Made by a program: the position numbers and the translations under genes. The notes beneath the pieces were generated by a model. The model made no database searches. It was not told the DNA's origin and worked only from the letters and a program-made list of their open reading frames with translations. Positions 1 through 56,152 of a stretch of DNA of 56,152 bases are shown piece by piece; within the stretch, counting starts at the first letter, position 1; each line of letters opens with the position of its first letter. The stretch is from Spirochaetota bacterium. Its GTDB lineage: Bacteria > Spirochaetota > Brachyspiria > Brachyspirales > JACRPF01. The stretch is from NCBI GenBank assembly GCA_038043445.1, contig JBBTBY010000027.1, forward strand, positions 1 to 56,152. The letters are read 5' to 3'.

Positions 1-1473
1 AACGCATCGGGTTTGGCCGTGACGAATGCTCCCGCAACGAACGCGGTACGCGCCGCGCGGCGCGAGGTCTCGAATTCGCTCGCGAACATGTTCATCCCCG
101 CCCCGGTGCAGCCGAAGTATGATACGTCGAAGTTCGTCAAGTACGCCTGGCGCTTCCCTGACTACCGATATTATCGTGTCGAGAAAGAGGAGTATTCCCT
201 TGATGAAGTGAAGAGCATGATAGACGGTGACCCTGACAACCCCGTGCTTGTACGCATCATCGAGAAGCCGGTCATGCAGTTCTCCTATACGCCCGTGCCC
301 GATGCGGCGAAGGAGGCCTTGTCCTTCGGTGTCGGCAGCTTTTCGAACAATGCATCCGGAACGAACATCGGCATGACGGACAGGAAACGCCTTGCCGAAT
401 GGAGCGATCTGACGCTGTCGTTCAGCCCCGCGCTCGCGAAAGCGGACAATGCCGAGGCTGTCGCCAGGCTCTTCGATTATCTGGCAGGGTTCGGCATATG
501 CCGGAAGGCCGCGGGTGCCGGTATCAATTACCGTTTTTCCCACTTCTACTACACGGAGAATTATTCGAACATCATGGATGCGTTCTCGAAAATGAACCAT
601 ATCCCGGACGATGTCCGGTACCGCATGGAGGATTCGTTCCGCACGCAGTATGACATATCGAAAAAGATAATCGAATTCCGTCTCGCGCTCATGAACGGGC
701 TCACGGCGCTTCCTGATGTCGAGAACGTCCCGTTCCGGTCAATGGAGGGGGCCGATCCCGTATTCCTGTACTGGCTCGAGCAGCAGCCGCTCATCGATTC
801 CGAACATATCTTTGATGAGCTCGTCACGAGGAGCAAGGTCGTTATGCGGCAGTTCATCGATCAGAAGATCGCCGAGCTCCTTCAGGCCGAGGATGCTGCC
901 GATATGCGTCGGCGTCTTTCGGTCATGGGCATCAAGGAAGCCGTCGGGTTTTCCGAGTTCTTTGCGCGCTCGCGCTTCCAATATTTTGAAGGGACGATAG
1001 GCAGAAAGGAGCTTGCGCAGCAGCGCCTTGATCAGACCGGCAGGAACAGAGTGCAGGTCATGGATGTCAAGGTGCTTACCTCGCTCACCACCTATGTGCT
1101 CGACCAGATCGTCCGTCCGGTCAATACGAATCTCGCGGGGTGGCGTTTCGGTTCGGTCGACGATACGCGGACGCGGCATCGATACATGGTGGGCATGAAG
1201 CCGTATGTCGACGGCGGCAGGACGAAATTCGTCATCATGTATTTCGATCCGGCGCTCCTCGCCGAATTCTCCATGGCGCAGTTCACCAATCAGAACGGAC
1301 CTATCGTGATGTCGCGCTCCCGCGCCGCGCAGATCGATTTTGACCGCATCGTGAGATCGTCGGATGTCATCTGGAACAGGAACCAGTTCTTCTATGTCCA
1401 GCGCTATTCCGAGGATCTGATACAATCGACCATTAATGCCGATATCGCTTTCCCGACCTTGGATACGCGGTGA
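1..1473 (+). CDS. Unknown protein, probably 5'-truncated by the window edge
   Basis: I do not recognise this protein. The reading frame is open from the first base, with TTG at 13 and GTG at 19 but no ATG and no Shine-Dalgarno site, so the true start probably lies upstream of the window. About 486 residues are visible. They are soluble in character, with no membrane segment, and mix charged helical stretches with aromatic-rich patches (a Tyr/Phe-rich stretch near residues 45-60). The C-terminal third contains an Arg-rich segment followed by an M-x-YFDP-like strand. It ends in a GTGA overlap with the U32-family gene, so the two are probably co-translated. A structural or scaffold role is possible, but nothing in the sequence fixes a function. 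Confidence 0.6.
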   Translation, partial: NASGLAVTNAPATNAVRAARREVSNSLANMFIPAPVQPKYDTSKFVKYAWRFPDYRYYRVEKEEYSLDEVKSMIDGDPDNPVLVRIIEKPVMQFSYTPVPDAAKEALSFGVGSFSNNASGTNIGMTDRKRLAEWSDLTLSFSPALAKADNAEAVARLFDYLAGFGICRKAAGAGINYRFSHFYYTENYSNIMDAFSKMNHIPDDVRYRMEDSFRTQYDISKKIIEFRLALMNGLTALPDVENVPFRSMEGADPVFLYWLEQQPLIDSEHIFDELVTRSKVVMRQFIDQKIAELLQAEDAADMRRRLSVMGIKEAVGFSEFFARSRFQYFEGTIGRKELAQQRLDQTGRNRVQVMDVKVLTSLTTYVLDQIVRPVNTNLAGWRFGSVDDTRTRHRYMVGMKPYVDGGRTKFVIMYFDPALLAEFSMAQFTNQNGPIVMSRSRAAQIDFDRIVRSSDVIWNRNQFFYVQRYSEDLIQSTINADIAFPTLDTR

Positions 1474-2765
1474 CCCCGTCGGAACGGAAAGCGGTCCTGC
1501 CGGAAGCCGAACGCATGAAGAGCCCCCCGAGAACGATGGAATTGGTATCCCCGGCCGGGAATGCGGAGAAATGCGCGGTCGCCTTCCATTACGGCGCGGA
1601 TGCGGTGTATATCGGCGGTACGAACTTCAATCTTCGGGCTATGGCCGCCGGCGCTTCGGCGGAGGTGCTTGCGGGAACGGTACGCGACGCGCATGAGCAT
1701 TATCACGGTAAGGTGTATCTTACGCTCAACGCGTATCTGCACGAGGCGCAAAGCGCAGCGCTCATCGATTTTCTTTCGGAGATACGGGATATCCCGTTCG
1801 ATGGCTATATCGTTTCCGATCTTGGAACGCTTACGGCGCTCGAGCGGACGATACCTTCTGCGCGCATTCATGTGAGCACGCAGGCGAACGTTACCAATGC
1901 CCTTGCCGCCGAACGCTGGCGGTCGCTCGGTGCCTCGCGTATCGTGCTCGCGCGTGAGCTTACGCTCGATGAGATTCGCGCCGTCCGCGACGGTACGGAC
2001 GCCGAACTCGAGGTGTTCGTTCACGGCGCCATGTGCATCGCCTATGCGGGGCGCTGTCTCGTTTCCAATTATCTCACCTCGCGCAACGCCAATAGCGGCG
2101 ACTGTTCCCATGTCTGCCGATGGCAGTATCGTTTGCTCGAGGAGCGTACGCGCGCGGGCGAATATCTCCCCGTCATCGACGGCGACGGCTATGCGATGAT
2201 ACTGAGCTCGAAGGACCTGGCCATGGCGCGTCATCTGAAGGCCGTATCCGATGCGGGCGTGGATGCGGTGAAGATAGAGGGCCGCATGAAGAGCGTTTAC
2301 TATGTGGCGAATGTCACGCGCGTATACCGGAAACTTATCGATGCGCTTTCGGGCGCGACATCATTCGATGCGGTGACAGCATCCGGCGACCTTTCCGCCT
2401 ATATCGATGAGCTTGAGAAGGTCACGCATCGCATGTACGGTACGGGGTTCTTTTTCGGCGGGCCGGCGGCGGAAGGAGCGCATCCTTCCGAGGCATCGTA
2501 TATTCCCGGTCGCCGGCTTATGGCGATGGTCACTTCCGTCGATGGTGCGCGTGCGCGTATTACGGTGTACAATACGATATCGCCTGCGATGACGCTTGTT
2601 GCCATAGGGCGCGACTACTGCACGCGGGAATATCCTGAGTACAAGCTCATGGTCCGCGATGACAGCGGCATACATGACGCGGAGCGTGTACGCGGCGTTG
2701 ACGAGGCGTATATCGAGACGGTGATACCGCTGTCTCCCTTCGATATACTCACGGTGGAACAATGA
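1470..2765 (+). CDS. U32-family (peptidase U32/TrhP-like) protein
   Basis: Member of the U32 family. Characterised relatives such as TrhP, RlhA and UbiU/UbiV are Fe-S enzymes that hydroxylate RNA or ubiquinone precursors, more than proteases. The N-terminus has the family ELVSPAGN strand and a TIM-barrel-like 'DAVYIGG' segment. The diagnostic block is at about residues 184-220: HGAMCIAYAGRC, then DCSHVCRW. It gives four cysteines, C189, C196, C212 and C216, in the C-x6-C-x15-C-x3-C pattern expected for a 4Fe-4S ligand set, and it most resembles TrhP (YegQ), the tRNA U34 hydroxylation protein. The GTG start at 1470 overlaps the preceding stop. ATG codons at 1515 or 1536, just before the conserved strand, are alternatives. 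The gene overlaps the next one by ATGA. The family call is firm; the tRNA substrate is inferred. Confidence 0.88.
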   Translation: MTPSERKAVLPEAERMKSPPRTMELVSPAGNAEKCAVAFHYGADAVYIGGTNFNLRAMAAGASAEVLAGTVRDAHEHYHGKVYLTLNAYLHEAQSAALIDFLSEIRDIPFDGYIVSDLGTLTALERTIPSARIHVSTQANVTNALAAERWRSLGASRIVLARELTLDEIRAVRDGTDAELEVFVHGAMCIAYAGRCLVSNYLTSRNANSGDCSHVCRWQYRLLEERTRAGEYLPVIDGDGYAMILSSKDLAMARHLKAVSDAGVDAVKIEGRMKSVYYVANVTRVYRKLIDALSGATSFDAVTASGDLSAYIDELEKVTHRMYGTGFFFGGPAAEGAHPSEASYIPGRRLMAMVTSVDGARARITVYNTISPAMTLVAIGRDYCTREYPEYKLMVRDDSGIHDAERVRGVDEAYIETVIPLSPFDILTVEQ

Positions 2766-3931
2766 GGGCGTTCACCGCATATATCATCGCCGGCGATGCG
2801 GGCGGTTTTTTTGCGCCGATGGCCGATGTTGCAGGCAGGCCGTTCCTCGCATGGCAATTGGAATGGCTCTGCCGCCATTCGGTCACCGATGTCGTTGTCG
2901 CGGGGAATATCGATGTGATCCGTGAGCATTTCGGCGACGGCGGGAATATCGGTATGCGATTGCGATATGCCCCTTCGAACGGGCTGTCGTTTGCCGGATC
3001 GTTCTTTTCGGCGGCGGCACTTTACCCCTGCGAGGCATATCTGCTTCTCAGCGGGAAAAGTTTTTTCAATATCGATCTCACGTGGTTCATGCGTTTCGCG
3101 TACGAGCGCGGCGAGTGCTCTGCTGCGGTCAAATATCTGCCGGACATTCCCCTCGGGCCTATCGCGCTCGATGACGGTTTTCGTATCGTACGGCCCGACA
3201 GATCGCACGATATCTTCGTTGAGGGGTATCACTACGGCGGTGTGTACGCTGGTCGTTTTGCATCGCTTGTGCGTCCATCGCAAGCCCCGCACGCTGACGG
3301 GGATCTCTCCCCGGCCGTGTGCGGCATACCGTTCGGCGACCGCTTCATCGATGCCGACAGCGGATATGAACGCCTTGCGGCGGACCCGTCGGCATATTTT
3401 TCGGCGAAGAAGTCGTCCGCGATTTTTCTCGATCGCGACGGCATCCTTGTTGAGGACACCGGTTATCTTGCATCAACGCGGGATGTGCGCATCATCGATG
3501 AGGCGGTACTGCTGGTGCGCCGTGCCAATGAGCGCGGCAGGAAGGTCATCGTGCTCACGAATCAGGCCGGTGTTGCAAAGGGAAAATTCTCCGAGGCGGA
3601 TGTGACTGCGCTCAACCGATATATCGGCGATGGATTCCAAAAGCGCGGCGCGTGCATCGATGGATGGTATTATTGCCCGACACATCCTTCAGCATCAGTG
3701 GCATCGTATCGCCGTGAGAGCCTGCAGAGAAAGCCCAGCCCCGGCATGCTGCTTCTCGCCTGTGATGACCATGCGATCGATGCGACAGGCGCGCTCATGA
3801 TAGGCGATAAGGATTCGGACGCGCTTTCGCTCCCGTACATCAGAACGCACCTCCTGCAGGGCGCCTATCCCATTACGCGCAGGGATAACCTCTCGACCTG
3901 GGATAGAGCGATGCGGGCTGTCGGCGATTAG
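2762..3931 (+). CDS. Fusion: degenerate sugar nucleotidyltransferase domain + HisB/GmhB-type HAD phosphatase
   Basis: Two-domain protein of 389 residues. Residues 1-215 resemble a sugar-1-phosphate nucleotidyltransferase fold: 'GRPFLAWQLEWL' and 'TDVVVAGN' mirror the usual kP-l..qle and i.ivvg segments. The catalytic GG-x-GTR loop is replaced by AGDAGGFFAPM, so transferase activity is doubtful. Residues 218-389 are a HAD phosphatase of the HisB-N/GmhB type: D224-x-D226-G, then 'VLTNQAGVAKG', then a CPTHP half zinc site, then QRKPSPGM, then 'MIGDKDSDA'. The second CxC pair of the GmhB zinc loop is missing. GmhB removes the 7-phosphate from heptose bisphosphate in lipopolysaccharide or S-layer sugar synthesis, so a role in heptose or envelope sugar metabolism is likely. 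The gene starts in an ATGA overlap with the U32 gene. Confidence 0.82.
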   Translation: MRAFTAYIIAGDAGGFFAPMADVAGRPFLAWQLEWLCRHSVTDVVVAGNIDVIREHFGDGGNIGMRLRYAPSNGLSFAGSFFSAAALYPCEAYLLLSGKSFFNIDLTWFMRFAYERGECSAAVKYLPDIPLGPIALDDGFRIVRPDRSHDIFVEGYHYGGVYAGRFASLVRPSQAPHADGDLSPAVCGIPFGDRFIDADSGYERLAADPSAYFSAKKSSAIFLDRDGILVEDTGYLASTRDVRIIDEAVLLVRRANERGRKVIVLTNQAGVAKGKFSEADVTALNRYIGDGFQKRGACIDGWYYCPTHPSASVASYRRESLQRKPSPGMLLLACDDHAIDATGALMIGDKDSDALSLPYIRTHLLQGAYPITRRDNLSTWDRAMRAVGD

Positions 3932-3992
3932 TGGAACGGCCCTCCTGCTGATCACATTGGAAGCGTTGTTTCTGCCACGGTGATCATTCCTT

Positions 3993-4025
3993 GACGCGGC
4001 CTCTGTCCGCTGTCATTGCTTTTTT
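3993..4025 (+). terminator. Candidate rho-independent terminator
   Basis: GACGCGG (3993-3999) can pair with CCGCTGTC (4007-4014) across a 7-nt loop, leaving one bulged base. Six T residues follow at 4020-4025. It lies 62 bp after the phosphatase stop codon and just before the next promoter, where a terminator is expected. The T-tract overlaps that promoter's -35 box. Stability was not computed. Confidence 0.45.
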
Positions 4026-4043
4026 ATCCATACGCCCTATAAT
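4016..4043 (+). promoter_or_regulatory. Sigma-70-type promoter for the receiver/HATPase/cNMP gene
   Basis: TTGCTT at 4016-4021, a 16-bp spacer, and a perfect TATAAT at 4038-4043. Predicted transcription start is near 4050. That lies downstream of the first in-frame ATG (4044) and upstream of the ATG at 4074, so it helps decide the start codon. Confidence 0.6.
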
Positions 4044-4073
4044 ATGCAGAGCGAAATCGCCAGGAAAAGGTGC

Positions 4074-5348
4074 ATGGGAAAGATCCTCTTTGTTTCATCG
4101 ACCAAGAAGGTTGCGGATGAGATAGCCGGCATAGTCCGTGATCACTCGGTACCGGCGAATTTCTCGTTCTGCGATGATATCAGTTATGCGATAGAGATCC
4201 TGAGCTATGAGCTCCCCGAGCTTCTCATCCTCGATTTTGACGATGCCTCCCTGCCGCTCGAGCCGCTCCTGGAGAAAATGCGCGAGGATCCGTGGCTCCA
4301 CTACGGCTGGATAATCGCGCTTCGATCGAAAGGGAGCGAGAGCGAATTCCTTTCGGCGATGCGGTATGCGAACATCATCGCCGTGCTCCGAGCGAAGGAT
4401 ATGCAGCGGCGGCTGCCCAGCATCGTGAAGATCGTGATGGACAATAAGCATCTTCTTTTCCAGCGTGACCTTCAGCGCTCGATACGTACGACCGTCTCGG
4501 GTATGTTCATCGTCGATAATGACCCCTATGAAGTGAACGTGTATGCGAGCATCATATCGAATTATCTTTTCTACAGCAATTACGTCGATATCGAGAAACG
4601 CGACAATGTCAAGGTGGCGCTCGTGGAACTCCTGCTCAATGCCGTCGAGCACGGGAACTGCGAGATAACCTTCGAGGAGAAGACGCGTTTTTCCCTCGAG
4701 GGCGGGAGCATCTTCGACCTTATCGATGAAAAGCTCAAGGACAGGCGCATCGCGGCGCGGCGCGTGAATTTCTCCTACCGCATTGCGCCGGAGCGCACGC
4801 ATCTTATCGTCCGCGACGAGGGGAAGGGGTTCAACTGGCGCATGGTAAAAAAACCCGCCGAGGTGAATCGGGAGATGCTCGATCACGGCCGCGGTATTGC
4901 GGTGGCCGAAAGTTCTGCGGGCGGGTTGAAGTACAACGAAAAAGGGAATGAGGTCAGTTTCGATGTCGACCATCAGGAGTCGCGCAATAATCTCGTGCCG
5001 ATAATCTTCGACAAGAAGGATGAGATATCGTTCAATCCGGGGCAGACCGTGTTCACGATGGGGGAGGAATCGAATTTCCTCTACTACATACACAGCGGTG
5101 CGTACGGCGTGTATGGGAACCGTAACAAGCTCATTGCGACGCTGAATTCAAGCGATATTTTCATCGGCGAGATGTCATTCCTGCTCAATGACCGGCGTAC
5201 GGCCACCGTGCGCGCTCATTCGCAGGGCACGCTCATCAAGATATCAAAGAAAGAGTTCACCGACGCGATAAAACGATATCCCTATTACGGGCTGATACTC
5301 GCACGGCTGCTGGCGAACCGCATCGACAGAATGAACAAGATGCTCTGA
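4074..5348 (+). CDS. Receiver - GHKL ATPase - cyclic-nucleotide-binding fusion regulator
   Basis: Single-chain signalling protein of 424 residues. Residues 1-120 look like a response-regulator receiver, with acceptor D54 in 'LLILDFDD'. Residues 150-300 are an RsbW/SpoIIAB-like HATPase: N-box 'ELLLNAVEHGN' with N189, G1-like 'VRDEGKGF' and G2-like 'HGRGIAVAE'. Residues 310-424 are a cNMP-binding/Crp-type sensor domain with the cassette 'GEMSFLLNDRRTATVRA'. There is no HisKA dimerisation domain, no HTH and no membrane segment. This suggests a cytoplasmic switch in which phosphorylation and a cyclic nucleotide tune an anti-sigma-like kinase or partner-binding activity. I chose 4074 because AGGAAAAGG sits 4 nt upstream; the earlier ATG at 4044 precedes the predicted transcription start. 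It stands alone with its own promoter, convergent with the b5-like gene. Domain calls are strong; the role is inferred. Confidence 0.85.
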   Translation: MGKILFVSSTKKVADEIAGIVRDHSVPANFSFCDDISYAIEILSYELPELLILDFDDASLPLEPLLEKMREDPWLHYGWIIALRSKGSESEFLSAMRYANIIAVLRAKDMQRRLPSIVKIVMDNKHLLFQRDLQRSIRTTVSGMFIVDNDPYEVNVYASIISNYLFYSNYVDIEKRDNVKVALVELLLNAVEHGNCEITFEEKTRFSLEGGSIFDLIDEKLKDRRIAARRVNFSYRIAPERTHLIVRDEGKGFNWRMVKKPAEVNREMLDHGRGIAVAESSAGGLKYNEKGNEVSFDVDHQESRNNLVPIIFDKKDEISFNPGQTVFTMGEESNFLYYIHSGAYGVYGNRNKLIATLNSSDIFIGEMSFLLNDRRTATVRAHSQGTLIKISKKEFTDAIKRYPYYGLILARLLANRIDRMNKML

Positions 5349-5360
5349 GAGGCGTAAGCG

Positions 5361-5735
5361 CTATTTCGTGTTCTTCTTTACCGGTTCGGCGATGATGCTG
5401 CCGACGACCGTACGCTTGCCGAGCACCGTGATCTTGTGCGGGGCGTTCCTGATAAGGGCGCTGATATCGGTGCCCGCTTTTCCTTCCTTGTGCGCGCCGT
5501 CCTTCCACGCTTCGACGCCGCTTACATCATAGATGATGCCGTCGACGGCGACATAGGCGCTTTTGCCGTTCTTGCCGTTAAAGGCGGCCAATTCCTTAAT
5601 GGTCAATCGCAGTTCTTTCGTATCCGACTTTACATCGGTCGTGTTCGGGGCGCACTTTCCTGCCGCATTCGGACATTGTGCGCTCAGGGATACAACCGTT
5701 CCGAGCATTACGAGAATCGATAGTACGGTCTTCAT
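5361..5735 (-). CDS. Secreted cytochrome b5-like heme/steroid-binding domain protein
   Basis: Small exported protein of 124 residues. Residues 1-19 form a signal peptide (MKT, a hydrophobic core, then LSAQ), followed by a short Cys-containing linker. Residues 42-115 match the cytochrome b5-like heme/steroid-binding domain: 'LTIKELAAFNGKNGKSAYVAVDGIIYDVS', continuing to 'W.DG.HKEGKAGTDIS' and a 'VLGKRTVVG' end. The His-Gly motif with HKEGKAGTD is typical of the short bacterial family in which heme is bound by a non-classical ligand set. It may bind heme or a hydrophobic ligand in the periplasm. GGAGGATGCA lies immediately before the ATG. It is monocistronic and convergent with the upstream regulator gene. 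The ligand is unproven. Confidence 0.78.
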   Translation of the reverse strand: MKTVLSILVMLGTVVSLSAQCPNAAGKCAPNTTDVKSDTKELRLTIKELAAFNGKNGKSAYVAVDGIIYDVSGVEAWKDGAHKEGKAGTDISALIRNAPHKITVLGKRTVVGSIIAEPVKKNTK

Positions 5736-5828
5736 TGCATCCTCCGCGGACTGTTTTCAAGGATGGTGCGGTGTCCGAAAAAAAAGCAATGCCCCGTATA
5801 CCCCCTCATACTCAGATAAAAATTGATA

Positions 5829-5950
5829 AACCACAGAGAAATGCGAGTGAGAGCACAGAGAAAAAATATCATGCAATGCAACAATCCGGTGCACATGGTT
5901 CCCCCTGTTTTAATCTGTATTCTCTGCCTTTTCTCATCTCTACGGTTGCC
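5829..5950. repeat. Dispersed intergenic repeat (CACAGAGAAAA type)
   Basis: AT-richer non-coding segment with a left part around GAGAGCACAGAGAAAA (5850-5865) and a right part reading TCTGTATTCTCTGCCTTTTCT-like (5918-5937), partly complementary to the left. The same pair of segments occurs at 56094-56152 at the other end of the window, and related wording occurs near 53.8 kb. No ORF here is convincing. Confidence 0.6.
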
Positions 5951-5991
5951 TTTTCCCAATGCGAGGAATTGGGATGCCGGGGATCGGACGG

Positions 5992-6020
5992 TTTACATTT
6001 TGTACCCGCTCTTATATACT
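5992..6020 (+). promoter_or_regulatory. Promoter predicting a (near-)leaderless mRNA
   Basis: TTTACA (5992-5997), a 17-bp spacer and TATACT (6015-6020). The predicted start point, around 6027, is adjacent to the ATG at 6028, leaving at most one untranslated base. Confidence 0.6.
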
Positions 6021-6027
6021 ACGCACA

Positions 6028-6603
6028 ATGATCGAGCGGATGTGCAAAATCCTGGGAATTATCGCTATGGTGACGGCCCCGTATACACTGAGCGCAGCAT
6101 CGTATGAGATACGGCTTGTCGTCGGCGGCATAACCGTTGCGGGCGATGCCGTGCGCGTTGATGTGAGCACGACGCCGCTCCCGGAGGCGTTCGCGGTGCA
6201 GATAGACGCGGGTGCGGTATTCTCCGTGAACTACCATATCGAATTCCGGCGCGTGAACCTCTTTCTTGACGATACGATACGCCTTGTCCGCATCAATCGC
6301 ATCATCTATCGCGATTTCTGGGACAAGCAGTACATCATCGAGCAGGCGGGCGGGGTGCGCCTTTATACGACGCCGCGCCGCGATGAAGCAATAGCGTATC
6401 TGAGCCGTATCGATGATGTCTTGCTTGCACCGCGCCGCTCGCTCATACCGGCCGCGCGGTACTATTTCAGGACACGGCTCACCGCGCAGGTGGTCGAGGC
6501 GTATCCGTATTTCAATATATTCTTCAATTTCATCGCGGCCCTCCGGTATAAGATAGACTGGCGCACGAGCGATGTGATGACGGGGCGGTACCTTGTCGAG
6601 TGA
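6028..6603 (+). CDS. DUF4390-like secreted protein
   Basis: Exported protein of 191 residues with a signal peptide in residues 1-23 (MIERMCKILGIIAMVTAPYT, then LSAA). The rest is beta-rich. It has a strand with 'AVFSVNYHIEFRR', a 'YRDFWDKQYIIE' segment, a helix 'RRDEAIAYLSRIDDVLL' and an 'YYFRTRLTAQVVEAYPYFNIFFNFI' region. That order resembles DUF4390, a family of unknown function often beside sensor kinases. The ATG at 6028 fits the promoter ending at 6020; 6040 is an alternative. The upstream in-frame codons belong to a repeat. Its stop overlaps the start of the giant ABC transporter gene by 11 bp, so they are translationally linked and the protein may be an extracytoplasmic partner. The family assignment is moderate. 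Confidence 0.6.
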   Translation: MIERMCKILGIIAMVTAPYTLSAASYEIRLVVGGITVAGDAVRVDVSTTPLPEAFAVQIDAGAVFSVNYHIEFRRVNLFLDDTIRLVRINRIIYRDFWDKQYIIEQAGGVRLYTTPRRDEAIAYLSRIDDVLLAPRRSLIPAARYYFRTRLTAQVVEAYPYFNIFFNFIAALRYKIDWRTSDVMTGRYLVE

Positions 6604-9600
6604 AATTGTGGATACGGACGCAGCGTTCAAGAAGGAGAACATCGCCGTATTCTATAAATTGCTCATCCTCATATTCAATGCGGACGAGTATGTCTCCGAC
6701 GGCACCATACCCGAAGCGGAGAAGGAAACGCTGTCGAATTTCCTCCGCATATTCTCGCAGTACCGCGAAGATGATATCGCGTTCCAGAACATACTGTCCT
6801 CGAAGGCCGAGACGCTTGACGACGTCATCGCCCAGCTTTCCGCGCTTACGTCCGACGTATCGTTTTACTACATCCTCCAGGCGTACGCGCTCTGCGCGGT
6901 GGACGGCATCAATATCATCGAGGCGGAGATACTGACCTCGATCGCCGAAGCGGTCATTAAGGACGCACGGGCGATGGCGATCATCAACAGCGTATTCACG
7001 GTCAGGGATTACGATAATCCGGACATACTGTACATCGGCAACGACCCGCACCTGTGCGATATCGTGAAGACGCGTGATGAGCTTTCCGCGTACATCATCC
7101 GGCGCAATGACAATTACTACCTGCTGACCGGCGTCACCCGCGGGCTTCTCCGGATGAACAATAATGCCGCGTTCGATCACATACTCTACCGGTTCGACAT
7201 CAATGACCGATTTTCGGTGAACAATGAAGGCGTGAGCTTCGCCGACATCATGCTGCGTTTCGAGCTCAAGAACAACGATGCGCACATCGCGTTCTTCATC
7301 GTCAAGAAGGCGATGAAGTCGGGCACCACGTTCTCGATAATCCCCTACGACGTCGAGCCGTCCGCGGGTGAGGTGATAGGCATCATCACCGTCAAGCGCT
7401 CGCATATATCGGTCATGAAGAACAATCAGACCGTCGATATCACGGTCGGGAGCCACTCCGTCGGGCGTGAGGTATACAACGGTTCCATCGATGACCGCAT
7501 TCTCATCGACAATCACTTCCTTTTCGACCTGTCAAGCGATCTGTCGTCCATCGTCTTCTCGAATTCCATCACCTCGAAGATAATCAAGAGCAAAGAGGTG
7601 ACCATCGGCAATGACAAGCTGTGCGATGTGTTCGTACCGCTTACGCTCCCCAGGAACCGTGTGGCGCGGCTCACATTGAAGTATGTGAAGAACCGGAAAT
7701 GGGTGCTCGATACCATCGAGGCGCATCTTCCGGTGAGCATCAATAATGTGCCCGTCCGCAAACGGCGAGCGGTCGCGCGCTCGGGCGATGTCATCGAGAT
7801 CGCGCGCAACTACATCATATTCGATCCGGACAATAATAACGTGAGCCTCCTTAAGACGAAGATCCATTCGGTCAAGGCGAACGAGCTCACCTTCCGCTTC
7901 CGCGACGGGACGAACGGCATCACGCGGCTTCTGTTCCAGAACACCAATAAGGATTTCTGCTGCATCATGGGTCCCTCCGGGAGCGGCAAGTCGACCCTGG
8001 TGAAGCTTTTGACCGGGTACCGCCCGCCGGAGGTCGCCGCATCGCTGCAGTTCAACAATTATCCCCTCTACGAGCATTTCGATTCCTTCAAGAAGCACAT
8101 CGGCTATGTGTCGCAGGAAGATCTCCTTTTTGAGAACCTGACCGTGTACGAGAACATGTTCTTCTATGGCCGCATCAAGGCGCCTGAACTTGACCCGGCC
8201 GAGCTCGACCGTAAGATAATCAATGTGCTCACCGAGCTCGGCATTGCCGACAAGCGCGACCAGGTGGTCGGTGCGCCGGACGCGCGGGTGCTCTCCGGCG
8301 GCGAGCGTAAGCGGCTGAACATCGGTCTTGAGCTCATGAGCGACGTGAGCGTGCTCGTGCTCGATGAGCCGACATCCGGCCTTTCGAGCTTCGACACGAT
8401 AAAGATCATCGATCTCCTCGGCGCCATCGCCATGCAGGGGAAGATACTGTACGTCGTCATCCATCAGCCGAGCCTCGATGTGTTCATGAAATTCACCCAT
8501 CTCATACTCCTTGATCGCGGCGGTCATCTGGCGTATTTCGGGGCGACGAGGACGGCGTTCAGCTATTTCAGCAAATACCATGTGAAGAGCCGCTCCGTCC
8601 GAACACCCGACGATATACTGGAAGTGCTCGAGGCGGTGAAGCTTACGCCGGACGGTGAGACGATATACGAGTATGACAGCCGCAACAATAAGATACCCAT
8701 GCGGGTGAAGACGCCCAAGCAGTGGAGCGACGAATACTATACGCGCCGCTATCGCGAATTCGATACGCCGTCGACCGCTGATGAGACAGCGAGCGCGGAG
8801 GAGAACATCCTTCCGGAAGCCGCCGTGCTCACGGTCCGCCACCGGCTTGCGCAGTTCATTCATCTCCTCGCGAGGAATTTCATCAACAAGTTCCGTGACC
8901 GTGCGTCCACGGCGCTGTCGCTGTTCATACCTGCGGTGCTCGCGGTGTTCCTTTCCGCCGTGCTCCGGTATCAGGAGGGCACGAGCCCGTATACGCTCGC
9001 GGACAATATCAATATACCGAAATATCTCTTCCTGAGCAGCATTATATTCATATTCCTCGCCGTATCGAATTCCATCAGCGAGGTATTGAAGGACCGTCTT
9101 GTGCTCGATAAGGAGAAGCTCATCGGCTACTCGTCGGTGTCCTATCTGATAGCGAAGATCGCGCCGCTCACCCTCGTCTGCGTATATCAGGTCCTCATCT
9201 ATACGGTCATATCGTTCCTCATACTCGGCGTGCCGATCTTCATTGCGTACGACGGTATCACGTTCGTATCGCTGTTCCTCAAGTTCTCCTTACTGAGCAT
9301 TACGGCATCGCTTTCGGCGACCGCCCTCGGCCTTTTCGTTTCCTGCTTCCTCACCTCCGAGAAGGCGGCCTTTCTCGCAGTGCCGCTCATGATAATACCG
9401 CAGATAATCTTCGGCGGCATGTTCCTCAATTTCAATGAGCTTAAGATGCTCAATCTGTTCGCCAAGAACCGACCCGTGCCCGTGCTCTGCAATGCCATTC
9501 ATTCCCGCTGGATGTACGAGGGCTATCTCAATGTGTTCCGCTATGATAATCCGGATAAAGTGGTGACGTTCCAGACCGAGGCCTTTACCGAGCGGTTCGG

Positions 9601-9934
9601 GAAGTTCAATAATCGCGAGGTCATGGATGTGTTCCGGAAGTACAATCTGAGCAGTGCGAAGACCGAATCGGTACGCGAAGCCGAGGAAGAGGCATCGCTC
9701 GATCGTTTCGAGAGATTCACCGATGCGGTGCGCGCGCTTGAGGACGGGAAATTATCGTTCATTGACTACCTGAAGCTTGCATATTCCGGGAATGTGAACC
9801 ATTTCCCGTATTACAAGAAGATAGTGTATCCGTTCGTGCTCGGTGCGTACCAATACGATCTGGCCGCGCTTGTGGCGATATTCACCATACTTTTCGCGGC
9901 GACAGCGGTGAAGCTCGAGCGTGACCGGCAGTAA
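6593..9934 (+). CDS. TerB-like / FHA-like / ABCG-type ATP-binding and permease fusion
   Basis: Half-transporter of 1113 residues with an unusual N-terminal extension. Residues 10-140 form a TerB-like helical domain with two acidic hairpins ('DEYVSDGTIPEAEKETL', 'AVDGINIIEAEIL'). Residues about 150-330 are an unassigned region. Residues about 335-420 look like an FHA domain ('VTIGNDKLCDVFV' through 'SGDVIEIARNYIIF'), although the usual GR, Ser and His phosphothreonine-binding residues are not present. Residues 430-660 are an ABC ATPase: Walker A G460-PSGSGKST, signature LSGGERKR, Walker B 'VLVLDEPTSGLS', H-loop 'VVIHQPS'. Residues 760-960 hold about five ABC-2 type membrane segments, and one more lies at the C-terminus. 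The order ATPase-then-permease is that of ABCG/White proteins. Substrate unknown. The TTG start at 6593 overlaps the preceding gene; no better ATG precedes the TerB part. Confidence 0.85.
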   Translation: MSSEIVDTDAAFKKENIAVFYKLLILIFNADEYVSDGTIPEAEKETLSNFLRIFSQYREDDIAFQNILSSKAETLDDVIAQLSALTSDVSFYYILQAYALCAVDGINIIEAEILTSIAEAVIKDARAMAIINSVFTVRDYDNPDILYIGNDPHLCDIVKTRDELSAYIIRRNDNYYLLTGVTRGLLRMNNNAAFDHILYRFDINDRFSVNNEGVSFADIMLRFELKNNDAHIAFFIVKKAMKSGTTFSIIPYDVEPSAGEVIGIITVKRSHISVMKNNQTVDITVGSHSVGREVYNGSIDDRILIDNHFLFDLSSDLSSIVFSNSITSKIIKSKEVTIGNDKLCDVFVPLTLPRNRVARLTLKYVKNRKWVLDTIEAHLPVSINNVPVRKRRAVARSGDVIEIARNYIIFDPDNNNVSLLKTKIHSVKANELTFRFRDGTNGITRLLFQNTNKDFCCIMGPSGSGKSTLVKLLTGYRPPEVAASLQFNNYPLYEHFDSFKKHIGYVSQEDLLFENLTVYENMFFYGRIKAPELDPAELDRKIINVLTELGIADKRDQVVGAPDARVLSGGERKRLNIGLELMSDVSVLVLDEPTSGLSSFDTIKIIDLLGAIAMQGKILYVVIHQPSLDVFMKFTHLILLDRGGHLAYFGATRTAFSYFSKYHVKSRSVRTPDDILEVLEAVKLTPDGETIYEYDSRNNKIPMRVKTPKQWSDEYYTRRYREFDTPSTADETASAEENILPEAAVLTVRHRLAQFIHLLARNFINKFRDRASTALSLFIPAVLAVFLSAVLRYQEGTSPYTLADNINIPKYLFLSSIIFIFLAVSNSISEVLKDRLVLDKEKLIGYSSVSYLIAKIAPLTLVCVYQVLIYTVISFLILGVPIFIAYDGITFVSLFLKFSLLSITASLSATALGLFVSCFLTSEKAAFLAVPLMIIPQIIFGGMFLNFNELKMLNLFAKNRPVPVLCNAIHSRWMYEGYLNVFRYDNPDKVVTFQTEAFTERFGKFNNREVMDVFRKYNLSSAKTESVREAEEEASLDRFERFTDAVRALEDGKLSFIDYLKLAYSGNVNHFPYYKKIVYPFVLGAYQYDLAALVAIFTILFAATAVKLERDRQ

Positions 9935-9948
9935 GCAGACGGCAGCGG

Positions 9949-10431
9949 CTACTTTTTACCCTTCTGCTTCGTCTTGCCCTCTTCCTCGAGCGGGGCATAG
10001 CCGAACGCATAGCCGACCCATGAGCCCTCGGTGGACGCTTTGTTGAGTTTTATCTTGATGAGGTATTCACCGGTATAATTCGGTTCGAACTGCACGAAGA
10101 CGCCTTTCGCGCCGCCGGATTCGGTGTTGCAGCACCAGCGCGTCTTTCCGCCGTAATCGTAGACCTCGATGCTGACATCGGCGACGCTTTCATCGCCGGC
10201 GGCGAGGAAGATGTACTTGTTCTCGGAGTAGAGCGTCGTCTGGATGACAAGGGCATACCCCTGATACGTATAGCCGATGTCGGTGGTCTCCGAATCGAAC
10301 ACGTAGGTGGGGAATTTCTTCGACATGTCGTTCATGTACTTCGTCATGTTCTTGCGTGCGACATCCTCGGATGCGGACATGAGGAATGCAAGAGCGAGGA
10401 CGGCGAAGAGGGAGACGCGTATCGTTTTCAT
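9949..10431 (-). CDS. Small secreted protein of unknown function
   Basis: Unrecognised exported protein of 160 residues. Residues 1-20 form a signal peptide (MKTIRVSLFAVLALAFLMSA). The mature part is predicted beta-rich, with 'YTYQGYALVIQTTLYSENKYIFLAAGD', a 'VEVYDYGGKTRWCCN'-like strand and 'GVFVQFEPNYTGEYLIKIKLNK', reminiscent of a small jelly-roll or pre-peptidase C-terminal-like domain. It ends in a Lys-rich tail. I start it at 10431 because GGAGGAAGCAG directly precedes that ATG; a longer reading to 10464 would run into the upstream gene. It is second in a two-gene operon with another exported protein, and its stop lies 14 bp from the convergent transporter stop. Confidence 0.7.
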   Translation of the reverse strand: MKTIRVSLFAVLALAFLMSASEDVARKNMTKYMNDMSKKFPTYVFDSETTDIGYTYQGYALVIQTTLYSENKYIFLAAGDESVADVSIEVYDYGGKTRWCCNTESGGAKGVFVQFEPNYTGEYLIKIKLNKASTEGSWVGYAFGYAPLEEEGKTKQKGKK

Positions 10432-10444
10432 CTGCTTCCTCCGA

Positions 10445-11227
10445 TCACTTCGTGATAACGGCAAGTTTCGTTCTGAACGCGCCGATCTGGTCGCGCAATG
10501 CGGTGAGTTCGGCTTTTGACAGCGTCTTGCCTTCCTTGATCGTCATCTTCGGTTTTACGGCGCGCAGGAAATCGATGATGTTCGCCATGCGCTTGTCGGC
10601 GTTCGCCTTCGCGAGGAAGTCATCGATCTCGATGGCGCGATTGAAGACTATGGTCGATGCGGGATTGTATTTCAGCAAGAGCCCATTGGCACCGATGTAG
10701 TTGAATTCGAGCCATGCGCCGAAGCCGATCTGGTCGACGATGGTCTTGTTCCCGGTGCGCCCGTAGTAGCGCTTGAGCTCGTCCTTGATATAGCGTATCT
10801 CCGACTCTATCTTACGGTAGCTTTCCGGCTTATCGTCCTTGAAATAATCGCCGAACTTCTGGACGCGTTTCTTTATGCTCACCAGTACCGAATCGTCATC
10901 GATGTCGATATCCCGCGTGAGGCGTATGATGTTCGTTGAGATGATGTTCACGTACTGTTCTTCGCGTGTTGCGGCAGCAACGCTCCAATTCGCGAAGAGC
11001 ACGCCGATCTGATATCCGACGACGTCCTTCTTCGGTTTGAGCTCATTGGTATAGATGAGCTTTTTCCAGTCGACATCCCTCAACTGGCGTTTGAGCGATA
11101 TGAACGCTGCCTCGGGCGGGAATATGACACGGATCGTCGTGTCGCCGCGCGGCGGCTTCTCGGCGGGGGTTACGAAGGCGGCTACGGCCATGAAAACGGT
11201 TGCAACGGCGAGAAGAAGGCGTTTCAT
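10445..11227 (-). CDS. Secreted protein of unknown function
   Basis: Unrecognised exported protein of 260 residues. Residues 1-22 form a signal peptide (MKRLLLAVATVFMAVAAFV). The remainder alternates charged helices and short strands, including 'VGYQIGVLFANWSVAAATREEQYV', which looks like a helix lining a fold core, and a long charged helical region (residues 110-160). No catalytic motif or repeat stands out. AGGAG precedes the ATG and a good promoter sits about 55 bp upstream. It is the first gene of an operon with the small exported protein that follows (10431-9949), the gap being 13 bp, so the two may act together in the periplasm. Confidence 0.7.
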   Translation of the reverse strand: MKRLLLAVATVFMAVAAFVTPAEKPPRGDTTIRVIFPPEAAFISLKRQLRDVDWKKLIYTNELKPKKDVVGYQIGVLFANWSVAAATREEQYVNIISTNIIRLTRDIDIDDDSVLVSIKKRVQKFGDYFKDDKPESYRKIESEIRYIKDELKRYYGRTGNKTIVDQIGFGAWLEFNYIGANGLLLKYNPASTIVFNRAIEIDDFLAKANADKRMANIIDFLRAVKPKMTIKEGKTLSKAELTALRDQIGAFRTKLAVITK

Positions 11228-11281
11228 CGTGCACTCCTATGGGTGTTCACCGCATGCGCAGGGCCATATGCGGATAGGGTG

Positions 11282-11309
11282 ATTATACCCCGCCGGCGGC
11301 ATTAGTCAA
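11282..11309 (-). promoter_or_regulatory. Sigma-70-type promoter for the two secreted-protein genes
   Basis: On the minus strand, TTGACT (11309-11304), a 16-bp spacer and a perfect TATAAT (11287-11282). Predicted start near 11275, giving a leader of about 50 nt with an AGGAG site before the ATG at 11227. Confidence 0.65.
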
Positions 11310-11341
11310 TACGATACCGGTCCCAAAAAAACCGGGAATCA

Positions 11342-11369
11342 TTGACTTTTTTTTCCGTTACGGTAGAAT
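11342..11369 (+). promoter_or_regulatory. Sigma-70-type promoter for guaB
   Basis: TTGACT (11342-11347), a 16-bp spacer and TAGAAT (11364-11369). Predicted start near 11376 gives a leader of only about 19 nt, with AAGGAG at 11383-11388. Confidence 0.65.
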
Positions 11370-11394
11370 CCTGAAAAGTGCCAAGGAGCATCCT

Positions 11395-12903
11395 ATGGCC
11401 GTATTCTATAACGAGCCTTCACGGACCTTCAACGAATTCCTTCTCATTCCTAATCTTACTGCGAAATCATGCGTGCCGGCCAACGTACGGCTCACTGCCC
11501 CCCTGGTGAAATTTAAAAAAGGGACTGAGAGCTCGCTTCACCTGAATATCCCCTTTGTTTCTTCCATAATGCAGTCGGTTTCCAATGATGCCATGGCCAT
11601 AGCCCTTGCGCGTGCCGGCGGGCTTTCCTTCATCTACTGTTCACAGTCGATAGAAGAAGAAGTTGCCATGGTCGGGCGAGTGAAGAAATACAAGGCGGGT
11701 TTTGTCGTCAGCGATTCGAACGTGCGTGCGGATGCCACGCTTGCCGATGTGCTTTCCCTCAAAGAGGTGACCGGTCATTCCACGGTTGCCGTAACCGATG
11801 ACGGAACGCCGAACGGGAAGCTCATCGGCATAGTCGGGAGCAAGGATTACCGCGCCGACAGGATGAAGCCGTCGACACCGGTATCGTCGTTCATGACGCC
11901 GTTCACCGATCTCGTGTACGGCAAGGAGGGGATATCCCTTTCTGAAGCGAACGATCTTATTTGGGACCATAAGCTGAACGCACTGCCTATCATAGACAAG
12001 GGGCAGAAGCTCATCTACATCGTGTTCCGGAAGGATTACAATGCGCACGAGGAGAACCCCAACGAGCTCCTCGATCCCCAAAAGCGGCTTGTGGTCGGTG
12101 CCGGCATCAATACACGCGATTTTTCCGAGCGCATCCCCGCCCTTGTCGAGGCGGGAGCGGACGTGTTCTGCCTGGATTCCTCCGACGGCTACTCGGAATG
12201 GCAGAAGGACACCATCGACTTCGTCAGGAAGAAATACGGCGATGCGGTGAAGATCGGCGCGGGCAATGTCGTCGACCGCGAAGGCTTCCTCTATCTCGTT
12301 GAGAACGGTGCGGATTTCGTGAAAGTGGGCATCGGCGGCGGCTCGATATGCATCACGCGCGAGCAGAAAGGCATTGGGCGCGGGCAGGCCACATCGATAA
12401 TGGAAGTGGCAAAGGCGCGCGATGAGCATTTCGCGAAGAGCGGCGTGTATGTGCCCATCTGTTCCGATGGCGGTCTGGTATACGACTATCACATCGTCCT
12501 TGCATTGGCCATGGGCGCCGATTTCGTCATGATGGGGCGCTACTTCGCGCGATTCGATGAAAGCCCGACGAGAAAGCTGCAGGTGAACGGCACCTACGTG
12601 AAGGAATACTGGGGCGAAGGATCCAACCGCGCGCGCAACTGGCAGCGATACGATATGGGCGGCAAGAACCGCCTCGCTTTCGAAGAGGGCGTTGATTCCT
12701 ATGTGCCCTATGCCGGCAAGCTCAAGGACAATGTCGATATCACACTGTCGAAAGTGCGTTCAACGATGTGCAATTGCGGCGCAACATCCATCGCGGAACT
12801 CCAGAAGACGGCACGGCTTACGCTCGTTTCATCGACGAGCATTGTCGAGGGAGGGGCGCATGATGTCATACCGAAAGAACAGAACGTCGATGTCGATGAC
12901 TAG
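11395..12903 (+). CDS. guaB: IMP dehydrogenase
   Basis: Converts IMP to XMP with NAD+, the committed step of guanine nucleotide synthesis, in the cytosol. At 502 residues it has the usual TIM-barrel length with an inserted CBS pair (about residues 100-220; '[20 protein letters not shown]' is one half). The catalytic loop '[18 protein letters not shown]' carries nucleophile C319. The flap region contains the expected '[15 protein letters not shown]' segment, and the C-terminus ends near '[10 protein letters not shown]'. AAGGAG lies 6 nt before the ATG. The gene has its own promoter and overlaps the start of the following exported-protein gene by 44 bp. It is not beside guaA. Confidence 0.95.
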
Positions 12904-14863
12904 CAGCACAGTACGCGGGCTCTTTTCCGTACAACAGCTGTCCAGAGCGACCGTTGCGTGCTGTGTATGGTGTGCATCGGTATTCGGTGCAGTACTGCCC
13001 GGCACGACGAACACAGCGCCGGCGAACAATGTGCAGTTCGATACGATATATGCGCTCGCGCTGGAGCTTGATGCGGAGGCGATTCAGAAACGCTATGCCG
13101 CAAAGGCGAAGATCACCGCTCTGCAGCCGCGGGATATGGCTATCGTACGCGCTTTGCTTGCGCACAAGGATATTACGCCCGAGGTCAAGGGGAAAGCGTT
13201 CTGTGCGATGCTCTGCTGCCTCAATGACGTCGACCTGGTCGTGAATCTTGACGAACTGCTTGATGCGTACGGAACGGTGGACCCCCGATGCGATTTTCTC
13301 GCTGATGAATTCGACCGGCTCATCCGGCGCGACCCCGTCCGGTATCGTTCCCTTTTTGCCGCGGTCACATCGTGCATGTACAGCGCGACCGGGCGGCCGA
13401 TAGTGGGCGGCATGCTCGTGATGCGCATGGACCCGTCGTTCGTGCTCTCATCCTTTCGGCAGGCGGTCGTCGATATGGTGAACGGCAGTACCGATACGCC
13501 GTTCTCATCGCATCCCCTCTGGCCGTCATATCTTGACCGCATGCTCATGTGCGACCATTCGGCGAAAGCCCTTGCCGCACTGGGAAAGGACCTTCAGCAG
13601 GTGCCGGAGATCGGCAAACGCAGTGTTGAGCGCCGCAGGATAGACCCGCTGCTGTACAACGAGATGAAGACGGAGGCCGCAGCATGCGCACGGATGACCG
13701 CAGAGCGCGAAAAGGGGCTCGAGGAATATAAGGCATATCGGATATCCCTGTTCGGTACCGGGACAAGTCTGTTCCCGCCCGCGAAGGACCTTGATGATGT
13801 CCTCGGCATCATGACCAATCGTTCACGAGAGCTCTATCATTATGAGGCGCGGATGGTGCTTGATGCGGTCACTGCCGCCAATGCAGGGATGATCAACAGC
13901 GCCATCATACATTACTACTCCGTGCTCCCGGAGAACAATCATGTGACGCGCGGGGTGCTTCTTGAAGGATACGTACGCACGATGAACATCATGAACGAGG
14001 CGTTCGTTGATGCGGTGAAAGCGGCGTTCGCCAGGGATACTCTTGCCATCGATCGATTGCGTGCCATGCTCGGGAAAAAGATGTCCGCCGATCAATTCGT
14101 TACGGCGATGAGTATGCTTGTCCCTGACAGGGAGCGCCGGATCACCGCAGTGTTTCCCGTCAGTATTCTTGTCGACGGTGCCAGGCTGGGGGATCGCGAG
14201 GCGTGTAAACTGCTTGCCACCGCGTACCTTTCGGGGCAATTGTCCCCCGAAGAACGCCGGCTGGTCACCGGATGCCTCGGGGAGACCGTGCGTGTGAGCC
14301 AGACGCTTTCCGATATCGCATCGAGCGGCCTTGCCGAAATAGCTCAATTCGAGAAGGGTACGGCCCCGGCGAGCGCTGAGGCGATGCATGACCGGATGTC
14401 CGCGGGGAATGCATCACTCATACTCATGCGCAATCTCGCGTCGGTATATCTGGTGCAGGGGGTGCCGCTCAATGAAAAGGTGCTTGATCTCCTGATACGG
14501 TATCACGCCTTCCGTTCGACGAAGGGCATCTCCGATTACGACAAGAATGCTTTGCCGATAACGCACGTGCGTTCGCTCATCTATACCGAAGCAGCCTCAC
14601 GGTCCATTCCCGATACGTACGGTGTGCGCGAGAAACTTGCCCAGGTTCTCGGAGCGAATAAGGACTTGACGGCCGCGCTTTTCTCGAATATCTACAGCAA
14701 GAACAAGAACTCCGAACGGATACGCGAGCTTCTGCTCCTTCTGAAAAAGCATCAGGGGATCTCTGAGCTGTCGTTCGGCGGCAAGGTCGATAAAGAACAA
14801 TTCACGATAGTGTTCCGACTCGACGATGAGGACCGGCTTACGGTCTCGAAAGAAGGCAAATAG
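12860..14863 (+). CDS. Large exported helical protein of unknown function
   Basis: I do not recognise this 667-residue protein. It begins with a basic stretch and a hydrophobic segment (about residues 20-45, containing '[17 protein letters not shown]') that acts as a signal peptide or membrane anchor. The rest is almost wholly alpha-helical, with repeated short helices typical of HEAT-like solenoids, and no catalytic motif. I place the start at the ATG at 12860, where GGGAGGGG precedes it; ATGs at 12863, 12890 and 12896 are alternatives. The first 44 bp overlap the end of guaB in another frame, so the two are probably co-transcribed. This looks like a chance operon; no purine link is visible. 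Confidence 0.7.
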
Positions 14864-14920
14864 TCCTCGGCCCGCGGTCGAAACAGGATATTCGGGTGCA
14901 TCCTTTTCGGTCGGGATTCA

Positions 14921-14948
14921 TTGCCATATAATTCGTTTTTGTTATACT
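14921..14948 (+). promoter_or_regulatory. Sigma-70-type promoter for nifU-nifS
   Basis: TTGCCA (14921-14926), a 16-bp spacer and TATACT (14943-14948). Predicted start near 14955, about 12 nt before the ATG, so the mRNA leader is very short. No IscR-like operator was recognised. Confidence 0.6.
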
Positions 14949-14966
14949 AATGACCACGGAGCCATT

Positions 14967-15824
14967 ATGTGGGACTATTCAAAAAAAGTTAAGGACCATT
15001 TCGTCAATCCGCGCAATGTCGGGGAGATAGAGAATCCCGAAGCGGATGCGCTCATCGGCAATATAAGCTGCGGGGATGCGCTCAAACTCACGCTTCGCAT
15101 CGACAAGGCGAAGAATATCATCACCGATGCCAGGTTCAAGACCTTCGGCTGCGCGTCGGCCATCGCCTCATCGAGCATTCTCACCGAAATGGTGAAGGGA
15201 AAGACCGTGGATGCGGCGCTCGCGATATCCAATGCCGATATCGCGAAGGAACTGGACGGGCTTCCCGAAGAGAAAATGCATTGCTCCGTCATGGGAAAAG
15301 AGGCGCTCGAACAGGCGCTCAATAAATATCTCGGCAAAGCGGCACCCGAAGGTGCGCATAATGATGACGATGAAGGCTATATCGTCTGCAAATGCTTCGG
15401 CGTGACGAACAAGAAGATAGAGCGCGCGATACGCGAGAATAATCTCACCACCGTGGAACAGGTGACCAATTACACCAAGGCGGGCGGTATGTGCGGCGCG
15501 TGCAAGCCGCAGATAGAGGACATCATCGAGGATGTGCGCCGTGCAATGGGGAAGGAAGTGAAGAAGGAAGCCCCGCGCGTGCTCACCATGGTGCAGAAGA
15601 TGAAGCTCATCGAGGAGACGCTTCAAAGCGAGATACGCCCCGAACTTGAAAAGGACGGCGGCGGCGTGGAGCTCATCGATATCGACGGCAACCGCGTTGT
15701 CATTCAGCTGCGCGGGATGTGCTCCGGCTGTCATGTTTCAAGCGTGACAATAAAATCGTTCATAGAGCCGAAACTCCGCGAATTCGTATCGCCTGAACTC
15801 ACCGTCGAAGAGGCGAAACAATGA
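14967..15824 (+). CDS. nifU: Full-length NifU iron-sulfur scaffold protein
   Basis: Scaffold on which Fe-S clusters are assembled before transfer to apo-proteins. At 285 residues it has all three NifU modules. The IscU-like N-terminal domain carries C35, C62 and C106, the positions known from Azotobacter NifU. A central Bfd-like 2Fe-2S domain has 'VCKCFGV' and 'GGMCGACK'. The C-terminal Nfu domain has 'RGMCSGCHVSSVTIK', a CxxC. The ATG at 14967 is preceded by GGAG. The gene overlaps the desulfurase gene by ATGA, a classical nifU-nifS pair. No nitrogenase genes are in view, so it probably serves general Fe-S assembly, as in several bacteria that lack isc and suf. Confidence 0.94.
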   Translation: MWDYSKKVKDHFVNPRNVGEIENPEADALIGNISCGDALKLTLRIDKAKNIITDARFKTFGCASAIASSSILTEMVKGKTVDAALAISNADIAKELDGLPEEKMHCSVMGKEALEQALNKYLGKAAPEGAHNDDDEGYIVCKCFGVTNKKIERAIRENNLTTVEQVTNYTKAGGMCGACKPQIEDIIEDVRRAMGKEVKKEAPRVLTMVQKMKLIEETLQSEIRPELEKDGGGVELIDIDGNRVVIQLRGMCSGCHVSSVTIKSFIEPKLREFVSPELTVEEAKQ

Positions 15825-16993
15825 GCGCAAAAATAATTTACGTCGACAATAATGCCACGACTGCGGTAGCGCCCGAGGTGTATCAGTCAATGATACCCTT
15901 TCTCACCGAACGCTATGGTAATCCGTCGAGCATTCATACCTTCGGCGGTCTTGTCGCGCGGGACATCGAACGCGCTCGTGAAGAACTTGCCGCGCTCATC
16001 GGCGCCGAGCCCTATGAGATACTTTTTACTTCCTGCGGTACCGAAAGCGATAATGCCGCGATATGGGGTATACTCGAGGCGAACCCGGACAAAAATCACA
16101 TCATCACGAGCAAGGTGGAACACCCGGCGATCTTGAATACGCTCCGTGCGCTCGAACGTACGGGATATGAAGTGACCTATCTCGGTGTTGACAAGAACGG
16201 ACAGATGGATCTCGCCGAACTTGCGCGGGCGGTCAAGCCGACCACCGTGCTCATCACCATGATGTACGCGAACAATGAGACCGGCGTGATATTCCCTATC
16301 GAAGAGATCGGCGCCATCGCGAAGGAACACGGCGTGATGTTCCACACCGATGCGGTGCAGGCGGTCGGAAAAGTGCCGCTCGATATGCGCAAAAGCACGG
16401 TCGATCTGCTTTCGCTTTCCGGGCATAAGCTCCATGCCCCCAAGGGCATCGGCGCGCTCTTCATACGCAAAGGTACGCGCATACGCCCGTTCATTACCGG
16501 CGGCCATCAGGAACGCGGGCGCCGCGGCGGTACGGAAAATGTCGCATCCATAGTCGGCCTCGGCAAAGCGGCCGAGCTCGCGCGAACGCATCTTTCCGAT
16601 GAGATACGCGATCTATCGGCGCTGCGCGATTCGCTTGAGCAAAAAGTTACCGCACGGATACCGCTTACAAAGATCAACGGCGGCGAGACGAAGCGTCTGC
16701 CGAACACGGCGAACATAAGTTTCAAGTTCATCGAAGGCGAGGCGATACTCCTCATGCTCGACGAGCACGGCATCTGCGCATCGAGCGGCTCCGCCTGTAC
16801 GTCAGGATCGCTCGAACCGTCGCATGTGCTCCGCGCCATGGGCGTGCCGTTCGAATTCGCGCACGGATCGATACGCTTCAGCTTCAGCCGCTACAATACC
16901 ATGGCGGACGTCGACCTCATCACGAAGACGATAGCGCCGATCATTGAACGCCTGCGCGCGCTTTCGCCGTATTCAGAAGCGCGGCCGATGTGA
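15821..16993 (+). CDS. nifS: Cysteine desulfurase (NifS/IscS type)
   Basis: PLP enzyme that takes sulfur from cysteine as a persulfide and gives it to the NifU scaffold. Its 390 residues match the NifS length. The N-terminal 'YVDNNATTAVAPEV' motif is present, as are 'THP'-like cofactor contacts and the PLP lysine K203 in 'LSLSGHKLHAPKGIG'. The flexible catalytic loop 'ASSGSACTSGS' carries active-site C326. The start overlaps the nifU stop, so the two proteins are made together. The loop length fits group I (NifS/IscS) desulfurases. Confidence 0.94.
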   Translation: MSAKIIYVDNNATTAVAPEVYQSMIPFLTERYGNPSSIHTFGGLVARDIERAREELAALIGAEPYEILFTSCGTESDNAAIWGILEANPDKNHIITSKVEHPAILNTLRALERTGYEVTYLGVDKNGQMDLAELARAVKPTTVLITMMYANNETGVIFPIEEIGAIAKEHGVMFHTDAVQAVGKVPLDMRKSTVDLLSLSGHKLHAPKGIGALFIRKGTRIRPFITGGHQERGRRGGTENVASIVGLGKAAELARTHLSDEIRDLSALRDSLEQKVTARIPLTKINGGETKRLPNTANISFKFIEGEAILLMLDEHGICASSGSACTSGSLEPSHVLRAMGVPFEFAHGSIRFSFSRYNTMADVDLITKTIAPIIERLRALSPYSEARPM

Positions 16994-17031
16994 CGGCGGC
17001 GCAAGAATAGCGACGCCGGATCAGCGGCGGG

Positions 17032-17059
17032 TTGACATTTCCCTTTCCATGCATACCAT
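17032..17059 (+). promoter_or_regulatory. Promoter predicting a leaderless AraC-family mRNA
   Basis: Perfect TTGACA (17032-17037), a 16-bp spacer and TACCAT (17054-17059). The ATG of the regulator begins exactly 7 nt after the -10 box, at the predicted transcription start. There is no Shine-Dalgarno site. Confidence 0.5.
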
Positions 17060-17065
17060 ACAGCA

Positions 17066-17848
17066 ATGGACCCGATACGCCCGCTCTATGCCGCACGCGT
17101 TACGAACACCGTGTCCCTCTCGGCCGTACCGCACACGCATGATTTCCATCAATTCCTTTACATCTTCCGCGGCCGCTGCAGTATGGGCTGTGACGGCACG
17201 AAATTCACGGTACGTGCCCGGCAATTAGCGATAATCAAACCCGGTACCGAGCATGCATTCGATTTTCCGAAGAAGGACGAGATGCTCTGCGATATCTTCC
17301 AGATGAAATGCCGCGTCACGGACGATATTATCGGCGAGGCGGCGGTGCCCATGATCGTCGACTGTACCGCGCGCCGCGGTGAAGTGGAAAGCGCCTGCGA
17401 TCTCATGGTGCGCGCTTCCGAGGGCGGCGGCCCCGTCGAACGGGCGATGGGGGGCCTATTGCGATATCTTTTCGCCATGCTCGAATCGCTTTCACGGGAA
17501 ACGGAAACGACCGCTGTCGATGCACGTATACGGCGCGTACTCGCAGCCATCGATGCGCATCCGGAAAGGCCGATAAGCGTCCGTGCGCTCGCCGAGGCGG
17601 CATCGCTCAATGAAAGTTATTTCATACGATTGTTCAGGCGCAATACCGGCAAGTCGCCGTCCGAGTACGCCATCCATCGGCGCATGGAGCATGCACGCGC
17701 CATGCTCGTGTTCTCATCGGCGACCCTCGCCGAGATAGCGCGCAATGCCGGGTATAATAATTATCATCATTTTTCGAACCAGTTCACGAAGGCGTTCGGC
17801 ATGCGTCCGCGCGATTATCGTGAGCGTTCGGGAATGTCGGCCCAGTGA
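17066..17848 (+). CDS. AraC-family transcriptional regulator with cupin sensor
   Basis: DNA-binding regulator of 260 residues. Residues 1-100 form a cupin-like ligand pocket ('HTHDFHQFLYIFRGRC', 'IKPGTEHAF'). Residues 155-258 are the double helix-turn-helix AraC domain: first HTH 'SVRALAEAASLNESYFIRLFRRNTG', second HTH 'TLAEIARNAGYNNYHHFSNQFTKAFG', then 'RPRDYRE'. Such proteins usually sense a sugar-like small molecule and activate nearby genes. The only usable start is the ATG at 17066, since the cupin begins within 20 residues. It is convergent with nuoL (3 bp between the stops) and has no obvious adjacent target, so its regulon is unclear. Confidence 0.88.
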   Translation: MDPIRPLYAARVTNTVSLSAVPHTHDFHQFLYIFRGRCSMGCDGTKFTVRARQLAIIKPGTEHAFDFPKKDEMLCDIFQMKCRVTDDIIGEAAVPMIVDCTARRGEVESACDLMVRASEGGGPVERAMGGLLRYLFAMLESLSRETETTAVDARIRRVLAAIDAHPERPISVRALAEAASLNESYFIRLFRRNTGKSPSEYAIHRRMEHARAMLVFSSATLAEIARNAGYNNYHHFSNQFTKAFGMRPRDYRERSGMSAQ

Positions 17849-17851
17849 CGA

Positions 17852-19783
17852 CTATCGCGTTGTGCGGAGGACCACGAACACGAACACCGCGGCGATGATG
17901 ACAGTACTTGCTGCGAACGAGATGAGATAATCGGTGAGTATGCCCTTGTTCGAATGACGCAGGCGTCTGCCGATGGTCCGCCAGAGATGGGCGATGCCGG
18001 TGACAGTACCGGTAAAGAGCACGTTGTCAATTATCACATGGAAGAACGAGCCGATGGCTGAGAGCGGCCGTACGATGACGGCGGCATAGAGTTCGTCGAC
18101 ATAATATTTCGCGGCGGCGATGCGAATGATGCCGCGCACGCGTTTTTCACCCATCGGCAGCACGCGGCGCACGATATAACGATAGTATGCGGCGAAGAAA
18201 CCAGCGGCGGCTGCGGCGAGCGTTACGATCATGATAAGCCCCGCGAGACCGGTTATCGATTCGCTTTCCTCGAAATGTGCGCTTATCGGAACGTTCACGA
18301 CGACGCCGTGAAGGAATTCCTCGAGCGTATTGGGGCCGAATATCCGCGGGAGCGTGAAATAGCCGGCGACGACGGCGCCGAACGCGAGTATCGTGAGCGG
18401 CACCCACATGACGGCAGGCGTTTCCTTCACCGGGCCGTGAGCGGCGTATTCGCGCGGTTCGCCGAAGAACGTGACGAAGAGGAGCCGGAACATGTAGAAC
18501 GCGGTGAGCCCGCTCGTGATGAGCAGAAGCACGTATACGAAGGGATTGCCCATCGATGAAGCGAGCGCGGTGTACACGATCTCGTCCTTGCTGAAGAAAC
18601 CGGAGAACCCCGGTATGCCCGATATCGCGAGCGTGCCGATGAGGAAGGTGCCGAAGGTGATGGGGAGATATCGCTTGAGTCCCCCCATCGCGCGTATGTC
18701 CTGCTGATGATGGAGCATGGTTATCACCGAGCCTGCGGCGAGGAAGAGGAGCGCTTTGAAGAACGCGTGCGTCATGAGATGACCGAGGCCCGCGCTGAAC
18801 GCGCCTACGCCCATGGCGGCCATCATGAAACCGAGCTGGCTTATCGTGGAATAGGCGAGTACTTTCTTTATGTCCGTCTGGTTCGCGGCAATCGTGGCGG
18901 CGAAGAGCGCGGTAAGCGCGCCGATGATCGCGATCGCGGTCATGGCTATCGGTGCAAGTACGAAAATGAAATTAAGACGCGCGATGAGATAGATCCCCGC
19001 CGTGACCATGGTGGCGGCATGGATGAGCGCGGACACCGGCGTGGGGCCGGCCATGGCGTCCGGAAGCCATACATGGAGCGGGAGCTGGGCGCTTTTGCCG
19101 GCAGCGCCGAGGAAGAGACAGAACGCGATGACGGTTATCATGAAGGGATTCGCCGCTGACGCGCTCTGTATCGCCGAGAATTCGAGCGAATTGAACTGCG
19201 TGAAGATGAGGAATATGCCGATGAGGAACCCCGCATCGCCCACGCGATTGACGATGAACGCCTTGTTCGCCGCGCGCGCCGCATAGTCGCGGTCGTAATA
19301 GTGGCCGATGAGGAGATACGAGCACAGCCCCACGCCTTCCCAGCCGAGGAACATGAGCAGTATATTGTCCGCCATGACAAGGATGAGCATCGCCGCGGTG
19401 AAGAGATTGAGATAGGCGAAGAACCGCGAATAGCCTGCTTCCTTTTCCATATAGCCGAGCGAGAAGACATGGATGACGCCGCCGATGCCGGTGATGATGA
19501 GCATCATGAGGAGCGAGAGGGCATCGATACGGAAAGCGATGGGGGCGGTGAAGCCCTTGACCGCTATCCATTGGAAGAGTTCGACGCGAAGCACCGGTGC
19601 GTCCGCCCCGAGCGACAGATATCGTATGAAGATATAGAGGGAAAGCGCGAACGCTGCTGCTGCCGTTGCGACAGCGATCACCGCGATGCGGCGATTCAAC
19701 ACACGCCCGAATATGCCCGCTATGATGAAGCCGGCGAGAAGGATGAGCGGTATGTACGGTGCAAGGATATCACAATCGGTCAT
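17852..19783 (-). CDS. nuoL: NADH-quinone oxidoreductase subunit L (NuoL-like), stand-alone
   Basis: Large proton-pumping membrane subunit of respiratory complex I, 643 residues with about 16 membrane helices. The Proton_antipo_N region ('RIDALSLLMMLIITGIGGVIHVFSLGYM') and the main antiporter core are intact: 'LGWEGVGLCSYLLIGHYY' carries the conserved Glu, 'GAAGKSAQLPLHVWLPDAMAGPTPVSALIHAATMVTAG' the conserved Lys and His, and 'LTHAFFKALLFL'-like text the second Lys. The C-terminal lateral helix region is present, so it is NuoL rather than MrpA or HyfB by length, although Mrp-like or carbon-transporting complexes remain possible. It stands alone between divergent and convergent genes, with no other nuo subunit in the window. 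GGAG precedes the ATG. Confidence 0.87.
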   Translation of the reverse strand: MTDCDILAPYIPLILLAGFIIAGIFGRVLNRRIAVIAVATAAAAFALSLYIFIRYLSLGADAPVLRVELFQWIAVKGFTAPIAFRIDALSLLMMLIITGIGGVIHVFSLGYMEKEAGYSRFFAYLNLFTAAMLILVMADNILLMFLGWEGVGLCSYLLIGHYYDRDYAARAANKAFIVNRVGDAGFLIGIFLIFTQFNSLEFSAIQSASAANPFMITVIAFCLFLGAAGKSAQLPLHVWLPDAMAGPTPVSALIHAATMVTAGIYLIARLNFIFVLAPIAMTAIAIIGALTALFAATIAANQTDIKKVLAYSTISQLGFMMAAMGVGAFSAGLGHLMTHAFFKALLFLAAGSVITMLHHQQDIRAMGGLKRYLPITFGTFLIGTLAISGIPGFSGFFSKDEIVYTALASSMGNPFVYVLLLITSGLTAFYMFRLLFVTFFGEPREYAAHGPVKETPAVMWVPLTILAFGAVVAGYFTLPRIFGPNTLEEFLHGVVVNVPISAHFEESESITGLAGLIMIVTLAAAAAGFFAAYYRYIVRRVLPMGEKRVRGIIRIAAAKYYVDELYAAVIVRPLSAIGSFFHVIIDNVLFTGTVTGIAHLWRTIGRRLRHSNKGILTDYLISFAASTVIIAAVFVFVVLRTTR

Positions 19784-19809
19784 TCGATCATCTCCGCAGA
19801 ATTACGGCG

Positions 19810-19837
19810 ATTGTACATCATCACATCGGAATGTCAA
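19810..19837 (-). promoter_or_regulatory. Sigma-70-type promoter for nuoL
   Basis: On the minus strand, perfect TTGACA (19837-19832), a 16-bp spacer and TACAAT (19815-19810). The leader is about 20 nt, with GGAG before the ATG. This supports nuoL as a single-gene transcription unit. Confidence 0.65.
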
Positions 19838-19882
19838 TAAAAACGGGGCGCGGCGTGATGCGGCGTTGAACGACATGGGGGA

Positions 19883-19911
19883 TTGACGGTATCGATCGAC
19901 GGGAATATACT
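19883..19911 (+). promoter_or_regulatory. Sigma-70-type promoter for the exporter operon
   Basis: TTGACG (19883-19888), a 17-bp spacer and TATACT (19906-19911). Predicted start near 19918, with a leader of about 52 nt. It is divergent from the nuoL promoter 46 bp away. Confidence 0.65.
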
Positions 19912-19969
19912 GTCACCCATGACGATAACGGCTGTAAAGCCTCCTTATGTACATTGAGGTAATGCCCCT

Positions 19970-20788
19970 ATGATCGACTGGTATATCAAGATTGCGAAGG
20001 CCGTTGCCGTCCTTATCATCCCCGTCGTGTTCTTCGCCCTCTCGTTCTATAAAGTGGAGAGGAAGATAGTCGCCAACGGCATCATCGGCTCGCAGAAACA
20101 GGATATCATCACGAGCCCCATCAAGGACACGACGGTGCGCAAGGTGTTCGCGAAGGAAGGGGATTTCGTCCGCAAAGGGGACATCATCGTTGCCGCGTAC
20201 GACCACACCGATCTTTCGGAACAGCTGTCGGTGGCGCGCATCGAGCTCAACAATATCGAGAACGATATCAAACGCAAGCAGGAGATACTCCGCTACGGGG
20301 GTACGACGCGGGCGGAACTGGAGCGTCTTGAGAACAATCGGCAGCAGACGCTCGTCAAGATAGAGCATTGCGAAAGTACGCTCGGGCTCTATTCGTTCCG
20401 AGCGCCGTATGACGGACAGATCGTGAACATATTCGTCAAGGAGCAGGAGAATATCACTATCGGGAAGAACATGTACCAGATAATCGGCAAGGACGTGTTC
20501 GTCATCGACTGCTACATACCCGAGCGGCAGTACATACTCATCAAGAAGGACCAGAAGGTATACATCAAATCGAACCTGTACAATTATCTCAAGTACTCGA
20601 TATTCCACGGTGTCGTGAGCTATGTCTCCGACTACGGCACGATCAATGAGCAGACGAAGGAGATATTCTTCAAGGTGACCATCAACGTGCTCGACGGCGA
20701 GGATTATCTCCGCGTCAATTCGAGCGTGCAGTGCGAGATAGTCCGCGACCGCGTGCCCATACCGTATTCCATATTCGCGCAGGACTGA
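19970..20788 (+). CDS. HlyD-type membrane fusion (periplasmic adaptor) protein
   Basis: Adaptor of 272 residues that links an inner-membrane exporter to the outer membrane. Residues 1-30 contain one N-terminal membrane anchor ('VAVLIIPVVFFALSFYKV'). Residues 35-80 and 135-170 are the two halves of a biotinyl-lipoyl-like domain ('DTTVRKVFAKEGDFVRKGDII', 'FRAPYDGQIVNIFVKEQENI'). They flank a helical hairpin in residues 85-132. A short beta-barrel follows ('DVFVIDCYIPERQYILIKKDQKVYI'). The hairpin is short, as in adaptors that do not reach TolC directly. The next gene, 6 bp downstream, encodes the matching ABC exporter. GAGGT lies about 10 nt before the ATG. Confidence 0.88.
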   Translation: MIDWYIKIAKAVAVLIIPVVFFALSFYKVERKIVANGIIGSQKQDIITSPIKDTTVRKVFAKEGDFVRKGDIIVAAYDHTDLSEQLSVARIELNNIENDIKRKQEILRYGGTTRAELERLENNRQQTLVKIEHCESTLGLYSFRAPYDGQIVNIFVKEQENITIGKNMYQIIGKDVFVIDCYIPERQYILIKKDQKVYIKSNLYNYLKYSIFHGVVSYVSDYGTINEQTKEIFFKVTINVLDGEDYLRVNSSVQCEIVRDRVPIPYSIFAQD

Positions 20789-20794
20789 TCGCCC

Positions 20795-22564
20795 ATGGCG
20801 AAAAGCAAGTACTATGTCGACCGGGGTCTCTGGGCGAACGCGCTCTCGTATCTGTCGTACTTCAAGGCGTTCCGCGCCAAGGCCGCGTGGGCGGTGGTGC
20901 TCTACATCATAAAATATCTCCCGTTCGCATCATATCCTGTCATCGTGAAGCTCGTCGTCGACAGCTATATTCCCCTCGGCGAGATCGACAAGATAATCGG
21001 ATCGCTCTGGATTATAGCCGTGTTCGGCGTCCTTAACATCATCTATCACGCGGCGTTCGAGGCGGTGCGCATCGATGTAGTGAAGAGCATCTCGCGCGAG
21101 GTGCGCAACACCATCATACATAAGCTGCAGATACTGTCGCTCAAGTACCATTCCCTCGCGGAGACCGGGCGGATGTACTCGAAGATAATGGTCGACGTGG
21201 GGAAAGTGGAGATGTTCGGCGAGATGATGTTCCACATGGTGCTCCCCATACTCGTCGGGTTCACTTACAGCGTCATCATTCTCGCCATCGTCAATGTACG
21301 CATCATGCTTGTCCTCTTCATACTCATCCCGCTGCTCGCGGTCGTGCAGAAGCTCTTCAAGAACACGCTCTCAAAACTGCAGTACATCGGCCGTACGACG
21401 AACGAGGACCTTTCGGCCGCAGTGAGCACGTTCCTGCAGACATCCATGCTCGTGCGCGTACACGGCGAGGAGAAATATCAGCAGGCGAACATCGATACGA
21501 AGAGCCGTACGGTGGTCACCAAGTACCGCGATATCGCCTTTAAGGTCGCCGCGTTCGGCGCATCAAACTCCATGACCACGCAGCTTTTTCAGTTCGCGCT
21601 CGTCATCATGCTTGCGGTGGCCGTCATACGGAAGGAAGTGCTTATCGGGGAGATGTTCCTCTTCCTCAATTTCGCCAATCAGATCATCGGCCATGTGAGC
21701 CAGGTGGTCAATCAGTACACGGCCTTCCTGGAATTCTCCGAGGCGATGAACTCGATCAACGAGATACTCTCGGCGCCGGATACCGAGATGAACGAGGGCA
21801 AGCGGCGCATCTCGTCCGTGAAGGGCGAGATCGTTTTCGATCATGTCTGGTTCGGATTCGAGGAAGGCGTTCCGCTCCTCAAGGACATCTCGGTCCGCAT
21901 AGAGTCGGGAAAGACCGTGGCGCTCGTCGGTGCATCCGGCGCGGGGAAGACAACGTTCGCCAATATGGTGCTCGGGCTGTATCGCCCGGACAAGGGCGTC
22001 ATACGCATCGATGATGCGTCCATCGACGATGTGGATATGCGGAGCGTTCGCCAGTACATGGGCGTGGTCACGCAGGAGCCCATCCTTTTTACCGGCACGG
22101 TCGAGGAGAACATATCGCATGCGCTCAAGGTGCACACCACGTATGAGATGATAGAAGCGGCGAAAAAAGCGAAGGCGCATGAGTTCATCATGCAGCTCCC
22201 CGAACGGTATAAGACCGTCATTGGTGAACGCGGGTCGACCCTTTCCGGTGGACAGCGGCAGCGCATCGCGATCGCGCGTGCGATACTGCGCGACCCCTCG
22301 ATACTGATACTCGATGAGGCGACGAGCGCGCTCGACGCGGAATCCGAAGAGGAGATAAAAGCGGCGATCGATCAGATGCTCGGCAATCAGACGACGATAA
22401 TCATCGCACATCGCCTCTCGACGGTGATGAACGCGGATGTGATACTCGTGTTCAGGGACGGGAAGATCGTCGAGAGCGGAACGCACAAGGACCTCGTCGC
22501 GAAGAACGGCGATTACGCCCGGCTTGTATCGATACAGCTCGGCGGTGCGGCAGGCGAGGCATGA
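20795..22564 (+). CDS. Type I ABC exporter, membrane and ATPase domains in one chain
   Basis: Half-transporter of 589 residues that works as a homodimer in the inner membrane. Residues 20-310 hold six membrane helices (ABC_membrane). Residues 340-580 are the ATPase: Walker A G379-ASGAGKTT, Q-loop 'VVTQEPILFTGTVEENI', signature LSGGQRQR, Walker B 'ILILDEATSALD' and H-loop 'IIIAHRLS'. The family exports lipids, peptides or drugs. The neighbouring HlyD-type adaptor suggests export across the whole envelope, although no outer-membrane channel and no peptidase domain (C39) are present here. It overlaps ribD by ATGA, an unexpected coupling to riboflavin synthesis. Confidence 0.92.
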   Translation: MAKSKYYVDRGLWANALSYLSYFKAFRAKAAWAVVLYIIKYLPFASYPVIVKLVVDSYIPLGEIDKIIGSLWIIAVFGVLNIIYHAAFEAVRIDVVKSISREVRNTIIHKLQILSLKYHSLAETGRMYSKIMVDVGKVEMFGEMMFHMVLPILVGFTYSVIILAIVNVRIMLVLFILIPLLAVVQKLFKNTLSKLQYIGRTTNEDLSAAVSTFLQTSMLVRVHGEEKYQQANIDTKSRTVVTKYRDIAFKVAAFGASNSMTTQLFQFALVIMLAVAVIRKEVLIGEMFLFLNFANQIIGHVSQVVNQYTAFLEFSEAMNSINEILSAPDTEMNEGKRRISSVKGEIVFDHVWFGFEEGVPLLKDISVRIESGKTVALVGASGAGKTTFANMVLGLYRPDKGVIRIDDASIDDVDMRSVRQYMGVVTQEPILFTGTVEENISHALKVHTTYEMIEAAKKAKAHEFIMQLPERYKTVIGERGSTLSGGQRQRIAIARAILRDPSILILDEATSALDAESEEEIKAAIDQMLGNQTTIIIAHRLSTVMNADVILVFRDGKIVESGTHKDLVAKNGDYARLVSIQLGGAAGEA

Positions 22565-23664
22565 GCATAGCGCACGATACGTTCATGCGTGAAGCGTTCT
22601 CGCTCGCGTACCGGGCGAAGGGTTCCACATCGCCCAACCCCGCGGTCGGGGCGGTCATCGTGAAGAACGGGCGCATCATCGGGCGCGGCGCCACCGAGAA
22701 CGCCGGCCGCCATGCGGAAATGGTCGCGCTTGCGAATGTCCGGCGGAAGAGCGACATCCGCGGCGCATCGATGTATGTCACGCTTGAGCCGTGCGTTCGG
22801 ATGTATCCGGGGAAGCGTAATCCGCCCTGCACGGACGCGATGATCGCATCCGGCATCCGCTCCGTATGTATCGGGAGCATCGATAGGAACCGGTATGTCA
22901 ACGGCGACGGCGTGAAGAAACTCCGAGCGAACGGTGCGCGTGTCATGACCGGCGTGCTCGGTGAAGAGACGGACCATTTCTATCGCGATTATCATCGCTT
23001 CATTACGCGCTCACGGCCGTATGTGATAGTGAAATACGCGATGAGCATGGACGGGAAAATAGCCACCCGCACCGGCAATTCGCAGTGGATAAGCTCGCCC
23101 GCATCCCGTGCTTTCGCTCATGAAGTGCGTGCCTATGCCGACGCGGTTCTTGTCGGGAGCGGGACTTATCTCGCCGACGACCCGCATCTGAATGTACGGC
23201 ACGGTGCGAAGAAAGGGCGTATCCCCCTGCGTATCATTCTTACGCGCGATGCGAAGCTCCCGCTTACGGGGAGGATATTCCGCGACGGCGGGCCGTATCT
23301 CGTCGTTACCGATGCGAAGAGCGCCCCTTCGTTCAAGCGGAGACTTCCCGCGGGGACTATCGATCGCGTGCGTACTGCAAAGAACGGTTTCGATATCGAT
23401 GCACTGCTCGCCATGCTCGCCTCGCGCGGCATCATGAGCGTCATGGTGGAGGGCGGCGGGAATACCATCGCCTCGTTCATGGAAGCGAACGCCGTCGATG
23501 AGGTGTTCGCCGTCATCGCCCCGATGGTGATAGGCGGGAAGGATGCGCCGGGGCCGTGTACCGGGCGCGGGGTGGCCCGTGTGGACGATGCGATGCGTTT
23601 CGCGCATACGGAGATCGAACGCATCGGGACCGATATCATACTGCACGCATGGAAGGAACGATGA
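22561..23664 (+). CDS. ribD: Bifunctional riboflavin deaminase/reductase RibD
   Basis: Carries out the second and third steps of riboflavin synthesis: deamination of the pyrimidine ring, then NADPH reduction of the ribose side chain. Residues 1-145 are the deaminase, with zinc ligands H51 (in 'GRHAEM' with proton shuttle E53), C78 and C90. The Cys pair is C-x11-C instead of the usual C-x8-C, a 3-residue insertion in the zinc loop. Residues 150-367 are the reductase ('VIVKYAMSMDGKIATRTGNSQWIS', 'DAVLVGSGTYLADDPHLNVR', 'VMVEGGGNTIASF'). No other rib gene is near. It overlaps the exporter gene upstream and rsmD downstream by ATGA, so it lies inside a long operon. Confidence 0.93.
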   Translation: MSIAHDTFMREAFSLAYRAKGSTSPNPAVGAVIVKNGRIIGRGATENAGRHAEMVALANVRRKSDIRGASMYVTLEPCVRMYPGKRNPPCTDAMIASGIRSVCIGSIDRNRYVNGDGVKKLRANGARVMTGVLGEETDHFYRDYHRFITRSRPYVIVKYAMSMDGKIATRTGNSQWISSPASRAFAHEVRAYADAVLVGSGTYLADDPHLNVRHGAKKGRIPLRIILTRDAKLPLTGRIFRDGGPYLVVTDAKSAPSFKRRLPAGTIDRVRTAKNGFDIDALLAMLASRGIMSVMVEGGGNTIASFMEANAVDEVFAVIAPMVIGGKDAPGPCTGRGVARVDDAMRFAHTEIERIGTDIILHAWKER

Positions 23665-24188
23665 GGATATTCGCCGGGGAGAAGAAGGGTCATTCCATCG
23701 TCGTGCCGAAAATGGAATTCCGCCCGACGCAGGGAAAAGTGCGCGAGGCGCTCTTCAATATCGTGGATGTGGACGGCATGCGCATGCTCGATATCTATAC
23801 CGGGAGCGGGGCGATCGGGCTTGAGGCATTGAGCCATGGGGCCGCGCAGGTGACGTTCGTCGATATCGACAAACGGGCGGTCATCGCGATAAGCGAGAGC
23901 CTGGTGAAGCTCGGGTATACCGATCGCGGGCATGTCATACGGAACAATTCGCTCCGATTCCTCGCGTCCCCCTCGGGGCCGTACGATATCATTTACGCCG
24001 ATCCGCCGTACGATACGGAGGATCTCCCCGAGATACTCTCGCGCGTGCGCGGCAATGGTCTTCTCACCGACGACGGCATTCTCGTCATTGAGATGAACCG
24101 CCGGGCAGCCAGTGTCATAGAGAGCGAGGCGTACGATCTCAGGCGGTACGGCAAGGCGCTCCTGGCGTTTTTCAGGAAAGCACCGTAA
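23661..24188 (+). CDS. rsmD: 16S rRNA (guanine-966-N2)-methyltransferase
   Basis: Methylates G966 of 16S rRNA using S-adenosylmethionine. At 175 residues it fits the family. Near the N-terminus is 'FRPTQGKVREALFNI', the usual substrate-side motif. Motif I is 'MLDIYTGSGAIGLEALSHGA' (residues 42-61), followed by 'VTFVDID', and the catalytic DPPY motif is at residues 114-117. The ATG at 23661 overlaps the ribD stop, and upstream in-frame codons lie inside ribD. The DPPY motif shows amino-group methylation; the 16S target follows from family similarity. Confidence 0.9.
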   Translation: MRIFAGEKKGHSIVVPKMEFRPTQGKVREALFNIVDVDGMRMLDIYTGSGAIGLEALSHGAAQVTFVDIDKRAVIAISESLVKLGYTDRGHVIRNNSLRFLASPSGPYDIIYADPPYDTEDLPEILSRVRGNGLLTDDGILVIEMNRRAASVIESEAYDLRRYGKALLAFFRKAP

Positions 24189-24197
24189 AATCGTTCT

Positions 24198-24968
24198 ATG
24201 GATATTTCCGAGGCATATCGCGTTTTCGGTCTTTCCCCCGCCGATACCATCGAAGCGATAAAGCTCCGTTATAAGGAGCTCGTCCGCAGATTCCATCCCG
24301 ATATCATCGGGAGCGAGAACGATGATATCCGTTCCGTCAATATCGCCTACGATGTGATACTGGACAGCCGCGACAGCATACCCGCGGAGGCGATAGTCAT
24401 ATCGAGCGAGCTTGACCGCATATTGAAGGGGCTTAAGCTCGCGATGAAGAAATACGTGGACGGTCTTTCCACGAGCAAACGGAAGTCGAAGGTGCGCGAC
24501 GAGAAGCTCGCCGACCTCGCGGTGATTCTCGAGTATCTCAAGGACGGCGCTGAAGAGAGCGTGGAATATTACACGACGATGTCATTCGTGAACAACATCA
24601 TACGCTTCGAATCGATGCCGACGAAGGTGAAGATATCATCGCTCAAGGACAGGAAGGCATATTTCATCTACATCGATATCATGCAGCAGACGGTGCGCAT
24701 ACTGGAAGAGGCGTTCATGCGCCTTGACGGCATCAAGCGCCGTACATCGCTCTGGCGCTACTATCTCGATAAGTGCGTCGAGGATTATGACAAGCTCCTC
24801 GCCACCGGTTCCGAGACGTTCACGGCGCTCACCGATTTTCTCGTGCAGTTCTACGACGACATAGCGCATATGGTGAAGATATTCTCAAAGCATAAATCGC
24901 TTCTCAATTACAAGGATTTTTATGAACTGTTCACTATCGATAAGATGAAGAAGAAAGGTGCGCTGTGA
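24198..24968 (+). CDS. J-domain protein with unique C-terminal region
   Basis: DnaJ-type co-chaperone-like protein of 256 residues. The J-domain is in residues 1-65, with the HPD tripeptide at 33-35 in 'LVRRFHPDIIG', so it should stimulate a DnaK ATPase. There is no Gly/Phe linker, zinc-finger domain or DnaJ C-terminal domain. Residues 70-256 are charged and helical, with a repeated Tyr-rich pattern ('KAYFIYIDIMQQTVRILEEAF', 'LWRYYLDKCVEDYDKLLA', 'FLVQFYDDIAHMVKIFS'), and I do not recognise them; they may recruit a specific client. It is the last gene of the exporter-ribD-rsmD run, 9 bp after rsmD, and directly precedes an inverted-repeat element. Confidence 0.85.
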   Translation: MDISEAYRVFGLSPADTIEAIKLRYKELVRRFHPDIIGSENDDIRSVNIAYDVILDSRDSIPAEAIVISSELDRILKGLKLAMKKYVDGLSTSKRKSKVRDEKLADLAVILEYLKDGAEESVEYYTTMSFVNNIIRFESMPTKVKISSLKDRKAYFIYIDIMQQTVRILEEAFMRLDGIKRRTSLWRYYLDKCVEDYDKLLATGSETFTALTDFLVQFYDDIAHMVKIFSKHKSLLNYKDFYELFTIDKMKKKGAL

Positions 24969-24976
24969 GGAAACTC

Positions 24977-25138
24977 ACCCCTATCCCCCGGCCCCTTTCC
25001 CCTCTAGGAGGGGAAAGGGGAGCGTTCCATTATAATTTCTGCTCCCTTTCCCCTTTTGAAGGTGTGCGCCAAGGATGGCGCAACTGGCGGCGGCCATGGA
25101 TGGCCAAAGCCGCTACGGAAAGGGTTGGGGATAGGGGT
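24977..25138. repeat. 162-bp MITE-like inverted-repeat element
   Basis: Bounded by perfect 12-bp inverted ends, ACCCCTATCCCC (24977-24988) and GGGGATAGGGGT (25127-25138). Inside are a perfect 13-bp hairpin (CCCCTTTCCCCTC at 24992-25004 with its complement at 25008-25020), a second hairpin TGCGCC/GGCGCA (25065-25082) and the palindrome GGCCATGGATGGCC (25092-25105). It encodes no plausible protein. It begins 8 bp after the J-domain stop and ends just before the DUF4416 start. No target-site duplication is obvious. Confidence 0.75.
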
Positions 25139-25146
25139 TATTGCCC

Positions 25147-25662
25147 GTGAGCTCATTGAACGCGCCGCCGAACGCTGTCGCTGTCATTGCGCTCATGTGG
25201 CGGGACGATGCTGTCATGAAAGCGGTCCGGCGTTCGATGGTGCATAGGCTCGGCGCGATAGCGTCGGAGATCTCGTATCCGTTTTCTCATTCGAGCTATT
25301 ACGATGCCGAGATGGGCGCGGGACTGACGAAATCGCTCTGGGCGTTCGCGAAGCCGGTAGCGCGCGAGCGTATCGTGGATATGAAGCGATATGCGGTGAA
25401 ACTCGAAAAGAAATATTCTGTTGACGGGAAACGACGAGTGAACATCGACCCGGGGCTCCTGACACCGGAGAATTTCATCCTCGGGACGGGGAAGAATTTC
25501 ACGCATCGCATCTATCTCGGACGCGGGGTGTTCGCCGATCTGACGCTCACGTATCGCAAGGGCGAGGGGTATTGCGCGCTTCCGTGGACATATCGGGATT
25601 ATATGACGGATGAGGTGCGGGCGTTCTTGGAGAATGTGAGGAATGCAATGGGGAATGGATAA
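25147..25662 (+). CDS. DUF4416 family protein
   Basis: Conserved protein of unknown function, 171 residues, cytoplasmic. It matches the DUF4416 pattern: an N-terminal strand ('VAVIALMWRDDAVMKAV'), then 'YPFSHSSYYDAEMGAGLTKSLWAF', 'RRVNIDPGLLTPENFILGTGKNFTHRIYLGRGVFADLTLTYRKG' and 'LPWTYRDYMTDEVRAF'. Those central strands are the family hallmark. The start is uncertain: TTG at 25141 or GTG at 25147. The right end of the inverted-repeat element lies directly upstream and supplies an AGGGG tract about 9 nt before the GTG. No partner gene suggests a role. Confidence 0.83.
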   Translation: MSSLNAPPNAVAVIALMWRDDAVMKAVRRSMVHRLGAIASEISYPFSHSSYYDAEMGAGLTKSLWAFAKPVARERIVDMKRYAVKLEKKYSVDGKRRVNIDPGLLTPENFILGTGKNFTHRIYLGRGVFADLTLTYRKGEGYCALPWTYRDYMTDEVRAFLENVRNAMGNG

Positions 25663-25673
25663 GAGAAAGATTG

Positions 25674-25735
25674 TTTCACGCGAAGGCGCGAAGAGGATAA
25701 AGAAGATTTACCAGGATGAACAGGAATTTATTGCC
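25674..25735. repeat. Dispersed intergenic repeat (CACGCGAAG / AGGATGAACAGGA type)
   Basis: Non-coding segment with TTTCACGCGAAGGCGCGAAG followed by ACCAGGATGAACAGGA. Its parts recur in the window: TCTCACGCGAAGCCGCGAAG near 53818 and CGGATGAACAGGA near 53662. It follows the DUF4416 gene. The rest of 25736-25849 shows nothing recognisable. Confidence 0.55.
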
Positions 25736-25849
25736 CGGGAAATCTTGCATTCTGTATGGATATTGCCGCCTTCAATAGAGAGAATGCCACAGACAACAAA
25801 GACACCGTGGCGCACGCCCGACTGCGAGCAGCGCGTGTATTTCCATCTG

Positions 25850-26068
25850 CTATCGACCGTTGATCTCCATCCACTGCTTCACCGCCATGAAACGATCCAG
25901 GCCAACTTGAATGCCATCCGCAGCAGGCACAAGCACGAAATGTGCATCGCGCACCCGCGGGGTGATGAGCCGATCCAGCGCCGGGGCGATCCCGTCAACC
26001 GGTCCGGAAACGAAGATCGTCGGGTCAAGGCATCCGAAAATAGTAAGATCATTACCGATCACGTCCAT
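25850..26068 (-). pseudogene. Remnant of a uroporphyrinogen-decarboxylase-like (URO-D) gene, C-terminal part
   Basis: A 72-codon open frame that starts 25 bp after the glycosidase-like gene on the same strand. It reads as the end of a longer protein: 'LTIFGCLDPTIF' followed by 'DAHFVLVPAADGI' and 'DRFMAVKQWM' resemble the last strands and helix of URO-D-type methyltransferase or decarboxylase proteins. The N-terminal four fifths are missing, and TGA lies just upstream in frame. A short frame from 26091 (MKHGGTDEW) also opens there, consistent with a decayed junction. It may still be translated, but is more likely a fragment left by deletion. The family match is tentative. Confidence 0.4.
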
Positions 26069-26093
26069 TCATCGGTGCCCCCGTGCTTCATTG

Positions 26094-28049
26094 TCATATC
26101 ACCCGCTTTAACCGCAGGATCAAAGGCGCTGCCGGCTCGACATCGACCGCAGCGATGATCTCGTCATCCATTGCGTCCCTGAAGGGGAGCATCACCCATT
26201 CCCCTGAACCATCAAGCCGCTCGATGCTCGATACCGGTCTTCCGCCGATGCGCAGCCTGAGTTCCGGCAAGGAGTCCATGTTCATATTGAAGACGTACAA
26301 TAATTCACCGCCGCCTGCTTCCTCTGAGAGAATGCCGTGTCGTGCGTATATATCGACATCGGAAACAACAACGACCGGCAGGGGCCTGCGCTCAAGCCAT
26401 CCGAGCACAGTGATGAGCTGCCCGCGCCGCAGTTCGTTCATGAACGGAGTAAAGCCCAGTGCCGCCGCATACACGGCAACACGTCCCCCGAGCCTGTTCG
26501 TGAAAAGTGTCAGTCCCGGACCGACATCGGTTTCATCGGGGCTGAGATACCAGGGAATGCGGTAGTGCCGGGAAAGTTCCGCAACACTATCCTTCCTGAC
26601 AGATATTCTGAACGCGCTGCCGCGGATCAATGATGTGACATGTATCTTCTTTCCGGCCGCTGTTCCGTTCAAAGGATCTGCGTTCAGCCGTTCGTAGTGA
26701 ACCTTCCATCCATCAGGACTATCGACATGGACCCCGAGCAGATCGCCAAAACCCCTTCGACAGAGCCGCTCAGCGGCGCCGCCGTCAAGGAGCATGGATC
26801 TTGATAGAAAACGCTCCAGTTCTGCATCATCGAAAAAATCAATATCCTTTCCGGCAAGCATGATCGTGTCGGCCGAATGCGCAGCCCCGATACGGCAGGG
26901 TATTCCCATATGACCGATGATCTGACATGCCCAATTGGATTGCCATACCCCGGAGTCGTACGCAGGCACCCCGGATGCCGGTATGGGGACAGTCGGTTCG
27001 TCCCAGGTGATCGATGGATAGAGGTGATGGAGCTCATGGTACATCGCGATATTTTCTTTCAGTGTTTTCCGATATGCGGCACCGCTGTCCGGTTCATATT
27101 CGCTGAGCCGTGTTACCCAGAGCTTCGATCCGGTCACACCGTTCATCAGCGAGAACACGATCTGCGCATTGAGCGCTTTTGCCGGGGTGCAGTAGCGGTT
27201 CTGCGGGTAGGTGTCCGACTCTGAGAGTATCTCCGGAATTTCTTTCAACGCCTCCATCTGGGCGGCTGTCCAGTATACGCGACTAAGCAGATCCCTGCCG
27301 TCATTGCTGAGATACCAGGCGTTGCCGATCCTGACGAACGGCGGTTTGCGTCCGGCAAGAAGTCTCGCCAGCGGCAGTGCGAACGGCAGCTCAGAACCCT
27401 GTGCATGGCAGATGCAAATACCGCACGGCAGTTCGGGGTCAACCGCATCGATACCGGCACGCACTTTTCCCGCCAGAGACATGAGACTGGAGAGGCGTAT
27501 CTCATCCCATTTTTTTTTCAGATCAGCATCATGCTCGATCGTTGCGAGAAGCTTCTCCCTGTCGAAATTACTGTTGGCGTACCTGTTCATCGCATCAAGA
27601 TGAAGTGTGCAGAAACACCCTGCTCCTCCAAGGTTCGCAAGGCGAAAGTCATCATCGACGAGCAGGAAATCGGGATGCGCCGCAGCGACCGTTGACACAG
27701 CATCATGTATATATCCCTGAAAATCGACGTCGAGCGGGCACATCGACTGTGTTTCCCTGCCGTTGCTGTTGACGCTCCGCTGATACCTCGCGTCCGTCGG
27801 TGTTCCGTGTCCGATGAGGCTTTGGAGCAGTATCCCGATCCTGAGGCCGGAATCGATCGGTTTTCTCATTTCGATGAAAAGATCGCGCAGGTGCTCGGCC
27901 TTTGCCATTGTCGGTTCCCGCTCCTCGGGGCTGAGCGGCAGCATGAATGCGACGTCGGTAACGCCGCACTCCGCGTGCAGCATGCGGAGGTCCGCGGCGA
28001 TCGCGTCCTTGTGATCGGTGAAGAGCGGAGCGATGTTGATGATCCTCAT
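26094..28049 (-). CDS. Unclassified glycosidase-like protein (TIM-barrel type)
   Basis: Cytoplasmic protein of 651 residues with no signal peptide. The N-terminal half looks like a TIM barrel of the GH42/GH-A kind: 'RIGILLQSLIGHG', 'PDFLLVDDDFRLANLGGAGCFC', 'MNRYANSNFDREKLLATI' and 'NAQIVFSLMNGVTGSKLWVTRLSEYE'. A middle part resembles a GH42-type trimerisation fold ('GIPCRIGAAHSADTIMLAGKDI'), and the C-terminus is beta-rich. I cannot place it in a named GH family, and the catalytic Glu pair is not certain. The DMT-type transporter gene 34 bp upstream is in the same operon and could import its substrate. Two regulators of AraC type sit beside it. Confidence 0.55.
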   Translation of the reverse strand: MRIINIAPLFTDHKDAIAADLRMLHAECGVTDVAFMLPLSPEEREPTMAKAEHLRDLFIEMRKPIDSGLRIGILLQSLIGHGTPTDARYQRSVNSNGRETQSMCPLDVDFQGYIHDAVSTVAAAHPDFLLVDDDFRLANLGGAGCFCTLHLDAMNRYANSNFDREKLLATIEHDADLKKKWDEIRLSSLMSLAGKVRAGIDAVDPELPCGICICHAQGSELPFALPLARLLAGRKPPFVRIGNAWYLSNDGRDLLSRVYWTAAQMEALKEIPEILSESDTYPQNRYCTPAKALNAQIVFSLMNGVTGSKLWVTRLSEYEPDSGAAYRKTLKENIAMYHELHHLYPSITWDEPTVPIPASGVPAYDSGVWQSNWACQIIGHMGIPCRIGAAHSADTIMLAGKDIDFFDDAELERFLSRSMLLDGGAAERLCRRGFGDLLGVHVDSPDGWKVHYERLNADPLNGTAAGKKIHVTSLIRGSAFRISVRKDSVAELSRHYRIPWYLSPDETDVGPGLTLFTNRLGGRVAVYAAALGFTPFMNELRRGQLITVLGWLERRPLPVVVVSDVDIYARHGILSEEAGGGELLYVFNMNMDSLPELRLRIGGRPVSSIERLDGSGEWVMLPFRDAMDDEIIAAVDVEPAAPLILRLKRVI

Positions 28050-28083
28050 GAGCGTACTCCTTCTATCAAAGATGAACGCTGCG

Positions 28084-28974
28084 TCAGCGCGAGAGGGCTA
28101 TTATCCCGATGATCGTCGCCGCAAGACCGAACCAGTTGAACCATCGGCTTTTCTCCCGAAGCACGAAAAGACTGTAGAGGGAAAACCCGATGATACAGGA
28201 CCCGACGATGAGCGGGAAACAGATCGACGCCATGCCGTGCATGGACAGCATGTCGAGTGATACGTAGAACAGCTTCACGCTCACCGTATTGAGTACCGCC
28301 ATGCCCAATGCAAGAAGCAACGTTCTCCGGTCGGGCAGCGGCAGCTTTCCGCGGAATGCAGATAACAGGATCGCCCCGGCGAGCGCGCCTGCGGTGCCAA
28401 GCGTGGGGCGTATGTTCGCATTATCGCTCCAGCCATGCCAGTACGACGGCACGCTTTGCAGCGTCTGTCCTATGCCGAAAAGAATGAACGCCGCGAATGT
28501 GAGCGTGAGCCAGGTGCGTTTCGCGGTGTCGGCATCGCCTCTCTTGCTGAGGAATGACGGGAGCAGCATGCCGAGAATGATCATTCCCACGCCGGCGAAT
28601 GTCAGCGCGCTGCCGTGCTCGCCGAACAGGAGCGTGCCGCAGAGGAACGGTATTATCAGCGCCGACTGGCCGATGGCCCAGATGATGCCGTTATGACCGC
28701 TTTTCATCGCCGACTGCATGACGGTAAGTCCCGCGGCGTTGGCGATACCGGACCCGAGAATGAATGCTGCGAGCGGCAGCGGCTGCATCACCTGTCCGCA
28801 TGCGACCACATTCCAGTGAACATACACCGCCATGGTGAGGATCGCGGTAAAAAGCGTGTTCGCCGCATAGTAGCTGAGGAAATCCATCTTCGAACGGGAA
28901 CAATAGCTCATGATGATACCGATGACGGTCCAGAGCAGTCCCGTACCGATGGCGATGAGAATTCCTGCATGCAT
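28084..28974 (-). CDS. DMT-superfamily (EamA/RhaT-like) transporter
   Basis: Integral inner-membrane protein of 296 residues with about ten hydrophobic helices in two five-helix halves, the EamA/DMT layout. The first helix is 'ILIAIGTGLLWTVIGIIMSY', and the end 'WFNWFGLAATIIGIIAL' closes the second half. The family carries sugars, amino acids or other metabolites across the inner membrane; RhaT is a sugar member. AAGGAG lies 6 nt before the ATG at 28974. It heads an operon with the glycosidase-like gene, so uptake of the sugar product or substrate of that enzyme is the likeliest role. Confidence 0.82.
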   Translation of the reverse strand: MHAGILIAIGTGLLWTVIGIIMSYCSRSKMDFLSYYAANTLFTAILTMAVYVHWNVVACGQVMQPLPLAAFILGSGIANAAGLTVMQSAMKSGHNGIIWAIGQSALIIPFLCGTLLFGEHGSALTFAGVGMIILGMLLPSFLSKRGDADTAKRTWLTLTFAAFILFGIGQTLQSVPSYWHGWSDNANIRPTLGTAGALAGAILLSAFRGKLPLPDRRTLLLALGMAVLNTVSVKLFYVSLDMLSMHGMASICFPLIVGSCIIGFSLYSLFVLREKSRWFNWFGLAATIIGIIALSR

Positions 28975-28988
28975 GCTCGCTCCTTGCG

Positions 28989-29016
28989 TTGCATTATCCG
29001 ACGACGATAGTATACT
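28989..29016 (+). promoter_or_regulatory. Sigma-70-type promoter for the AraC gene at 29057
   Basis: TTGCAT (28989-28994), a 16-bp spacer and TATACT (29011-29016). It lies in the 82-bp gap between divergent genes. AAAAGGA at 29028-29034 is the only Shine-Dalgarno-like site, rather far from the start codons at 29051 and 29057. Confidence 0.5.
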
Positions 29017-29056
29017 GACGATCGATCAAAAGGAAATCGGTTTTTCTGCTGTGAAC

Positions 29057-29851
29057 ATGGATAATTCTGCTGCCGCGATAATATCATGCGATGAGGCATC
29101 ATATCCGCCGGGGCACAGCTTTCGCCGCGCCGCCGGTTTCCCGCACTATACCCTCGGATGTCTTCTTGCCGGCAAAGCTCGTAAGCAGACGGCCTGTGCG
29201 GCGTATTCGTATTCGGGCGCTGCGTTCATGCTCACCCCGCCGAGGACCCCGTACGACTTTCATGCGCCCGTCGCGCATCGTGAACTCTGGTTCATTTTCA
29301 GCGCAAAGCCGGAATGGCGTCCCCTCCTGCGATGGGGCATGGATACGGCGGGGGGTGAAAAACCGTTCGTTCCCGGCAGCGGACAGCGAGCAGCGCGTGC
29401 CATTATCATTCGACATTTCCGGGAGGCGATCGCTCATTTCCGTTCGCCGCTGCCGTACGCACCGCGCATGGCGGAGCTGTCTTTCGAGCAGGCGCTCATC
29501 TGTCTTTCGAACCTCGCGGGCAGACACGGAGCGATCGATGGCCGCATCGAACGGGTCATCAGCCGTCTGCGTGGCGCACCGTCACGGCGATGGGACATCC
29601 TATCGATGGCGGCCGTTGCCGGGTTGTCACCGTCGCGTTTTTCGCATCTGTTCTATCGCGAGGTCGGCATTGCCCCGGCGAAATTCCTTGAGCAGACACG
29701 CTTTGAACTGGCGAAATCACTTCTCCTGTCGACGGAAAGATCCATACAGGAGATCGCCGCCGCCGCCGGATTTCATGACCCGCTCCATTTCTCATCGCGC
29801 TTCCGAAGCATCGTCGGCAGCAGCCCTTCGCAATTCCGCAGAAGGGGCTGA
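29057..29851 (+). CDS. AraC-family transcriptional regulator
   Basis: Regulator of about 264 residues. The N-terminal region (1-150) is the cupin-like sensor ('YPPGHSFRRAAGFPHYTLGCLLAG', 'HREL WFIFSA'-like strand). The C-terminus is the AraC double HTH: 'DILSMAAVAGLSPSRFSHLFYREVG' and 'SIQEIAAAAGFHDPLHFSSRFRSIVG', then 'SPSQFRR'. The ATG at 29057 or GTG at 29051 is the likely start; upstream in-frame codons overlap the divergent transporter gene. It is divergent from the DMT transporter/glycosidase-like operon, the usual position for a regulator that controls its neighbours. Confidence 0.85.
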   Translation: MDNSAAAIISCDEASYPPGHSFRRAAGFPHYTLGCLLAGKARKQTACAAYSYSGAAFMLTPPRTPYDFHAPVAHRELWFIFSAKPEWRPLLRWGMDTAGGEKPFVPGSGQRAARAIIIRHFREAIAHFRSPLPYAPRMAELSFEQALICLSNLAGRHGAIDGRIERVISRLRGAPSRRWDILSMAAVAGLSPSRFSHLFYREVGIAPAKFLEQTRFELAKSLLLSTERSIQEIAAAAGFHDPLHFSSRFRSIVGSSPSQFRRRG

Positions 29852-29918
29852 CGGAGCGAATGCTCATGATCACTTGACGGATGAGGCGCTGAATGAATTC
29901 GGACGACGACGCGCCGTC

Positions 29919-29947
29919 TTGACGCGGCAGCGCGACCGTCGTATAGT
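29919..29947 (+). promoter_or_regulatory. Sigma-70-type promoter for the XylR-type regulator
   Basis: TTGACG (29919-29924), a 17-bp spacer and TATAGT (29942-29947). The palindrome CCGATATCGG at 29949-29958 follows directly, covering the predicted start point, and could be an operator. Confidence 0.6.
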
Positions 29948-29980
29948 ACCGATATCGGAGCATCAAGATACTATCGGCCT

Positions 29981-31288
29981 ATGAACAAGAACGCGGAACG
30001 ACAACCCACACCACGGTCGCAGATACTGTTCATCAATAAGTGCATCACGGCACATAACTTCACGAAAGAGATGTATTTCTTCGCCGATCTCCACAGCGCC
30101 ATCAGCGCGGAAGCGAGGTCGCTCGGCATGGAGCTGAGTTACTTCGATAATAATGACAGCCTGAGATCGTTCTGGCGGGAAAAGCGCTACCGCTCCTATG
30201 ACGGCTTTATCGGCATTGTGCCGACTCGGCTGCGCGACGAACAGTATGCATGGAACGCCATCGAGCGGGAACGTCCGTGCGTGAACTGCATGATGGAATC
30301 GCTCCTGCCCCGCGGTAATTTTGTCGGTGTCGATGATGACGCGGCGATACGGTCGCTCGTTCAGCACCTTCATGACGAGGGGTATCGATCCATGGGCTTT
30401 CTCTGCGACGGGAATGTCGAAGCCTATGCGCTTGCACGCGCACGTGCGTTCATCAAGACGCTCCGATCGCTCGGGCTCGCGGCAGCACAGCCATGGATAT
30501 CCGGCTACGATGTCCGTCGCGACATCATCATGCCGCCCCCGACCGCTTCATCACCGCGCCGCGCGAAGAACGCCCCGTGGACATTATACGATGTCATCGC
30601 GTCGTCCGATCGCCCCGAGGCAGTCGTCTGCTGCACCGACACCGTCGCGCTCGATGCCTATGCATTCGCCCGCTCGCGCGGTCTCCGTGTCCCGGAAGAT
30701 CTGGCGATCGTCGGCATCAACGATCACGCGCCGTCATTCGATGCCCGGCAGAACGCGCTCAAGGCCGGGCTCACATCGGCACGGCAGCAGTTCTCGTCCA
30801 TCGGGAGAGAAGGGGTATGGCTTCTCCATGCCATCATTCGCGGCGTCCGCCCCGGATATGGTCAGCGGGTCATACTGGCACCGACGGTGATTCTGCGGGC
30901 GTCATCGCTCAAGCGTTCGGTGCGCCGTGCGGATGCGGTCGCCATTGAGAATTTCAAGCGGGAGACCGCATCGTATATCGATACGCATTATGCGGAGGCA
31001 TCGCTCTCCCGATCACTGGCACGGCATTTCGATATCCGACACGGGTATTTTCTCATAAAATTCAAGAAGATGTTCGCTGTCAACTTCGCACGATACGTGA
31101 ACGAACACCGCATCCGCAAAGCGCTGTTCTATCTTACGGACGCGTCCATACCCATCACGGACATTGCGTTCACGGCGGGATATCATTCCTATCAGAATTT
31201 CACGCTTGCGTTCAAACGCTCGATGCACTGTTCCCCGTCGTCCTATCGCGACCGTCATGCATCGATACGCCGCCGTGACGCACGGTGA
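29981..31288 (+). CDS. XylR-type regulator: periplasmic-binding-like sensor + AraC DNA-binding domain
   Basis: Regulator of 435 residues with the domain order of E. coli XylR. Residues 15-320 are a LacI/periplasmic-binding-protein-like sugar sensor ('YDGFIGIVPTRL', 'GNFVGVDDDAAIRSLVQHLHDEGYRSMGFLCDG', 'PEAVVCCTDTVALDAYAFARSRGLRVPEDLAIVGIND'). Residues 330-430 are an AraC-type double HTH ('SLSRSLARHFDIRHGYFLIKFKKMFA', 'PITDIAFTAGYHSYQNFTLAFKRSM'). Such proteins bind a sugar and activate sugar-use genes. It is followed in the same direction by a secreted hydrolase with its own promoter, the most likely target. The Shine-Dalgarno site is weak. Confidence 0.87.
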   Translation: MNKNAERQPTPRSQILFINKCITAHNFTKEMYFFADLHSAISAEARSLGMELSYFDNNDSLRSFWREKRYRSYDGFIGIVPTRLRDEQYAWNAIERERPCVNCMMESLLPRGNFVGVDDDAAIRSLVQHLHDEGYRSMGFLCDGNVEAYALARARAFIKTLRSLGLAAAQPWISGYDVRRDIIMPPPTASSPRRAKNAPWTLYDVIASSDRPEAVVCCTDTVALDAYAFARSRGLRVPEDLAIVGINDHAPSFDARQNALKAGLTSARQQFSSIGREGVWLLHAIIRGVRPGYGQRVILAPTVILRASSLKRSVRRADAVAIENFKRETASYIDTHYAEASLSRSLARHFDIRHGYFLIKFKKMFAVNFARYVNEHRIRKALFYLTDASIPITDIAFTAGYHSYQNFTLAFKRSMHCSPSSYRDRHASIRRRDAR

Positions 31289-31327
31289 TAATGGAAAATA
31301 TGATGTCCCTGATGCACGGAAATATTG

Positions 31328-31356
31328 TTGGCTGATTCCCGTGTACGGTATATACT
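31328..31356 (+). promoter_or_regulatory. Promoter for the secreted GH-A hydrolase
   Basis: TTGGCT (31328-31333), a 17-bp spacer and TATACT (31351-31356). The -35 box is poor, which suits an activator-dependent gene. A good Shine-Dalgarno site, GGGAGGAA, precedes the ATG at 31392. Confidence 0.45.
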
Positions 31357-31391
31357 GATACTGTTAGCAAAACGCACCGGGAGGAATATCC

Positions 31392-34028
31392 ATGCGAACG
31401 CTGCGAGTGAACCGCTTATCAGCCCGACAGGTGACGACCGCTTTTCTGGCCGTCATGATATCCATCGCTCCCGCTTCATTCCCCGCCGGGGAGTTCGTCA
31501 CGACAGACCAGTCGCGGTGGTTCCCCTTCACCATACCCGACCTCGCATCCGAAGCGAGCGATCGTTCCGAGATCGATCTCTCATTCCTGAACAGCGAGAC
31601 GGCCGGTGCGCACGGCTTTCTCCGCGCACGTGGCGAGGATATCGTCGATGACCGCGGGACGCCGGTACGTCTTTTCGGCGTGAATATCACCGATTACCAT
31701 CCGCTCATGCCGAAGGAATATGCACAACCCGCCGCACGGCGGCTGCGAGAGCTCGGCGTCAACTTCGTCCGGCTGCACTACTTCGACTGGTCGAAGGCCC
31801 CCGCCGGCATACTGAACGATGATCTGCAGACGCTCAATCCCGAGAAGCTCGATCAGCTTGACTGGCTCGTTTTCAATCTCGAGCGAAACGGCATCTACGT
31901 CGACCTCAATCTCCATGTTGCCCGCGGGTTCACGAACCTGCCGCGCGGCTGGAACGAGATGGGCAAGGGTATCGACATGCTCCATGAACCGCTCATACGC
32001 TCGGAGCTCGCCTACGCGCGTGAGCTCGTATCGCATACGAACCCGTACACGAAACTGCGCTATGCGGACGACCCCGGCATCGCCGTGATCGAGATCAACA
32101 ATGAGAACACCGCGCTCAGGGAATGGAACCGCTATGCCGACCTCGCGGATGAATTCCGCAAACCGTTGGAATCGCTCTGGAACGTCTGGCTCACGAAGAG
32201 ATACGGTACGACGGTGGCGCTTGCAAAGGCGTGGGGCGAGGGATATTCCGCCGGACCGGAGATCATCCGCAACGGCGATCTCTCTGCCGGCACGGACGAG
32301 TGGAAATACGAGATGAGCGGCGGGAAGGGCGCCTGTGAGGTGATCGCAGATGCGTCCGCACCGAACGGGCGATATCTCCGCTGGGATGTCAGCGAACCGG
32401 GAAGCGCGACCTGGAACCATCAGCTGCAGCAGCTGTCAACGCCGATGAAGCACGGGAAACCCTATACCATGAGCTTCAGCGCACGCGCCAAAAGCGGCGG
32501 GAACCGGCAGCTCGAATTGAGCGTGATGATGCAGGCGGCTCCCTGGAAGAACGTTGCCGGCCCCACCGTCGTCGATCTTACCGATACCTGGAAGACCTAC
32601 TATGTCGAATTTGAGGTATACAATCCCGATGAGAAGGCCGTGCGTTTGAACCTCAATTGCAATAATCGTACGGGCACCATCGATCTAGCTGCATTCACCT
32701 GCCGCGAGGGTTCACCTGCTTCGCTTGCGGAGAACGAAACGCTCGAAGCACGATCCATACCGCTCGTCGGCGCCGCGGCAGCGACCGGAAAAAAACGCGA
32801 CTTCGTGCGATTTCTCCTCGAGCGTGAAATGAATTACATCGAACGCTTCCGTACGCTCCTGGTCAATGAACTTTCCGCGAAACAGATCATCTATTGTACC
32901 CAGGTGACGTACGGCGGCGGCGCAGGCATCGTCCGCGAGACGACGCTCGGCGACGCCATCGACTGTCACGCCTATCCTTCGCATCCGTTCAAGACGGAGA
33001 TCGCCGGGAAAACGGTATGGGGCGTACGCAATGTCTCCATGACGGGTGATGCGTTCCAGGGGCTGACCGATCTCGCGTATCATCGTGTCGCCGGCAAGCC
33101 GTATCTCGTCACCGAATTCGACTTGAACCCGCCCAACGATTTCGCCTGTCAGGAATTCCCGCTCGTCGCGACGGCGGCAGCCTATCAGGGATGGAGCGGC
33201 ATTCTCGACTATGTCTGGTACAATTTTAACGCCGGCCCGGGGACGACGAACATGAAGTCGGTATGGCATACCGCAGGGCACAGCGGTCAGGTGGCGTTCA
33301 TGCCGGCAGCGGCGCTCATGTTCCGGCTGGGCCTAGTCCGTAAGGCATCGCGCGTCGTCACGCTGTCGGTACCGCGGGATGCAGCGGTCAACATGACCGC
33401 AGCGAATACCTACGGTTTCAATAATCCCGACTGGGGATATGCCGGCGTGAGCGAAGCCGCGTCGTGGTGCGCCGCGCTCGCATTGCAATTGACCGACGGC
33501 GACGGCCGCGAGAGCGCCTCAGAAAAGCTTGCACCCGCCGCCGCATCGAAACTGATCAGCGATACCGGTGAGATCGTCTTCGATCGCGCAATGAAGGGTG
33601 CGGAAGTCCTTACCGTCAACGCCCCCGGCGTCCGCATGGCCACCGGCAGCGTTTCCGGAAAGCGGATAGCGCTCGGTGATGTGACGATGAGTTTCGGTAC
33701 GGGGCTTCATCGCGATTTCGCACAGGCGTGTCTCGCCGCACTTGACGGACAGCCGATCGCACGGTCGAAACGGATGTTCCTCACGCTCGCCTCGCGCGTG
33801 GAGAACAGGAACATGGCGTACACCAAGGACCGTTCCGCCTGTCAGTGGGGAGAAGCGCCTGTCATGGCTGAGCCGGTACCCATAACGCTTGCCCTGCCCG
33901 GGAATGGATGGCATGTATGGTCGCTCGATGGGAACGGCTGCCGGCAGAAAGAACTGCAGATATCGGGAACAGCGTTCACTGCGCGCCCCGACGATGCGAC
34001 GATGTGGTATCTGTTCATAAGGGATTGA
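31392..34028 (+). CDS. Secreted clan GH-A glycoside hydrolase with internal carbohydrate-binding domain
   Basis: Exported enzyme of 878 residues. Residues 1-32 form a signal peptide ending near 'SFPAG'. The TIM barrel begins at about residue 65 ('LRARGEDIVDDRGTPVRLFGVNI', 'ARRLRELGVNFVRLHYFDW'). The acid/base is probably E238 in 'VIEINNENTALREW', the NE pair after strand 4. The nucleophile is probably E575 in 'YLVTEFDLNPPN', after strand 7. Residues about 293-440 form an inserted beta-sandwich like CBM4/9 ('IIRNGDLSAGTDEWKYE', 'NLNCNNRTGTIDLAAF'), an uncommon position inside the barrel. The C-terminus is beta-rich. The barrel looks GH5-like, but the subfamily and substrate (a plant or algal polysaccharide?) cannot be told. 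The XylR-type regulator upstream suggests induction by a sugar. Confidence 0.78.
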   Translation: MRTLRVNRLSARQVTTAFLAVMISIAPASFPAGEFVTTDQSRWFPFTIPDLASEASDRSEIDLSFLNSETAGAHGFLRARGEDIVDDRGTPVRLFGVNITDYHPLMPKEYAQPAARRLRELGVNFVRLHYFDWSKAPAGILNDDLQTLNPEKLDQLDWLVFNLERNGIYVDLNLHVARGFTNLPRGWNEMGKGIDMLHEPLIRSELAYARELVSHTNPYTKLRYADDPGIAVIEINNENTALREWNRYADLADEFRKPLESLWNVWLTKRYGTTVALAKAWGEGYSAGPEIIRNGDLSAGTDEWKYEMSGGKGACEVIADASAPNGRYLRWDVSEPGSATWNHQLQQLSTPMKHGKPYTMSFSARAKSGGNRQLELSVMMQAAPWKNVAGPTVVDLTDTWKTYYVEFEVYNPDEKAVRLNLNCNNRTGTIDLAAFTCREGSPASLAENETLEARSIPLVGAAAATGKKRDFVRFLLEREMNYIERFRTLLVNELSAKQIIYCTQVTYGGGAGIVRETTLGDAIDCHAYPSHPFKTEIAGKTVWGVRNVSMTGDAFQGLTDLAYHRVAGKPYLVTEFDLNPPNDFACQEFPLVATAAAYQGWSGILDYVWYNFNAGPGTTNMKSVWHTAGHSGQVAFMPAAALMFRLGLVRKASRVVTLSVPRDAAVNMTAANTYGFNNPDWGYAGVSEAASWCAALALQLTDGDGRESASEKLAPAAASKLISDTGEIVFDRAMKGAEVLTVNAPGVRMATGSVSGKRIALGDVTMSFGTGLHRDFAQACLAALDGQPIARSKRMFLTLASRVENRNMAYTKDRSACQWGEAPVMAEPVPITLALPGNGWHVWSLDGNGCRQKELQISGTAFTARPDDATMWYLFIRD

Positions 34029-34154
34029 GACCCAGTTAATGCGGCGATGCCAGCTCATTCGTTGTGGATGACGGCAGGATATCGTACATATATTGCTTGA
34101 TAAATTGGTCCATGACCCTGTTCACCCAGAGATAACAGAAAAAGAAACGCGCGA

Positions 34155-34182
34155 TTGACAAACACCGTTCTGCCGGTATAAT
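34155..34182 (+). promoter_or_regulatory. Consensus sigma-70 promoter
   Basis: Perfect TTGACA (34155-34160), a 16-bp spacer and perfect TATAAT (34177-34182). Expected to be very strong. GGAGGAG precedes the ATG at 34208. Nothing else was recognised between 34029 and 34154. Confidence 0.8.
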
Positions 34183-34207
34183 TCCTTCATAGTAATGGAG
34201 GAGCGAT

Positions 34208-34963
34208 ATGAAAAACACAGCAATGATGATCGTGTTTCTTTGTTCGGTAATTCTACTCAACGCGCAAGCGTTGAAATCGAAGGAAGCCGAAGAGGCGATG
34301 AAAAAAATACTTGAGCCGCGGGCGAGCTATACCGCCGCGGATTTCGGATACAAGGATATCAAGATAGGCGATTCGCTTACATCCATAGCATCGCGCTATG
34401 AGCTCATAAAGAACGTGCATGATATCGCCGACAAGAGCGAGTTCTTCGTCAAATGCGGCGCAGAGTATGCGGTGGTGTTCCCGGTCAACTCCGATCTTCT
34501 CACGGTAGAGAAGAACGATGAGAAGGTGGCGCTCGGGCTTAAGGAATTCGGCATGACGCGTACCCAGGTGCAAAGCGGCGCCTATGACCCGATAATACTT
34601 ACCGCGACGACGGCCAATCGCGAGAAGATAACCTGTCAGTTCAGTGCGGATGGATCGCTCATGCGCGTTGAGGTCGCGTTCCTCGATCAGAAGATATCAC
34701 AGCAGTCGATACGGGATCTTCTTACGCAGAAATACGGTATGCCCGCAAGCACGACCACGATGATAGCCGGGCTTGCGGTCCCGAAATTCGTGTTCGCGAA
34801 TGCGGGGAAAGGGCAGACCGTCTCGCTCTATACGCGGGCGGGGAACACCGTCGTGGAATACGTGGACACGCAGATAGCCGCGACACATAAGCGCATCGTG
34901 TACGATAAAAGCTCGTCATCGGTGCTCCACAAGAGCAAAGGCCCTACCGTCAAGGATTTTTAG
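34208..34963 (+). CDS. Secreted protein of unknown function, strongly expressed
   Basis: Unrecognised exported protein of 251 residues. Residues 1-20 form a signal peptide (MKNTAMMIVFLCSVILLNAQ). The mature part has a 'KIGDSLTSIASRYELIKNV' segment that resembles the start of a tail- or motility-type beta domain, later 'REKITCQFSADGSLMRVEVAFLDQKISQQSIRDLLTQKYG', and 'VPKFVFAN.GKGQTVSLYTRAGNTVVEYVD'. That last order (a G-x-P-type turn, then V-E-Y strands) recalls lipoprotein-like domains that compare charge or lipid, but no family can be named. It is monocistronic from a perfect-consensus promoter, so probably abundant. Confidence 0.7.
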   Translation: MKNTAMMIVFLCSVILLNAQALKSKEAEEAMKKILEPRASYTAADFGYKDIKIGDSLTSIASRYELIKNVHDIADKSEFFVKCGAEYAVVFPVNSDLLTVEKNDEKVALGLKEFGMTRTQVQSGAYDPIILTATTANREKITCQFSADGSLMRVEVAFLDQKISQQSIRDLLTQKYGMPASTTTMIAGLAVPKFVFANAGKGQTVSLYTRAGNTVVEYVDTQIAATHKRIVYDKSSSSVLHKSKGPTVKDF

Positions 34964-34992
34964 TGAGAATTGACACTCGCGAAAATGCTTTG

Positions 34993-35020
34993 TTGACAAT
35001 CCGCAGGGATTTAATACAAT
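34993..35020 (+). promoter_or_regulatory. Sigma-70-type promoter for clpC
   Basis: Perfect TTGACA (34993-34998), a 16-bp spacer and TACAAT (35015-35020). A second TTGACA lies upstream (34971-34976) with no matching -10 box. No CtsR or CIRCE heat-shock operator was seen. Confidence 0.65.
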
Positions 35021-35052
35021 TACGGCAATGATACGCTTCTCGAGGTAGCCCC

Positions 35053-37542
35053 ATGTTCCAATTCCATCTTACCATGCGCGCGAAGAAAGTGCTTGAATTT
35101 CATGCGCAGGAAGAGGCGAAACGGCTCAATCACGATATGGTGACGCCGGAACACGTCCTTCTCGGCCTCATACGCGAGGGCGAGGGGCTTGCCGCGCGTG
35201 TGCTCATGAAGCTGAAACTCGACACCGAAAAGCTCCGGGTGGACCTCGAGTCGCATCTTACCTCGCTTTCAACGAACACGAAGATACTCGGGAATGTGCC
35301 CTCATCGCAGCGCGTACAGCGCGTGATAAGCCGTGCGGCGGATGAAGCTCGCGCGCTCGGGCATAATTATATCGGTACGGAACATCTGCTCTTAGGCCTC
35401 ATGCGCGAGGGGCAGAATACGGCGTTCAATGTGCTCACCAATATGGGATTGGACATCGACATGCTGCGCCAGGAGATAATGAAGATGCTCGGGCTCGGCA
35501 AGGTGCGCGAGGAAGACGCGGCGGGCGTCGAGGGGAAGAAGGACAGAACTCCCGCGCTCGATCAGTTCAGCCGCGATCTCACCAAGCTTGCGCGCGAGAA
35601 CGTTCTTGACAAGGTCGTCGGCCGCGATACCGAGGTCAATCGCGTCGTGCAGATACTTTCGCGCAGGAAGAAGAACAACCCCGTGCTCATCGGTGAGCCC
35701 GGTGTGGGGAAAAGCGCCATCGTCGAGGGCCTCGCGCAGCGCATTGTCGAGGGTGATGTGCCCGATATTCTCCTCAATAAACGCGTGCTCGTGCTCGATC
35801 TCGCGTCCGTGGTGGCGGGAACGAAATACCGCGGGGAATTCGAGGAGCGGCTTAAGAACGTGATGGCCGAGATACGGCGTTCATCGAACGTGATAATATT
35901 CATCGATGAGCTGCATACGATTATCGGTGCCGGCGGCGCCGAGGGCGCCATGGATGCGGCGAACATGCTGAAGCCCGCGCTTGCACGCGGCGAACTGCAA
36001 TGCGTGGGCGCAACGACGCTCAATGAGTATAAGAAATATATCGAGAAAGATACGGCCCTCGTACGGCGTTTCCAGCCCATCATCGTCACCGAGCCGTCGG
36101 TGGACGATACCATCGCGATACTGGAAGGCATACGATCGCGTTATGAGCAGCATCACAAGGTGAAATATTCGGACGAGGCGATACGTCAGGCGGCGATATT
36201 ATCCAAGCGGTATATCGTCGAGCGCTATCTTCCGGACAAGGCCATCGACCTCATCGACGAATCGGGGGCGCGCGCGCGTCTCATCAATACGACGCGGCCC
36301 AAGGACTTCAAGGCATTCGAGAAGGAGATAGAGGAGCTCGCGAAGAAGAAGGAAAAGCTCGTCGCCAGGCAGAAGTATGAGGAAGCCGCTCAGGTGCGCG
36401 ACGACATCAAGAAGCGCCGCGAGGAATTCACCAAGGCGGAAGAGGATTGGCGTTCAAGTCGAGAAAAGCTTGAGACGATAGTGGACGTGGAGGATATTAA
36501 GCGCGTCGTATCGGAGATGACGGGCATTCCGTTGAGGAAGATATCGGACAGCGAGACGGAAAAGCTCATGCAGATGGAGGCCGAGCTTCACAAGAAGATA
36601 ATCGGCCAAGAGGAGGCGATAACCGCTGTATCGCGTGCCATACGCCGTACCCGTGCGGGGCTCAAATCGCATAATCGCCCGATGGGCTCGTTCATTTTCC
36701 TCGGACCCACCGGCGTCGGCAAGACCGCGCTCGCCAAGGTGCTCGCCGATTTCATGTTCGGCGATGCGGACGCGCTCATACGCATCGACATGAGCGAGTT
36801 CATGGAGAAGCATGCGGTGTCGCGTCTCATCGGCGCGCCCCCGGGCTATGTCGGCTACGACGAGGGCGGCGACCTTACCGAGAAGATACGGCGTCGTCCG
36901 TATTCGGTGGTGCTCTTCGACGAGATAGAGAAGGCGCATCCGGATATCTTCAACATATTGCTGCAGGTGCTCGAAGAAGGGCAGCTTACCGATAACCTCG
37001 GGCATAAGGTCGACTTCAGCAACACCATCATCATCATGACGAGCAATGTCGGCGCGCGCGATATGGTCAAGGGCGCGAGCTTCGGTTTCAGCAAAGAGGA
37101 TGCGGTCCGTTCATTTGCCGATATCAAGAACATCGCCATGGACGAAGTGAAGCAGGTGTTCAATCCCGAATTCCTCAACCGTGTTGACGAAGTGGTCGTG
37201 TTCCATGCGCTTGAACGCGAGCACATCAAGATGATAATCGACATCATGCTTGCCGAGATCTCCGCTGCGCTTACGGGGAGGAGCATCACCATAGGGCTTA
37301 CGGATGCGGCGAAAGAGCATATCATCAATGCCGGATACGAGAAGAAGTACGGCGCGCGTTCGCTCAGGAGAACGCTCCAGCGCGAGCTTGAGGATAATAT
37401 CTCGAGCGAGATACTCCGCGGTTCCATCAAAGAGGGCGATCATATCGTCGTGGGCGCCACCGAGAACGCGCTCACGTTCGAAACGAAAAGCGCCACGCCT
37501 GCGCCGTTGCCGTCGGCATCATCGTCGTCACCGACGGAATAA
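35053..37542 (+). CDS. clpC: ATP-dependent Clp protease ATPase subunit ClpC
   Basis: Hexameric AAA+ unfoldase that feeds proteins to ClpP. Its 829 residues show the complete ClpC layout. Two Clp-N repeats lie in residues 3-145 ('[21 protein letters not shown]', '[18 protein letters not shown]'). AAA domain 1 has Walker A G214-EPGVGKS and Walker B 'IIFIDELH'. A middle region holds the UVR-type motif '[19 protein letters not shown]'. AAA domain 2 has Walker A G551-PTGVGKT, '[11 protein letters not shown]' and a ClpB-D2-small end. The ClpP-docking loop position reads 'ASFGFS', an FGF variant of the usual VGF. No adaptor gene (mcsA/mcsB) or ctsR is adjacent. Two glycosyltransferase genes follow, with a 45-bp gap. 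Confidence 0.95.
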
Positions 37543-37587
37543 TGTGACAGGTCACCCGCCGGCACATGCGGTACAACGGCTGACGAT

Positions 37588-38424
37588 ATGAACGTAAGTG
37601 TGGTCATCCGTTGTTTCAATCGCATCGAAGATCTCACCGTCTCTATCGGTCTTATCAAGCGGTTCACGGCGCATCGCTATGATATCATCGTGGCGTTCAA
37701 CGGGCATCTGAAAGGGTACTCGCTCAGCGACGACATCGTCAAAAGCGTTTCGGATGTCGTCCATGTCGGGAATAATGACAGCCATACATCCGGCAGCGCG
37801 GCGCTCCTCATGGAAAGCATTCCGCGCATAAAGCCCGGTACGGACTATGTCATCCTCCTCGAGGCCGACACCTGGATGCTCGATGAGGCGCTTGTCACGA
37901 AATACATCGATCTCCTTGCCGCATCCGATGCCGTATGGGCGAGCAGTAAATGGAATGACCGCCTTCCGACGCTCGGTGTCGATTTTGCCGTCTGCAAATA
38001 TGCCTTCCTGAAGGACAATATCGCGATGTTCGATTTCAAGCTCATGGCGGAGGAGTATGCCTGCTGCTATCTCATCGACAGGGGATACCGTTATATCATC
38101 ATGGATGAATTCCATCCCGTCACCATGACGAGGCTCCTGCACCCGTTCTTCCATAACAAGGACAGGCGCATCAAGGATTTCCCCCGGGCGCGCGTGGTCG
38201 CGTATCATATCGAGGACCTCAAGGGAGGCATGATCGAAAAGAAACGGCGCGCGAATATCTGCGCGGGCAGGAATATTTTTCCGGAGGCAGCGTTCGGTGA
38301 ACAAGAGCTTGTGAGGAGGAACCGTTCTCTTCACCGCTATCATCGGACCATCGGATGGTACAACGATATGTTCTTCTGGTACAAACGAAAGCGAAGGATA
38401 CCGATGACAGGAGCACATACGTGA
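37588..38424 (+). CDS. GT-A-fold glycosyltransferase (family 2-like)
   Basis: Cytoplasmic protein of 278 residues. The N-terminus has the GT2 beta-alpha opening ('MNVSVVIRCFNRIEDLTVSIGLIKRF'). An acidic metal-binding site in the DxD position reads 'VILLEADTWMLDEAL' (EAD). A catalytic-base candidate lies in 'LMAEEYACCYLIDRGYRYIIMDEF'. The C-terminus is basic and ends 'FFWYKRKRRIP'. It overlaps the next glycosyltransferase-like gene by GTGA, so they act in one pathway, perhaps on cell-surface glycan or lipopolysaccharide. It follows clpC closely. Donor and acceptor are unknown. Confidence 0.68.
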   Translation: MNVSVVIRCFNRIEDLTVSIGLIKRFTAHRYDIIVAFNGHLKGYSLSDDIVKSVSDVVHVGNNDSHTSGSAALLMESIPRIKPGTDYVILLEADTWMLDEALVTKYIDLLAASDAVWASSKWNDRLPTLGVDFAVCKYAFLKDNIAMFDFKLMAEEYACCYLIDRGYRYIIMDEFHPVTMTRLLHPFFHNKDRRIKDFPRARVVAYHIEDLKGGMIEKKRRANICAGRNIFPEAAFGEQELVRRNRSLHRYHRTIGWYNDMFFWYKRKRRIPMTGAHT

Positions 38425-39200
38425 AGGCCGTAAGGGATACAGCACATCGACTGCGTGCAGGGCGACCGGCGGACGCGGGTAACGCATCGATACAGATCGT
38501 CACTGTCGTGAACGATAAAGCGATGTACAAGCGGACCATTGCGGATAATCCGTTCATGGATACGTTCGATAGGCACGTGTATGATAATACGAAAAAGAAC
38601 ATCGGCATTCCTTCCCGGTATAACGGTTTCATACGCCGTAACATGACGGATGGCTGGGTGATATTCTGTCATCAGGACTTCGGCTTCCGTGCGCCGATAC
38701 AGGATAGGCTTGCGGCCCTCGACCAGGGCTGTGTATACGGTCCCATCGGCGTGGGGCCTTCGCGGCAATTCGCGCTCTTCGCAGCGATAAGCGGCTATGG
38801 GATAGAAAGCACCTGTGCCGGCATGGTCACGCGTGCAAGGAAATTCGGCCGCATACTGAGCGGCGAGGGTAAGACCGCTCATATCGTGGGCAAGAGGATA
38901 CGAAAGCCTGTCGTCGTCGATACCGTCGATTGCTGCTGCATGATAGTGCATTCGTCGCTGGTTCGCCGGTGCTCGCTTTCATTCGATGAGAAGCTCCCCT
39001 GGCATATGTATGTCGAGGACTTCTGTCTCAATGCGAAGCATGCGCATGGCATTGTAACGAAGGCGCTGCCTCTCGATGCCGTACATGTGAGCTCGGGCAG
39101 TCTCGATCTTTCCTTGCAGCGTGCGCTTCTCTATGTGAAAGAGAAGTATCGGACGGAGAGCTTCGCGACGACGTGCTATGACGGGTATAAGCGGTTCTGA
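38421..39200 (+). CDS. Glycosyltransferase-like protein (StrF type)
   Basis: Soluble protein of 259 residues. It fits the small group of GT-A-like proteins near the streptomycin StrF type: 'IQIVTVVNDKAMYKRTIADNPFM', then 'NIGIPSRYNGFIRRNMTDGWVIFCHQDFGF', then 'VVVDTVDCCCMIVHSSL' and 'MYVEDFCLNAKHAHG'. The CHQDF segment stands where the metal-binding DxD lies, and 'VEDFCL' contains a likely base. I chose GTG at 38421, overlapping the preceding stop, because the frame to 38355 runs inside the upstream gene. It pairs with the glycosyltransferase before it. Substrate unknown. Confidence 0.6.
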   Translation: MKAVRDTAHRLRAGRPADAGNASIQIVTVVNDKAMYKRTIADNPFMDTFDRHVYDNTKKNIGIPSRYNGFIRRNMTDGWVIFCHQDFGFRAPIQDRLAALDQGCVYGPIGVGPSRQFALFAAISGYGIESTCAGMVTRARKFGRILSGEGKTAHIVGKRIRKPVVVDTVDCCCMIVHSSLVRRCSLSFDEKLPWHMYVEDFCLNAKHAHGIVTKALPLDAVHVSSGSLDLSLQRALLYVKEKYRTESFATTCYDGYKRF

Positions 39201-39201
39201 G

Positions 39202-39229
39202 TTGCAGGGGCGCAAAATCAGGATATAAT
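39202..39229 (+). promoter_or_regulatory. Sigma-70-type promoter for the ClpP-fold protease gene
   Basis: TTGCAG (39202-39207), a 16-bp spacer and perfect TATAAT (39224-39229). Predicted start near 39236, with GGAG 9 nt before the ATG at 39259. Confidence 0.6.
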
Positions 39230-39258
39230 ACCGTGTATCAACACGGAGAGCGCCGTTC

Positions 39259-40269
39259 ATGGTCGATAAGAGCAAGATCAAGATAGTACGTCCGCCGCTG
39301 CTGTTCGCGAAAACGCAGAAAGTACTTGCAAAGATCGAGCGTGCCGTGCATGCACCTGTTCTCTGCTACTGGAATTCAACCAACGGCGCTATTTGCGCGA
39401 ACGACGTGTTCGCCTTCAACGAGATACTCACGCGTATCGGCAAGACCGGCACACTCTACCTCCTCATCAAGTCTGACGGCGGGAGCGGGCATGCTTCGCT
39501 TCGCATCATGACGCTGTTGCGCACGTATGTAAAGCGCATCGTCGCGCTCGTGCCGCTCGAATGCGCATCCGCAGCAACGATGATGGCGCTCGGCGCGGAT
39601 GAGATACACATGGGGCCGCTGGCATTCCTCTCCGCGGTTGACACGTCGCTCATACATGATCTCTCGCCGGTGGACAAGAACAATGCGCAGATAAGCGTGT
39701 CTCAGGATGAGCTTATCCGCGTGCTCAAGCTCTGGAACGCGCAGCGAAGTACCAGCAAGGACGAGAACCCGTATAAGGCGCTCTATCAGTACATACACCC
39801 CCTTGTCTTCGGCGCGGTGGACCGTTCGCAGTCGCTCTCGATACAGCTTTCACGCGAGATACTCTCGTTCCATATGAAGGATATACGCCGTGCCGACCGC
39901 ATCAGCAGGCATTTGAATTCAGCCTATCCGTCGCATAATTATCCCATAACCATCAAAGAAGCGAAAAAGATCGGACTGAAGGTCAAGCCGCTCAATGCGG
40001 ACATCAACCGTGAACTTATCGATCTCAATCTGCTCTATTCGGAAATGGGTCAGCGCGCGTATACCGATTACGATGAAGAGAACTATCATGACAATGAGAT
40101 ATTGAACATACTTGAGGGGAAGAACGTTCAGATATTCTATCAGACGGACAAGGACTGGCATTATCGGAAAGAAGAGCGGCGATATGTGCCGATGCATGAC
40201 AGCAGCAGCTGGAGGCTCATCGAGCATGAGGGGAACAGGATGAAGAACACCATCCTTCATGTACGGTGA
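39259..40269 (+). CDS. ClpP/crotonase-fold serine protease of the SDH type
   Basis: Soluble protein of 336 residues. The segment 'LYLLIKSDGGSGHASLRIMTLL' and then 'LVPLECASAATMMALGADEIHMGPLAFLSAVDTSL' follow the serine dehydrogenase-proteinase (SDH/SppA/ClpP-like) order: an oxyanion-type GGSG, the nucleophile in the A-S-A-A-T motif (S104 candidate), then the acid strand 'GADEIHMG'. Lys or His partners lie further on ('ITIKEAKKIGLKV'). There is no signal peptide or membrane helix, so it is cytoplasmic, unlike SppA. The residues after 230 are not family-typical. It has its own promoter. The nearby clpC (1.7 kb upstream) makes a partnership conceivable but unproven. Confidence 0.72.
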   Translation: MVDKSKIKIVRPPLLFAKTQKVLAKIERAVHAPVLCYWNSTNGAICANDVFAFNEILTRIGKTGTLYLLIKSDGGSGHASLRIMTLLRTYVKRIVALVPLECASAATMMALGADEIHMGPLAFLSAVDTSLIHDLSPVDKNNAQISVSQDELIRVLKLWNAQRSTSKDENPYKALYQYIHPLVFGAVDRSQSLSIQLSREILSFHMKDIRRADRISRHLNSAYPSHNYPITIKEAKKIGLKVKPLNADINRELIDLNLLYSEMGQRAYTDYDEENYHDNEILNILEGKNVQIFYQTDKDWHYRKEERRYVPMHDSSSWRLIEHEGNRMKNTILHVR

Positions 40270-40319
40270 CGACGGCGGAGCTTTCATGATCGGAACAATT
40301 CAGCGATCGAGGACGGACA

Positions 40320-41597
40320 ATGGCTAAAAAGAATGTATTGGTCATCGGATCGGGCGGGCGTGAGCATGCCATCGTACACGCGCTTTCGAGGTCGCCCGAG
40401 GTGGGAACGATATTCTGCGCCACCGTCAATGCCGGTACGCGCTTGCTCGCGAAGAACATTGCACTTCCGGTAACGGCGCCGTTCCGTGAGATCATCGCTT
40501 TCGCGAAGGAGAACGCCGTCGACCTTGCGTTCGTCGGCCCCGAAGACCCGCTTGTCAACGGCATCGTCGATGCGTTCCGCGCGCAGAAGCTTCGGATATT
40601 CGGGCCTGACAGCAAAGCGGCGCAGGTGGAAGGGAGCAAGGTGTTCACCAAGCGATTGCTCATCAAGCATACGATACCCACTGCATACTACAGCGAATTC
40701 CGCGACCATGCGTCCGCGCTCGCGTTCGTGAAAGCGAATACGCCGCCGTATGTGTTCAAGGCGGACGGTCTTGCCGCGGGGAAAGGCGTTATCATCGCAA
40801 TGAACAGAGAGGATGGGATATCGGCACTCGATACGTATTTCAAGGAGAAACGATTCGGCGCTGCGGGCGAGACGATAGTCATCGAAGAGTTCATGGAAGG
40901 CGAGGAGGCATCGATACTCGCGTTCACCGACGGTAAAGACATCGCTCTCCTTGCCCCGTCGCAGGACCATAAGCGTGTGTTCGATAATGATGCGGGACCG
41001 AACACGGGCGGCATGGGCGCCTATGCGCCGATAAAGCTCGTTGACGATGCGCTCCTTGATGAGGTGAAACATTCTATCATAGAGAAGAGCATCGAAGCGC
41101 TTGCAAAAGAAGGGATAACCTATACCGGCGTGCTCTATGCGGGATTGATGATAAAGGACAGAAAGGCGCGCGTCGTCGAATTCAACTGCCGCCTGGGCGA
41201 TCCGGAGACCGAGGCGGTGCTCCCGCTCCTTGAGAACGATCTCTATGAGCTTGCATGTGCCGTATGCGATGGAACGCTTTCGCAGATAAAAATGAAAAAA
41301 CCGGCGAAGCAGGCGGCGACCATAGTCATCGCTTCGGGCGGCTATCCGGGCGATTACAAAAAAGGGATCCCCATTGACGGGAATATCGAGAGAACGGACG
41401 GCGATATTGCCGTCTACCATTGCGGGACGAAATACGAGAACGGGAAATATTTCACGAACGGCGGGCGCGTACTGTCGGTGACCGCGACCGGTGCCACGCT
41501 CAAGGGCGCCATAGACAGCTCATATTCCTACATCAGGAACAATATCCGCTTCGATGGCATGCACTATCGTACTGACATCGGCAAAAAGGGATTATGA
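40320..41597 (+). CDS. purD: Phosphoribosylamine-glycine ligase
   Basis: Second step of de novo purine synthesis: joins glycine to phosphoribosylamine using ATP. Its 425 residues match PurD. The N domain has 'VLVIGSGGREHAIVHALSRSP'. The ATP-grasp part has 'YVFKADGLAAGKGVIIA' and 'IVIEEFMEGEEASILAFTDG', then 'QDHKRVFDNDAGPNTGGMGAYAP', the glycine/phosphate loop. The metal-binding 'VEFNCRLGDPETEAVLPLL' comes near the end of the ATP-grasp domain, with the PurD C-terminal domain after it. GAGGACGG precedes the ATG. It overlaps the DUF167 gene by ATGA. Confidence 0.95.
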   Translation: MAKKNVLVIGSGGREHAIVHALSRSPEVGTIFCATVNAGTRLLAKNIALPVTAPFREIIAFAKENAVDLAFVGPEDPLVNGIVDAFRAQKLRIFGPDSKAAQVEGSKVFTKRLLIKHTIPTAYYSEFRDHASALAFVKANTPPYVFKADGLAAGKGVIIAMNREDGISALDTYFKEKRFGAAGETIVIEEFMEGEEASILAFTDGKDIALLAPSQDHKRVFDNDAGPNTGGMGAYAPIKLVDDALLDEVKHSIIEKSIEALAKEGITYTGVLYAGLMIKDRKARVVEFNCRLGDPETEAVLPLLENDLYELACAVCDGTLSQIKMKKPAKQAATIVIASGGYPGDYKKGIPIDGNIERTDGDIAVYHCGTKYENGKYFTNGGRVLSVTATGATLKGAIDSSYSYIRNNIRFDGMHYRTDIGKKGL

Positions 41598-41854
41598 TAT
41601 CGCTTTCGCTGAAAGTGGTCCCCAATGCGCGTAAGGTGCACATCAAGAAAGAGGGCGGGCGTCTTAAGCTCTATGTGAACCGGCCGCCGCTCGACGGCAA
41701 GGCGAATGAGGCGGTCATCGAGTATTTTTCGGAAACGCTCGATGTGCCCAAACGCGCCGTCGTCATTGTGCGCGGGGAAACATCGCGCGAAAAGCAGTTG
41801 TCCATCGATATCGATCCGGCAGCATGGGCCGCTTTCCTCGCGGCGATAGGATGA
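41594..41854 (+). CDS. DUF167 (YggU) family protein
   Basis: Small conserved protein of 86 residues, unknown function. The sequence follows the YggU/DUF167 pattern throughout: 'LKVVPNARKVHIKK', 'RLKLYVNRPPLDGKANEAVIEYFSE' and 'VVIVRGETSREKQLSID'. The 'PP.DGKAN' and 'G..SR.K' motifs are the family signature. It is coupled to purD by an ATGA overlap. The purD stop codon is the second half of that overlap. Confidence 0.9.
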   Translation: MISLSLKVVPNARKVHIKKEGGRLKLYVNRPPLDGKANEAVIEYFSETLDVPKRAVVIVRGETSREKQLSIDIDPAAWAAFLAAIG

Positions 41855-41891
41855 GCGTACGCAGCGGCGATGACACTGTATGAGGAGTGGT

Positions 41892-42707
41892 ATGCAGTAT
41901 ACGCTTAAGCGCATCTGTGCCGGTGTCCATGAGAACGCCATCATCCCGACACCGACGATAGGCGCCAATGGATACTACACGGTACGAAAGGATATCGTTT
42001 CACACGATGTTGCGCTCCCGGTTCATCGCCTCTATGCCGTGCACAGCGGGCAGATAAGTGCACGCACCGATGTCCAGCGCTGCACCATGGGGGCGGGTGC
42101 CTTTCTCTGGGTCTCGGCGGTATATCGGCATGACATTACGCTCCGTGCCGGTACGCGGGTGAGCGCACTCGATTTTTCACTGACAAAGAGCGGAAAGTTC
42201 GTACATTTAGAGCTGCCCTTTGCGTGGTTCGCACACGGCGGCGAGCCGTTCATGATACTCTCCCAGGCCGCGCGTGATCGATGGGTGAAGGCTGATGGTG
42301 AATCGCGTGTTCGCCTTAAGGCGTACATCATCCTGCTCTTGAGCTCCATGGAGCGTCTCATCGGGGAACGCAATCGCACCAGGGCCGTATTCACCGAAGG
42401 GCAGCGTATGGCGATCGCCGGTCTCGTGACGAAGCGCATCCATGAGCGCATCTCGATAACCGATATCGCGGAGCGGCTTTCGCTTTCGCGCGATTACTGC
42501 TCGCGATTGTTCACGAACACGTTCCGTGTGTCGCCGCGGCGCTACATTCTCGAGGAGCGTATGAAGGCGATAGCGCGGGAACTGCTGCAGAGCGGCGGTA
42601 CGGTAGGTGATATCGCGCATCGTTTCGGATATGAGAGCGTGCATTCGTTCGGCAGGCTTTTCAAACAGGTGCTCGGCGTAAGCCCCGCGAGCGTGCGGCG
42701 CGGCTGA
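41892..42707 (+). CDS. AraC-family transcriptional regulator, candidate controller of the following genes
   Basis: Regulator of 271 residues. The N-terminal part (1-140) is a cupin-type sensor ('HRLYAVHSGQISARTD', 'GAFLWVSAVYRHDI'). Residues 175-271 are the double HTH: 'SITDIAERLSLSRDYCSRLFTNTFR' and 'TVGDIAHRFGYESVHSFGRLFKQVLG', then 'SPASVRRG'. The start at 41892 fits GAGGAG 6 nt upstream; the ATG at 41880 lies before that site. Its stop codon lies inside the first of two copies of a roughly 49-bp element with AraC-type half-sites. These precede the two genes downstream, so it very likely activates or represses both. It follows the DUF167 gene after a 37-bp gap. Confidence 0.87.
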   Translation: MQYTLKRICAGVHENAIIPTPTIGANGYYTVRKDIVSHDVALPVHRLYAVHSGQISARTDVQRCTMGAGAFLWVSAVYRHDITLRAGTRVSALDFSLTKSGKFVHLELPFAWFAHGGEPFMILSQAARDRWVKADGESRVRLKAYIILLLSSMERLIGERNRTRAVFTEGQRMAIAGLVTKRIHERISITDIAERLSLSRDYCSRLFTNTFRVSPRRYILEERMKAIARELLQSGGTVGDIAHRFGYESVHSFGRLFKQVLGVSPASVRRG

Positions 42708-42752
42708 ATAGCCGTTTCAGGATACCTTTTTCCACTGCCGGGATATTGCCTT
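42704..42752 (+). promoter_or_regulatory. AraC-type operator element, copy 1
   Basis: A 49-bp segment about 84% identical to 43628-43676. Each contains two direct half-sites with the core C-R-GGATA: CAGGATAC (42718-42725) and CGGGATAT (42739-42746), 21 bp apart or two helical turns. The second half-site abuts the -35 box TTGCCT, as in class II AraC activation sites. Confidence 0.6.
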
Positions 42753-42774
42753 TCACGGGCGGCGTTGATATGAT
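42746..42774 (+). promoter_or_regulatory. Promoter predicting a leaderless mRNA for the EEP-type gene
   Basis: TTGCCT (42746-42751), a 17-bp spacer and TATGAT (42769-42774). The ATG at 42781 begins at the predicted start point, with no Shine-Dalgarno site. Confidence 0.55.
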
Positions 42775-42780
42775 ACAGTC

Positions 42781-43593
42781 ATGCGAATAATGACATGCAA
42801 TATCCGGTATTCCGCGGCAAAGGATGGGGATGACGGCTGGCAGTTCAGGAAGAGATTTCTGGTGAAGACCGTCCTGTCGAGAAGGCCCGATATCATTGGC
42901 TTCCAGGAAGTATGGGAAGATCAGTTCGCGTTCCTGAGGAAGCAGCTGAAAGGATACGATCATTACGGTTTATTCATGCTCCCCGGTGCAGCACGGAAAG
43001 ACCCGCTCAATGTGATATTCTACAAGCGGGCGGGATTCGAATTGTTGAACGCATCAGCTTTTTATTTATCGGAAACGCCGCATATTCCGGCATCAAGGTC
43101 ATGGGATAACAGTGAATATAATCCCCGCCACGCCAATTGGGTGCTTCTAAAGGAACGGTCGAGCGGGCGCGAATTCCGATTCATGAACACGCATCTTGAC
43201 CATGAGGGGCAGATCGCCAGGGAGAACCAGGCGCGCATCGTTTGCGAGAACGCGAACGCATACCCGCAGGAATTCCCGCAGATACTTACCGGCGATATGA
43301 ACTGCGATGCGAGTAATGCGGCGATGAAAATATATTTCAGCAATGACTGGGTCGATACGTATGAGGCGGTTCACGGCACCCCCATGCCCGGGTATACGTT
43401 CCATGCGTTCAAAGGCAGCGGGTATGAGCATAGGGATAGAACGGACAAGGACTACATCGATAAGATGGACTGGATACTGGTCAAGGGCGCGGTGAACATT
43501 TCGGGTGCCTTGATCGTTACCGATTCCAGGGACGGCAGATACTCCAGCGATCATTACTTCATAATCGCTGATGTTGGCGTCGTGCCCGCATGA
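42781..43593 (+). CDS. Endonuclease/exonuclease/phosphatase (EEP)-fold hydrolase
   Basis: Cytoplasmic protein of 270 residues in the DNase I-like fold that includes nucleases and phosphodiesterases or phosphatases. Family residues in order: N in 'MTCNIR' (residue 7), Glu in 'IGFQEVWEDQ', 'MNTHLDHEGQIARENQAR' with a His, 'LTGDMNCDASN' (Asp and Asn) and the final 'YSSDHYFI' His. They fit a metal-dependent phosphoester hydrolase. The lack of a signal peptide places it in the cytosol. Its promoter is shared in design with the secreted GH51-like gene, so it belongs to the same regulon and could act on a phosphorylated sugar. ATG at 42790 is a minor alternative start. Confidence 0.8.
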   Translation: MRIMTCNIRYSAAKDGDDGWQFRKRFLVKTVLSRRPDIIGFQEVWEDQFAFLRKQLKGYDHYGLFMLPGAARKDPLNVIFYKRAGFELLNASAFYLSETPHIPASRSWDNSEYNPRHANWVLLKERSSGREFRFMNTHLDHEGQIARENQARIVCENANAYPQEFPQILTGDMNCDASNAAMKIYFSNDWVDTYEAVHGTPMPGYTFHAFKGSGYEHRDRTDKDYIDKMDWILVKGAVNISGALIVTDSRDGRYSSDHYFIIADVGVVPA

Positions 43594-43627
43594 GTACATC
43601 GAGCGCTCATACCGGTGCAATAGCTGC

Positions 43628-43676
43628 CTGAATCACCGTTTCAGGATACATTTTCCCCTTACCGGGATATTGCATT
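43628..43676 (+). promoter_or_regulatory. AraC-type operator element, copy 2
   Basis: Second copy of the element at 42704-42752. The half-sites are CAGGATAC (43642-43649) and CGGGATAT (43663-43670), again 21 bp apart, with the proximal one adjoining the -35 box TTGCAT of the GH51-like gene. Retention of spacing and -35 position in both copies points to function. Confidence 0.6.
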
Positions 43677-43698
43677 GGAACGGTATTGGTAGTATGGT
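43670..43698 (+). promoter_or_regulatory. Promoter of the GH51-like gene, -10 box inside a tandem repeat
   Basis: TTGCAT (43670-43675), a 17-bp spacer and TATGGT (43693-43698). The -10 box is itself part of the 8-bp repeat, so three further TATGGT boxes and one TATGGC follow at 8-bp steps. Confidence 0.5.
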
Positions 43699-43729
43699 AG
43701 TATGGTAGTATGGTAGTATGGTAGTATGG
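43688..43729 (+). repeat. 8-bp tandem repeat (GGTAGTAT, 5.25 copies)
   Basis: Perfect array of GGTAGTAT units at 43688-43695, 43696-43703, 43704-43711, 43712-43719 and 43720-43727, then GG. It lies in the promoter and leader of the GH51-like gene, 24 bp before the ATG. The unit is prone to slipped-strand change in copy number. Confidence 0.9.
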
Positions 43730-43753
43730 CGAAATAGATCGCGAGGTGATCAT

Positions 43754-45793
43754 ATGCATGCCCGGATAAAGCTTTCAGCGGTCATTTCGATGCTGATGAT
43801 CGCTTCGGTTGAGGCGGCATCCGCCATCAACGGTGCTTTCATGATCGAGCAGAACGGTTCCATACAGGACTGGACATCGGTCGGTCACTGGATGATGAAG
43901 GTCGGGAAAGGCGATGCCGGCGGTATTGCGATAACTGTGACGAAGGCAGCGGCGAAATTCAATGAAATAGGATTTCAATCGGTGAAAGTACCGCTTTCGA
44001 AGGGATCGTATAAATTCACGGTAATTGTCGGCGGCGATGACGGCGCGAGGATATTCATCGGTGCGCGTACATCGCTTCCCTCCCCCAACGATGTTCCCGG
44101 CAGGGATATATGGGAAACGCTCCGCGGCAAGGAAAAGACCGTTACCGCGATATTCACGATAGCGGAGGATACGGCGACACGCATCATCATAGGCATCGGA
44201 CTGGGAGAGAACGTGGATAAAACGATAACGATACGTGAATTGTCCCTCGAGCCGACATCCGAGAAAGTATCGATCGAACAGAAGCGAATCGGTGCCGGTA
44301 CCGAATATGACGGCATCATACTCCCGAAGGAGTCGGAGCTCGTCGACACGAATACGCTTTCGACCGCTGTCGTTGTGAACGAGAACAGCATCATCCGCCC
44401 CGTTACACCGCACCTGTTCGGGTACAATCACGACGGTCCCTCATCGACACGTGTGTTCTTCAAGGATAATGCCATACACGGCGAATTTGTGGAGCAGGTG
44501 AAAGGGAAGAACATACCGATGCCGCTCAACCGGATACAGGTGTTCGGGTATTTCGAGACGACGCGTTGGAAAAAGTGTCTCGGCCCGTTCGAAGACAGGC
44601 AGGTGGCGCAGTGGTATGGCTGGGACAAGGGCTCAAAAAAACCATATGGCCCTGTTGAAGCGGTCGATCTGTGCCAGCGCTTCGATCCGAAGGCGCAGTT
44701 CACCTGGGTAGTCAATCCCTGGGATGATCCCCCGGACAGCGCCGATCTCGTTGAATTCCTGACCGGCAGCGGAGAGAAGCCGCGCAACAGCGAGAACTGG
44801 GCAAAAAAAAGAATCGAGCTTGGTCTGCCGAAGCCGGTGCCGATAGTGCTTTATGAGATAGGCAATGAAGTCGAGTGGAGTAATCCCCCGAAGCGCATGA
44901 GCGTAACGGAATATATTGAGCGGGGCAAAAAGCATATCGATGCGATACGCAGCGTCGACCCGAAGGCGAAGATAGCGATGCACGCGGCCACTGCGCCATG
45001 GGGATATCAGCAGCGTTTCAAGGAAGATTGGCGTGATTGGCATAAGGCGATATTGAAAGAACTCGGCCATGAGATAGAGTATATCTCCATCCACCCGTAT
45101 TACAGCGGCTTACCGGTCTCGTATATCGAAGAATTCCTCGATACGCTTCGCGACGACATTGCGGCAAGTAAGGGCGCGGGACGCGTGTCGATATTCATTT
45201 CCGAGCATGCGACATGGCCGAAGGACATCAGCAAGAACGATACGTGGTATGCCGTGAATACGCTCACATCGATGCTCTCCGTATCGCATTTCCTGAGCAG
45301 GATGCTTCAACGCCCCGAGGTCACCGCGGCGACGTATCATTGTTTCACACACGGCGGCGGGCTCTGGGGGCTCATCGATATCGGCAAGGAGACGCAGAAC
45401 CGTTTCACAACGGCGGCAGCCGATCTCTTTTCCATGTTCAGGGATAATCTCGGGAGTGTCGTCGTAAAGACCGAAACGAGCGGGGACAAGATACCCATGC
45501 CCGGGACAGGCGAGAAGACATGGTTCGTCGCCACCGCAATGACGACGAAGGACGGGCTCAGCATGTTCCTCGTCAACCGCGAGCCCTCGGCGTCGCGTGC
45601 CATCGATCTTACGTTCAGCGGGCAATACAATCTGGTAAAGGAAACGGTGTTCACCGCGACATCGATGCGTTCACATAATACGGAGTTTATTACCAATAAT
45701 TTTGTTACCGTTAAGCAGACCTCAGTGAACGATTTCAAGTCATATCTCATGCCGCCGAAAAGCGCGGTATTCCTTACGCTGAAACGAAAATAA
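43754..45793 (+). CDS. Secreted GH51-like glycosidase (clan GH-A, alpha-L-arabinofuranosidase type)
   Basis: Exported enzyme of 679 residues. Residues 1-22 form a signal peptide (MHARIKLSAVISMLMIASVEA). Residues 30-165 are a beta-sandwich carbohydrate-binding-like domain. The TIM barrel follows, opening with 'HLFGYNHDGPSSTRVFFKD'. The acid/base is probably E372 in 'VLYEIGNEVEW' and the nucleophile E484 in 'VSIFISEHATWP'. A C-terminal beta domain ends 'LMPPKSAVFLTLKRK', as in GH51. The start at 43754 fits GAGGTG upstream, inside the leader after the tandem repeat. It probably belongs to the regulon of the AraC protein at 41892. The substrate (arabinan or xylan side chains?) is inferred from the family. 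Confidence 0.75.
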   Translation: MHARIKLSAVISMLMIASVEAASAINGAFMIEQNGSIQDWTSVGHWMMKVGKGDAGGIAITVTKAAAKFNEIGFQSVKVPLSKGSYKFTVIVGGDDGARIFIGARTSLPSPNDVPGRDIWETLRGKEKTVTAIFTIAEDTATRIIIGIGLGENVDKTITIRELSLEPTSEKVSIEQKRIGAGTEYDGIILPKESELVDTNTLSTAVVVNENSIIRPVTPHLFGYNHDGPSSTRVFFKDNAIHGEFVEQVKGKNIPMPLNRIQVFGYFETTRWKKCLGPFEDRQVAQWYGWDKGSKKPYGPVEAVDLCQRFDPKAQFTWVVNPWDDPPDSADLVEFLTGSGEKPRNSENWAKKRIELGLPKPVPIVLYEIGNEVEWSNPPKRMSVTEYIERGKKHIDAIRSVDPKAKIAMHAATAPWGYQQRFKEDWRDWHKAILKELGHEIEYISIHPYYSGLPVSYIEEFLDTLRDDIAASKGAGRVSIFISEHATWPKDISKNDTWYAVNTLTSMLSVSHFLSRMLQRPEVTAATYHCFTHGGGLWGLIDIGKETQNRFTTAAADLFSMFRDNLGSVVVKTETSGDKIPMPGTGEKTWFVATAMTTKDGLSMFLVNREPSASRAIDLTFSGQYNLVKETVFTATSMRSHNTEFITNNFVTVKQTSVNDFKSYLMPPKSAVFLTLKRK

Positions 45794-45801
45794 TATAGAA
45801 G

Positions 45802-45825
45802 AACAGCGGGTTGCAACCCGCTGTT
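45802..45825 (+). terminator. Hairpin after the GH51-like gene
   Basis: Perfect 10-bp stem, AACAGCGGGT (45802-45811) and ACCCGCTGTT (45816-45825), with loop TGCA. It lies 8 bp after the stop codon. No T-run follows, so it may be a rho-dependent pause, an mRNA-stabilising hairpin or a weak terminator. Confidence 0.5.
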
Positions 45826-45852
45826 GGGTGATCTGTGATGGTATTCTGATGC

Positions 45853-45882
45853 TTGACAAAGCTGGTAGTTCTGTATTATATT
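45853..45882 (+). promoter_or_regulatory. Promoter for gntR-type regulator operon
   Basis: Perfect TTGACA (45853-45858), then TATTAT (45874-45879, 15-bp spacer) or TATATT (45877-45882, 18-bp spacer). Neither spacing is ideal. The perfect palindrome that follows at 45880-45903 touches the -10 region. Confidence 0.5.
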
Positions 45883-45903
45883 AAATGCAATAGTGCATTT
45901 AAT
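45880..45903 (+). promoter_or_regulatory. Perfect palindromic operator abutting the start codon
   Basis: ATTAAATGCA (45880-45889) and TGCATTTAAT (45894-45903) form a perfect 10-bp inverted repeat with a 4-bp centre, ending directly before the ATG at 45904. Position and symmetry suit autorepression by the encoded GntR-type protein. Confidence 0.7.
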
Positions 45904-46980
45904 ATGACTATAAAAATATCGAAAAAAAGCCGAATTTCAGTGACACAGCAGATGCGCAGCCAGATACTTGCGCATATGAATGCCAATGCTCTGAAAGAGA
46001 ACGACCGCCTTCCGTCGGAACGCGAGATCGCCCGCATGACCGGTGTGAATGTCAATACCGTCGGTAAGGTATATCGGCAGCTTGTGGACGAGGGATATCT
46101 CTCCCGAGATGTCGGGAGGGGCACCTTCGTCACTTCGGGGCTGACGAAGGGGAAATTCCTCATCCTCGTGTATCAGAGGCATCTGCAGCCCGGCGCGCTC
46201 TTCAATCGGCAGCTTTTTGACTCGACGGAAGATATTCTCAGGGAAAAAGGATATGCCATCGAGATAATCGAGGTGCCGTATCGGAACGATGCCTGGCTCG
46301 ACAGTAATCGCGCACTGTATAATCGCCTTGCCGGCGGAGTCTATGCCGGGGTTTTTACGGGCGGCATTGCGCTGACCGCGTTGTATTCCGATATGCTCCG
46401 AGAGTGCCGTATCCCCGTGCTTTCCGTCGGCTATCCCCCGGTGAATGGGTGCAATGATTTCTTCTACACCGACTACGAGGATCTTTACCGCAAGGCATGT
46501 GCTCTGCTCAGAGAACGCCAAAGCCGCGCACCGGTGTTCATCTGCGGTGAGACCGAGATAGTCCGGGACGGGAAATTTTTACCAGCTGACACCGAACTCC
46601 TTTCACTCTGCAGCAAAGCCGGCGTACCGTATCTCCCTGAACGGCATATCCGTCTGCCGTGGTCGAAGATGAATGAAAGCGGTTTTGAAGAGATACGCTC
46701 TTTCCTTGCCGGGCGCGAATTCGATGCCGTTGTGTGCGACAATGATATATATTCTGAGATAACGCAGCTCGCATTATTCGCCCTGCAGATCGATATGAAA
46801 GAGCGTATCATGGTTGCGCATGCGAACCGAGGGCTTGACCGGCTTATCGTCGTGCCCGTGAAGAAGATCTATTTCGATACCCGTGCATTCGCCGAACGTC
46901 TTTCGGCGAGGATGACGGAGCTTGCGGACAGCTATGAGGGACCGCAGAACGTTCCCGTTACGATACGTTTTGAGGACTAG
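45904..46980 (+). CDS. GntR-type DNA-binding + periplasmic-binding-protein-like sensor repressor
   Basis: Regulator of 358 residues. Residues 1-75 are a GntR winged helix ('QMRSQILAHMNANALKENDRLPSEREIARMTGVNVNTVGKVYRQLVDEGYLSRDVGRGTFV'-type order). Residues 85-355 are a LacI/periplasmic-binding-like ligand domain ('KFLILVYQRHL', 'VYAGVFTGGIALTAL', 'EFDAVVCDNDIYSEITQLALFAL'). The combination is known from AraR-type repressors of sugar use, where the sugar releases the protein from DNA. I start it at 45904, directly after the palindrome; the frame to 45853 would run through the promoter. No Shine-Dalgarno is visible. It is 9 bp before the first GH71-type gene, so it heads that operon and probably represses it. 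Confidence 0.85.
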   Translation: MTIKISKKSRISVTQQMRSQILAHMNANALKENDRLPSEREIARMTGVNVNTVGKVYRQLVDEGYLSRDVGRGTFVTSGLTKGKFLILVYQRHLQPGALFNRQLFDSTEDILREKGYAIEIIEVPYRNDAWLDSNRALYNRLAGGVYAGVFTGGIALTALYSDMLRECRIPVLSVGYPPVNGCNDFFYTDYEDLYRKACALLRERQSRAPVFICGETEIVRDGKFLPADTELLSLCSKAGVPYLPERHIRLPWSKMNESGFEEIRSFLAGREFDAVVCDNDIYSEITQLALFALQIDMKERIMVAHANRGLDRLIVVPVKKIYFDTRAFAERLSARMTELADSYEGPQNVPVTIRFED

Positions 46981-46989
46981 GAGAAGATA

Positions 46990-49104
46990 ATGATGCGACT
47001 CATGCCAATAGGTGTGCTGCTGCTTACGCTCAATTGTTACGCCGACGGCGTGACACGGTATCTCCCGTTCGACCCGGTACCGATAAAAGCATCGCAGAAA
47101 AAGGTATTTGCGCACTATCACATCTTCCCGAAGAACATGGGAGGAAGCACACGCCCCATCGAGAATGATTACTATTCGGCGGGTTGGCTCGACCGCAACG
47201 GCGAGAATAATAAGCATAAGACGCAGGGCGGGTATCTCCGCGACCGGCCGCTTTCGCTTCCGCCGAACCCATCGATGAGCGACGAGGAGTTCGCACGCGC
47301 ATGCGCCGACGCGGACGTGCGCGACGCCATCAATGCGGGGCTCGACGGCTTTATCATCAATTTTACATCTTCTTCGACGAACGATAATTGGTGGAAAGGA
47401 ACGTATAGCCACGTGTGGAATGCGGCACGGCGTATCGGGCCTGATTTCAAGCTCATGCTCATGCCGGATTGCAACATAGGATTCAAGTCCGGCGATGTGA
47501 ATCTGTTCGTCGATCTTGTCGATCGGTTCAGGGATGATGCGAACGTGTTCCGACACGACGGGAAGATAGTCCTTGCGCCGTACTTTGGCGAACGATTTAC
47601 GCCGGAGAAGTGGAAGGATATTCTGGCCGCGCTTGAAGCGAACGGGACACCGGTATTCCTTGTGCCCTGCGTGCAGGGATACTTTCGCCTCGCGGCAGCA
47701 TACGCTTCGGTCGCGCCGGGATTTTCTGAATGGTCAGCGATCTGCGATACCATCGGTAATGCCACAAAGGAAGCGGCGGGAGGCGCCGCGAAACTTGTAC
47801 ATGATGCGGGCTTTTCTATATGGATGCAGCCGGTACGTCCGCAGGATTTCCGTCCGCACGGCGGCACGGTGAACGAAGCGGGGAATACGACGCTGCTACG
47901 CGAATCGTGGATGCGCGCTATCGAGAACGGCACCGATTGGGTACAGATTGTCACCTGGAGCGATCATTACGAATCGTCGGCGATACGGCCGACCATGGGG
48001 GCGCAGTACCTCTTCGCCGATCTTTCCGCGTACTTCGCATCGTACTTCCGGAACGGGACACCGCCGCCGGTCTCCCGAGACGCGCTTTTTTACTGTTATC
48101 GGCAGCATTCATCGAAGGCTCTGGCCGATACAGCACGTCAGACAAAGGGGCTGCCGATAAAATTCCGCGGAAGCCAGCCTGTCGATGAGATCGAAGTGGT
48201 CGGCTTTCTTGCCGCTCCGGCAGCGATCGGGATATCATGCGCCGGTGTTTCCAAGACCCGTGATGCTCCGGCCGGGATGAGCGTATTCACCGTGCCATTC
48301 ACTGAAGGGCGTCCGGAGTTTTTCATCACCCGCGCGGGGAAAGAGATAGTACGTACTCGAGGGCGTTTTACGATGAGCGACGCCATGGTCTTCAGTGACT
48401 TCATGTATTTCGGCGGATCGAGCCTGCGCGAGCGTAATTATGCAGCGGATCCGGCGTTCATATTGGACGGATGTGTGCTCGAGCTTTCCTGCAATGAAGT
48501 GTGGGGCCCTCTGGTGTACGATTCATCGGGATACGGACATCATGCGACGGCGTATGAGACGACGAATGAGAATGAGATCACAACGCTTCCGCATGCGTAC
48601 GGCAAGGATGCGAACGCGGTCTTTTTTTTCGCACCGGGCACGCCGGGACGCCGCGAAAAGCACTTGTCGATTCCGATGGTCGCGGTATTATCGCCGGCAC
48701 AGATGACCGTCTGCGCATGGGTCAAACCCGCAAACGAAGCGAACGGCTATATCATCGATGCCCGTGATGGGAGTGCGGGTTTTGCGTTCGGTTTCAGCGC
48801 GCCCGGGAAGATCGGATTCACCGCAGGGGCGTTATCGGCTGCTGCAGAGGTCGCCGTTGATACGAATGCGTGGATGCATATCGCCGCGGTGTGTGATGCA
48901 GCATCAGCAGCGATTTATATCAACGGCGCCAAAACAGCTTCGGCGAAGGGCGGCGCGGTCGCAGTGCGGACCGGCGGGAGCATGACGATCGCGAAAGGAT
49001 ATTACGGCGGCATCGATGAGTTCATGCTGTTCGACCGAGCATTGCCGGAAAGATCTATCGCAGCGATAGCGGCGGGAAATGCCGTTGTGCATGTGGAGAA
49101 GTGA
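46990..49104 (+). CDS. Secreted GH71-type alpha-1,3-glucanase-like enzyme with LamG domain
   Basis: Exported protein of 704 residues. Residues 1-18 form a signal peptide (MMRLMPIGVLLLTLNCYA). Residues 35-360 follow the GH71 (endo-1,3-alpha-glucanase) order: 'KKVFAHYHIFPKNMGG', 'AINAGLDGFIINFTSSS', 'DFKLMLMPDC', 'KIVLAPYFGERFTPEKWKDIL', 'FSIWMQPVRPQDFR' and 'WVQIVTWSDHYESS', the last being the conserved W-[NS]-D..ES strand. Residues 500-704 are a LamG/concanavalin-like domain ('GLDYDSSGYGHHAT'-like start, 'VCAWVKPANEANGYIIDARDG', 'IYINGAKTASAKGG', 'GGIDEFMLFDRALPERSI'). AGGAGA is 4 nt before the ATG. It is second in an operon with the GntR regulator. The substrate should be an alpha-1,3-linked glucan or a related polymer. 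Confidence 0.78.
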   Translation: MMRLMPIGVLLLTLNCYADGVTRYLPFDPVPIKASQKKVFAHYHIFPKNMGGSTRPIENDYYSAGWLDRNGENNKHKTQGGYLRDRPLSLPPNPSMSDEEFARACADADVRDAINAGLDGFIINFTSSSTNDNWWKGTYSHVWNAARRIGPDFKLMLMPDCNIGFKSGDVNLFVDLVDRFRDDANVFRHDGKIVLAPYFGERFTPEKWKDILAALEANGTPVFLVPCVQGYFRLAAAYASVAPGFSEWSAICDTIGNATKEAAGGAAKLVHDAGFSIWMQPVRPQDFRPHGGTVNEAGNTTLLRESWMRAIENGTDWVQIVTWSDHYESSAIRPTMGAQYLFADLSAYFASYFRNGTPPPVSRDALFYCYRQHSSKALADTARQTKGLPIKFRGSQPVDEIEVVGFLAAPAAIGISCAGVSKTRDAPAGMSVFTVPFTEGRPEFFITRAGKEIVRTRGRFTMSDAMVFSDFMYFGGSSLRERNYAADPAFILDGCVLELSCNEVWGPLVYDSSGYGHHATAYETTNENEITTLPHAYGKDANAVFFFAPGTPGRREKHLSIPMVAVLSPAQMTVCAWVKPANEANGYIIDARDGSAGFAFGFSAPGKIGFTAGALSAAAEVAVDTNAWMHIAAVCDAASAAIYINGAKTASAKGGAVAVRTGGSMTIAKGYYGGIDEFMLFDRALPERSIAAIAAGNAVVHVEK

Positions 49105-49111
49105 GGTTGCC

Positions 49112-51817
49112 ATGAACATACGAACGTTTTTTTTCTGTTCCGCCATCACAGCGAGTGTGGTTTTTGCCGCTCCCGGTCCGGTACGATGGGAGAGTGCCGA
49201 TAAAAAAGGGGCGCCGATCGCGTTCGAGAAGATAGACACTGCGTCGCTTGCGCTCCCGAGCGAAGCGTTCGATACGCCGCGTGTCGTTCTCGGCGATGAC
49301 GGCGCTTTCGCCGTTGCGGCAGGTCCGGGCGAAAGTTATCGCGGTGTCGTCTGCTCCGCAGGAAAACTTGCAGAGGGCGAGGAATTCATCCTGCCGATAC
49401 GACGCATCGAGGCGAAGGCGACCGGATGGGTGAGCATAACCGTTGTTCTTGTGAACGCGAAAAAGCAGTCCATAGGGTTCAATCTCGCTCCGAATCTCGG
49501 CTTTATCTCGTCATGGACGCCCGCGTTCAGGAATCTCACCGGTACGTTCAAATTCGATGCCGGCGTTATGTTGAAATTGCGGCGAACATCGAATACGATC
49601 GCGTTCTTTAAGAATAACGAACCGTTCTTTCAGACGAACAATGACGCGGGATCCGTATTTGACACGGTACAGGTGACCGTCAGTATGCAGAAAAACGATT
49701 CCGCCGTACTTATCGAAGCGGCCCCTGCGGAAATACGTGCGCTGCCCGCACCGGTCAGGGAGTGGATGCCGAATTATTATGATCCGTCACAGGCGAAGTA
49801 CTGGCCGTTCATCATGCCGTCGAAAGAGACGCTTCGTGCTTCGAAGCGGAAATTATTTGCCGGGTACCATTCGCCGTTCCCGGTCTCGATAAATAACAAA
49901 CCGGAGGAACACGAATACTATGTGCGGCCGTGGGCCGATCCGTTCGCGAAGGAAGGACCGAAATCGCATGCCGCGTACGGCGGATATCTCCGCGAGAAGC
50001 CGTACTATCGCCTGCCGAAGGAAGGCAGTTGGAAAGTGAGCGATTACGAGGATGAGATACGGCTTGCCATGGCCGCCGGTATCGATGGGTTCATCTACAA
50101 TATCGTGAGCACATCGGGCAATTATTGGGACATGCTCCTTGCGGTATTCGAAGCGGCGAAGAACGTAAGTCCCGATTTCAAGATCGTCATCATGCCCGAC
50201 TGCGCCTGCGAGTTCAAGAACAAGGATATCGCGACCATGGTAAAAGTGGTCGGTGCGTTCAGGGACCATCCGAATGTGATGCGCCATAACGGGAAGATAG
50301 TGCTCGCGCCGTGGGGTGCGCAGCGGCTTACGCCGGAGTATTGGGCTGATGTGCTCAAAGCGCTTGATGCCGCTGGCACACCGGTATCGTTCATGCCGTG
50401 TACGCACGGGTTCTGGGGCGATTCGAAGTACGCGGCGTTCACCGGCGACGGCACGTATCTCGATGCGGTAAAGCATCTGTGCGAAGGGCTCATGGATTCG
50501 GCGGTATGCTGCAGCCTCACACAGTCGCTCGGTAACCGCGAAGTGCCGAAGCAGGTCCATGACGCGAACATTCCTGTATGGGTACAGACCGTCCGCGCAC
50601 AGGATCCGCGGGCGCATGCCGCTGTCACTTGGGAAGCGAACAACAGCGCGCTCTATCGAGAGACATGGGATATTGCCATCAAAGAGGGCGGTCCGAATGA
50701 CTGGGTGCAGATATTCTGCTGGAACGATCAGCAGGAAAGCCATACGCGGCCGTGTACCGGAACGCAGTACGCATGGTATGATCTCGGTGCGTTCTACGGC
50801 GCCTGGTTTAAGACGGGGAGTATGCCGCGGATTACGAACGATGCCTTCTATTACACGCATCGACTTCATCGGAACAGCGCGCAATACGATGCAGCGCTCC
50901 AGACGATAGGCAAATTCAAATTCCATGGATCGAATGCGCCGTCGGAGAATATCGAGATGCTCGCCATGCTTACCGCGCCGGCGACGCTTGCGATCGAGAT
51001 CGATGGCAAGCGGTTCACGACCAATGCCCCCGCCGGGGTGACATCATTCCTTGCACCGCTCGCTGAGGGTACGTCCGAATTCAAAATAGAGCGCGGCGGG
51101 AGAACGTTCGTGCATACGAGAAGCAAATGGACGGTGAGCGACACCATCGTGTATGAAACGCCGCATTACTTCGCCGGGTCGAGCACGCGCGAGCGAAATC
51201 TCGCAGAGGGCGACGCTTTTCCAAAGAAGCCGCTTATCAACCTTCGCTGTAATGAGACATGGGGGCCGTATCTCTATGATTGCTCGGGGAATAATTTTCA
51301 CGGGAAGAAGAATAACTTTTCCGATATACGTCCGGTGACGGGCCGCGAGAATAACGGCGTTTGTTTCGTTCCGATGAACACTTCCAATGCGATCGTAACC
51401 TCGATGGACAAGGCGCTTCGTGCATTGAGCATTGCCGCATGGATAAGCCCCGATACGACGCCCAAGGGGGTGATCGCCGAACAGCGCGACGGCAGCGCGG
51501 GGTATTCGCTTTTCTGCGAGAACGGCGAGATCGTTTTCCGCGCGGGGAACGGACCGACCGCTATCGCCGCACGCTGCGAGGTTCCCGCGCGCCGGTGGGC
51601 GTTCGTATGTGCAACGTTCGACGGGGTTCATGCGCGTATATACATCGACGGGAGACCGGCGGCAGGCGGCGATGTGACGGGGTATGTACCTGCAGCGACG
51701 GGACTTACGATCGGAAGGAAATATGAGGGAAGGATCGATGAGCTGTCCATTTTTGAGCGCGTGCTTACGCAGGTGGAGATCGATGCGATATATGCCTATC
51801 CGCCGGTGATGCAGTAG
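49112..51817 (+). CDS. Secreted GH71-type enzyme with extra N-terminal domain and LamG domain
   Basis: Paralogue of the preceding gene, 901 residues. Residues 1-19 form a signal peptide (MNIRTFFFCSAITASVVFA). Residues 30-215 form an extra beta-rich domain absent from the sister, probably a lectin-like sandwich ('FKFDAGVMLKLRRTSNTIAFFKNNEPFF'). Residues 250-590 are the GH71 barrel ('RKLFAGYHSPFPVS', 'LAMAAGIDGFIYNIVST', 'DFKIVIMPDC', 'IPVWVQTVRAQDPR', 'WVQIFCWNDQQESH'). Residues 715-901 are LamG ('SIAAWISPDTTPKGVIAEQRDGSAGYSLF', 'IYIDGRPAAGG', 'GRIDELSIFERVLTQVEIDAIYAYP'). I start it at 49112, with GAGGTTG upstream and a 7-bp gap after the sister gene. Confidence 0.78.
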   Translation: MNIRTFFFCSAITASVVFAAPGPVRWESADKKGAPIAFEKIDTASLALPSEAFDTPRVVLGDDGAFAVAAGPGESYRGVVCSAGKLAEGEEFILPIRRIEAKATGWVSITVVLVNAKKQSIGFNLAPNLGFISSWTPAFRNLTGTFKFDAGVMLKLRRTSNTIAFFKNNEPFFQTNNDAGSVFDTVQVTVSMQKNDSAVLIEAAPAEIRALPAPVREWMPNYYDPSQAKYWPFIMPSKETLRASKRKLFAGYHSPFPVSINNKPEEHEYYVRPWADPFAKEGPKSHAAYGGYLREKPYYRLPKEGSWKVSDYEDEIRLAMAAGIDGFIYNIVSTSGNYWDMLLAVFEAAKNVSPDFKIVIMPDCACEFKNKDIATMVKVVGAFRDHPNVMRHNGKIVLAPWGAQRLTPEYWADVLKALDAAGTPVSFMPCTHGFWGDSKYAAFTGDGTYLDAVKHLCEGLMDSAVCCSLTQSLGNREVPKQVHDANIPVWVQTVRAQDPRAHAAVTWEANNSALYRETWDIAIKEGGPNDWVQIFCWNDQQESHTRPCTGTQYAWYDLGAFYGAWFKTGSMPRITNDAFYYTHRLHRNSAQYDAALQTIGKFKFHGSNAPSENIEMLAMLTAPATLAIEIDGKRFTTNAPAGVTSFLAPLAEGTSEFKIERGGRTFVHTRSKWTVSDTIVYETPHYFAGSSTRERNLAEGDAFPKKPLINLRCNETWGPYLYDCSGNNFHGKKNNFSDIRPVTGRENNGVCFVPMNTSNAIVTSMDKALRALSIAAWISPDTTPKGVIAEQRDGSAGYSLFCENGEIVFRAGNGPTAIAARCEVPARRWAFVCATFDGVHARIYIDGRPAAGGDVTGYVPAATGLTIGRKYEGRIDELSIFERVLTQVEIDAIYAYPPVMQ

Positions 51818-52432
51818 CGCACGGCGGCGGATCCAAGGCAAGGCATGTAACAGCGAAGCGCTTCGGACGTATTGGAACACGGCGATAAGCGACAATGCCG
51901 ATTTGCGCAACGCGTGCGCCATGGAGGGCGCAGCTGGCGCGAGGCAGGATGCCGATTTGCGCAACGCTGTGCGGGGTGTCGGCAACGCTGTGACTGCCTC
52001 GCAGAAACCGATCTTCTCCGTTGTTGAGAGCGGCATATACATGCCTCCTTCCTTTTGTTTCCTATCCCCCGAAGGAAAATACGTTCGCACATTCCTGTGC
52101 GCGTATAGTATGCAGGAGTTTTTCGGAAAGCGTACAGTACCGGCAATACTGGTTTTTGATTTTCGGCATCACGCGGAGGAGGCATATGAGGCGTTTTGTG
52201 ATACATTTTGGACAAATATGGAAGGAATTTTAACGCGGATTGCAGAGAAAGAGGGGAAAACCACGGAGGAAGAGGGATGGGAGAGGAGAGAGGGAAATGA
52301 TCTCGCGGCGACGCGGAGCGCGCGGAGAAGAAAATGGCAAGGTGGGAAATTTGTTTATGTAAAGCAGACATTGTTGCTATTCCTTGATATATGTCTAAAA
52401 TGGAATACAATTTTGTGCAGGGAATATATTCT
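51818..52432. other. 615-bp intergenic region, repeat-rich, no convincing gene
   Basis: Frames in this stretch have no family likeness and do not share neighbouring codon use. The left part (51895-51967) is a repeat module. The right part (about 52230-52360) is purine-rich text with 'GAGAAAGAGGGGAAAACCACGGAGG', split here by wording only, and 'CTCGCGGCGACGCGGAGCGC'-like repeats that resemble the dispersed intergenic family. A promoter for the gene at 52433 was not identified. Confidence 0.6.
51895..51967. repeat. Direct-repeat module with hairpin related to the 25-kb element
   Basis: A 19-bp direct repeat, ATGCCGATTTGCGCAACGC, occurs at 51895-51913 and 51949-51967. Between the copies is a hairpin with arms TGCGCC and GGCGCA (51915-51932). 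The 26 bp from 51914 match 23 of 26 with 25064-25089 in the inverted-repeat element, so both belong to one dispersed family. Confidence 0.7.
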
Positions 52433-53203
52433 ATGATTCACTATAGGAATGAAATCATAAAACGTCTGCAATCCATTGAAAAAGAGTTTTCAGTTGCTAT
52501 ACTGCTTGCGGTTGAGTCAGGCTCACGTGCGTGGGGGTTTGAATCAACAGACAGTGACTTTGATGTCCGCTTCATTTATGCTCATCCGGAAAATTGGTAT
52601 GTAAACGTGCTCCCGAAACGTGATGTTATTGAGATGCCGATCAGCGATGACTATGACTTTTCCGGATGGGACATTAAGAAAGCATTGTTCCTCATGAGTA
52701 AATCAAATCCGGTGTTATTCGAGTGGCTGATATCGCCTATCATATATAAAAAGGATGCTGCAGCTTACGATGCGATCCGACAATGTTCCGAGCGCTTCTT
52801 TTCGCCAAAAACCGCTATTCACCATTACCTGCATATGGCCGAAGGAAATTTCAGGGAATATCTTCAAGGCGAGCTGGTGCGTGTGAAAAAATATTTCTAT
52901 GTACTTCGTCCACTGTTTGCGTGCATGTGGATAGAAAAGTACGGTTCGTATCCACCTATGCTGTTTCAGGAGCTTGTCGAAGCTGTATCGCTTGACACCG
53001 TGCTCGTCAATGAGATCGAGATGCTGTTATCGCGGAAGAAAAGCGGTGTTGAACTGGGGTTGGAGAAACGCATTGATGTTATTAATGATTTCCTTGACGA
53101 AAAGATCACATATTATAATGCCTTTGCATCACACGTTACTCATGAAATGAAGGGGTCTGCATCCGATCTGGATAATACTTTCCAGAAGATAATTCGACGA
53201 TGA
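52433..53203 (+). CDS. Nucleotidyltransferase-superfamily protein (Nuc-transf_2/YcgL type)
   Basis: Cytoplasmic protein of 256 residues. The pol-beta-type nucleotidyltransferase motif is 'VESGSRAWGFESTDSDFDVRFIY' (split G-S..S-D-x-D), with D-x-D as metal ligands. The following 'FSGWDIKKALFLMSKSNPVLFEWLISPIIYK' is typical of the YcgL/RlaP-like Nuc-transf_2 family, whose members are found near RNA ligases or in variable loci. The start at 52433 (MIHYRNE) is favoured because the ATG at 52391 lacks a ribosome site. The gene is visibly AT-richer, and its codons favour A/T third positions, unlike its neighbours. It sits alone between repeat-rich spacers, all consistent with horizontal acquisition. 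Confidence 0.8.
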   Translation: MIHYRNEIIKRLQSIEKEFSVAILLAVESGSRAWGFESTDSDFDVRFIYAHPENWYVNVLPKRDVIEMPISDDYDFSGWDIKKALFLMSKSNPVLFEWLISPIIYKKDAAAYDAIRQCSERFFSPKTAIHHYLHMAEGNFREYLQGELVRVKKYFYVLRPLFACMWIEKYGSYPPMLFQELVEAVSLDTVLVNEIEMLLSRKKSGVELGLEKRIDVINDFLDEKITYYNAFASHVTHEMKGSASDLDNTFQKIIRR

Positions 53204-54076
53204 TCAGTACTGGCGCCCAGGAATTCTCATCGAGAAAAAAGGTCACGCCGGTTTTCCGATGGTCACTGCTTCGAACTGCGCAAGCTCGCTGCCGTACCGG
53301 AGACAGGAGCATCAGCACATAATGTAAATCGAGAAGGCACAGCACAAGGTGTTATAACGAGGATGGCAGGGAAAGAGGGGGGGGCACGGGCACAGAGAGG
53401 CATTGAATTCATAGCAGCATAAGGTAACTTCGGCGAAGGCCGCATACGAGCGGGCATTCCTCGTCCCTATCTCGTCCGAATCCCTCGACTCGCTTCGACT
53501 GTTCGCCTTCGGCTCGCTTACAGCTCAGCGCAAGGCGCTCCACTGTGGTAAAGAAGTATCGATACCTTTCATCGATGATAACCTCGACTTTTTATTAATT
53601 CGCCTCGAGACAGATATTCGTGTCCGATAGCGCCGGAAGAGAAAAGTCATCAGGACGCACCGGATGAACAGGACGACATTGATAATGAAATCCGGTTAAT
53701 CCAGCTCATCGTGGTGCTCCCTGTCTTTTCCTATTATTCTTCCGAGTATTCTTCGCACCGTCGCGTGACATCCTTTTCCCAATTGTATTTTCATTGGTCC
53801 GAACTAAGAGAAGAAATGTCTCACGCGAAGCCGCGAAGCTCGCGAAGAATATGATTCCCTCCGTGAGCTCCGTGGACTCTGTGAGACAATGCTTTCTTCT
53901 CTTCACCGCGACATGACTTTATTTCATATTGGTGGAAGGGGGCCGCATATTATGTGATAACTTGAGAATATAAGGATGAATTAGCCGGATCATCCGCGCA
54001 ATCCGCGTCAATATCTCTTGCTCTTTTCTGCAAACCGTTGCAGCATAACCGGACGTGCGAATAAAGACCGGTATCG
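53204..54076. other. 873-bp intergenic region composed of dispersed repeat fragments
   Basis: No gene supported. Recognisable parts are: a G-run segment with GGCACGGGCACAGAGAGG (53375-53400); a segment with CTCGACTCGCTTCGACTG and TTCGCCTTCGGCTCGC (53487-53520); ATGAACAGGACGACATT (53664-53680); TCTCACGCGAAGCCGCGAAG and CTCCGTGAGCTCCGTGG (53818-53875); and GGATCATCCGCGCAATCCGC (53989-54008). These wordings recur in other spacers of the window. A 66-codon frame at 53706-53906 (minus) is only the translation of such a repeat. Confidence 0.65.
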
Positions 54077-54934
54077 CTAGGTTCTCTTCTTTCGGAAATC
54101 GACCGGGCGCACACCCGCATAACGTTTGAATATCGTCGCGAAATGCTGGCTTGATGAGAACCCGAGCGCAAGGCCGATATCGGTCACCGGCATGCGTTTC
54201 GCGGCGAGCATTTCCTTCGCGCGGTCTATCTTCCGGCGCAGTATGAATTCCTTCGGGGGAATGCCGACCTCAGAAGCAAAGAGCCGCTTCATCTGCGGGA
54301 CCGAAACACCCGCAGCTCTTGCCATCTGCGGCGTATCAATGGGCTCGCCGATATGTTCGTCGGCAAATCGCATGGCGCGCGCTACCGCTTCCGGCACGGC
54401 TTTTTTTTCGCGCTGCGGCATCGCCGATACGACCTCAAGCAGAAGGTCCATGATGCGAATGGCGATGATGCTCCGGTAGAAAGGCGTCTTGTCGCGGAAC
54501 GCGCAGAATGCATCGTCGAAGAGCGTCTTCATCCGTGCATTCCCCGGGAAAAATATGCGCGTCGCGGAAGAGAGCGCACGGAGTATTGCTTTCGCATCGG
54601 CGGTGTCGAACCCGAGGAGCGGCGGTTTTTCGGACACGGCGACGTGGTAGAGCGCGCATTTTTCCGCCGGCTCTTCGGACGATCCGTGCAATACGCCCGG
54701 TTTTGTGATGAGCACATCGTTGCCGCGCATTTCGTAGCGTTCATCCCCGTTATCGATTATCTGATGCCCTGAAGAAAGATAGCATAGTTCGACGGCGCCG
54801 GTGTGAGCATGCTCCGGTATGGGAATATGTGCCGAGGAATATCGATGCATGCCGCAGTGAAGGAATCCCGGGAGCGTCACATCAGTGCGCCGAATGGCTA
54901 TCAATGATCCTGATCGGAGCGTTCGTGCTTTCAT
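54077..54934 (-). CDS. AraC-family transcriptional regulator
   Basis: Regulator of 285 residues. The cupin sensor lies in residues 35-130 ('PIPEHAHTGAVELCYLSSGHQII', 'GNDVLITKPGVLHGS'). Residues 185-285 are the double HTH: 'DTPQMARAAGVSVPQMKRLFASEVG' and 'PVTDIGLALGFSSSQHFATIFKRYAG', then 'RPVDFRKK'. I choose the ATG at 54934, exactly at the predicted transcription start; the longer frame to 54961 would begin inside the promoter. It is divergent from the MDR dehydrogenase gene, with a palindromic operator between them, so that gene is its most likely target. Confidence 0.87.
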   Translation of the reverse strand: MKARTLRSGSLIAIRRTDVTLPGFLHCGMHRYSSAHIPIPEHAHTGAVELCYLSSGHQIIDNGDERYEMRGNDVLITKPGVLHGSSEEPAEKCALYHVAVSEKPPLLGFDTADAKAILRALSSATRIFFPGNARMKTLFDDAFCAFRDKTPFYRSIIAIRIMDLLLEVVSAMPQREKKAVPEAVARAMRFADEHIGEPIDTPQMARAAGVSVPQMKRLFASEVGIPPKEFILRRKIDRAKEMLAAKRMPVTDIGLALGFSSSQHFATIFKRYAGVRPVDFRKKRT

Positions 54935-54940
54935 AGCGCG

Positions 54941-54968
54941 ATTGTAGCATATACGCGACACTTGGCAA
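54941..54968 (-). promoter_or_regulatory. Promoter predicting a leaderless AraC-family mRNA
   Basis: On the minus strand, TTGCCA (54968-54963), a 16-bp spacer and TACAAT (54946-54941). The ATG at 54934 is the seventh base after the -10 box, the predicted start point. No Shine-Dalgarno site is present. Confidence 0.55.
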
Positions 54969-54992
54969 GCGATATGTACATTATTGGAACAC

Positions 54993-55010
54993 GTTGTTCA
55001 TATGAACGAC
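54993..55010. promoter_or_regulatory. 18-bp palindromic operator between divergent genes
   Basis: GTTGTTCAT (54993-55001) and ATGAACGAC (55002-55010) form an inverted repeat with one mismatch per arm; the inner 12 bp (GTTCATATGAAC) are perfect. It overlaps the -35 position of the dehydrogenase promoter (-10 TATAGT at 55029-55034). The symmetric form is more typical of LacI- or TetR-type proteins than of AraC proteins. Confidence 0.55.
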
Positions 55011-55055
55011 AATACGTCGGCGCGGGCTTATAGTATTCCCATCAAGGAGTACATC

Positions 55056-56060
55056 ATGCGTGCAGAAAGGATAGTTTTTCGCGACAAGCTTGTGTGCGAT
55101 GTGGACCGCTACGACGCGGAGATACGCACCGATACCGACGTGCTTGTGGAGACCGTCGCCTCGCTCGTGAGCGCCGGGACGGAACTCGCCATGTATACGA
55201 AGATACATCCGCGCTTCAGCGACCCGACGAATGCGTGGGCGAAGTATCCGTTCTTCCCGGGCTACAGCAGCGTGGGCATAGTCCGCGAGACGGGAGCGGC
55301 CGTCAAAGGACTCTCGGCAGGCGATACGATATATTTCTGGGGCAAGCACGCCACGTATCAGGTTATCAATGCGGCGTCATCGCGCTACATAAAGATACCC
55401 GCCGGTGTCGATTATGAACCGTTCGTTTTTTATCACATGGCCGAGATAGCGCTTACCGCACCGTGGCAGATGTCCGCTTCGTTCGGCAAGTCAGTGCTTG
55501 TAGCCGGGATGGGCGTCATCGGCAATCTTGCGGCGCAGCTCTATCTTCTTTCCGGCGCGTCGCATGTCTACGGCGTTGATATTGTCGACCGCCGTCTGTC
55601 GCAGGCGAATGCATGCGGCCTCCATGAGACGGTCAATCCCGCAGGGCGGTCATTCGTCGAAGCGCTGTCATCCATCGGTGTCGCCGGTGTGGATATCGCC
55701 GTCGAAGCGATAGGCGCGAACCCGGTGATACGCGAATGCTTAAAGACCGTAAATAAGAACGGCGCAGCAGTGCTCCTCGGCAGCCCCCGCACACCGATGG
55801 AAGTCGATCTCTATGACGATGTACACTGCAAGGGAATGAAACTTGTCGGCGCGCATGAGGGATCGCTTACGCCCGATGAGAAGCGTGCTGTCGAGCCGTA
55901 TCTTATCACGCTGCTTGCGAACGGACTGCTGAAGACCGGCCCGCTCATTACGCACCGCTTGACGATAGACGATGCTCCCGCTGTGTACGACGGACTTCTC
56001 AACAGGAAGGACGAGTTCACCGGCGTGCTCTTCACCTACGGGAAACAACGCGCTGCCTGA
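55056..56060 (+). CDS. MDR-superfamily dehydrogenase, catalytic zinc ligands not evident
   Basis: NAD(P)-dependent medium-chain dehydrogenase-like protein of 334 residues. The N-terminal GroES-like domain is short and reads 'VETVASLVSAGTELAMYT' and 'FFPGYSSVGIVRETGAAVKGLSAGDTIYF'. The usual Cys and GHE zinc residues are not seen. The nucleotide-binding part has the Rossmann loop 'VLVAGMGVIGNLAAQLYLLSGASHVYGVDI' (G-M-G-x-x-G) and 'GVDIAVEAIGANPVIRECLKTVNKNGAAVLLGSP'. Related proteins often act on sugars or polyols beside AraC regulators. The start at 55056 is set by AAGGAG 7 nt upstream. It is divergent from an AraC gene. Confidence 0.83.
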   Translation: MRAERIVFRDKLVCDVDRYDAEIRTDTDVLVETVASLVSAGTELAMYTKIHPRFSDPTNAWAKYPFFPGYSSVGIVRETGAAVKGLSAGDTIYFWGKHATYQVINAASSRYIKIPAGVDYEPFVFYHMAEIALTAPWQMSASFGKSVLVAGMGVIGNLAAQLYLLSGASHVYGVDIVDRRLSQANACGLHETVNPAGRSFVEALSSIGVAGVDIAVEAIGANPVIRECLKTVNKNGAAVLLGSPRTPMEVDLYDDVHCKGMKLVGAHEGSLTPDEKRAVEPYLITLLANGLLKTGPLITHRLTIDDAPAVYDGLLNRKDEFTGVLFTYGKQRAA

Positions 56061-56093
56061 GCTGGCCCAAACCCTCGCATAAGGACAAAGAGA

Positions 56094-56152
56094 AACCACG
56101 CAGGGCACGGAGAGCACAGAGAAAATCTGATTTTGTATTCTCTGACTTTTCT
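56094..56152. repeat. Dispersed intergenic repeat, second copy (CACAGAGAAAA type)
   Basis: The segment with AAACCACGCAGGGCACGG, then GAGAGCACAGAGAAAA and TTTTGTATTCTCTGACTTTTCT-like ends (shortened) follows the dehydrogenase gene and runs to the window edge. It matches the pair of segments at 5829-5950 in order and wording, and is cut off by the end of the window. Confidence 0.6.

Follow-up and report, generated by a model that had tools for sequence, protein, structure and literature searches.

Upstream of a gene for a GH51-like secreted glycoside hydrolase in a spirochaete, five perfect tandem copies of the octanucleotide GGTAGTAT followed by GG occupy positions 43688-43729 of the plus strand of the 56,152-nt stretch of DNA that was analyzed (hereinafter the window). 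The sequence reads exactly as a preliminary description of this DNA had it, and the array is real and above the chance level. Taking all parts of the explanation jointly, we consider it fairly probable that the array is a microsatellite that grew by slippage and now forms the -10, transcription start and leader stretch of a promoter activated by an AraC-type regulator. Its unit number most likely has either no effect or a graded effect on expression, rather than acting as an on/off switch.

Rarity of the array

TRF calls the array at 43687-43729 with a period of 8, 5.4 copies, a 100% match and a score of 86, which is the highest in the window and about twice that of the runner-up array. A 2-Mb simulation with the dinucleotide composition of the genome contained no perfect array of at least 18 bp. 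The survey of repeats in the organism's own 5.13-Mb genome of 178 contigs covered a sample of 1.78 Mb (35%); it recovered about 10 perfect arrays of at least 32 bp, several of them at contig ends, and the present array is the sole perfect one with five copies or more of a unit no shorter than 5 bp. The 24-mer made of three units has no other site in the complete own assembly and is absent from the 295 other genomes of our comparison set (296 Spirochaetota, own genome included, with one family mate). Zero matches were obtained in a plasmid search using the promoter sequence.

Genes around the array

The gene behind the array (43754-45793, plus strand) codes for a 679-aa protein that is likely to have a signal peptide. 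Its match to PF06964 (2e-4) lies below the cut-off, with 22.1 bits versus 27, and it scores 46 versus the 625 required for NF051901; structures of GH51 arabinofuranosidases match it with values down to 6.9e-7. On these sequence comparisons we term it GH51-like only and do not assign it to the GH51 arabinofuranosidases. The best ortholog, 55% identical, comes from the metagenome-assembled genome UWPOB_SPIRO2 (G040, locus L026), which originates from a wastewater bioreactor (PMC8103865). This provenance does not bear out the host-associated setting that the preliminary description mentions for tandem repeats in promoters.

Farther upstream on the plus strand lie genes for an AraC-family regulator (41880-42707, 275 aa; Pfam HTH_18, 2e-19) and for a protein of the endonuclease/exonuclease/phosphatase family (42781-43593, 270 aa; PF03372, 1.2e-11), and a GntR-family regulator (45853-46980) is a further neighbor. 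Among the 296 Spirochaetota, close orthologs of the AraC-family gene are found only in G001 (73%) and G040 (58%). The gene at 42781-43593 separates araC from the GH51-like gene here but not in G040, where the GH51-like ortholog (starting at 5001 of L026) comes directly after araC (ending at 4909).

A putative AraC-type operator in two copies

Alignment of the upstream flank of the array with the promoter of the GH51-like ortholog revealed a common 19-mer, GTTTCAGGATnCnTTTTnC; the array itself is missing from the aligned promoter flank in UWPOB_SPIRO2. Exact matches to the 19-mer in three whole genomes are confined to 42714 and 43638 of the window and to one G040 site immediately after the araC ortholog; the G001 version, immediately after the araC ortholog there, has one mismatch. 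Matches with two or three mismatches elsewhere in the genome are probably due to chance. The 19-mer begins a longer element of the form GTTTCAGGATACCTTTTTC-n7-GGGATATTG, a direct repeat with a 21-bp period, in which the GGATA core recurs after exactly 21 bp in GGGATATTG, 7 bases past the 19-mer. Across four promoters, an offset of 21 is the self-similarity maximum, with 35 matches versus at most 24 at the other offsets from 14 to 29; the second half-site of the G040 element is degenerate. We describe this element as a putative operator, with one copy at 42714-42748 and a second, upstream of the GH51-like gene, at 43638-43672 (both on the plus strand), the latter having the exact 19-mer and both halves. 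It lies directly 3' of araC in all three genomes that carry it (the own genome, G001 and G040).

Binding sites of AraC-family proteins are typically direct repeats with 21-bp spacing. In class II activator promoters of the araBAD type, the half-sites are 21 bp apart, the downstream one overlaps the -35 and the regulator gene is adjacent. The present element seems to follow this plan, judging from its direct-repeat half-sites with the same 21-bp period, its overlap with the -35 and the neighboring AraC-family gene, though it differs from the araBAD type in half-site sequence. The AraC-family protein is likely to be the regulator of both promoters in the window. Irrespective of the array, a conserved AraC-type putative operator with two target promoters is now defined in the window.

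The bases that precede the element are also common to the two copies (CTGAATnnCCGTTTCAGG; 42704-42733 and 43628-43657) and, in copy 1, include the araC stop codon. This suggests that copy 2 is a duplicate of the end of araC together with its promoter, arising when the gene at 42781-43593 became interposed. A terminator-like hairpin at 43627-43645 was considered as a terminator and rejected: it overlaps the putative operator and its T run is not contiguous with the stem, making it more likely a part of the conserved element.

The probable -35 and -10 elements

With positions numbered from 0 at the start of the element, we compared the four promoters, which come from three genomes and align without gaps. 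The -10-like hexamers TATGAT, TATGGT and TATTGT lie at +55 in three of them, and the fourth has TAAGAT at +56, the G040 -10 being off register by 1 bp. Seventeen nucleotides upstream of +55, within the downstream half-site, three promoters have TTGCCT, TTGCAT and TTGTAT. The promoter of the GH51-like gene would accordingly consist of a -35 box TTGCAT (43670-43675), which overlaps GGGATATTG, and a -10 box TATGGT (43693-43698), which straddles units 1 and 2 (both boxes on the plus strand). The preliminary description had paired TTGCAT with TATGGT at 17 bp and had the array start at the latter; the coordinates uphold the 17-nt spacer, and the register of TATGGT agrees with that in two of the three other operator-bearing promoters and differs by 1 bp from that in the third.

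Consensus matching speaks less clearly: the -35 agrees in three of six positions and TATGGT in four of six, and the TTGCAT/TATGGT pair is missing from the output of the promoter scan. On the supporting side, about 0.6% of genomic hexamers score as well as TATGGT for a -10. A possible alternative -10 is TGG-TAGTAT at +52 or +60 inside the array, and TATAGT at +60 of the G001 promoter is a better hexamer. Because the register is conserved across promoters, which is stronger ground than consensus matching, the assignment of TTGCAT as the -35 and TATGGT as the -10 is probably right.

In the first window promoter (42714-42780), which precedes the exonuclease/endonuclease/phosphatase-family gene, the -10 box TATGAT (42769-42774, plus strand) lies at +55 and is preceded by TGA. 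As it ends only 7 nt before the ATG, the mRNA from this promoter may be leaderless.

Predicted operation of the promoter

In the favored model, whose promoter anatomy we hold with reasonable confidence from the sequence, the AraC-family protein encoded at 41880-42707 would bind 43638-43672 and recruit RNA polymerase from a class II position. The polymerase would open the DNA at TATGGT and begin transcription 7 nt past it, in unit 3 at about 43705, so that the remaining units would be transcribed as a 5' leader (43705-43753, plus strand) ahead of a fixed Shine-Dalgarno site. We infer the start site, the binding and activation by AraC and any influence of unit number from this layout. The Shine-Dalgarno sequence itself, GAGGTGA (43743-43749, plus strand), stands at a fixed distance from the start codon at 43754. 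Such a leader would measure about 49 nt with five units and 17 nt with one, changing by 8 nt per unit.

The array starts at +50 and runs downstream through the -10 and the predicted start site into the leader. For two or more units, the operator, the -35 and the first -10 keep their positions, the spacer to this -10 holding only 5 bases of unit 1 whatever the copy number, and the last unit, with all that follows it as far as the start codon, is likewise unaffected by gain or loss of units. With identical units and an array that opens at the -10, the -35/-10, operator/-10 and ribosome-site spacings all stay constant. What would vary is the length of the leader, the count of spare -10-like hexamers (TATGGT and TGG-TAGTAT recur every 8 bp) and the count of mini-ORFs of the form MVVW*. 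The locus illustrates that an array can expand right at a -10 and leave the promoter intact, since the working distances on either flank are retained. The operator-to-ATG distance is 116 bp here. A one-unit version would have 84 bp, close to the 86 bp of the array-free ortholog, which is consistent with an array that expanded from one initial unit.

Alternative roles for the array

Spacer-type promoter switches have their array between the -35 and the -10, and unit number sets the spacing. The preliminary description had proposed that units alter both spacing and leader length. The part concerning leader length stands, but the spacing part does not: although the unit holds the -10-like words TATGGT and TAGTAT, the array starts only at 43688, at the -10 and downstream of the -35, and both the 17-nt spacer and the +55 register are kept for two or more units. 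We therefore reject by layout a switch in which unit number sets the -35 to -10 distance and find it scarcely credible, unless a more distal -10 is in use. Only a little less improbable is an iteron-like platform of multiple sites for one of the neighboring regulators. Two such regulators, AraC and GntR family, are indeed encoded nearby (41880-42707 and 45853-46980), but the conserved AraC-type putative operator lies elsewhere, at 43638-43672, and the 8-bp period is incompatible with the helical turn; we rejected the platform since the array word is missing from the three other operator-bearing promoters and its three-unit form from the rest of the genome.

An effect at the level of translation also seems very unlikely. 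In it, the ATG at 43718 in the last unit would be an alternative start, and additional mini-ORFs would compete for ribosomes. This ATG is in frame with the GH51-like gene without an intervening stop, and the earlier ATGs of the array each open a four-codon MVVW*. No Shine-Dalgarno sequence precedes the array ATGs, however, while the good GAGGTGA serves 43754; the N termini of the GH51-like orthologs begin with the signal peptide, and the in-frame ATG stays at a constant distance regardless of unit number. When leaders with 1 to 10 units were folded, the accessibility of the ribosome site shifted with no clean on/off masking, and an RNA switch in the leader was rejected on this ground.

A more serious, if still rather doubtful, contender is a true contingency promoter, in which frequent slippage would generate cells that differ in GH51-like expression via leader length. 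It has in its favor the perfection of the array, as expected if it was recently active, and a layout equal to that of the P2 promoter of Haemophilus influenzae hmw1A (PMC8262952). Against it count the mere five units, compared to 13 to 24 in the hmw1A work, the lack of a second allele with a different unit number in the assembly, the lack of a set of promoter repeats in the sampled 35% of the own genome and a target that is a glycoside hydrolase rather than a surface antigen. On balance we read the array as probably a microsatellite of the leader, whose effects would be graded at most.

Comparison with known repeat-bearing promoters

By analogy of design, the closest known system is the hmw1A P2 promoter. 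At the P2 promoters of hmw1A/hmw2A, with ATCTTTC repeats, the first repeat supplies bases of the -10 and the other repeats belong to the 5' UTR (PMC8262952); likewise, we find a perfect short tandem array in the promoter and leader, with the first unit contributing to a -10 whose register is conserved over four promoters and the other units downstream of it. The two differ in that our array has five units of 8 bp as opposed to 13 to 24 of 7 bp, and has an AraC-type putative operator upstream and a glycoside hydrolase as the product in place of an adhesin. More hmw1A repeats entail less transcript, by a mechanism left open by the authors (PMC8262952). Another parallel is with the GCAGA leader repeats of pil1 in Streptococcus gallolyticus, in which out-of-frame changes shift the stop of a leader peptide relative to a terminator (PMC3894217). 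Both have a repeat array in the leader with short upstream reading frames running through it, but no terminator was found between our array and the GH51-like gene, and the mini-ORFs have just 4 codons. A literature search for SSR phase variation at a glycoside hydrolase promoter returned only a Helicobacter comparative-genomics study, seemingly on another matter, which leaves absence unproven.

If unit number does vary, the range of promoter/leader repeats in the style of hmw1A would widen beyond host-interaction genes to a regulated gene for carbohydrate use, in a little-studied spirochaete lineage. At its most speculative, an octanucleotide array on the -10 of an AraC-activated promoter might serve a spirochaete as the rheostat of an enzyme that degrades polysaccharides, the regulator setting when and the heritable unit number how strongly the gene is expressed, with bet-hedging in glycan use as the result; we think this improbable.

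Other tandem repeats in the genome

Several further arrays were observed on other contigs of the own genome. Arrays with a 21-bp unit are present at the ends of contigs C31, C39, C56 and C106 (L061:21-92, L161:1-55, L178:14184-14259 and L188:7123-7198), two of them being mutual reverse complements, and probably broke the assembly there. An AAGG array of 8.5 copies (L048:4992-5025, contig C17) precedes a 342-codon ORF by about 120 bp, and a minus-strand gene has 3.1 copies of the 11-bp unit ATCTACGACGC (L065:5577-5610, contig C35) immediately upstream of its near-consensus promoter, TTGACA-n16-TATAAT. The single MutS match of this kind in the genome (L050:2626-5382, minus strand, contig C19) contains a perfect 12-bp tandem repeat of 2.67 copies at 3102-3133, which is missing in the G001 and G040 orthologs and adds AWAI to the ATPase domain immediately behind its GRGTSTYDG motif. 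Mismatch repair could be impaired or toggled by this repeat, which resembles the LALALA repeat in mutL of enterics.
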